Assembly (NCBI GenBank): GCA_905182615.1
Contig: CAJJCG010000058.1
Coordinates: 1 to 32,352 of the forward strand
From: Alphaproteobacteria bacterium UBA2964
GTDB lineage: Bacteria; Pseudomonadota; Alphaproteobacteria; MPNO01; UBA2964
Direction: 5' to 3'
DNA: 32,352 nt
A program made the position numbers and the translations under genes. Under the pieces are notes generated by a model. The model saw nothing but the letters and a program-made list of their open reading frames with translations. It searched no databases and was not told the DNA's origin. Of the stretch, positions 1 to 32,352 are shown piece after piece. Within the stretch, counting starts at the first letter, position 1. Each line of letters opens with the position of its first letter.

Positions 1-361
1 AGTGACCGAAGGGAACGAAGATGAGACAGAAATCGCAGACACGACAGACGGGTGCCGCCAAGGCGATCAAGGACATTCGCTGGACTACCCGCAAGCAGTA
101 TTAAGCAGAAGAAAAATCCGCATCCTACTGGAGAACTACTTCTTCCCGTCAGATCTGGAGGCATAGATCGAGGCGTTCGTTGATCACTAAAACCATCAAC
201 GCTACCAGGAGAGTATCAATAATCTGACACCCGCAGACGTCTACTTTGGGCGTGGCCAAGAAATTTTAAAACAACGGGAAATGAGCAAACTAAAAATCAA
301 GGAGATCTGGCGCTTGCAATACCGCAAACACGCCGCTTAATATTATCAACCAGATGAGCCA
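1..361 (+). mobile_element. Internally deleted, degraded IS3-family element (copy 1, left end cut by window)
   Basis: Reading from the ATG at 21, the frame starts like the OrfA HTH protein of an IS3-family element (AIKDIRWTTRKQY, stop, AEEKIRI). It then passes without a frame change into the C-terminal end of the OrfB integrase (LLENYFFPSDLEA, stop, IEAFVDH, then [17 protein letters not shown], ending RKHAA and TAA at 340-342). The central roughly 0.8 kb of a normal element, including the DDE catalytic core, is missing. In-frame stops follow KQY, LEA and DH, so it cannot make a transposase. The right end is placed at 361 because the sequence there ends in CA and its reverse complement (TGGCTCATC) resembles the left end of the other copy (TGGTTCATC). 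The missing left tip is about 11 bp. The element is about 96% identical by eye to the inverted copy at 28484-28855. Confidence 0.75.
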
Positions 362-412
362 GATCCTCTCTTAGATCAGGCCGCTACGTGTTCCAATTTA
401 TATGACGACGGA
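362..412 (+). repeat. 51-bp flank shared with the other IS-derived copy
   Basis: This stretch lies immediately outside the proposed right end of copy 1 and is identical, base for base by eye, to the reverse complement of 28433-28483. Similarity stops abruptly at 412/28433. At the other locus the same 51 bases are part of an open frame that runs on for about 90 more codons. Here that frame ends at a TAA directly after the homology. This looks like a piece of host gene carried along with the element. The alternative is that the true element end is at 412. Confidence 0.7.
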
Positions 413-457
413 TAACAACTATAAAATAGTTACACAAAACTTTCACAAATAGGCGTT

Positions 458-1342
458 TTAACTTGTTGCTTGAAACAATATGTCGAAATATTCAGCGTCG
501 GTGTTAGTTAGAGCAGTTACCAAGGCCTCGAAGCTTGTGGGAACCAGTCTTTCGGCTTCGGAATCGACGACGGTCATCTGATATTCTAAGTCTTTGAAGA
601 ATTTTAGGAGTTCTGAATGGCTCGACCCCGCGCGTTGAAGTGCCTCAGGGGTTACCTCGCACAGCACCGATGGTTTGTCTTTTGTGATTGTTTCTTTGGC
701 GCCATTGAGAAGATTCATTTCGAAACCTTGAACGTCCATTTTCAGCACATCAAGCCGTTTTCCGGGCAGCTCCTTTTTAAGAAAATCGTCTAGTGAATAT
801 ACGGGAACGGTTTCCTTGTGCCCATCACTGCGGCGAAGATTCCATTCAAAAAAACTATGGCCACCGGGGTTTGCGGAATCTGAATATAGAGTGATTTTTC
901 CACTCGTATCACTGAGGCCGGCTTGAATGGCTCTTAGATTATCTGTGGAAAGTAACGCGGCGTTTGCCACTAACAGACCGTATGTTTTAGGGTGAGGTTC
1001 AAAAGCGATTACCTGGCCGTTGGAACCAACAACATTTGCTGCCGTTAGGGCGTAATGACCAAAATTTGCGCCGGCATCAACAACCATTGCGCCTGGTTTG
1101 AGGAGGCCAATAAATACCTTCGTCTCGAGTGGTTCCCAGTGTCCGCGCCGAATTATCGCACGCGTTAGATTATCCCGTGTCGGGGCGGCCATTAGGTGAT
1201 AATGCCGCGTGCGCATCGCGAATGGTTGTGTAGGTCGCAAGAGATAAAACAAGGCCCTCCAAAGAGCGGAAAGCAGCCGACTACGATCTATCCGGTGGGT
1301 GGGGTATGCTCTCGCAATGGATTGAAATATTTTGTTGCGCAT
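458..1342 (-). CDS. FkbM family SAM-dependent methyltransferase
   Basis: A 294-residue protein with a class I methyltransferase fold. SAM-binding motif I is DAGANFGHYAL (residues 89-99). It is followed by an acidic post-I region (VIAFEPHPKTY), a motif with LDVLKMDVQGFEMNLLNGA, and SVLCEVTPEAL. The combination 'FEPHP...KMDVQGFE' is typical of the FkbM family (Methyltransf_21), which O-methylates sugars or polyketide hydroxyls. The substrate cannot be read from the sequence. The start is an ATG with no strong ribosome-binding site. The gene is alone on its strand: downstream lies the IS-derived remnant, and upstream it diverges from fni. FkbM genes are often near surface-polysaccharide loci, and a broken manC-like gene lies 15 kb away, but a link is only inference. 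Confidence 0.8.
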   Translation of the reverse strand: MRNKIFQSIARAYPTHRIDRSRLLSALWRALFYLLRPTQPFAMRTRHYHLMAAPTRDNLTRAIIRRGHWEPLETKVFIGLLKPGAMVVDAGANFGHYALTAANVVGSNGQVIAFEPHPKTYGLLVANAALLSTDNLRAIQAGLSDTSGKITLYSDSANPGGHSFFEWNLRRSDGHKETVPVYSLDDFLKKELPGKRLDVLKMDVQGFEMNLLNGAKETITKDKPSVLCEVTPEALQRAGSSHSELLKFFKDLEYQMTVVDSEAERLVPTSFEALVTALTNTDAEYFDILFQATS

Positions 1343-1480
1343 AAATCTTGTATTGAAGGATCCTCGTTCGGGCCACTATACGCTGTAAGGCAAAGACGGC
1401 AACGTAGCGACTAGATTGCCATTCTAGTTTGAAACGCTATCCTTATAGTCCTTATCGAATGAGGTTAGTTGGGACAGAGA

Positions 1481-2563
1481 ATGGCAAAATCAAAAGATTC
1501 GTTTAAAGCATTTGTCGGTGCTGGCACCGAAGCCCGCAAACGGGAGCACATTGAAACTGTCCTCGACACGAATGTGGCGGCGAAGGGTGTCACGACAGGC
1601 TTTGAAATGTTTGCTTTCGAGCATTGTGCCTTGCCTGAGCTTGATCTCGACAACATTGATTTGTCGACGACTGTTTTCGGCAGAAACATTCGAGCGCCGA
1701 TTCTGATTTCGAGTATGACTGGTGGTGCTGCTGTGGGCGGCGTGATCAACCGACGTCTTGCCGAATGTGCCCAGGAACTTGGATTGGCTATGGGACTCGG
1801 TTCGCAACGGGCTGCGATCGAAAAAGCTGAGTTGGCTGATACGTATAAGGTTCGAGATGTTGCGCCGGATATTCTGCTATTCGCTAATTTAGGTGCCGTT
1901 CAGCTGAATTATGGATATGGCATCGAGCAGGCGCGGCGCGCGGTGGATATGATTGAAGCAGATGCCTTGTTTATTCATCTCAATCCGCTTCAGGAGGCCG
2001 TTCAGAGCGAAGGGGACCGGAATTGGCGGGGTATTATCACAAAGCTTGAAGAATTGATTCGGGAAATTGAGGTCCCTGTCGTTGTTAAGGAAATCGGCAA
2101 TGGTCTATCGGCTGATCTTGCGAAGAAATTGATCTCAATTGGCGTTGCAGGAATAGATGTCGCTGGGGCAGGGGGAACGAGTTGGAGCGAAGTTGAAGCC
2201 AATCGACAGTCTGATCCGCTGATTAGAAAGGTGGCGCATAGTTTTGCCGGGTGGGGAATTCCGACAGCCCATTCTTTGATCGAAGTGCGCCGCGAGGCAG
2301 GAAGTTTGCCGGTGTTTGCCAGCGGTGGGCTGAGGACCGGCATCGATGTTGCCAAGGCTATTCGTTTAGGGGCAACATTGTGTGGTGTGGCGGCCCCCGC
2401 GCTGGGTGCAGCCGATGAGGATACTGAAACTGTAACTAAACATTTACAGTGTTTGATCGAAGAGCTGAAAATTGTCGCCTTTTGCACAGGATCGAAAAAT
2501 CTGGAAGACTTAACTCGCGCCCCTCTGCGCCGTATAAATGACTGGTCTACGGTTGATCTTTAA
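1481..2563 (+). CDS. fni: Type II isopentenyl-diphosphate Delta-isomerase (FMN-dependent)
   Basis: This enzyme interconverts isopentenyl diphosphate and dimethylallyl diphosphate for isoprenoid synthesis (quinones, undecaprenol, tRNA modification). It is a cytosolic TIM-barrel flavoenzyme using FMN, NAD(P)H and Mg. Family signatures in order are ISSMTGGAAVGG, AMGLGSQRAAIE, HLNPLQEAVQSEGDRNW (the catalytic/metal region), VVKEIGNGLS, DVAGAGGTSWSEVEANR, and the phosphate-binding FASGGLRTGIDVAKAIRLGA. The ATG at 1481 (360 residues) is preferred over a TTG four codons upstream because the protein then begins MAKSKDSFKAF, and GGGACAGAGA precedes it. Length is normal. A NUDIX gene follows after 65 bp with its own ribosome-binding site, so the two may be co-transcribed. 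Type I Idi is itself a NUDIX protein, but the downstream gene is not that family. Confidence 0.93.
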   Translation: MAKSKDSFKAFVGAGTEARKREHIETVLDTNVAAKGVTTGFEMFAFEHCALPELDLDNIDLSTTVFGRNIRAPILISSMTGGAAVGGVINRRLAECAQELGLAMGLGSQRAAIEKAELADTYKVRDVAPDILLFANLGAVQLNYGYGIEQARRAVDMIEADALFIHLNPLQEAVQSEGDRNWRGIITKLEELIREIEVPVVVKEIGNGLSADLAKKLISIGVAGIDVAGAGGTSWSEVEANRQSDPLIRKVAHSFAGWGIPTAHSLIEVRREAGSLPVFASGGLRTGIDVAKAIRLGATLCGVAAPALGAADEDTETVTKHLQCLIEELKIVAFCTGSKNLEDLTRAPLRRINDWSTVDL

Positions 2564-2569
2564 GTTGCT

Positions 2570-2590
2570 GAATGCAGACTGTCTGCATTC
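2570..2590. repeat. Perfect 9-bp inverted repeat between fni and the NUDIX gene
   Basis: GAATGCAGA (2570-2578) and TCTGCATTC (2582-2590) form a perfect stem with a 3-nt loop, starting 6 bp after the fni stop. There is no T-tract after it, so it is not a classic intrinsic terminator. It could be an mRNA-stabilising hairpin, an attenuating hairpin or an operator. Confidence 0.45.
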
Positions 2591-2628
2591 CGGTGTCATA
2601 TTAGATTGCGTATTTGATAGGAGTTTCT

Positions 2629-3333
2629 ATGGCTGTGCCACCACAACCAGTTCGTAAAGCTGGAACAAAAGCCCCTCGTCCGAAGGATGCTGCAACACTT
2701 ATAATTTATCGATTCGCAGGTAAGAATGTGGAAGTCCTGATGGGACAACGCCATAGCAAACATAAATTCTTGCCGCAGCGATATGTGTTTCCCGGTGGCC
2801 GGGTTGATGCACGGGATAGCCGGGTACGCACGGCGACGACATTACGTCCAGACGTGGAAGAGTTGCTTTCACGCCGGGCGAAACCGGCTCGGGTTCGTGC
2901 GCTCGCAGCGGCGGCGGTCCGAGAAACATTTGAAGAAGCCGGACTTATCATCGGTAAACCCGATGCTGAGCCAAAGCGTTCAGTGCCCAAGAATTGGCGG
3001 CCATTCTTTGATCTAGGTGTGGCGCCATGCTTTGAAAATCTGAATTATGTCGCTCGAGCTGTCACACCGCATTGGCGTCCAATCAGGTTTAATGCGCGGT
3101 TTTTTATGATTGATCATCAGCATGTTGAAGGAGAGCTTGGTGGCGACGGAGAACTTCTGAAGCTCTCTTATATACCGATCCCCGAGACAAAAGAGTTCGA
3201 GTTGCCGTTAATTACGACCAGAGTGATGGAACTTGTTGAAAATCTAGCTCGGAATCCACCCGCCCCAAAGAAACGGCGGACGGTTACCTATTTCCAGCAT
3301 AACGGAAAATTTCACGACATGTTTGATGAGTAG
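2629..3333 (+). CDS. NUDIX hydrolase with degenerate Nudix box (CoA/RNA pyrophosphatase-like)
   Basis: The ATG at 2629 is chosen over a TTG five codons earlier because ATAGGAG sits 6 nt upstream. That gives 234 residues. The N-terminal half has a beta-strand pattern typical of NUDIX (ATLIIYRFAGKNVEVLMGQRH, YVFPGGRVDARD at about 52-62). The core is RETFEEAG (98-105), the REUXEEXG half of the Nudix box. The preceding GX5E part is not recognisable because 30 or so residues are inserted between the GG and the helix. This arrangement is seen in the NUDT7/NUDT19-like and related bacterial NUDIX proteins that hydrolyse nucleoside-diphosphate-linked compounds such as CoA derivatives. The exact substrate is unknown. 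It converges with the DUF2794 gene, with 21 bp between the stops. Confidence 0.8.
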   Translation: MAVPPQPVRKAGTKAPRPKDAATLIIYRFAGKNVEVLMGQRHSKHKFLPQRYVFPGGRVDARDSRVRTATTLRPDVEELLSRRAKPARVRALAAAAVRETFEEAGLIIGKPDAEPKRSVPKNWRPFFDLGVAPCFENLNYVARAVTPHWRPIRFNARFFMIDHQHVEGELGGDGELLKLSYIPIPETKEFELPLITTRVMELVENLARNPPAPKKRRTVTYFQHNGKFHDMFDE

Positions 3334-3354
3334 GGGCTGCTTCCGGGGCGTGTT

Positions 3355-3699
3355 TTAGCGAGATACGAGTTTCAAGTGGCGATCAAAGACGGAAAGAACG
3401 TCTGTAAGTTTTTTCCCCCGTTTCAGCATATTGCCGCCGGCGCCCACGACGTAGTCACCGTGGCGGTGCGTTCCTTTGGCATATTTGAAAACGGTGAAAA
3501 CCGGATGGGTCCCGGTATCCCGGTAAATTGAGAAGGCGGACATCCCCTTGCCATGATCAATGGCATAATCTTTCCATTCACCACTGATAACGCGGCGACT
3601 GTAATGCGATAAAAGCTGATTTAATTCGATCTTGGTAAAATAAACAGACACTGTGTCTTTAAGTTTAAAATCCTTGAGTCGAACAATCTTGGGCATCAT
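3355..3699 (-). CDS. DUF2794 domain protein
   Basis: A 114-residue protein matching the general pattern of the alphaproteobacterial DUF2794 family: an N-terminal basic stretch, FTKIELNQLLSHYSRRVISG, then EWKDYAIDHGKGMSAFSIYR, and near the end a glycine-rich GAGGNMLKRGKKLTDVLSVFDRHL. No catalytic residues or membrane segment are visible. The function of the family is not established. The start is ATG-ATG with a purine-rich GGAG about 12 nt upstream. It diverges from the YfgM-like/bamB/der operon across a 185-bp intergenic region that must hold both promoters. Confidence 0.82.
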   Translation of the reverse strand: MMPKIVRLKDFKLKDTVSVYFTKIELNQLLSHYSRRVISGEWKDYAIDHGKGMSAFSIYRDTGTHPVFTVFKYAKGTHRHGDYVVGAGGNMLKRGKKLTDVLSVFDRHLKLVSR

Positions 3700-3884
3700 C
3701 CCACCTAGTGCTCCAGCCTAGTTTAGTTCAGTTTTTTTTCAAAGATTATATTCATTATACGGGAGCGTCGTCTAGCGATCTGACGCCATTTTTCTGCCAA
3801 ATAAGGGTGTTTGCCTTGCTGACGCGGCATGGCTATTGTAACGCCGCTTTTAAAAGCATTTGTACCGGTCCCTAGGAGTTTGAT

Positions 3885-4535
3885 GTGGGCGATATTTTTC
3901 GCGAAATTGATGAAGAACTGCGGCAAGAGCGGTTTGAGAAACTATGGCAACGCTATGGTAAAATCGTTATTGGTGCTGCAGTTGCCGTCGTTGTAGCAGT
4001 TGGCGGGTATAAGGCTTTTGAACATTATCAAACGAAACAGCGGGAAACCCAAAGCGCCCAATATGCGGCGGCATCAAATTTGCTCGCCGAAGGTAAAAAA
4101 ACCGAAGCGGCGGCATTGTTCGCGGGGTTGGGTCAGGATGGAAATGCAGGGTACGCCGTATTGTCCCGTTTCCAGCAGGCCGCGATAAAGGCGGACATCG
4201 GTGACATACCTGGTGCAACTAAGATGTATGATGAGATATCAGCCGACGATGGTGTTGATAGCTCCTTGAGGGACGCCGCTGTTATCTTCAGCGTATCGCG
4301 TCAAATCGATAGCGGCAGTACTGATCGTGCAACATTGGAGAACAAACTGGCTCCCTTGATGGGCAAGGCTAGTCCATGGCGCCATTCAGCGAATGAATTG
4401 AGCGGGCTTCTTGCTCTTCAAGCGGGAGATTCCGCTGTCGCCGGCAAACGATTTACTATTATTGCTGATGATCTTAAGGCTCCTCAGCGAATGAGGACGC
4501 GAGCGTCCCAAATTCTTGCCGTCATCCCCAAGTAA
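3885..4535 (+). CDS. YfgM-like tetratricopeptide membrane protein (ancillary translocon/OM-assembly factor)
   Basis: A 216-residue bitopic inner-membrane protein. It has a short charged cytosolic N-terminus (EIDEELRQERFEKLWQRYG), one membrane helix at about 26-44 (Val/Ala-rich, IGAAVAVVVAVGG), then a periplasmic helical domain with TPR-like pairs (AEGKKTEAAALFAGLG, GDIPGATKMYDEI, SGLLALQAGDSAVAGKRF). This architecture and the position directly before bamB and der match the TPR_21/YfgM family. In E. coli YfgM associates with PpiD and SecYEG. The start is GTG: AGGAG lies 6 nt before it, and the nearby ATG at 3883 is out of frame. The next gene, bamB, begins 21 bp after the stop. Confidence 0.85.
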   Translation: MGDIFREIDEELRQERFEKLWQRYGKIVIGAAVAVVVAVGGYKAFEHYQTKQRETQSAQYAAASNLLAEGKKTEAAALFAGLGQDGNAGYAVLSRFQQAAIKADIGDIPGATKMYDEISADDGVDSSLRDAAVIFSVSRQIDSGSTDRATLENKLAPLMGKASPWRHSANELSGLLALQAGDSAVAGKRFTIIADDLKAPQRMRTRASQILAVIPK

Positions 4536-4556
4536 CGGAAGGCATAGAAGCTCATT

Positions 4557-5870
4557 ATGCCTCGTCTTCTTCTTGTCATTCTGTCATCTATGTTGATTGC
4601 TGGATGCGGTAGCTGGTTCGGCGCAAAGGAAGAGAAAGGTCTGCCGGGGAAACGCATTTCAGTGCTATCTCTTGAAACGTCGCTTAAGCCCGATCCTAAA
4701 TTATCTGATTTGGCAGTTCGCCTGCCGCGTCCTTATAAGAACCGGAACTGGGCGCAAGCTGGGGGTACGCCGAGCCATGCCATGCATCATCTTGCCGCTC
4801 CTGGTGGTCTTGGTAAGGTGTGGGAAGTTGATATCGGTGATGGCACTGATGGTGATGCTCAACTGATTACGGCTCCTGTGGTATCTAATGGCCGTATTTA
4901 TACAATGGATGTCGACGCAGAAGTTCAGGCCTTGGATGCCGCTACCGGGCAAACGATTTGGCGTGTCAGTATTGCGCCCAAGGATGAGGATGACGGCACG
5001 CTGGGTGGTGGGCTTGCTGTCGCGAACGGGAAATTATTTATAACTACAGGTTTTGCGCAGGTTATCGCGTTGGATGCCGGTAACGGTAAGGTTCTTTGGC
5101 GTCGGACACTTAACGGGCCGATTAGGGCAGCGCCAACAGTGTTTAGAGGGCGCGTTTTCGCGGTGACCATCGCCAATGAGCTGCACGCCTTAAATGACTC
5201 CGATGGTAAGACATTGTGGACCCATATTGGTATCACCGAAACTGTTGGTCTGCTTGGTGGAGCTGCACCGGCAGCGGCGGGGTCTGTAGTCGTCAGTTCA
5301 TTCTCATCAGGAGAAGTTTTTGCGCTGCGGATCGAAAATGGACGGGTCATTTGGTCGGATTTGCTGACCGTAATTAGACGATCAAGTCCGCTGTCTACAC
5401 TGTCCCATATTCGGGGGCGGCCCGTTATTGATCGCGGGCAGGTCATTGTCACAGCGAATAGTGGACGGACGGTCGCAATCAACCTTCGGACGGGCGCGCG
5501 CGTTTGGGAAAAACGTGTCGGTGCGGGCAATGGTCCCTGGGTTGCGGGTGAATTTATCTATGTCTTGTCGGCGTTTGGTGAACTGATCTGTTTGTCGAGA
5601 CGAACCGGTGGCGTCCGTTGGGTAACCCAGCTGCAACGGTATGAAGATGAAGAAGATCAGGAAGACCCGGTCTTCTGGACGGGCCCCATCCTTGCCGGCA
5701 ACCGCCTGTTGATCGGTGGCAGCCATAAAGAAGTTTGGTCGATTTCTCCATATACTGGCCGTATTCTCGGCAGGGTCAAAGTATCGGGCCCGGTATTTAT
5801 TCCGCCGGTTGTCGCGAATGATACGGTTTATATCTTGTCTGACGACGCCAAGCTTGTAGCCCTTCGCTAA
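4557..5870 (+). CDS. bamB: Outer-membrane assembly lipoprotein BamB
   Basis: A 437-residue lipoprotein of the BAM complex, which inserts beta-barrel proteins in the outer membrane. The signal peptide ends in a lipobox (LIAGC, Cys17). Mature residue +2 is Gly, consistent with sorting to the outer membrane. The rest is an eight-bladed PQQ-like beta-propeller made of repeats such as VVSNGRIYTMDVDAEVQALDA, VANGKLFITTGFAQVIALDA, GRVFAVTIANELHALNDSDGK and VANDTVYILSDDAKLVALR. It lies between the YfgM-like gene and der (4 bp spacing), the order conserved in many proteobacteria. Length is in the upper normal range because of a 50-residue linker after the lipid anchor. Confidence 0.93.
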   Translation: MPRLLLVILSSMLIAGCGSWFGAKEEKGLPGKRISVLSLETSLKPDPKLSDLAVRLPRPYKNRNWAQAGGTPSHAMHHLAAPGGLGKVWEVDIGDGTDGDAQLITAPVVSNGRIYTMDVDAEVQALDAATGQTIWRVSIAPKDEDDGTLGGGLAVANGKLFITTGFAQVIALDAGNGKVLWRRTLNGPIRAAPTVFRGRVFAVTIANELHALNDSDGKTLWTHIGITETVGLLGGAAPAAAGSVVVSSFSSGEVFALRIENGRVIWSDLLTVIRRSSPLSTLSHIRGRPVIDRGQVIVTANSGRTVAINLRTGARVWEKRVGAGNGPWVAGEFIYVLSAFGELICLSRRTGGVRWVTQLQRYEDEEDQEDPVFWTGPILAGNRLLIGGSHKEVWSISPYTGRILGRVKVSGPVFIPPVVANDTVYILSDDAKLVALR

Positions 5871-5874
5871 TATC

Positions 5875-7245
5875 ATGACTTTCAGGTTGGTTATCCTTGG
5901 TCGGCCTAATGTCGGAAAATCTACGCTCTTCAATCGGTTGTGCGGTGTCCGAGCGGCGCTCGTCGACCCGACACCCGGTGTCACAAGAGATCGCCGCCTA
6001 GGTGAAGCTTCGTTAGGCGATTTAAAATTCCAGGTCATTGATACTGCCGGACTTGAGGAAACCCCTGATGGTATTATGGAAGGGGCTATGCAGGATCAAA
6101 CGCAGGCTGCAATTGAAGATGCAGACGCGGCTTTTCTGCTGATTGATGCGCGTGCCGGCGTTACACCGGTTGATCGGCATTTTGCTGATCTTCTGCGGAA
6201 GATTACCATTCCGGTCTTTCTCGTTGCGAATAAATGTGAAGGCAAGGCGGGTGCGCCTGGGCTCTATGAAGCATTTGCACTTGGTCTCGGTGAGCCGACC
6301 GGCATATCCGCAGAGCATGGTGAGGGGCTCGTCGATCTGTATGAAGTTATTGCACCCCTAATCGATGCGGCTGAGGAGCCTGTTGATGAATTTGCCGATG
6401 AAGATTTAGAAAACACCTTTGTTGAAGAGACGGGGCCGCTTCAGATGGCTATCGTTGGTCGGCCCAACGTTGGAAAATCGACGCTCCTGAACAGCCTGTT
6501 GGGCGAGAACCGTGTGATTACCGGGCCTGAACCTGGCGTAACCCGGGATGCGATCTCGGTAGATTGGGAATGGCAGGGGGAACGGGTCAAAGTTTTTGAT
6601 ACCGCTGGGTTGCGCCGCCGGTCGCGTGTCCAAGAAAAATTGGAGAAACTCTCTGCCGCCGATACCATGAGGGCAGTAAAGTTTGCTCACGTCGTTGTAC
6701 TGGTTCTTGATGGTACAGTAATGGCGGAGCGCCAAGATCTTACGATTGCAGAACATGTCGTCGAGGAGGGAAGGGCACTGATCATCGCGGTGAATAAGTG
6801 GGACCTCATAGATGACCGTGCAGCGGCATTGAACAAATTGACCGACCGACTGCAAAGATCATTACCGCAAGTGCGCGGAATTCCAATTGTCACAATGTCC
6901 GCTCTTACCGGAAACGGCATCGACAGATTGATGCCGGCGGTCCGGGAAGCATTTGATATCTGGAAGATCAGATTGCCGACTGGCCCGTTAAACCGTTGGC
7001 TCGAAGATATTCTGGACAATCATCCGCCACCGCTCTCAAAGGGAAGAAGGTTGCGGCTACGCTATATTACACAGGTTAAGGGACGGCCACCGACCTTTGC
7101 CGTGTTTTCCAGTAGACCGGCCGATTTTCCGGAATCCTATCGCCGATATTTGGTGAACAGCTTACGGGAAACATTTGGCCTTGATGGCGTGCCTATTCGG
7201 CTCAATCTGCGCGGTGGCAAGAACCCTTACGTAAAAGACAAGTGA
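5875..7245 (+). CDS. der: Ribosome-assembly GTPase Der (EngA)
   Basis: A 456-residue tandem GTPase needed for maturation of the 50S subunit. The first G domain has P-loop GRPNVGKST at 9-17, switch region DPTPGVTRDR, DTAGLEE and the G4 motif NKCE. The second has GRPNVGKST at 195-203, PGVTRDAI, DTAGLRRR and NKWD. A C-terminal KH-like domain ends in RGGKNPYVKDK. Both P-loops are intact. It starts 4 bp after the bamB stop with no separate promoter, so it is translated from the bamB transcript. It stops at TGA and converges with the SDR gene 13 bp away. Confidence 0.97.
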   Translation: MTFRLVILGRPNVGKSTLFNRLCGVRAALVDPTPGVTRDRRLGEASLGDLKFQVIDTAGLEETPDGIMEGAMQDQTQAAIEDADAAFLLIDARAGVTPVDRHFADLLRKITIPVFLVANKCEGKAGAPGLYEAFALGLGEPTGISAEHGEGLVDLYEVIAPLIDAAEEPVDEFADEDLENTFVEETGPLQMAIVGRPNVGKSTLLNSLLGENRVITGPEPGVTRDAISVDWEWQGERVKVFDTAGLRRRSRVQEKLEKLSAADTMRAVKFAHVVVLVLDGTVMAERQDLTIAEHVVEEGRALIIAVNKWDLIDDRAAALNKLTDRLQRSLPQVRGIPIVTMSALTGNGIDRLMPAVREAFDIWKIRLPTGPLNRWLEDILDNHPPPLSKGRRLRLRYITQVKGRPPTFAVFSSRPADFPESYRRYLVNSLRETFGLDGVPIRLNLRGGKNPYVKDK

Positions 7246-7258
7246 CGCTTTAGGTCAG

Positions 7259-7981
7259 CTACTGGGCGTTGACGACTTTGCCGTGGTGTAAACACGTTGC
7301 TTCAGCCAATTCGACAAAAATATCGGTAATGTCTTCAGGTGCAGGCAGAGTCATTGGGTCTTCGCCCGGGTAGGCGGCAGCCCGCATCGATGTTCTGACA
7401 GCTCCAGGATTGATCGAATTTATTTTGAGAGCCGTCTCTGACATCTCTTCTGCCCAGGTTCGCACAAGCGCTTCGAGGGCAGTTTTGGTAACGGCGTAGC
7501 CTCCCCAATAGGCTCGCCCACCGGCAACCCCTGTTGTTAAAAAAATTGCTCGGCCAGCATCAGACTCGAGCAAGAGAGGCTGCAGTGTCCGAATCAGATG
7601 CCAGTTCGCCGTGAGGTTTACATTTATCAGGTCCTGCCAGCTATCGGGTTCAATCTGCGAAACGAAAGTCATTTCACCGAGCAGGCCAGCATTTCCAACC
7701 AAAATATCCAGTTTGCCGAAACGGCCACCTATAGCAGGGGCCAGTTTTTCGATTTCGTCACTTTGCTGAAGATCGAGCGGTACTAATGTCGCCTGAGCTT
7801 GTCCGTCGCTCTCCGTTCTGATGGCGTCATCTACTTCTTCGAGCCCGGCAACGGTACGAGCAGTGAGAATGACATGGGCGCCTTCAGCGGCGTATCGTTT
7901 AGCGACTGCAGCGCCGATTCCACGGGAAGCGCCAGTAATGAGGGCAACCCTGCCGGCCAGGCGGTTTCCGCGATCCGCCAT
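7259..7981 (-). CDS. SDR family NAD(P)-dependent oxidoreductase
   Basis: A 240-residue classical short-chain dehydrogenase. It has the Rossmann motif TGASRGIGAAVAKRY near the N-terminus (TGxxxGIG), NAG at about 97-99 (VGNAGLLG), a catalytic region in which the Ser is replaced or shifted (FLTTGVAGGRAYWGGYAVTKTALE, with YxxxK as YAVTK), and INPGAVRTSM after it. This resembles the YciK-like SDRs. The natural substrate is unknown. It is the last gene of the minus-strand dnaB-to-SDR cluster, starting 6 bp after the purF stop. The Thr/Gly at the usual catalytic Ser position (TTGVAG) is notable but seen in this subgroup. Confidence 0.87.
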   Translation of the reverse strand: MADRGNRLAGRVALITGASRGIGAAVAKRYAAEGAHVILTARTVAGLEEVDDAIRTESDGQAQATLVPLDLQQSDEIEKLAPAIGGRFGKLDILVGNAGLLGEMTFVSQIEPDSWQDLINVNLTANWHLIRTLQPLLLESDAGRAIFLTTGVAGGRAYWGGYAVTKTALEALVRTWAEEMSETALKINSINPGAVRTSMRAAAYPGEDPMTLPAPEDITDIFVELAEATCLHHGKVVNAQ

Positions 7982-7987
7982 ATGAAT

Positions 7988-9457
7988 TTACCCGAGGTTG
8001 GTTAGAAAGGAGAGCTGGGGAATCGTCTCGCCGCCTTCTCTATCGATTAAGCTGACTGGATACTCCCCCGTAAAGCAGGCATCGCAATATTGCGGCGTTT
8101 GTTCATCTCTGCCGGTTTGCCCCATGGCTCGGTAGAGACCTTCGATCGAAACAAAGGCCAGGCTGTCGGCCCCCATAAATTCACGCATTTCTTCGACCGA
8201 GTGTTGTGCGGCTAGAAGTTGATCGCGTTCGGGCGTATCGACGCCATAAAAACAGGAATGGGTAGTTGGCGGGCTGGAAATACGCATATGGACCTCTTTA
8301 GCTCCAGCGTTGCGCATCATTTCGACAATTTTCACTGATGTCGTTCCCCGGACGATACTGTCATCGACGAGGACAACACGCTTCCCTTCAATGACCGCCC
8401 GACTCGCATTGTGTTTAAGTTTTACGCCGAGATGTCGGATATTATCTGCTGGCTCGATAAAGGTCCGGCCAACGTAGTGATTGCGGATGATGCCGAGTTC
8501 ATAAGGTAAGCCGGTTTCGTTCGCATATCCCATCGCACTGGGTACACCGGAGTCAGGGACTGGAATAACGACATCTGCGTCTATATGGCTTTCACGGGCG
8601 AGTTCGGCCCCAATCCGTTTTCGCGCCTCGTAGACACCAGATCCATCAACGATACTGTCGGGACGAGCGAAATAAATATATTCGAATACGCAAAGGCGCG
8701 GCGGCGTCCATCCAAACGGTTTAAGGCTTGTCAGCCCGCCTTTGTCGATAACCACCATTTCACCGGGCTCAACATCTCGGACAAAGTCAGCGCCGATGAT
8801 ATCCAGGGCGCAGCTTTCTGAGGCGAGAACGTGGGCGCCATCCAAGGAACCCAGGACGAGGGGGCGAACTCCCATTGGGTCTCTAACCCCAATCATTTTA
8901 TCGTGGGTCATTGCGACTAGCGAATAGGCGCCAACAACGCGCTTTAGCGTGTCAATCAGGCGGTCGACGACGGAACCCTGATCACTAATGGCGATCAAAT
9001 GAATGATGACTTCCGTATCAGTCGTCGATTGGAATAGGCAGCCGCGTTTAACAAGGTCGCGGTGAAGAATCTGGGCATTCGTGAGATTACCGTTGTGGGC
9101 GAGGGCAAAGCCGCCAGATTCAAATTCTGCAAAGAGCGGTTGGATGTTGCGTTGTGCTGTTTCCCCAGTCGTTGAGTACCGATTGTGGCCGACTGCCAGA
9201 TCGCCAGGTAGTCTCTTGATAACCTCTTCGTTACTGAAGATGTCACCGACATGACCTGGGGCGCGATGGCCATGGTATTGTTTCCCATCATAGGTGACGA
9301 TGCCTGCTGCCTCTTGACCACGATGTTGCAAGGCATGCAATCCAAGGGCGGTTAAGGCAGCCGAGTCTTTATGACCAAAGACGCCGAAGACACCACACTC
9401 TTCATGCAATTTATCATCGTCGAAGGGATGTGATCTGATCGTGGAAGTATCTACCAT
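7988..9457 (-). CDS. purF: Amidophosphoribosyltransferase (PurF)
   Basis: This 489-residue enzyme catalyses the first committed step of de novo purine synthesis, glutamine plus PRPP to phosphoribosylamine. The N-terminal nucleophile glutaminase begins with a 20-residue propeptide and Cys21 (HEECGVFGV), followed by HRGQEAAGI and NGNLTN. The phosphoribosyltransferase domain carries the PRPP loop VVLVDDSIVRGTT at 361-373. Cysteines in RLCVFEY, HSCFYGVD and YCDACF match the ligands of the B. subtilis-type enzyme, so a structural 4Fe-4S cluster is expected. The start codon overlaps the cvpA stop by one base, the classical cvpA-purF pairing. The SDR gene follows after 6 bp. Confidence 0.97.
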   Translation of the reverse strand: MVDTSTIRSHPFDDDKLHEECGVFGVFGHKDSAALTALGLHALQHRGQEAAGIVTYDGKQYHGHRAPGHVGDIFSNEEVIKRLPGDLAVGHNRYSTTGETAQRNIQPLFAEFESGGFALAHNGNLTNAQILHRDLVKRGCLFQSTTDTEVIIHLIAISDQGSVVDRLIDTLKRVVGAYSLVAMTHDKMIGVRDPMGVRPLVLGSLDGAHVLASESCALDIIGADFVRDVEPGEMVVIDKGGLTSLKPFGWTPPRLCVFEYIYFARPDSIVDGSGVYEARKRIGAELARESHIDADVVIPVPDSGVPSAMGYANETGLPYELGIIRNHYVGRTFIEPADNIRHLGVKLKHNASRAVIEGKRVVLVDDSIVRGTTSVKIVEMMRNAGAKEVHMRISSPPTTHSCFYGVDTPERDQLLAAQHSVEEMREFMGADSLAFVSIEGLYRAMGQTGRDEQTPQYCDACFTGEYPVSLIDREGGETIPQLSFLTNLG

Positions 9458-10104
9458 TATTGCTGGCCCTTAATCAGACGATCCATTTCGCGTCTTTCTT
9501 GTTGATTATAACCATCTCGCTGGCTATTAGCTGGCTTTTTTGTTTCCGGTGTTACTAATTTTTCAAATCGTTGCTTTAACGATTCCGAAGAATCATCTGA
9601 CGTTATTGGTTTTAAGACCCAACCTTTTGGTGCCAGCCCTTGCAATTGACCCGCTCCCCATTTGAGTAGCGGACGGAATTTTGCGTCTTGAACCCATTCT
9701 GGCTGCTTCGCTGTTTCTTTCGGTAAATCCATTGTCCAAACCAGTCCTATATAGCCCATAGAGACCAAAACGACACCAAGCCCTAATCCAAATACGAGGC
9801 CTATTGAGCGATCGAGTGCACTAAGCCCGCTTGCCCGTACCTGCCTACCAATCGTATGACTAATCATCGTAAAGATGATCAACGATCCGAGAAATACAGC
9901 TAGTCCGGCGGCACCATCAGCCAGTATCTCGACAGAGATCCACTTCCGGGCGAAGGGCTGCGCATAACGAAATAGATATAATGTCGAGAATATTGCGCCG
10001 ACCCAGCCAACAAGCGCTAAAACAATCCTCACAAAACCCATTGAGAATGCCATTAATCCCGACAGTAGGATAACGCCAATAACCGCGATGTCGACTATAC
10101 TCAT
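9457..10104 (-). CDS. cvpA: CvpA family inner-membrane protein
   Basis: A 215-residue protein with four hydrophobic segments in the first 130 residues (about 5-25, 28-46, 62-84 and 100-125) and a charged cytosolic-looking tail rich in Lys, Glu and Gln. The N-terminal pattern (MSIVDIAVIGVILLSGLMAFSMG) and location between radA and purF identify CvpA, historically linked to colicin V production and envelope homeostasis; the molecular role is uncertain. Its start overlaps the radA stop (ATGA) and its stop overlaps the purF start, so translation of the three is coupled. Confidence 0.92.
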   Translation of the reverse strand: MSIVDIAVIGVILLSGLMAFSMGFVRIVLALVGWVGAIFSTLYLFRYAQPFARKWISVEILADGAAGLAVFLGSLIIFTMISHTIGRQVRASGLSALDRSIGLVFGLGLGVVLVSMGYIGLVWTMDLPKETAKQPEWVQDAKFRPLLKWGAGQLQGLAPKGWVLKPITSDDSSESLKQRFEKLVTPETKKPANSQRDGYNQQERREMDRLIKGQQ

Positions 10105-11501
10105 GCGGCCCCCGCCTGTTTGCTCGACGCATTCTCATTCATCGGAAGTAGATCGATAAGGTCGCCAATATGTTCTATTTCGCTAGACTGCATGCCATCA
10201 TCGACGCGGGGATTTTTCTTACGGTCCCAACCAGGTGTAAAGGCACGGCTAAATCCAAGTTTCTGTGCTTCCTTGAGGCGTAAATCGGCTTGTCCAACGG
10301 GACGTACCTCACCGGAAAGTCCTATTTCACCGAAGACAACCGAATCCGAGGGCATTGGCTCGTCGTTCTGTGCAGAAATAAGAGCCGCGACAACAGCTAA
10401 ATCTGCCGCAGGTTCTGAAACTCTCAAGCCGCCCGCGACGTTTAAATAGACATCCTTACCTGAAAAGGAAATTCCACAGCGGGCTTCCAGCACGGCAAGG
10501 ATCATGGATAGGCGACCAGAGTCGCAGCCAACTACTGCGCGACGCGGCGTGCCGAGGGCGCTTGGGGCAACCAGCGCCTGTATTTCGACGAGAACCGGAC
10601 GACTACCTTCAATGCCCGCGAACACCGTTGCACCACTGACGTCGCCTCGTCGCTGTGCGAGAAACAAGGCGGAGGGGTTTTCAACCTCCATCAGCCCGGC
10701 TTCGGTCATCTCAAAGACGCCGATCTCATCAGTTGGGCCAAACCGGTTCTTAATACCGCGAAGAATTCTGAACTGATGTCCGCGATCTCCCTCGAAGTAC
10801 AAGACGGTATCGACCATGTGTTCGAGAACACGAGGGCCGGCAATTGTTCCTTCTTTGGTAACATGCCCAACTAGAAGAAGGCAAAATCCACGGCGCTTGG
10901 CAATGCGTATGAGCTCCTGGGCGCTTGTTCGTACCTGAGCAACCGTTCCAGGCGCAGAGTCCAGTGAATCGACAAACATCGTTTGAATTGAATCGATGAC
11001 GACAACACCTACTGTGGTGTTCTTCTCAAGCGTTGTGATGAGGTCGCGAACATTTGTTGCTGCCGCCAGGGAGACTTTTCGATCGCCGAGGCCGAGGCGG
11101 CGCGCGCGCATTCTTACCTGGTCGACAGATTCCTCGCCGGAGACGTAGATGCACTCAGACGACGCAGACAGCATGCCAACGACTTGTAGCAAGAGTGTCG
11201 ATTTGCCTATACCAGGGTCCCCCCCGACCAAAATGGCGGAGCCGGGAACAAGCCCCCCGCCACAAACTCGGTCAAACTCCTTCACCCTGCTGATTAATCG
11301 GGGAGCTTCCGGCGTGGAGCCCTGCAAGCCGAAGAATTCGATCGTGTTGCCTCTGGCCTTTCCCAGGCCCTTTGGTACGACTTCAGCGCCCTTTTCTTCG
11401 ATCAGCGTGTTCCATTCACCGCAGCTGTCGCATTGCCCCGCCCATTTGCCATAGGACGAGCCACAGTTCTGACAGGAGAAATTGGTGGTTTGTTTAGCCA
11501 A
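10101..11501 (-). CDS. radA: DNA repair protein RadA
   Basis: A 466-residue RecA-like branch-migration helicase working in recombinational repair. It has an N-terminal C4 zinc finger (Cys10, Cys13, Cys27, Cys30), Walker A GGDPGIGKST at 93-102, the RadA-specific KNRFG motif at 251-255, and a C-terminal Lon-protease-like domain (GEIGLSGEVRPV) that forms the hexamer. All hallmarks are intact and length is normal. The start is a TTG with AAAGGA about 8 nt upstream. It lies 42 bp after mlaF and overlaps cvpA by 4 bp. Confidence 0.96.
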   Translation of the reverse strand: MAKQTTNFSCQNCGSSYGKWAGQCDSCGEWNTLIEEKGAEVVPKGLGKARGNTIEFFGLQGSTPEAPRLISRVKEFDRVCGGGLVPGSAILVGGDPGIGKSTLLLQVVGMLSASSECIYVSGEESVDQVRMRARRLGLGDRKVSLAAATNVRDLITTLEKNTTVGVVVIDSIQTMFVDSLDSAPGTVAQVRTSAQELIRIAKRRGFCLLLVGHVTKEGTIAGPRVLEHMVDTVLYFEGDRGHQFRILRGIKNRFGPTDEIGVFEMTEAGLMEVENPSALFLAQRRGDVSGATVFAGIEGSRPVLVEIQALVAPSALGTPRRAVVGCDSGRLSMILAVLEARCGISFSGKDVYLNVAGGLRVSEPAADLAVVAALISAQNDEPMPSDSVVFGEIGLSGEVRPVGQADLRLKEAQKLGFSRAFTPGWDRKKNPRVDDGMQSSEIEHIGDLIDLLPMNENASSKQAGAA

Positions 11502-11543
11502 CTGGAGGTCCTTTCGTCCCGAAAGAGCTCGATACTACCGTCA

Positions 11544-12329
11544 TTAGCCTGCCCTAACATCCATTTGAATAGGGCCGTCCGCGCGACCGTGAATGAATTG
11601 ATTAACAAAGTCATTGCCGCTGTTGTCTATGTCGGTGACAGGGCCAGCCCAGATAATCTTGCCTTTATAGATCATCGCAATCTTATCGGCGATTTTTCGG
11701 GCGCTCGCCATATCATGCGTAATTGTGAGAGTGGTGGCACCCAGATGTTTAACCCGATCAACGATCAGGTCATTGATTACATCGCCCATAATCGGATCGA
11801 GCCCGGTTGTCGGTTCGTCAAAGAAAATGATTTCAGGGTCAGTCGCGATTGCCCGGGCCAGCCCAACACGTTTTCGCATGCCGCCGGACAACTCTGATGG
11901 GGATAGTGAACCAATGTCCGAGCCCAGCCCGACATCAGCGAGTTTATCAATGGCGATTTCGTGTGCTTTTTTTCGTTTTATACCGCGCCCCTCGATTAAT
12001 CCGAAGGCGACGTTTTCCCACACTGTAAGGCTGTCAAAGAGTGCTGCATTCTGAAAGAGCATCCCAACCTTTTGCAGAATACTCTCTCGCTGCGGCCAAT
12101 TCATCCCAACAATGTCCTGATCATCAATCAGGATACTGCCTTTTTCCGGTGATAACAGGCCAAGGATATTCTTGAGCAAGACTGATTTTCCGGTCCCCGA
12201 ACCGCCGATGATAACAACGGATTGTCCGTCAGGTATCTCAAGGTCGAGACCGTTGAGGACGATCTTTTCTCCGAACTGCTTGTGCAGATTTTTGATCGAA
12301 ATTTTTGGCGGTTTGTCGGCCATCATCAA
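11544..12329 (-). CDS. mlaF: Phospholipid-transport ABC ATPase MlaF
   Basis: A 261-residue ABC ATPase with Walker A GGSGTGKS (42-49), Q-loop, signature LSGGMRKRVGLARA and Walker B IIFFDEPTTGLDP. The LSGGM(R/K)KR form and the neighbouring MlaE permease identify the MlaFE importer/exporter class, which moves phospholipids between inner and outer membranes and keeps outer-membrane lipid asymmetry. It overlaps the mlaE stop (ATGATGA). The usual substrate-binding MlaD (MCE) gene is not next to it, since radA follows within 42 bp. MlaD must be elsewhere or another MCE protein serves. Confidence 0.93.
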   Translation of the reverse strand: MMMADKPPKISIKNLHKQFGEKIVLNGLDLEIPDGQSVVIIGGSGTGKSVLLKNILGLLSPEKGSILIDDQDIVGMNWPQRESILQKVGMLFQNAALFDSLTVWENVAFGLIEGRGIKRKKAHEIAIDKLADVGLGSDIGSLSPSELSGGMRKRVGLARAIATDPEIIFFDEPTTGLDPIMGDVINDLIVDRVKHLGATTLTITHDMASARKIADKIAMIYKGKIIWAGPVTDIDNSGNDFVNQFIHGRADGPIQMDVRAG

Positions 12330-13099
12330 ATCGCGAAAAAGAGCTCAGTGATTATGTAGTTGAAAGCCAGTATCAACACGGATGCTGAAACGACGGCATT
12401 AGTTGTTGCTGCACCTACGCCTTTCGCACCACCGCGGGAGTGATAGCCATGATAACAGCCCATTAAGGAAATCAAAAAGCCGAAAACAGCCGCTTTCACG
12501 AGGCCGGAGACAACATCGAGAGGCTCAAGTATGTCCCAAGTCCGTTCAAGATAAACGGTTGGGTTAAAGCCGAGCTTGTAAACGCTGACTAAATAACCGC
12601 CAAACACGCCAATGATGTCAGCGACAAGGACCAGCAGCGGCAACATTAAAACGCCGGCGATTAGTCTTGGTGCTACGAGATACTTAAAAGGATTAGTAGA
12701 GAGCGTGGTGAGGGCATCTATTTGCTCTGTGACACTCATCGTACCGATTTCGGCAGCCATGGCGGCACCTATACGGCCCGAAACCATTAGACCGGCCAAT
12801 ACTGGCGCCAGTTCACGGGTGATGGACAAGACAACGACGCTGGCAACGGCGCCCTCCGCGTTGAAACGGACAAAGCCTGTATAGCTTTGTAGCGCGAGGA
12901 CCATGCCGGTAAAGATCGCTGTAAGGCCGACTACGGGGAGAGAATAGTACCCAATCTCAATCAGTTGCCGTCCAAGTAAACGCCCATAAAAAGGTGGAGT
13001 GAAACAATGATATAGGGCGCGGCCGAAAAATAGAGAGATACGACCGATCGTATTAAAAAAAGAGATCGTCGTTCTGCCAATAGATGCAAGTGGATTCAT
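12326..13099 (-). CDS. mlaE: MlaE family phospholipid ABC permease
   Basis: A 257-residue integral membrane protein with about five to six hydrophobic segments and the strongly conserved MlaE core VSGRIGAAMAAEIGTMSV followed by TEQIDALTTLSTNPFKYLVAPR. That cytoplasmic coupling helix contacts MlaF. It pairs with mlaF through a 4-bp overlap, so the two subunits are made together. It starts 3 bp after the alr stop. Confidence 0.94.
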   Translation of the reverse strand: MNPLASIGRTTISFFNTIGRISLFFGRALYHCFTPPFYGRLLGRQLIEIGYYSLPVVGLTAIFTGMVLALQSYTGFVRFNAEGAVASVVVLSITRELAPVLAGLMVSGRIGAAMAAEIGTMSVTEQIDALTTLSTNPFKYLVAPRLIAGVLMLPLLVLVADIIGVFGGYLVSVYKLGFNPTVYLERTWDILEPLDVVSGLVKAAVFGFLISLMGCYHGYHSRGGAKGVGAATTNAVVSASVLILAFNYIITELFFAI

Positions 13100-13102
13100 G
13101 GT

Positions 13103-14218
13103 CTATGGCGACCCGATATAGTTTCTGGAATAGCGGGCACCCAAACCCGTCAAAATTTCGTATCCGATCGTCCCTGCATCCTCCGCTAACTTATCGACCG
13201 AGTAATGTGGACCAATAAGTTCGATCATAGTGCCGGGGACCACTTCATGTTCGGGAAGATCGGTGACGTCGAAAGTAATCAGATCCATGGAAACCCGTCC
13301 GACGACTGGAACGCGGGTCGTGCCAATGTAACCAAATCCACGATTGCCAAGTGTCCGGAAATAACCGTCTCCATAGCCTACTGCAGCTGTCGCCAGTCTG
13401 GATGTACGGGGCGCCTGATAGGTCGCACCATAGCCAACGGTTCCGCCAGTGTCAACGGTACGTGTTTGAAGTATTTTCCCTTTTAAATTAATGACTTGTA
13501 AAATTTTGTTAATCTCATTTGTGATAGGCTGAATCCCATAGATCGCTGCGCCGGGTCGGACTAAATTATAATGATATTCAGGACCAAGAAGGATGCCGGC
13601 AGAATTTGCAAAGCTCGCCTTCTTTAACCCAAGGCGGATACGATATTCGTCGAAGAGGCTGCGCTGCCCCGGGTTCATTGCTGAGGTTCTGTCATCGGCG
13701 CAGGCGAGATGACTCATTACGTAAGTAATCTCAATTCCATCAGCCAGTTCAGGCTTTTCAGCGAAAGTATCTAGTTCCCTGGTATCGAGCCCCAAACGTG
13801 ACATGCCTGTGTCGATGTTAAGGATGCCTTTGCGGTTGCCACTCTTTTTTGCGTGAGAGGACCATCGTTCGATTTCAGGAAGACTGTTTAGAACCGGCGT
13901 TATGTCAAAATGGTCGAAATCGCTCTCACTTCCTTCCACCACTCCGTTGAGGAGGTAGATTTCGGCTTCTTTGTTGTGTTGCTTGAGGATTGTGCGAAGC
14001 GAAATCGCCTCCTCCATTAAAGCGACAAAGAACGAGTTGCAGCCTTCATCGGCTAAACGAATGGCAACCGGCTCAAGCCCAAGACCATAGGCATCTGACT
14101 TAACAACTGCTGCACAAATGGTGCCGCCGCTCAATTGGCCCTTTAGAAAGGCATAATTCTTAGCCAATGTGTTTAGGTCTACCGTGAGGATGGCTCCGGC
14201 ACGGTTGGTATCAATCAT
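13103..14218 (-). CDS. alr: Alanine racemase
   Basis: This 371-residue PLP enzyme interconverts L- and D-alanine for peptidoglycan. It has the fold-type III barrel with the PLP-binding Lys40 in AAVVKSDAYGLG, followed by a region MSHLACADD, the PLP phosphate region (SAGILLG, VRPGAAIYG), and the C-terminal domain carrying the second catalytic Tyr in VGYGATY. VSMDLITFDVTD near the end is also typical. It is intact and of normal length. It sits 2 bp after dnaB and 3 bp before mlaE within the long minus-strand cluster. Confidence 0.95.
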   Translation of the reverse strand: MIDTNRAGAILTVDLNTLAKNYAFLKGQLSGGTICAAVVKSDAYGLGLEPVAIRLADEGCNSFFVALMEEAISLRTILKQHNKEAEIYLLNGVVEGSESDFDHFDITPVLNSLPEIERWSSHAKKSGNRKGILNIDTGMSRLGLDTRELDTFAEKPELADGIEITYVMSHLACADDRTSAMNPGQRSLFDEYRIRLGLKKASFANSAGILLGPEYHYNLVRPGAAIYGIQPITNEINKILQVINLKGKILQTRTVDTGGTVGYGATYQAPRTSRLATAAVGYGDGYFRTLGNRGFGYIGTTRVPVVGRVSMDLITFDVTDLPEHEVVPGTMIELIGPHYSVDKLAEDAGTIGYEILTGLGARYSRNYIGSP

Positions 14219-14220
14219 GA

Positions 14221-15732
14221 TTAGGAATAATCGTCATCTGGCATATAATCGGTTCTTGCGAGGTCGCCAAATTTGGTCAGCAAGCCGTTGAAGTGGAGTA
14301 GGGCTCGACCTGTTGGTCCATGCCGCTGCTTGGAGACGATCACTTCAGCAACATTATGGACCTTTTCCATTTCTTCCTGCCACATATGGTGTTCTGGCGT
14401 ATCCTCCCGCGGTTCTCTGCGGGCGACGTAGTATTCTTCGCGGTAGATGAACATAACAACGTCTGCGTCTTGTTCAATCGATCCAGATTCGCGGAGGTCT
14501 GAAAGTTGTGGTCGTTTGTCGTCGCGCTGCTCGACCTGACGAGATAGCTGCGAAAGCGCCAAAACAGGCACATCTAGTTCTTTAGCGAGTGTTTTTAGTC
14601 CTCGGGTAATCTCTGATACTTCCTGAACACGGTTATCCTGTCGTGATGAACTACCACTGAGAAGCTGGAGATAATCGACGACGATCATTCCAAGTCCGTG
14701 TTGTCGCTTTAAGCGCCGTGCACGGGTGCGGAGCGCTGAAACGGTCAGGGCAGGGGTGTCATCTATGAATATGGGCGCACGTTGCAGCTCGTGAGAGGCC
14801 TGAACCAGCTGTCCGAATTCCTTGTTCCCCATTGCGCCACGCCGGATGAGATCTGAGCCCACACCCGATTCTTCTGCGAGGATACGTGTCGCTAGCTGTT
14901 CGGAAGACATTTCCAATGAAAAGAACCCTATAACCGCACCGTCGACGACGCTTTCATTACCAAATTCATCAGTTTCTCGCCGGATGTTCTTTGCGGCGTG
15001 AAAAGCGATATTTGTTGCGAGGGCGGTTTTGCCCATCGAGGGACGTCCGGCGAGAATAACGAGGTCAGACTTATGTAGACCGCCAAGAAGGGCATCTAAA
15101 TCCGTCAGACCGGTACCAACGCCGGTAAGTTTGCCGTCTCTTTTGTAGGCCGCCTCGGCTTGTTGAACCGCGACCGTTAAAACGGAAGCAAAGTCCTTAA
15201 AGCCCCCTTGATAGTCACCGGCAGTTGCGAGGTCATAGAGGCGTTGCTCGGTGCGCTCAATTTGGTTGAGGGCAGCATCATCAATTTCGGGGTCGTAGGC
15301 CTCATTTACCGTGTCCTCGCCCAGCCCTATTAACTGCCGTCGAAGAAACAGGTCGTGAATGGTTTGCCCATAATCACGGGCATTTATGATGGTAACGGCG
15401 CTGGCTGCTAGACGGGCGAGATAGGCATGCCCCCCTAAACTCGCTAAACCTTCATCTTTTTCGAAAAAGAACTGCAGGGTTGTCGGGTTGGCTTCTTGAC
15501 CACGCTCAATTTGCTTCCCGATGGTTTCAAAGATGCGTCCATGGGCTTGATTGGCAAAATGCTCAGGTTTAACGAAGTCGGAAATCTGTTCAAACGCCCG
15601 ATTGTTCACCAATATAGCACCTAACAAAGCCTGCTCCGCCTCAAGATTTGAGGGCGGATTGCGCCAGCTGGGCTGTTTCTCGTCAGCAGGACGAAGTGTA
15701 GCGACGGTGCCGGGCTGAGTGTTGGGTTCCAT
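14221..15732 (-). CDS. dnaB: Replicative DNA helicase DnaB
   Basis: A 503-residue hexameric helicase of the replication fork. The N-terminal DnaG-interacting domain (PPSNLEAEQALLGAIL, conserved in the family) is followed by a linker and a RecA-like C-terminal domain with Walker A GRPSMGKT (229-236), Walker B MIVVDYLQLLSG and the arginine-finger region. There is no intein or insertion; the length suits the alphaproteobacterial enzyme. It heads the eight-gene minus-strand cluster. The 350-bp leader upstream contains a DnaA-box match. Confidence 0.97.
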   Translation of the reverse strand: MEPNTQPGTVATLRPADEKQPSWRNPPSNLEAEQALLGAILVNNRAFEQISDFVKPEHFANQAHGRIFETIGKQIERGQEANPTTLQFFFEKDEGLASLGGHAYLARLAASAVTIINARDYGQTIHDLFLRRQLIGLGEDTVNEAYDPEIDDAALNQIERTEQRLYDLATAGDYQGGFKDFASVLTVAVQQAEAAYKRDGKLTGVGTGLTDLDALLGGLHKSDLVILAGRPSMGKTALATNIAFHAAKNIRRETDEFGNESVVDGAVIGFFSLEMSSEQLATRILAEESGVGSDLIRRGAMGNKEFGQLVQASHELQRAPIFIDDTPALTVSALRTRARRLKRQHGLGMIVVDYLQLLSGSSSRQDNRVQEVSEITRGLKTLAKELDVPVLALSQLSRQVEQRDDKRPQLSDLRESGSIEQDADVVMFIYREEYYVARREPREDTPEHHMWQEEMEKVHNVAEVIVSKQRHGPTGRALLHFNGLLTKFGDLARTDYMPDDDYS

Positions 15733-16083
15733 GATCTGACCTATTTACGAGATGATCATCGGACACTATCTGAAGCGGCAAATCCGTCCACCGTCGATAT
15801 CGGAATAAAAAAAATATTTTCCCTAATCAGGTGAAAGCTGGGGACAAGCAGCCTTTGATCTAATTTATCTGTGCATAACCCGACTAAGGTATAAGAAATT
15901 GGGTAGACAGATTTAGATTTTAAGCGGCGTGCCGTTGCTCGTCGTCCTCGCGCTTCGCCTTCCTGCGCCCTACGAATCACCCGAGCAATATGAGATCGAA
16001 GTTGATACGGGATTGTTGTCGATCGAGGATTCTGTATAGGCACTTGTCGATTTTGTATGCGTTAAGTTCCCACTGAGTAAAAC
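15733..16083. other. 351-bp intergenic leader upstream of dnaB, no convincing gene
   Basis: This gap separates dnaB from the broken manC-like gene. A 95-codon frame with a GTG start exists on the minus strand (15756-16043). It is composed of unremarkable Arg/Ser/Ile-rich sequence, has no ribosome-binding site and resembles no family, so I do not call it. The segment 15800-15900 is AT-rich and holds a DnaA-box match. It probably contains the promoter of the dnaB-led operon. Confidence 0.55.
15870..15878 (-). promoter_or_regulatory. DnaA-box match upstream of dnaB
   Basis: The minus strand reads TTATGCACA, a perfect match to the DnaA consensus TTATNCACA, about 140 bp upstream of the dnaB start. 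Single 9-mers occur by chance, and no second perfect box was found nearby. A link to DnaA control of dnaB is therefore only suggestive. Confidence 0.35.
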
Positions 16084-17523
16084 CTAAGTGTCTTCCTCCC
16101 GTCCGTAATCGTCTTCGTACCGGACAATGTCATCCTCTCCAAGGTAGCTGCCGGACTGAACCTCGATCAGGTTGAGTGGAACTTTCCCAGGATTAGTAAG
16201 TCGATGAATTGTATTTGTCGGAATGTAAGTGGATTCGTTCTCATTTAAGACGAACTCTTCGTTACCTTTGCATACATTCGCGGTGCCATTCACAACAATC
16301 CAGTGTTCGGCTCTATGATGATGCAGCTGCAAGGACAGACAAACCCCCGTATTCACGGTGCCCCGTTTTACCTGAAAGCGTTTACCATTATGAACTGTTT
16401 GGTAATACCCCCAAGGGCGATAGACACGTGGGTGGGTTGTGGCTTCGTCGCGCCCTTGGGATTTTAGGGACGTGACGATTGTCTTTACGTCTTGTGCGCG
16501 TTCCTTGGAGGTAACGAGCACCGCATCTTCCGTCGCGACAACAACGAGGTTCTCGATACCCAGCGTTGTTACCAAAGGGCCTTCGCTGCGTATATAGGAG
16601 TTCTGTGTATCAAAAATTGATACGTCGCCAGAAACCACGTTATTAGCGCCGTCTTTAGCACCAATATCCCAAAGTGCGCCCCATGACCCGACGTCATTTC
16701 AGCCAATTTCTACGGGGATCATTGCTGCATGCTTGGTATGCTCCATCACCGCATAATCTATGGATTTTGAAGGGCAGGCAGAGAAAGCCTGCTCACTAAT
16801 ACGCACGAAGTCGAGATCAGTTTTAGCGCCATCAATTGATGCCCTGCAGGCATTGACGATCTCAGGTTCTAGCCGTTCTAACTCCTCCAGGAATATTTTA
16901 GCGGAAAATAAAAACATCCCGCTATTCCAGTCATAATTCCCCGTCGCGAGGTATTGTGCTGCAGTTGAGCGATCTGGTTTTTCGACAAACTCTACGACTG
17001 TAAAACACCCCCCATGGCCTTTGAGGGGCGGACCTCTGTGAATATATCCGTACCCAGTTTCGGGTCGATCAGGCTTTACGCCAAATGTTACTAGATAGTT
17101 GTCCGCTGTTGCTTGGGCGGCAATGGATGCCGCCTTTTGAAAAGCCTTTTTGTCGGCAATTTTATGGTCTGACGGGAGTAGCAATACAAGGGCGTTTGGA
17201 TCTGTCTTTATAAGCATTAGTGCGGCGATTGCTGCAGCTGGTGCGGTATTCCTGCCCACCGGTTCCAGGACAATTGCAAGCGGGTTAATGCTCAGCTGTT
17301 TGAGTTGCTCGGCGACAACGAAGCGGTGCTCTGAATTACAGATGACCATTGGCGCCGTAAATCGCGCGGGATCATTTATTCGAGAGGCGGTTTCCTGCAG
17401 CAACGATAGCTCTGACGATAACGGCAAAAGTTGTTTTGGGTAGGACTCTCTGGACATTGGCCAGAGCCTCGTTCCCGAGCCTCCCGACAAAATGACCGGG
17501 GTAATTTTCGGCGTCTCAAGCAT
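16084..17523 (-). pseudogene. manC: Mannose-1-phosphate guanylyltransferase/mannose-6-phosphate isomerase, interrupted by one in-frame TGA
   Basis: The continuous frame would encode 479 residues, the normal length for the bifunctional ManC/AlgA/CpsB enzyme, which makes GDP-mannose for surface polysaccharides. The N-terminal nucleotidyltransferase has the pyrophosphorylase motif SGGSGTRLWPMSRESYPKQ (residues 13-31). The C-terminal cupin isomerase has LQLHHHRAEHWIVVNGTA and GEDDIVRYEDDYGR. At 16699-16701 a TGA replaces the Trp codon of the conserved GWNDVGSWGALW segment (codon 275). The frame before and after is the same, with no other lesion. The gene is either a very recent pseudogene, a read-through case or a sequence error. 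Translation would give a 274-residue N-terminal piece. A separate restart for the cupin piece is possible but has no clear ribosome-binding site. Confidence 0.88.
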
Positions 17524-17596
17524 ACTAAACTCCGTCCTCGACGACCTTTTGTTAGCGGCAACTCGTTAGAGAACCAAACACTGATTAATTTATCGG

Positions 17597-18484
17597 TTAA
17601 CGCAGGACAATCCACATCATTGCCACTCCGATGATACCGAATAAACTGCCAATTGCTTTTTCCATTGTTCGTTGGGCGATACGACCCTGTAACCAAGGTC
17701 CGATCTGTCCTCCCAGGATAACGGCGGGGATGGTGTAGCACACCAAGTTCCAGGGAATAGCGTTAGCACCTCCCGCTGCGATTAGTGCGGTCACTTGGGT
17801 GAACGAAGCGGCGGCAATCGTCACGATTACGGTAAACACTGATGTCGCTGCTGCTACCGCCACCGGGAAATGATTGCGTTTGACGAGTTGTGGCATGATG
17901 ACTTCGCCAATCCCGACACCGAGCAGCCCTGTCAAAAATGCGCCTGTGCTGGTCGTTGCGCCACCGAGAGCGCCAACCTTTGGGGCATTGTAGTAGTAAG
18001 TCTGTCCGGTTTGAGCGGTAATCGATCGAACTGCGCGGTCTTCTTTTTCACTTTTTTCTGAGGCTTCGGGTGATAGGCCAGTTTTAGTAGGCACCGAATG
18101 GCGCAGGATAATAGGGCATAGAACGATCATGAGCAGGGCGTAGGCACCTTTTAGGAAATTATCTTGCTCGTGGAGGTAGCCGAGGAATACGGCACCAATT
18201 ACGGCGACGGGAACTGACCACTTTAAAAACGGCACAGCACTATTAAAGTCGATCAGTCGTTTTCGATGGTAGCCAATAAATCCTGATGAAAAGCCGAAGA
18301 CTTCTGTCATAAGGGCCGTTCCAATGGCGGCGGCTGTTTGGAGTGGGTATTCGGGCCCCAAAATGGGAAAGATGATCACAAAGATTGGAATAAAAAGGGC
18401 CGCGCCGCCAATCCCGCTCAACATTGCGGTGGTTGCTACGCAAATTGAGACCGGAAACATAAACCAGTAAATCGTCCAATCCAT
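17597..18484 (-). CDS. TauE/SafE family sulfite/sulfoacetate-type permease
   Basis: A 295-residue membrane protein with about eight hydrophobic segments arranged as two repeats. The N-terminal repeat has SGIGGAALFIPIFV, and the second has GGATTSTGAFLTGLLGVGIGEVIMPQLV. The Gly-rich GxGxG/P pattern is that of the TauE/SafE (DUF81) family, which exports or imports small organosulfur anions such as sulfite or sulfoacetate. A charged cytosolic loop (residues about 128-150) separates the halves. The substrate cannot be inferred, as no sulfur-metabolism genes adjoin. It starts at ATG 18484 and lies 45 bp downstream of hspQ, possibly co-transcribed with it. Confidence 0.85.
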   Translation of the reverse strand: MDWTIYWFMFPVSICVATTAMLSGIGGAALFIPIFVIIFPILGPEYPLQTAAAIGTALMTEVFGFSSGFIGYHRKRLIDFNSAVPFLKWSVPVAVIGAVFLGYLHEQDNFLKGAYALLMIVLCPIILRHSVPTKTGLSPEASEKSEKEDRAVRSITAQTGQTYYYNAPKVGALGGATTSTGAFLTGLLGVGIGEVIMPQLVKRNHFPVAVAAATSVFTVIVTIAAASFTQVTALIAAGGANAIPWNLVCYTIPAVILGGQIGPWLQGRIAQRTMEKAIGSLFGIIGVAMMWIVLR

Positions 18485-18529
18485 TACACAACTCAGTTTG
18501 AAAAGAGGAAGGGGATAGCAGAAGGGAAA

Positions 18530-18850
18530 CTAATTACGGACAACATCCAGAACGTATCGTCCTTCTTCAAATTCTGTGAATAATTGATCAATCAAGGGAT
18601 TGGATATTGGCTCGCCTTGATTATCGGAAGCAAGATTTCTTTCTGCAACATAGGTCGTCTGTGCGCTGTTATCGACCAGGACATGATACCAGGGTTTGTC
18701 TTTGGGTGGATTGCTTGTCGCCACCTGTTGATACCATTCGTCAGAGTTACTGAAGACTGGGTCGACATCGTAAATAACCCCGCGATATCCAAATCTTTGA
18801 TGTTTGATGATTTGGCCAATATGGAAACAGGCACTTATTTCATCGGACAT
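18530..18850 (-). CDS. hspQ: Heat-shock protein HspQ (YccV-like)
   Basis: A 106-residue protein covering the YccV/hemimethylated-DNA-binding domain: FHIGQIIKHQRFGYRGVIYDVDP, then DEWYQQVATSNPPKDKPWYHVLVD and AERNLASDNQGEPISNPLID. In E. coli HspQ promotes degradation of mutant DnaA and acts as a Lon specificity factor. Length equals the family norm. It has an ATG start. No heat-shock promoter was identified with confidence in the 211 bp separating it from the divergent lipoprotein gene. Confidence 0.92.
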   Translation of the reverse strand: MSDEISACFHIGQIIKHQRFGYRGVIYDVDPVFSNSDEWYQQVATSNPPKDKPWYHVLVDNSAQTTYVAERNLASDNQGEPISNPLIDQLFTEFEEGRYVLDVVRN

Positions 18851-19048
18851 TGGAGCGAGCCTTCATAAAACGAACGATCGAGAGGGAGAGGTTTCCCGAC
18901 ACGGTGATATTTCTGTATTGATTTAACAGTATGGTTACGGATTTCTTACCAGAATCAAAGACCTACTAGCATAACAACGTTTTGTGTTGTAAGGGTAATA
19001 ACGTTTAATCGGTATGACTTGCCCGGGTGGGCCGAAGCAAGGACCGTC

Positions 19049-19054
19049 AGGAGG
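19049..19054 (+). promoter_or_regulatory. Strong Shine-Dalgarno AGGAGG deciding the lipoprotein start
   Basis: A perfect AGGAGG lies 7 nt before the ATG at 19062. It sets the start and predicts high translation, as expected for an abundant Lpp-type lipoprotein. Confidence 0.85.
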
Positions 19055-19061
19055 ATTTAAA

Positions 19062-19346
19062 ATGAGATTAGGAAAAACGCTTATTATTGCTGCGCTGCCG
19101 CTCGCTCTAGCTGTAGGCTGCGAAACGTCCAACGATGGTAAAGCAGGCATGAAAAATGAAGCTGCCATGCAGGCTCAAAGCGATGCGAAGCGCGCTGTTA
19201 CTGCTGCTAATGCCGCTGTTGCTGCTGCTAATGCCGCTGCAGCAAGCGCTGCTGCTGCTGCACGTGCTGCTGAAGCTGCTGCTGCCGAAGCGAAAGCTGC
19301 CGGTGACAAAGCTGACCGCGTCTTTCGCAAAGGTATGCGCAAGTAA
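19062..19346 (+). CDS. Alanine-rich Lpp/OprI-like outer-membrane lipoprotein
   Basis: The ATG at 19062 is selected because a strong AGGAGG (19049-19054) precedes it by 7 nt. An upstream in-frame TTG at 19014 has no such site. The product is 94 residues: a signal peptide with lipobox LAVGC (Cys20), a short Asn/Lys linker, then an Ala zipper of about 50 residues (AANAAVAAANAAAASAAAA, ARAAEAAAAEAKAAGDKAD) ending RVFRKGMRK. The Ala-zipper core and C-terminal Lys recall OprI and Lpp, whose terminal Lys is joined to peptidoglycan by L,D-transpeptidases. Such an enzyme is encoded 32 bp away, converging. The assignment rests on composition and layout because low-complexity sequence gives little homology signal. 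Confidence 0.8.
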   Translation: MRLGKTLIIAALPLALAVGCETSNDGKAGMKNEAAMQAQSDAKRAVTAANAAVAAANAAAASAAAAARAAEAAAAEAKAAGDKADRVFRKGMRK

Positions 19347-19378
19347 TCAGCCCATCCAAATTTAACAAGGAGTTAGTG

Positions 19379-20359
19379 TCAGGTTTTTGACGCTGGTTCC
19401 TTGTTGCTATCCAGGGTTGGCTTTAGCACGGGAACCGGTAGTCCGCTGCGGTCTCGAGCTATTTTTTTTACTTTTTTCCAGTCTATTAACTTGGCTTTGT
19501 CGCCAGCGGCCTGGACCACACGGTAAACCATTTCCGGGATTAGCGTCGGCGTTGGTTTCGCGCCTTTCTCTATTTCAACATTTTGATCAAGGTTGGGATG
19601 GACCTCCATTAACAGCTCTCCGTTGACCCATCCCGTTTTCATTTCCTGGCTAACGACTGTAACAGGGGCTCCCACGGGTATCTGGGGGAACAGACTTTTG
19701 ATGTCTTCTGGATACATACGGATACATCCATGGCTTACGCGGCGGCCGACACCCCAAGGGTTATTTGTCCCGTGGATAAGATAGGCTGCCCAACCCAGAT
19801 AGAGCGCATGTTGCCCAAGCGGGTTGTCGGGGCCTGGTTTCACGATTGCGGGTAATTCAGGATCCTCTTTGCGTATGGATTTAGGCACATACCAGGAAGG
19901 ATTTCGTTTTTTGCGAACAATCTTTGTCGCACCACGCGGTGTATCCCAAGCTTCTTGGCCGGTCCCAATTGGATAGCTTTGAGTAGAGCCATCATCCGCG
20001 GGGAAGTAGTACAATCTTTGATCTACGAGATTTAGCAATAAGCCTTGTCTGGGCCCGCTTGGTAGAAGGTGTCCCGTTGGCAAGGTGATTTTGGTGCCGT
20101 CACCGGGCAGCCACGGGTCGACACCAGGATTGGCAGCGAGCATTTCGACATAGCCGAGTTTGTTGGTACGTGCGATGTCCAGCAACGTGTCTTCTTTTCG
20201 GGATAGGGTATGCCGAACGGCGCCAACTAAATCAGATTTTCTGCTTTTGGCCGGGGCCGGATTGGCAGAAAGAACGGAACCGGGGAAGACGAGTGAGCCC
20301 ATCAGCCCGGCTCCAATACCGATGCACATTTCACGGCGACTGGGATTTTCTCTGGTCAT
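19379..20359 (-). CDS. LysM-containing L,D-transpeptidase (ErfK/YbiS-like, YkuD domain)
   Basis: A 326-residue periplasmic enzyme. The N-terminus carries a twin-arginine-like signal (SRREMCIGIGAGLMG, ending near VLSA). A LysM-like module spans about 47-95 (DTLLDIARTNKLGYVEMLAANPGVDPWLPGDG). The YkuD catalytic domain follows, with HGTN (His196) and SHGCIRM holding the nucleophile Cys212. The segment order and ANPGVDPWLPGDG closely follow E. coli ErfK/YbiS/YcfS, the enzymes that link Lpp to peptidoglycan. About 90 residues after the active site are variable. It converges on the Lpp-like gene with 32 bp between the stops. Alternative roles are 3-3 crosslinking or anchoring other outer-membrane proteins, as known in other alphaproteobacteria. 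Confidence 0.93.
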   Translation of the reverse strand: MTRENPSRREMCIGIGAGLMGSLVFPGSVLSANPAPAKSRKSDLVGAVRHTLSRKEDTLLDIARTNKLGYVEMLAANPGVDPWLPGDGTKITLPTGHLLPSGPRQGLLLNLVDQRLYYFPADDGSTQSYPIGTGQEAWDTPRGATKIVRKKRNPSWYVPKSIRKEDPELPAIVKPGPDNPLGQHALYLGWAAYLIHGTNNPWGVGRRVSHGCIRMYPEDIKSLFPQIPVGAPVTVVSQEMKTGWVNGELLMEVHPNLDQNVEIEKGAKPTPTLIPEMVYRVVQAAGDKAKLIDWKKVKKIARDRSGLPVPVLKPTLDSNKEPASKT

Positions 20360-20577
20360 AGAGAAATCTTTCCTGCTTTTTTGTGTGTATTCAAAATAGT
20401 ATCAATCATTTAGGTGCTGACTATTGAAAAACCAATAAGGTTTCGGTTGTGATTTTCGTCTAACATTAGCGGTTTTATAGCTAGTATGCGTATGATCTTC
20501 TCGTTTGTTGGTCAAATTATCGACAGAATCAAATTCATTCCTTACAATCAATAGCTTGTATCCAAGGATTTAGGTTA

Positions 20578-21186
20578 ATGAAACGAATTATTATCGGAAT
20601 CACTGGCGCGACCGGCACCATTTATGGCTGGCGCTTAATGGAAATGTTGCGTGAAGAAGGTGATACCGAAATTCATCTCGTCATGAGCGCAGCCGCCAAG
20701 TTGACCCTAAAAATGGAGCATGACGTCGACCCAGATTATATTAATTCTCTGGCGCACGAAGTTCATTCGCCCGGCAATATTGGCGCGTCAATTTCCTCGG
20801 GCTCTTTTTCCAGCGTTGGAATGATTATCGCGCCGTGCTCGATTAAGACGATGTCCAATATAGCTATGGGCAATACTGGCGACCTTATAAGCCGGGCTGC
20901 TGACGTTATTCTGAAAGAACGCCGTAAGCTAATCATTGCTATCCGAGAAACACCACTACATGCGGGGCATCTGGAAAGTCTTATTAAGCTCGCAAATTTG
21001 GGCGCGGTTATCTTTCCGCCAGTTCCAGCATTTTATAATCGTCCGGTTACGTTGCAGGATATTGTTGATCAGAGCTGTATGCGCATGCTCGACCAGTTGG
21101 AAATACATCTGGAAACGGCGCCGCGATGGGGAGAAGAGGGCGGCGTTCCCGCTGTAGGGCAACAAATTAAAAGCGACAAAGCCTAA
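20578..21186 (+). CDS. ubiX: UbiX/Pad1-type flavin prenyltransferase
   Basis: A 202-residue protein that would attach a dimethylallyl group to FMN to make prenyl-FMN, the cofactor of UbiD-type decarboxylases. It has the N-terminal flavin loop GITGATGTIYGWRL (residues 7-20), IIAPCSIKTMSNIAMG, then DLISRAADVILKERR and IAIRETPLHAGHLESL, and FPPVPAFYNRP, all family hallmarks. No UbiD partner is present nearby, so it may serve ubiquinone synthesis or another decarboxylase elsewhere. The prenyl donor would come from the isoprenoid pathway that fni feeds. It converges with the transglutaminase-like gene; the stops are 1 bp apart. Confidence 0.9.
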   Translation: MKRIIIGITGATGTIYGWRLMEMLREEGDTEIHLVMSAAAKLTLKMEHDVDPDYINSLAHEVHSPGNIGASISSGSFSSVGMIIAPCSIKTMSNIAMGNTGDLISRAADVILKERRKLIIAIRETPLHAGHLESLIKLANLGAVIFPPVPAFYNRPVTLQDIVDQSCMRMLDQLEIHLETAPRWGEEGGVPAVGQQIKSDKA

Positions 21187-21187
21187 T

Positions 21188-21910
21188 TCAGGCGAGTGGC
21201 TTTTCGTCCTCAAACGAATTTTTTTCTGATTCGATTTCCGCGTCTACAGCTGCGCGGGCATCTGCGTCATAGATACTCGTCGGATAATAGTCGGAAAAAT
21301 CTGTAGCAACACGATCTAATGGAAAGTCTGACCAGACACCATGATCGGCGTCGTACTCCATGTGATGGCGACCCTTGGCATCGTATGGCTGGAATAGTGC
21401 ATCGCTTTCGCCGTCAAACTCAGTGGGTAGTACGTCGAATTTATCGCAAAGCTCGATATTGAAGGCTGGAGCTGCTTTCAACCACATCCCGTCGATGTAC
21501 ATGACGGCATAGCCATGATGCAGAAACAGTTTCCTGCCCCCCATCATTCGACGAAGCCGTTCGGTACATAGATGATTGTAAACGTCCGATAATCCAATGC
21601 CGGCAGGGATGCCGACGCTTCGGGCGCAAGCGATTAGAAGGTTGGCCTTGGGCAGGCAATATCCGCGCCCGGCTGCCAAAACACTGCTCGCTTTGTAGGG
21701 CTCTGGCTCAAGGCTAATACTATATGGGTCGTAGCGAATGGTGTCGCGGACGGCATAGAATAGCTTGATGGCTTTGTCTTTTACGCTGGGGGCTTCTTCG
21801 ACTGCTTGAGATGCGAAAGAGCGGACTGAATCCTGGTCAAAGTCAAAGAACTCGGTCGGTTGCATATAGTCGATGCCTACCTCGGGGAAACCGTCGGTGA
21901 TATGTTCCAT
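21188..21910 (-). CDS. Transglutaminase-like domain protein
   Basis: The start is set at ATG 21910 (240 residues), because the longer frame would run into the amidase gene and the first 33 residues look non-coding. The cysteine-protease-like core shows AGRGYCLPKANLLIACA (Cys85) and LHHGYAVMYIDGMWLKAAPAFN (His131/132). In the standard transglutaminase core a catalytic Asp is found just after the Trp, as in DP. Here the position reads AP, as in a bacterial subfamily with T/A-P-AFN. The activity (amidase, protease or inactive scaffold) is uncertain. No signal peptide is seen, so it is likely cytosolic. It starts 28 bp after the amidase stop and is probably co-transcribed with it. Confidence 0.78.
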   Translation of the reverse strand: MEHITDGFPEVGIDYMQPTEFFDFDQDSVRSFASQAVEEAPSVKDKAIKLFYAVRDTIRYDPYSISLEPEPYKASSVLAAGRGYCLPKANLLIACARSVGIPAGIGLSDVYNHLCTERLRRMMGGRKLFLHHGYAVMYIDGMWLKAAPAFNIELCDKFDVLPTEFDGESDALFQPYDAKGRHHMEYDADHGVWSDFPLDRVATDFSDYYPTSIYDADARAAVDAEIESEKNSFEDEKPLA

Positions 21911-21938
21911 TTTGATCGTAAGCCTTCGATGTAGGGGC

Positions 21939-23390
21939 TTAAGCGGCGAGGGCGTCTTCAATAGCGAGGCCAACAGACAACAATTTACTGTCACCCATTG
22001 TTTCGCCAACGACCATAAGTCCAGCAGGTCCTTCCCCGGCCGGATGCATTGGTATGGTTAGAGCGCATCGGTCGAGGAAATTGAAGCAGAACGTATTACG
22101 CAGCGTTAGAATGTTTGTCGCGATATATAGGGCTTCGTCGTCTTCCAGAGATTTTATTGACGGCGCGACAGTTGGAATTGTTGGCATGATTACAGCATCG
22201 AACGCGGCGGTCACTTGATTAGCTTCTTGAATAAGGGTTTCGCGCGCTTCCATAGCAACAAGGTAATCGACAGCACTTATGTCTTTGGTCCGTATCAAGC
22301 GGCCTCGAACGCGCGGGTCATATTCTTCCGCGTGTTCTTCAATCTGATTCTGATGGGCGACATAGGCTTCCGCGTAAATCCCGCCGCCAGCATTGATCTT
22401 TGGAATCTCGCCAAGTTCGAAAAACGGGATTTCGATGATGTTTGCTCCGGCGTTAGATAGTTTGGAAAGCGTTGTTGAGAAGCAGCCGGCTACGTGGTCA
22501 TCCAGTTTGTCGAGAACCAGAGTTTGCGGAACAGCCAAGCGCAAACCGGCAAGCGGCAGGGCTGTTGGCACAACAGGGTTTTCGCCAGCGAGTATAGCGT
22601 CGACGACTGCGCAACAAGATACGGTTGGTGCCAGTGGACCGGCAGTGTCGAGGGTTGGGACCAGTGGGTAAGCCCCGGTGGCCGGGACCCGCTTGGTTGT
22701 GGGCTTAAATCCGACGAGGCCGCAATATGATGAAGGAATGCGTATAGAGCCGCCGGTATCCGACCCAAGGGCAAAACTAGCCATCCCGTCTGTGATAGAA
22801 ACAGCGGCACCTGCAGAAGAGCCGCCAGGAATGCGTCCGGTCTGGCGATCCCAGGGATTTTTTGCCGTCCCGTAATGTGGATTGATACCGAGGCCAGAAT
22901 AGGCAAATTCGGTCATGTTCGTTCGGCCAATAACAATGCCACCAGCTTGCCGTAACCGTGAGACCGTAGGAGCATCTTTCGTCGCTGGAGGAATGTTTTT
23001 CAGGACCGTTGATCCCGCCGTCGTGACGTCACCAGCGATGTCAAAGAGATCTTTGACTGAGAAGGGCAGGCCGGCAATGGGCGAGGCAACGATACCGGCG
23101 GTACGTAACGTATCTTGCGCATCAGCTGCGGCTCGAGCTGCAGCACCGTGGACTTTGATAAATGTCCGTTGACCTTCGCCGCTGGCGTCTTCGATTTTAG
23201 AGAGTGATTGCTCGACCAGCTCTCTGCTCGTTGTACGACCTTCGCTGAGATCGTTTGCTATGTCTTTGATAGGTTTCATGATGGGCGCACCTTGCCGTTC
23301 GGTATCTGGATCGTCAACCGAACTAACCGAGATGTCGGGTTGCGGCTGGTTCTCGGGCACAGTAGACCATTCGCTGGGATAGATTTCCAT
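21939..23390 (-). CDS. Amidase-signature family hydrolase (AtzF/GatA-like)
   Basis: A 483-residue amidase from the first ATG, or 446 residues from the ATG at 23279, where the family similarity begins (MKPIKDIANDLSEG). The catalytic Ser-cisSer-Lys triad is complete: Lys113 in PFSVKDLFDIAG, Ser191 in GGSSAGAA and Ser215 in GSDTGGSIRIPSS (numbering of the long form). It hydrolyses amide bonds, such as indole-acetamide, aryl-amides or allophanate-like substrates; the true substrate is unknown. A GatA function is unlikely because gatB and gatC are absent. If the long start is used it overlaps the divergent MFS gene region, which favours the shorter start with a 136-bp divergent promoter zone. Confidence 0.88.
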   Translation of the reverse strand: MEIYPSEWSTVPENQPQPDISVSSVDDPDTERQGAPIMKPIKDIANDLSEGRTTSRELVEQSLSKIEDASGEGQRTFIKVHGAAARAAADAQDTLRTAGIVASPIAGLPFSVKDLFDIAGDVTTAGSTVLKNIPPATKDAPTVSRLRQAGGIVIGRTNMTEFAYSGLGINPHYGTAKNPWDRQTGRIPGGSSAGAAVSITDGMASFALGSDTGGSIRIPSSYCGLVGFKPTTKRVPATGAYPLVPTLDTAGPLAPTVSCCAVVDAILAGENPVVPTALPLAGLRLAVPQTLVLDKLDDHVAGCFSTTLSKLSNAGANIIEIPFFELGEIPKINAGGGIYAEAYVAHQNQIEEHAEEYDPRVRGRLIRTKDISAVDYLVAMEARETLIQEANQVTAAFDAVIMPTIPTVAPSIKSLEDDEALYIATNILTLRNTFCFNFLDRCALTIPMHPAGEGPAGLMVVGETMGDSKLLSVGLAIEDALAA

Positions 23391-23415
23391 GTGTCCCGAT
23401 AGAAGGGATTTTTAC

Positions 23416-24708
23416 GTGGCCAATAACCCGATCAAAGATGAATTTTCGAGATTTCCGGATAAGCGCGTTTTCGCGATTGTCCTTATTCCGTTTGGGCTTG
23501 GCTATTTTCTGTCTTATCTGTTTCGTACTGTAAACGTTGTAATTGCGCCTAGTCTTGCAACGGATTTGAGTCTTACTGCCGCAGATCTTGGACTCCTGAC
23601 AAGTATCTATTTTGTTCTTTTTGCGGCGTTTCAAACCCCGTTGGGTGTTATTCTTGATCGATACGGGCCGCGCCGCGTACAGGCTATTCTGCTTTTTGTC
23701 GCCGCGCTTGGTAGCGTTCTCTTTGCAACAAGCCATTCGATGGCAGTGCTTACTATTGCCCGAAGCCTGATCGGACTTGGGGTGTCGGGGTGTTTGATGG
23801 CTGCTCTGAAAGCAAATGCTCAGTGGTTTCCGGTTGCCCGCTTGCCGTTCGTGAATGCCTGCACGATGTCCTTTGGAACATTTGGCGCACTGACAGCGAC
23901 TATTCCAGTTGAAATGCTGGCGGGGCTCTATGGCTGGCGGACGATTTTTATCGTGTTAGCGTTGTTTACGGTGGCGTTGGCCCTGATCACTGCCTTTATC
24001 ATTCCAGATCACGTTGCCCCAAAAGACGCAACGGATCGGGGTAATTATACAATCGGTGATCAGTTCCGCGATCTTGGCGCGATCTATTGTGATCGGTTCT
24101 TTTGGCAGATTGCGGTCGTTACGATGCTCCACGGGGGTGTCTTTTTATCCTATCAGGCTTTGTGGATGGGACCCTGGTTGGCTGACGTTGCTGGATACAG
24201 TCAGGTCAGCGTGGCGAACGCCATGTTGTTCTTCAATATAGGGATGTTCGCCGGGGTCGTCGGCTTTGGTGTTCTGGCTGACAGGCTGCAGAAATTTGGT
24301 TTAGGATTGATGACGATTGTACGATTCGGCGTTGGTGCGTCGCTCATTGTCCAGATGATGTTCGCGATGGAAGTGACGTCTTTAGGAGTGTTTATGTGTG
24401 CAGCGTTTGGTTTTTTTGGTTCATCGACGCTGCTGGTCTATGCCCTGCTTGGTCAGAAATTTTCCGGGCATATGGTGGGGAAAGTAAACACAGCTCAGAA
24501 CATGTTGATTTTTATTGGTGCGTTTGTTGTTCAATGGGGGATCGGTGTGATCATCGATTTTTGGCCCGCAGTTGGCGATGGACGGTATGACCCGGCTGGC
24601 CATCAGGTTGCGTTGACCTGCGTCATCGCTCTAGAGGTGTTGGCCTATATATGGTTGTTAATGCCTAGTAGCATGGACAAACGTGAACAGGGCAATTCGG
24701 TATCATGA
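23416..24708 (+). CDS. Major facilitator superfamily transporter
   Basis: A membrane protein of 430 residues from GTG 23416, preceded by AGAAGGGA at about 8 nt. An ATG at 23389 is also in frame but lies within the divergent amidase start region. About 12 hydrophobic segments are seen, with the MFS loop 2-3 signature GVILDRYGPRRVQ and a central hydrophilic loop (HVAPKDATDRGNYTIGDQFRD). The substrate is unknown. The last codons overlap the NUDIX start by 4 bp (ATGA), so the two genes form one translational unit. Confidence 0.88.
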   Translation: MANNPIKDEFSRFPDKRVFAIVLIPFGLGYFLSYLFRTVNVVIAPSLATDLSLTAADLGLLTSIYFVLFAAFQTPLGVILDRYGPRRVQAILLFVAALGSVLFATSHSMAVLTIARSLIGLGVSGCLMAALKANAQWFPVARLPFVNACTMSFGTFGALTATIPVEMLAGLYGWRTIFIVLALFTVALALITAFIIPDHVAPKDATDRGNYTIGDQFRDLGAIYCDRFFWQIAVVTMLHGGVFLSYQALWMGPWLADVAGYSQVSVANAMLFFNIGMFAGVVGFGVLADRLQKFGLGLMTIVRFGVGASLIVQMMFAMEVTSLGVFMCAAFGFFGSSTLLVYALLGQKFSGHMVGKVNTAQNMLIFIGAFVVQWGIGVIIDFWPAVGDGRYDPAGHQVALTCVIALEVLAYIWLLMPSSMDKREQGNSVS

Positions 24709-25193
24709 CGGACACAAACGAGAACCCACGAGCTTATCCCAAGCGGCCTTATGTCGGCGTTGGGGTCGTCGTTTTCAAAGGCGACAATGTGTTACTCGTA
24801 CAACGGGGCAAGAAGCCCCGGTTAAATAGTTGGAGCATCCCTGGCGGAGCGCAGGAGCTTGGGGAAACTGTCGAAGACGCTGCGCACCGGGAAATCCGTG
24901 AAGAAACTAGTATTGAAATCGAACTCCTTGAGCTGGTTGAGGTTGTGAACAGCATCAATCGCGATGACGAGGAGCGCGTACAATTTCATTATACCCTTAT
25001 AGATTTTGTCGCTGAATGGAAAAGCGGTGACGTTGTCGCCGGCGATGATGCTGCTGATGCTCGTTGGGTGTCGATGGAAGAAATCGATGATTACAATCTG
25101 AGGCCTTTGACCTACGAAGTTATTTTGCAGGCCGATGACCTAAGGAAGTCTGGCGCCAAAAAACCTGGCAATCGCCTACAAAAAACAATTTAA
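24705..25193 (+). CDS. NUDIX hydrolase (MutT/ADP-ribose pyrophosphatase type)
   Basis: A 162-residue NUDIX protein with a near-complete Nudix box, GAQELGETVEDAAHREIREE, then TSIEI. It matches GX5EX7REUXEEXGU except for Ser in place of the last Gly. The N-terminal YVGVGVVVFKGDNVLLVQRGK and WSIPGG fit the family. Such enzymes remove nucleoside diphosphates linked to another moiety X; this form often acts on ADP-ribose or (d)NTP derivatives. Coupling to the MFS gene by a 4-bp overlap suggests a linked task (for example dealing with a transported nucleotide-like compound), but this is inference. Confidence 0.87.
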   Translation: MTDTNENPRAYPKRPYVGVGVVVFKGDNVLLVQRGKKPRLNSWSIPGGAQELGETVEDAAHREIREETSIEIELLELVEVVNSINRDDEERVQFHYTLIDFVAEWKSGDVVAGDDAADARWVSMEEIDDYNLRPLTYEVILQADDLRKSGAKKPGNRLQKTI

Positions 25194-25307
25194 GCGCCTT
25201 CCAAACGACTTTCTTTGTCAGAATTTCGTTTCCGGGTCTCGATGTTAACATTTGATGAACCGTAGCAACGCTTGACTGAGTCCTACGCAGGACATGAGGA
25301 GCCGATT

Positions 25308-26009
25308 ATGCAAAATGTTGATGAATTAAAGACCCGGGTTGACGAGACCACCGAGAAATTACGCGCCTTTCAAGAGGGCTGAAACGGTCAAAGCCAGTCG
25401 TTGGTCGAGATGCTTGGCGAACTGGAAGAAAAATACGCGGCACAGTCAATTGAACTCAAATATTGCCGGGATCGAATTGATCCCCTAGAAACTGAGAATA
25501 CGCAGATTGCTATTCTGATGGAGAGTTTGCTCGATACGATTGATGCGGGGTTCGCGAATATCGAAGGTGATTCATTATGGAGAGCTGCGGAGATTGCTGG
25601 TTCGATGCTCGTTGGTGAAATTTCTCTGAGTGCAAGCGAATCCCGAGGAGAAGAGATCATCGAAGAAGAGAACCAGCCCGAGGCAATTGATGCGCGTGAA
25701 GAGCTGGTTATCGAAGAGGCTGCTTCTGAGGAAGAAATTGAAGAAGTAGCCGCTGAGGATTCTGAGGTCGCGGTAACAGAGGAACCTGAAGTTGTTGAGA
25801 TTGAGGATGTTGTGGGTTTCGAAGAAGAGCTGTCGGGCGACGATGATAAGCCCGCTGCATCAGATATTCGGGTATTGCTGGAGCGTGTTGAAGCTCTGGC
25901 GGCGAAAGCAGGGGCCATGGGAGGTGATATCCTGCCAGAGGCTGCCGTAGAGACGGGTGAGGTAGATCTTGAGGCGGATGAACCGCGTCAGGCTGGCGCC
26001 GCCGCATAG
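25308..26009 (+). pseudogene. Acidic coiled-coil protein gene with an in-frame TGA at codon 25
   Basis: A strong ATGAGGAG (25295-25302) precedes the ATG at 25308. The frame runs 24 codons (MQNVDELKTRVDETTEKLR, then AFQEG), meets TGA at 25380-25382, and continues in the same frame for 208 codons to a TAG at 26009. The part after the TGA is a coiled coil (GELEEKYAAQSIELKYCRD and LETENTQIAILMESLLDTID) followed by a strongly acidic Glu/Ala/Val stretch (about residues 105-170), then LLERVEALAAKAG. No family is recognised. A TTG at 25401 could restart translation but lacks a ribosome-binding site. A terminator follows. The single TGA suggests recent inactivation, read-through or an error. Confidence 0.6.
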
Positions 26010-26038
26010 TGTGATTGCACAATTCTTCCCTGTGTTAA

Positions 26039-26069
26039 CGGTCGGACTTTTAGTCCGGCCGATTTTTAT
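26039..26069 (+). terminator. Rho-independent terminator after the coiled-coil gene
   Basis: A 9-bp stem is formed by CGGTCGGAC (26039-26047) and GTCCGGCCG (26053-26061) with one G-U pair and a TTTTA loop, followed by ATTTTTAT. It sits 30 bp after the stop codon and about 60 bp before the HpaB-family gene, so that gene should have its own promoter. Confidence 0.8.
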
Positions 26070-26130
26070 GTAGCGTTCCGTTTTATAAACAGAGGCTGGC
26101 GGTTGCACGCGAGCTATAGAAAGACGGTAA

Positions 26131-27591
26131 ATGCTAAAATCTGGTAGCGAGTATTTGGAAAGCCTACGCGATGGACGCCGGGTCTTTATCGGCAGCGAAC
26201 AGGTAGAAGACGTAACCGAGCATGAGGCGTTTAGAAATGCCGCTCGGTCTTTTGCGATGATCTATGACATGAAAGCGGCCCCTGAAAATAGGGACGTGAT
26301 GTCATTCGAGGAAGATGGTGATCGGTTCAGTAGCTATTTTCTGATGCCTAAAACGCATGATGATCTGGTCAAACGAATGGAGACTCACCGTCGGATCGCT
26401 GAATGGTCACACGGATTATTGGGGCGGTCACCAGATCATGTTTCGAGTTTCGTAACCGGTCTGGCGATGAAGCCCACGATGTTTGAAGAAATTGGCGAAG
26501 GCTTCGGCGATAATATCGTCAATTACTACAAACATATGAGGGTGAACGATATCTTTACTTGTTATACGGTTTTACCCCCTCAGGGTGCTCGTAAGCCAGA
26601 GCTCTACGAGCGCGAAGGTATGACCGTTCCGACACTGCGTGTCACTGATGAAGATGATAACGGCGTTACCCTCAACGGCATGAAGATGCTTGGGACGTCT
26701 GCTATCTTCAGCAATGAAACGTGGGTCGGTAATCTGCTGCCGCTTGGGCCTAATCAGGAAAGAGAATCCATTACCTGTGCGGTGCCGCTGAATAACCAGG
26801 GTGTTTCAATCTGGTCGCGTAAGCCGCTTGAGAAGTATGCGGTTACGGAATTCGATAATCCTTTGTCGTGGCGGTTCGATGAATCAGACGCGATGGTGAT
26901 TTTTGAAGATGTGAAGGTGCCGTGGGAAAAGGTGTTTGTGCACAACAACACCGAAATGTCGCGCGGCATTTACGTCCAGTCACCGTCGCATTCTATGGGT
27001 AACCACCAATCCAACATTCGCTTTCATGAAAAGCTCAAATTGATTATCGGTATTGCGCATAAAATCGTTACAGCCAATGGGGCGGGGCACATCCCGGCGG
27101 TTCAGGGCATTCTCGGCGGGCTGGCAGCGCAGGAGGCGGCGCTGGAAGCGATCATCCATGGGCAGTTGCAGAACCCTGAGGTGATGGTGGATGGCTATCT
27201 TAACATCAACCAGCGCTATATGTATGCGGCTCTGTATTGGTGCACGACCAACTACTCAAAAATTTGCGATGTTGTTCGTGACCTGATGGGTGGCGGACCT
27301 TTTCAGATGCCAGCTGATATTTCAGTGATCGATAACCCGGCAATGAAAGAAACATTCGAGAAATACTGGTCGGTACCAGGGCAATCAGCAATTGAGCGGA
27401 TGAAACTCTACAAGCTGGCGTGGGATTTGATCGGTTCAGAATTTGCTGGCCGTCACATTCAATATGAGCGGTTTTATGCTGGACCGAGCTTCGTCGTCAC
27501 TAATTACAGCTATTTGAACGCGCCATGGGATACGTTCGACGGTTTGGTCGATGACATCATGGATGGTTATGACGCGGGGGGATCGTCTTAG
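26131..27591 (+). CDS. HpaB-family FADH2-dependent monooxygenase / 4-hydroxyphenylacetate 3-hydroxylase-like
   Basis: A 486-residue protein with the HpaB architecture. It has an N-terminal helical domain (LKSGSEYLESLRDGRRVFI), then a beta-barrel middle region (GVTLNGMKMLGTSAIFSNETW, with AVPLNNQGVSIWSRKP and ESDAMVIFEDVKVPWEKVFVHNN), and a C-terminal four-helix region ending GSEFAGRHIQYERFYAG. The FEDVKVPWEKVF and RHIQYERFYAG segments are strong markers of the family, which includes oxygenases of phenolics as well as 4-hydroxybutyryl-CoA dehydratase. The Cys and His cluster ligands of the dehydratase are not evident, so a FADH2-dependent monooxygenase is favoured. No flavin reductase (HpaC) gene lies nearby. 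It starts at ATG after a weak AAAGACGG. Confidence 0.88.
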   Translation: MLKSGSEYLESLRDGRRVFIGSEQVEDVTEHEAFRNAARSFAMIYDMKAAPENRDVMSFEEDGDRFSSYFLMPKTHDDLVKRMETHRRIAEWSHGLLGRSPDHVSSFVTGLAMKPTMFEEIGEGFGDNIVNYYKHMRVNDIFTCYTVLPPQGARKPELYEREGMTVPTLRVTDEDDNGVTLNGMKMLGTSAIFSNETWVGNLLPLGPNQERESITCAVPLNNQGVSIWSRKPLEKYAVTEFDNPLSWRFDESDAMVIFEDVKVPWEKVFVHNNTEMSRGIYVQSPSHSMGNHQSNIRFHEKLKLIIGIAHKIVTANGAGHIPAVQGILGGLAAQEAALEAIIHGQLQNPEVMVDGYLNINQRYMYAALYWCTTNYSKICDVVRDLMGGGPFQMPADISVIDNPAMKETFEKYWSVPGQSAIERMKLYKLAWDLIGSEFAGRHIQYERFYAGPSFVVTNYSYLNAPWDTFDGLVDDIMDGYDAGGSS

Positions 27592-27603
27592 ACGAAAGAG
27601 GTA

Positions 27604-27678
27604 TGGTGCCGCCGGTGAGATTCGAACTCACGACTTCTCCCTTACCAAGGGAGTACTCTACCCCTGAGTTACGGCGGC
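27604..27678 (-). tRNA. tRNA-Thr (anticodon GGT)
   Basis: The minus strand folds as a complete 75-nt tRNA. The acceptor is GCCGCCG paired with CGGCGGC, the D-arm stem is ACTC/GAGT, and the anticodon stem CTCCC/GGGAG carries loop TTGGTAA, giving anticodon GGT (Thr). The variable loop is 5 nt, the T-arm is GTGAG-TTCGAAT-CTCAC, the discriminator is A, and CCA is encoded. No attachment-site-like duplication of the 3' end was seen near it. Confidence 0.97.
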
Positions 27679-27691
27679 CCCGTCAAATGCG

Positions 27692-27713
27692 GCGGCACAA
27701 TGCCATGTGCCGC
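27692..27713. repeat. Perfect 8-bp hairpin just upstream of tRNA-Thr
   Basis: GCGGCACA (27692-27699) and TGTGCCGC (27706-27713) form a perfect stem with a 6-nt loop, 13 bp from the 5' end of the tRNA on its strand. There is no T-tract. It may be part of the tRNA leader or a protein-binding site. Confidence 0.4.
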
Positions 27714-27843
27714 ATGTCCATGCAATAAGACAAGCATGCTAATAGACAGGAAATATGCTTTCTATGTTTTTTGGTGATAAAACTCATAGCAGAAGCGAAA
27801 TTGAAAGAGGGTGGGGCATTTTGCCTCTGGAACAGCTTGGGTC

Positions 27844-27999
27844 ATGACGAAGTCAAAGGGTAATCAAACTGTAAATTCGTCGGCTTCTGAAAAGGCTGAA
27901 GAAAGAAAGCAGCGTCAGGCGGCACAGTTACGGGCAAACTTGCAGCGCCGTAAGGAACAGATACGGCGACGGACACCTTCAGAGAAAACCGATTTATAG
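27844..27999 (+). CDS. Small basic Arg/Lys-rich protein, alphaproteobacterial type
   Basis: A 51-residue protein from ATG 27844; a longer 62-codon form from 27811 is less likely. The core EKAEERKQRQAAQLRANLQR followed by RKEQIRRR is of the kind found in short proteins of alphaproteobacteria with the pattern 'RxxRLxAALRxNLxRRKxQ', often near murA. It is probably helical and positively charged; no function is known. No partner gene (murA) is visible downstream, where the sequence turns into the decaying zone. Confidence 0.6.
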   Translation: MTKSKGNQTVNSSASEKAEERKQRQAAQLRANLQRRKEQIRRRTPSEKTDL

Positions 28000-28150
28000 T
28001 TTTTACTGGTCGTTCTTTGTGTTTTGATCCCGAATAATATCGGTGGAACGGTTTTAAGATTCGCTTTGACCAAGCAAACAATGTCTTGAATAGGCTAGAT
28101 TCTACAAAGCGTCGTTCTTATGACTGCACTTGCGTCGCCCATTGCTTCAT

Positions 28151-28483
28151 CTACTTCCAGCAAAACCTTTTTTCCTGATAATTTAGATTAAAGGGTTCTT
28201 CTGCAATATCGACGCCGCTTCCAATAGACACTCTAATGCCTGACCCCCTTGGTTCGTCTATATTTGCTCGAAATTCAGCGCCCGTCGCTACATGTTCAGT
28301 CACGAGAAGGGCTTTGAAATGAACTGATTCGTTTACCTTTTCGACAAACCGATGAATATCGTTGTTATTTAAATCCTGCAGTACCTGTCTGACGAACGCT
28401 ATATCGCCAAGGGGGAGTTCGTCTTCTGTGTGTCCGTCGTCATATAAATTGGAACACGTAGCGGCCTGATCTAAGAGAGGATC
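28151..28483 (-). pseudogene. 3' part of a gene split by an IS-derived element
   Basis: An open frame on the minus strand enters from the element side (DEPDPLLDQAATCSNLYDDG), crosses the end of the shared 51-bp flank, and runs to TAG at 28151 (GDIAFVRQVLQDLNNNDIHR, FVEKVNESVHFKALL, then VTEHVATGAEFRANIDEPRG and VSIGSGVDIAEEPFN). It is about 110 codons with normal residue composition. No family is recognised. The matching 5' part is probably the frame at 28856-29039 on the other side of the element. The beginning of this piece shares its sequence with 362-412. Confidence 0.45.
28433..28483 (-). repeat. 51-bp flank shared with 362-412 (inverted)
   Basis: Identical by eye to the reverse complement of 362-412. 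Here it is the beginning of the split gene's 3' part and lies directly outside the proposed right end of element copy 2. Confidence 0.7.
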
Positions 28484-28855
28484 TGGCTCATCTGGTTTAT
28501 AATATTAAGCGGCGTGTTTGCGGTATTGCAAGCGCCAGGTCTCCTTGATTTTTAGTTTGATCCTTTCCCGTTGTTTTAAAATTTCTTGGCCACGCCCAAA
28601 GTAGACGTCTGCGGGTGTGAGATTATTGATACTCTCGTGGTAGCGTTGATGATTGTAGTGATCAACGAACGCCTCGATCTATGCCTCCAGATCTGCCGGG
28701 AAGAAGTAGTTCTCCAGTAGGGTGTGGATTTTTTTTCTGCTTAATACTGCTTGCGGGTAGTCCAGCGAATGTCCTTAATCGCCTTGGCGGCACCCGTCTG
28801 TTGTGTCTACGATTTCTGTCTCATCTTCGTTCCCTTCGGTCACTACGATGAACCA
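28484..28855 (-). mobile_element. Internally deleted, degraded IS3-family element (copy 2, complete)
   Basis: A 372-bp derivative with ends TGGTTCATC (left, read from 28855 on the minus strand) and GATGAGCCA (right, ending at 28484), imperfect inverted repeats in the TG...CA form of IS3 elements. The frame starts at the ATG near 28824, contains the OrfA N-terminus, passes directly into the OrfB C-terminus and stops 24 bp before the right end, as in full IS3 elements. It shares the TAA after KQY and the TAG after LEA with copy 1. It keeps the Tyr codon of DHYNHQRY that is a stop in copy 1. No target-site duplication was found. Confidence 0.75.
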
Positions 28856-29039
28856 GAAACCTTCCCTTATCCAATCTCGCTAATTTGTTCCATAGCCGCT
28901 GACGGCAGACAATCCTAGTGTTGGTGATTGTCCGAATTTCTTCTAGAAAATGGGGTACTGAACCGCGAAGCGCAATATGCGCGTCATAACGGTTTTGTGA
29001 GGTGCTTTCATGAAATACATGCCCCCCTTTGTATCTCAA
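28856..29039 (-). pseudogene. 5' part of a gene split by the IS-derived element
   Basis: The minus-strand frame reads RYKGGHVFHESTSQNRYDAH, IALRGSVPHFLEEIRTITNT and RIVCRQRLWNKLARLDKGRF, then runs into the element. The first codon visible is TTG at 29039, with a stop a few codons upstream and no ribosome-binding site, so the true 5' end may be lost. It is probably the upstream half of the frame at 28151-28483. Function is unknown. Confidence 0.4.
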
Positions 29040-29103
29040 CGACAGCCTCTATAAACTGACGGACAGAAATCTTATTTAAGCCCCGCCCTCAGGAGTGCCC
29101 TAT

Positions 29104-30036
29104 ATGACCTACAAAGTTGCCTTGCCCGATCTTGTTTCCAATTCTTACTTCCCGGCCATTGCGGCGGTGGAGCTCGGTTACTTCAAGGAAGAAGGCATTG
29201 ATGCCGAGATCGAACTGATCTTTCCCGTGCCGGATTCTTTTGCAGCGCTACGCGATGGTAAATGTGATTTTGTTGCTGGTTCCGCGCATGCGCCGCTTTG
29301 GGCCTTCCCGCGCTGGGAGGGATCAAAGGTGTTGTGCGCCCTATCGCAAGGGATGTACTGGTTTCTGGTTCTGCGCCATGACATCGATGTCAAAAAAGGC
29401 GACGTGAACGGTCTCAAAGGATTGCGGATTGGCGCGGCACCGGGTGTCGATGTCGGATTCCGTCAATTGCTAATTGCCGCCGGGATCGATGCGGAAGCCG
29501 AGAACATCACCATCGGCCTGCCGCCGGGCGGCATTCCCGAAGGCAAGTCATTTGGCGTGGTCGCGGCACAGGCGCTTATTGACGGTGAAATTGATGGCTT
29601 CTGGGCCAATGGCATGGGCGCCGAAGTGGCAATCACTAGTGGCATCGCCAAATGTATCATTGATGTCCGGCGCGGTGATGGCCCATCGACTGCCTTTAAC
29701 TTTACGCAGCCCGCTTTGGTCACATCTCAGAAGCTCGTTGATGAAGAGCCGGAAGTCGCCGCCGGGGCCGTGCGCGCCATCGTTAAAACACTGAACGCTC
29801 TCAAAACAGATGCATCACTAGCGACCAAAGTCGCGCAGGATCTGTTTCCCGAAAAGGAAACCGGGTTGATCAAGACTTTGATAGAGCGCGACCAGCCTTA
29901 TTACGATGCCAATATCAGCACCGCGCTGGTCGATGGCATGAATGCATTTGCCAGCAATGCCCGGTTGCTTGAAGGCGGGCCGGTGGCTTATGACGATATC
30001 ATCGCCACCCAGTTCCGCGATCTCTGGAACGGCTAG
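29104..30036 (+). CDS. NMT1/SsuA-like periplasmic-binding-fold protein without signal peptide
   Basis: A 310-residue protein from ATG 29104, with AGGAG (29091-29095) 8 nt upstream. The GTG at 29095 is only an alternative start and overlaps that site. The sequence has the NMT1/ABC substrate-binding fold: VALPDLVSNSYFPAIAAVELGYF, EEGIDAEIELIFPVPDSFAAL, GKCDFVAGSAHAPLW, LKGLRIGAAPGVDVGFRQLL and ALIDGEIDGFWANGMGAEVA. The N-terminus starts directly with the first beta strand and no hydrophobic leader, so it is likely cytosolic or exported in an unusual way. No permease or ATPase is near. It might be an enzyme of the Thi5/decarboxylase-like branch of this fold, or an orphan binding protein. It converges with the GST gene. 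Confidence 0.78.
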   Translation: MTYKVALPDLVSNSYFPAIAAVELGYFKEEGIDAEIELIFPVPDSFAALRDGKCDFVAGSAHAPLWAFPRWEGSKVLCALSQGMYWFLVLRHDIDVKKGDVNGLKGLRIGAAPGVDVGFRQLLIAAGIDAEAENITIGLPPGGIPEGKSFGVVAAQALIDGEIDGFWANGMGAEVAITSGIAKCIIDVRRGDGPSTAFNFTQPALVTSQKLVDEEPEVAAGAVRAIVKTLNALKTDASLATKVAQDLFPEKETGLIKTLIERDQPYYDANISTALVDGMNAFASNARLLEGGPVAYDDIIATQFRDLWNG

Positions 30037-30082
30037 GACCTATACCGCTCTCGCGGTTTCGCACCAGCCCACGCCCTACCCG

Positions 30083-30775
30083 TTATTCAGCAGCGGCGGC
30101 AGTCGGAATAAACTGTGCAGCCCAACGGCCCTTGCCGCGCAATATGTCACGCCAGTAATCCTCAAAATCCGGCACGACAGCTGCCGAAACGGAAGGGCGC
30201 GCCATCAACGCATTGCGCCAAACCTCAACCAGAGGATATTTCTCAATCAATCCCAACGGATGGATGCGGTCAAAGAAGGTAAAGCGCATGAGTGCCGGGG
30301 CGTAGGACGCGTCAGTCAGCGAGAAATCAGGACCGTTAAAATACGGCCCATCATTGCCGCGTTTCTCTAGAGCCGTTTCGAGCTTTCCGAAAATAACCCG
30401 GACTTCATCACACCTTTTATCGAGATCGGCTTCATCCGCTGCATCAGTCAAATGGGTAATCTTACTACAGACCGGGACATAATCATTCCATGCACGATTA
30501 TAAGCCCGGTCGAGAGGATCCGCCGGGTGCAAATGCGGCTCGGTTACCTCGTCGAGATATTCCGCGATCGCATTGGATTCGAACAAAGCTCTGTCCTCAT
30601 CGACAATCAGCACCGGCACTTTTGAATGCGGTGAGATGGCGAGGAACCAATCAGGACGATTATTACGATCAATATATTCGAGTTCGTATTCGATACCCTT
30701 CTCCTGCAAGACAATCGCCGCGCGATGAACCCAGGGACAGGTCTTGAAACTGCAAAGCTTAAACTTCGTGGCCAT
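30083..30775 (-). CDS. Glutathione S-transferase family protein
   Basis: A 230-residue protein from the ATG at 30775; a TTG four codons upstream is unlikely. It has an N-terminal thioredoxin-like domain with KTCPWVHRAAIVLQEKG (active-site Cys in CPW, as in Omega/Beta-type GSTs), HSKVPVLIVDEDRALFESNA (cis-Pro and the glutathione-binding ES), and an all-helical C-terminal domain (DGPYFNGPDFSLTDASYAPA with the N-capping box). It may act in conjugation, dehalogenation or disulfide reduction; the substrate is unknown. It diverges from the class II aldolase gene by about 150 bp. Confidence 0.9.
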   Translation of the reverse strand: MATKFKLCSFKTCPWVHRAAIVLQEKGIEYELEYIDRNNRPDWFLAISPHSKVPVLIVDEDRALFESNAIAEYLDEVTEPHLHPADPLDRAYNRAWNDYVPVCSKITHLTDAADEADLDKRCDEVRVIFGKLETALEKRGNDGPYFNGPDFSLTDASYAPALMRFTFFDRIHPLGLIEKYPLVEVWRNALMARPSVSAAVVPDFEDYWRDILRGKGRWAAQFIPTAAAAE

Positions 30776-30927
30776 AGGAACCCCCAAATTTATGATTTAA
30801 CAGATGGTCACACAGGTTAAGGCCGTTTTCAATTAGCGATTATCCCTGCCAATCCCCCTTGCCTGAAAGGCGCAAGCGGTCCGATAATGCCCCGAACAGG
30901 GAATCAAAAATATTCAGGGAGGCTGAT

Positions 30928-31710
30928 ATGAGTGCAAGCCCGGTCATCACAAAACTTGAGACCGCCGATAGCGCGATGAACGAAGCGGAATGGGAAATGC
31001 GAGTCGATCTCGCGGCCTGTTACAGGCTGGTCGCGCATTACGAAATGGACGATCTGTTTGCGACCCATATCTCAGCACGCGCACCGGGGGCCGAGGAGCA
31101 CTTCCTGCTCAACCCCTATGGCGTGCATTTCAGCGAAATCACGGCGTCGAGCCTGGTAAAGGTCGATCTCCAGGGCAATATCGTGCAGAACACCGAGCAT
31201 GTGATTAACCCCGCCGGATTCGTCATCCACTCCGCTGTCCATGCGGCGCGCCATGATGCCAAATGTGTCATACACACCCATACCGTCGCCGGCATGGCCA
31301 TTGCGACAATGGAGGAAGGTCTGCAGCCCTGGTTCCAGAAAGCCATGCGCTTCTATAACGGTGTTGCCTATCACGATTTCGAGGGTGTTGCCGATAATCT
31401 CGATGAGCGCGAGCGGTTGGTACAGGATCTCGGCGACAGTGATTATCTTATACTCCGCAATCATGGGCTTCTGGTCTGTGGACCAACCATTGGGCAGGCG
31501 TTTAAGGAAATGTTTGCGATGGAAAAAGCCTGCAAAACCCAACTCGCCATCATGCAGGCGGGCGGCACCGTCATCAAAATTTCGGACAATCTGCTGCAGC
31601 ACACGTCGGAGCAGTTTGCCCGCAATCGCGCGGTCACTAAAGCACGGCCGAGCGGTTGGGCCTCAATAAAAACGATGCTCGACCGGATCAACCCTGGCTA
31701 TGACGCTTAG
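30928..31710 (+). CDS. Class II aldolase/adducin family protein
   Basis: A 260-residue protein from ATG 30928, chosen for the AGGGAGG site 5 nt upstream. Family features are LAACYRLVAHYEMDDLFATHISAR, the Zn-binding HTHTVAGMAI and the downstream RNHGLLVCGP, which supplies the third His. An acidic residue for acid-base chemistry cannot be assigned confidently. It could be a sugar-phosphate aldolase or a decarboxylase-like enzyme. Sequence quality and codon use resemble its neighbours 29104-30775, which as a group look more GC-rich than the decayed zones on both sides. The stop overlaps the end of the SGNH pseudogene by 4 bp. Confidence 0.87.
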   Translation: MSASPVITKLETADSAMNEAEWEMRVDLAACYRLVAHYEMDDLFATHISARAPGAEEHFLLNPYGVHFSEITASSLVKVDLQGNIVQNTEHVINPAGFVIHSAVHAARHDAKCVIHTHTVAGMAIATMEEGLQPWFQKAMRFYNGVAYHDFEGVADNLDERERLVQDLGDSDYLILRNHGLLVCGPTIGQAFKEMFAMEKACKTQLAIMQAGGTVIKISDNLLQHTSEQFARNRAVTKARPSGWASIKTMLDRINPGYDA

Positions 31711-32352
31711 CGCGTATTCAGACCTAACACTTTAGCGATCGTATCGGCGGCCAGCTTGTAATCGGCCTCGCTATAATGCGTGCTCGCGGCATAGGTGAGA
31801 TCGCTGGGTTTAGCATGAGCATCAAAGGCGGATTCGAGATCGATTGCGGTAATGCCGGTTTCCTTCTCCAAGGCGAGTATCTAGTTTTTACGAACTGGTG
31901 CCGCTTTAACTGAAGGCGCATCCAGCGTAAAAAATCGTGGTGGATACGGCAAATAGACAAACGCCAGTCTGCCGCCCCAACCGGAAATTGTGGCGCGGCC
32001 TTTGATCAATCCCTTGCCGTACTTAGCAATCAAGTCACCGCCTTTTGGCCCTGCGAAGGCGCCGGTGGTGCAATTCGATATCGTAAATTCTGCAGCCGCA
32101 GGATTCTAAAGACCATGCTCTCTCGCCAATTGGGTTTTTGCCAAGCACGGCGACGAGACCGGACAGTGCCTTTTAGATTTCGGACTGGCGGCTACTCAAC
32201 GAGTGCGCGAATTTAGCGTCTGTCAGATAGTGTCGCAGGACCGGATTGCGGCGTTCATTCCGCAGATTCTCGATATCGTTGTTGTAAAAGAACCAGAAGT
32301 TTTAATCGAGCGCTATATTCCCGCAGGCCAGAAAACATAAAAAGCGGCCCAT
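31707..32352 (-). pseudogene. Degraded SGNH-hydrolase-like gene, cut by the window end
   Basis: In the minus strand a decayed protein can be followed: NFWFFYNNDIENLRNERRNP and VLRHYLTDAKFAHSLSSRQS, a stop, ALSGLVAVLGKNPIGERAW, a frameshift near 32105, AEFTISNCTTGAF and GRATISGWGGRLAFVYLPYP, a TAG near 31881, then HYSEADYKLAADTIAKVLGL to the TAA at 31707. The FxYxxND motif and the terminal DxxHYS-like end resemble SGNH/GDSL-type hydrolases, often linked to acylation of surface sugars. At least three in-frame stops and one frameshift show it is dead. The 5' part lies outside the window. Confidence 0.6.

Follow-up and report, generated by a model that had tools for sequence, protein, structure and literature searches.

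A lipoprotein and neighbouring L,D-transpeptidase as a probable Lpp/OprI-type outer membrane tether in Alphaproteobacteria

We describe two adjacent genes that very probably encode, to judge from characterized counterparts in Escherichia coli and Pseudomonas, a covalent tether between the outer membrane and the peptidoglycan together with its dedicated attaching enzyme; such a pair would be the Lpp/OprI system in its alphaproteobacterial form. The genes lie in what we call the window, the entire analysed stretch of 32,352 nucleotides from Alphaproteobacteria bacterium UBA2964. Their pairing is not a product of chance and spans the alpha- and gammaproteobacteria. What is observed directly is which genes are present, their motifs, the association between them and the conservation of the lipoprotein at its two ends. 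Published work portrays Lpp as limited to a gammaproteobacterial subclade and beta-barrel anchoring as the mode of alphaproteobacteria, which, according to reviews, lack an anchor of the Lpp kind. In the open-licence literature, we found no prior description of an Lpp/OprI-type lipoprotein in alphaproteobacteria.

Results

The gene pair and its junction

The features of the locus are as follows.

19049..19054, plus strand: Shine-Dalgarno sequence AGGAGG, 7 nt 5' of the ATG (direct sequence reading)
19062..19346, plus strand: Lpp/OprI-type alanine-zipper lipoprotein gene, 94 amino acids and stop; PF11839 match, the only match in the window's genome
19110..19121, plus strand: lipobox AVGC, residues 17-20 (Cys20), with Glu at +2 (sequence reading); Cys20 invariant in alignment A3
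19161..19319, plus strand: alanine-zipper heptads (heptad analysis; Pfam stretch 34-94)
19314..19343, plus strand: C-terminal decapeptide with Lys94, the proposed attachment point; Lys94 invariant in A3
19363..19406, no strand assigned: inverted repeat at the convergent junction, 20 bp with a 4-nt loop; fold z -4.5; it occurs once in the genome and shows paired base changes in relatives of the same genus
19379..20359, minus strand: YkuD L,D-transpeptidase gene, the proposed attaching enzyme, 326 amino acids and stop (PF03734; AF2 model)
19655..20041, minus strand: YkuD catalytic domain with SHGCIR (Cys212), motif S-x-G-C-h-R (Pfam); Cys212 and Arg214 invariant in alignments A1 and A5
20069..20236, minus strand: N-terminal beta-alpha-alpha-beta unit of the transpeptidase (AF2 secondary structure)
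20324..20341, minus strand: twin-arginine-like start SRREMC of the transpeptidase (sequence reading)

The coding part of the lipoprotein gene (19062-19343, plus strand) starts with the ATG at 19062 and is closed by the stop codon at 19344-19346; its product begins with MRLGKTLIIAALPLALAVGC and ends in DRVFRKGMRK. The coding part of the transpeptidase gene runs from 20359 to 19382 on the minus strand, with the stop at 19379-19381, and its product contains ANPGVDPWLPGDG and SHGCIRM. The lipobox, alanine zipper, C-terminal Arg-Lys and convergent YkuD neighbour that an earlier sequence-only reading had recognized were all confirmed, and the coordinates, strands and motifs proved exact.

The lipoprotein scores 25.6 bits against the Pfam Alanine_zipper model PF11839, above the cut-off of 23.1. 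Its match to the NCBIfam Lpp/OprI model NF040598 covers positions 5-90 of 90 and, at 39.9 bits, falls just under the cut-off of 43, so that the protein is not assignable by name to that family. The leucine-zipper model PF04728 gave no match in Pfam up to E=1; the protein would thus be Lpp-like in action, yet not classed as PF04728. A search of PDB sequences with the lipoprotein as query returned no match. Among 14 control genomes, NF040598 gave a signal in E. coli and Synechococcus (one of two above the cut-off) and none in Caulobacter. Alanine fills two heptad positions (7/7 and 8/8) and is found once in eight at a third, and the 3.5-residue periodicity of the polar residues was matched by none of 2000 shuffles; the zipper has a periodic order that goes beyond mere alanine-richness. 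In alignment A3, which has 27 rows and includes E. coli Lpp, two positions alone are invariant, the Cys of the lipobox and the Lys at the C-terminus. The alanine codons are GCT in 24 of 36 cases, compared to 76 of 337 in ten other genes of the window, a bias that would fit high expression.

The +2 residue varies within the order to which the window's genome belongs. Defluviicoccus is a member of this order, and in lipoproteins of the Defluviicoccus type (L059, L062, G013, G016, G024) the lipid Cys is followed by Asp as the +2 residue. Asp at this position is the inner-membrane retention residue of E. coli, and the sorting rule may differ in these members. In many gammaproteobacterial partners (e.g. 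L099, L106, L113, L130), the C-terminal Lys is preceded at a distance of about 20 residues by a Cys-Cys pair, which is absent from the window's order.

The transpeptidase matches PF03734 (YkuD) in Pfam with 94.8 bits against a cut-off of 23.4. Its AF2 model has a pLDDT of 90 and aligns best, over nearly its full length, with the Klebsiella structure 4lzh (TM 0.74/0.86). The N-terminal unit looks LysM-like in the model, by shape only, and Pfam gave no LysM match in this protein. The highest NCBIfam score was obtained with the LdtE equivalog NF047955; identification as LdtE was rejected because the score of 183.4 bits is far below the equivalog cut-off of 480. An RR motif at the protein start is present in 22 of 28 rows (the window included; G013 doubtful) as opposed to 3 of 42 named gammaproteobacterial enzymes, and Tat export of an L,D-transpeptidase is a possible reading of this start.

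The two stop codons are 32 nt apart. The inverted repeat at the junction is likely a terminator shared by both genes; no long U-run follows it on the plus side. Its identity as a REP-like repeat was rejected given the single genomic copy.

Conservation of the pair in the order

Our sample of the window's order consisted of 27 genomes, including the window's own, which is 73% complete. The transpeptidase was found in 24 of these, and the 3' flank was readable in 20. The lipoprotein gene is convergent with the transpeptidase gene in all 20, and the terminal Lys, the loss of which would have spoken against the earlier proposal, is likewise kept in 20/20 assessable members, with RK at the end of 19 proteins and KK at the end of one; the C-terminus in G023 is NLRK. 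Four transpeptidase-bearing genomes (G015, G018, G020, G022) were not assessable, with a contig end at most 110 nt away, and no transpeptidase was found in G003, G004 and G006, which are 67-86% complete.

Association of the two genes across the class

We then turn to the class as a whole, represented by an even draw of 289 genomes, each at least 80% complete except the window's own, in which the transpeptidase (E<=1e-40) and the lipoprotein (E<=1e-3) were searched for independently. The transpeptidase was detected in 37 and a lipoprotein match in 43 of the 289 genomes. Both searches were positive in 30, and the matches were adjacent in 28, with 23 convergent and five tandem pairs (G152, G161, G182, G221, G246), so that the genomic association suggested as a check on the original proposal is borne out, and adjacency outlasts gene rearrangement. 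In the tandem pairs of these five genomes and of loci L077, L080 and L091, the lipoprotein gene is upstream of the transpeptidase gene on the same strand. There are two exceptions: in G118, the lipoprotein, ending in RK, is unlinked and encoded on another contig; in G098, the lipoprotein search match falls inside a long open reading frame. Weak matches of the lipoprotein search within long open reading frames come from Ala-rich stretches.

Reading of the flanks added four convergent partners, namely, variant zippers with weak HMM scores in G098 and G297 and mini-lipoproteins in G157 and G250. With search and flank reading combined, a neighbouring lipoprotein is encoded in 32 of the 37 transpeptidase genomes (27 convergent, 5 tandem), and 31 of the 32 proteins end in Lys, the exception being G196 with the end QRKPAR. 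The lipoprotein frame of G182 contains a stop. Five genomes have no neighbouring lipoprotein: in G033 the transpeptidase lies at a contig edge, in G041 no lipoprotein was found, in G118 the two genes are unlinked, and the only enzyme of G183 and of G273 is a remote one. Some genomes encode two such transpeptidases (G040, L050 and L104; G314, L213 and L214), only one of which is seen beside a lipoprotein.

Thirteen class genomes gave a lipoprotein match and no transpeptidase. In the seven of these that were examined (G030, G066, G096, G165, G186, G218, G303), none of the listed open reading frames with a lipobox had Lys as its last residue. The zipper homologues of G030 (L240) and G096 (L239), two genomes in which the search did not find the transpeptidase, have QRG and VPR, respectively, as their last residues, as if the Lys had been lost together with the enzyme.

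How much weight a terminal Lys can bear depends on its background. In our control, 6 of 67 open reading frames ended in Lys, five of which were judged true partners; because many of the control frames may be spurious, the safer background is the published one, according to which Lys is the last residue of more than 20% of the periplasmic proteins and lipoproteins of E. coli (PMC12274547). The terminal Lys alone is therefore a weak indicator, and the argument lies in its constancy combined with the gene pairing. In Dickeya, a single C-terminal Lys is enough for attachment (PMC12274547).

Partners in named genomes and mini-lipoproteins

A scan of named genomes covered the best 80 loci of 579 confirmed relatives. 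Among these best 80 of 579 loci, 51 have a lipoprotein partner found by HMM, and all 51 partners end in Lys (44 convergent zippers, 5 convergent mini-lipoproteins and 2 tandem zippers). Flank reading within the same 80 adds L071, L077, L079, L080, L116 and L118, all Lys-ended. Five of the 80 loci are at a contig edge and 18 others are partnerless, including L126, for which a raw HMM match failed the lipobox filter. Among the partner-bearing organisms in this set are Tistrella (T. mobilis at L083), Geminicoccaceae, Kiloniellaceae, Rhodospirillales and a large number of gammaproteobacteria.

The mini-lipoproteins are devoid of a zipper and are the convergent partners in L084, L085, L087, L108, L110, G157 (L153) and G250 (L164), which are mostly Micavibrio-like. 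They have 38-61 mature residues, a lipobox, an APYxEERT-like stretch and, in 7/7 cases, the end (D/E)xVFx5K; the composition of the body reads as non-helical. None of the five that were compared with NCBIfam scored above a cut-off. A slightly wider form of the same tail is present in 15 of the 16 typed tails of the window's order and in 29 of the 44 named zippers from the best 80 of 579 loci. We read these tails as a sign that one enzyme lineage may be tied to the tail of the lipoprotein rather than to its body.

The YkuD repertoire and the candidate attacher

Genomes of the order encode one to three YkuD proteins each. Apart from the transpeptidase studied here, the order sample contains 38, of which 36 were read for the motif (loci L219 and L220 are outside this count); none has the transpeptidase-type Arg, with 35 showing TxGC[IV]A and one TQGCIG. 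In G001, a 99% complete genome in one contig, the two YkuD proteins are this transpeptidase and one with TQGCIA. The second YkuD protein of the window's genome (G000:C78) also carries TQGCIA, and its only NCBIfam match is to the DpaA model NF040599, at 45 bits against a cut-off of 365. The motif SxGChA has been proposed by Winkle et al. as specific to lipoprotein-releasing enzymes (reported in PMC10434034). As the other YkuD proteins read in the order lack the Arg, the neighbour of the lipoprotein is the only candidate attacher among the YkuD enzymes.

Could this enzyme instead be mainly a 3-3 cross-linker like E. coli LdtE, standing beside the lipoprotein gene by inherited gene order, with the lipoprotein attached by another enzyme or by nothing? 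Its best NCBIfam score is that of LdtE (183 bits), E. coli lpp adjoins ldtE, and PMC8263019 presents LdtE as a 3-3 cross-linker, not an attacher, so that a location next to an lpp-like gene leaves the reaction unfixed. Lineage does not separate the functions either. In our tree, E. coli LdtA, LdtB, LdtC and LdtE form one clade (SH-aLRT 100; a quick method with one support measure and no inferred root), which makes tree position unusable as a criterion for attachers and cross-linkers, and anchoring and cross-linking enzymes are reported to form no separate lineages (PMC10434034). Given that report and the LdtE score, the Lpp-attaching kind is not assignable by sequence. However, the transpeptidase-type Arg occurs in none of the 36 of 38 other YkuD proteins read, so that the conserved Lys would have no explanation if anchoring had been lost. 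Moreover, adjacency survives the change of gene order in the tandem forms, and the Pseudomonas enzyme of the same lineage is the anchoring one (PMC10434034). We accordingly regard a mainly cross-linking role as improbable.

Discussion

The closest known counterpart of the pair is found in Pseudomonas aeruginosa, where the OprI and LdtPae2 genes are presumably neighbours. The resemblance extends to the Arg-Lys end of the lipoprotein and to anchoring by a single enzyme of the ErfK/YbiS/YcfS/YnhG lineage, LdtPae2 alone being responsible for OprI (PMC10434034). A further YkuD protein, the third in P. aeruginosa, has SxGChA and is the likely releaser (PMC10434034); the TQGCIA protein of the window's genome is a possible one. 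Unlike the organism studied here, P. aeruginosa is a gammaproteobacterium, its anchoring has been shown by mass spectrometry whereas ours is deduced, and it has a separate cross-linker, LdtPae1, whereas reading of the YkuD proteins from the window's order revealed no equivalent.

Lpp of E. coli likewise combines a lipobox, a helical zipper and a C-terminal Arg-Lys, and lpp and ldtE converge as adjacent genes with 63 nt between them, the same layout as that of the window pair. The mature protein has 58 residues in E. coli compared to 75 in the window, where the PF04728 match is absent, and E. coli attaches Lpp by paralogues encoded elsewhere (LdtA/LdtB/LdtC). The convergent arrangement in E. 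coli and across the gamma- and alphaproteobacteria bears on the earlier suggestion of a dedicated substrate-enzyme pair forming a tether distinct to this lineage: the dedicated pair holds up, and the lineage-specific tether does not.

By analogy with E. coli and Pseudomonas, the pair would work as follows. After export and acylation at Cys20, the lipoprotein would be directed to the outer membrane, where it would form an oligomeric coiled coil of the alanine-zipper type, a rod about 75 residues long. In the periplasm, the YkuD transpeptidase would react with a tetrapeptide stem of the peptidoglycan to give an acyl-enzyme, from which the tripeptide would pass to the amino group on the side chain of Lys94 at the C-terminus. 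Cleavage of this bond may be the work of the second, DpaA-like YkuD protein, whose gene lies elsewhere in the genome.

Other tethers place this proposal in context. In the alphaproteobacteria Brucella and Agrobacterium, an L,D-transpeptidase also joins an outer-membrane protein to the peptidoglycan (PMC10787603), but there a beta-barrel receives the link at its N-terminus, whereas in the window the acceptor, as proposed here, would be the C-terminal Lys of a lipoprotein. Such anchoring of beta-barrels, reported for alphaproteobacteria (PMC8263019, PMC10787603), could in principle be the task of the window's enzyme as well, the lipoprotein then being a free outer-membrane rod or surface lipoprotein; the constant C-terminal Lys and the gene pairing would remain unexplained, and we consider this very unlikely. 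Coxiella LimB is an outer-membrane lipoprotein attached through Lys, as proposed here; it differs in that the residue is Lys21, the enzyme is unknown and the protein is called Coxiella-specific (PMC12729407). Finally, the chance placement of an Ala-rich low-complexity frame next to a housekeeping transpeptidase, a notion that the weak matches of Ala-rich stretches within long frames might encourage, has a negligible probability in the face of the heptad order, the adjacency in 28 of the 30 genomes where independent genome-wide searches both matched, and the conserved ends.

The range assigned to Lpp depends on the model used. When counted by PF04728, Lpp was found only in some gammaproteobacteria (PMC8263019), and its restricted distribution is repeated in PMC10260701, PMC10628300 and PMC12274547. 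Among the 27 members of A3, PF11839 matches 24 (E<=0.01) and PF04728 matches two, which means that the PF04728 census misses most of them.

With regard to ancestry, 74 mostly alphaproteobacterial rows group together in the tree (support 94), four alphaproteobacterial rows fall outside, and several supports are modest. Vertical descent of the pair, with late copying of the enzyme in E. coli, would be expected to give such a topology. Transfer is a possible alternative, given the lack of an inferred root, the modest supports and the four outlying rows. We see about even chances for a joint reading in which the pair would predate the split between alpha- and gammaproteobacteria, such that Lpp-type tethering would be no gammaproteobacterial invention and would continue to serve many alphaproteobacteria that do not belong to the well-studied orders. 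Under the same reading, E. coli LdtA, LdtB, LdtC and LdtE would be late copies of one original partner, strict constraint would act only on the ends of the tether, and Micavibrio-like bacteria would have exchanged the zipper body for a zipperless linker of 38-61 residues, keeping the lipobox and (D/E)-x-V-F-x5-K.

If the pair works as proposed, a broad covalent tether has been overlooked in alphaproteobacteria, at least in part through a survey with the leucine-zipper model. One candidate attacher, one lipoprotein and one possible releaser would also make a simpler system than the six enzymes of E. coli in which to address questions of periplasm width and tether number.
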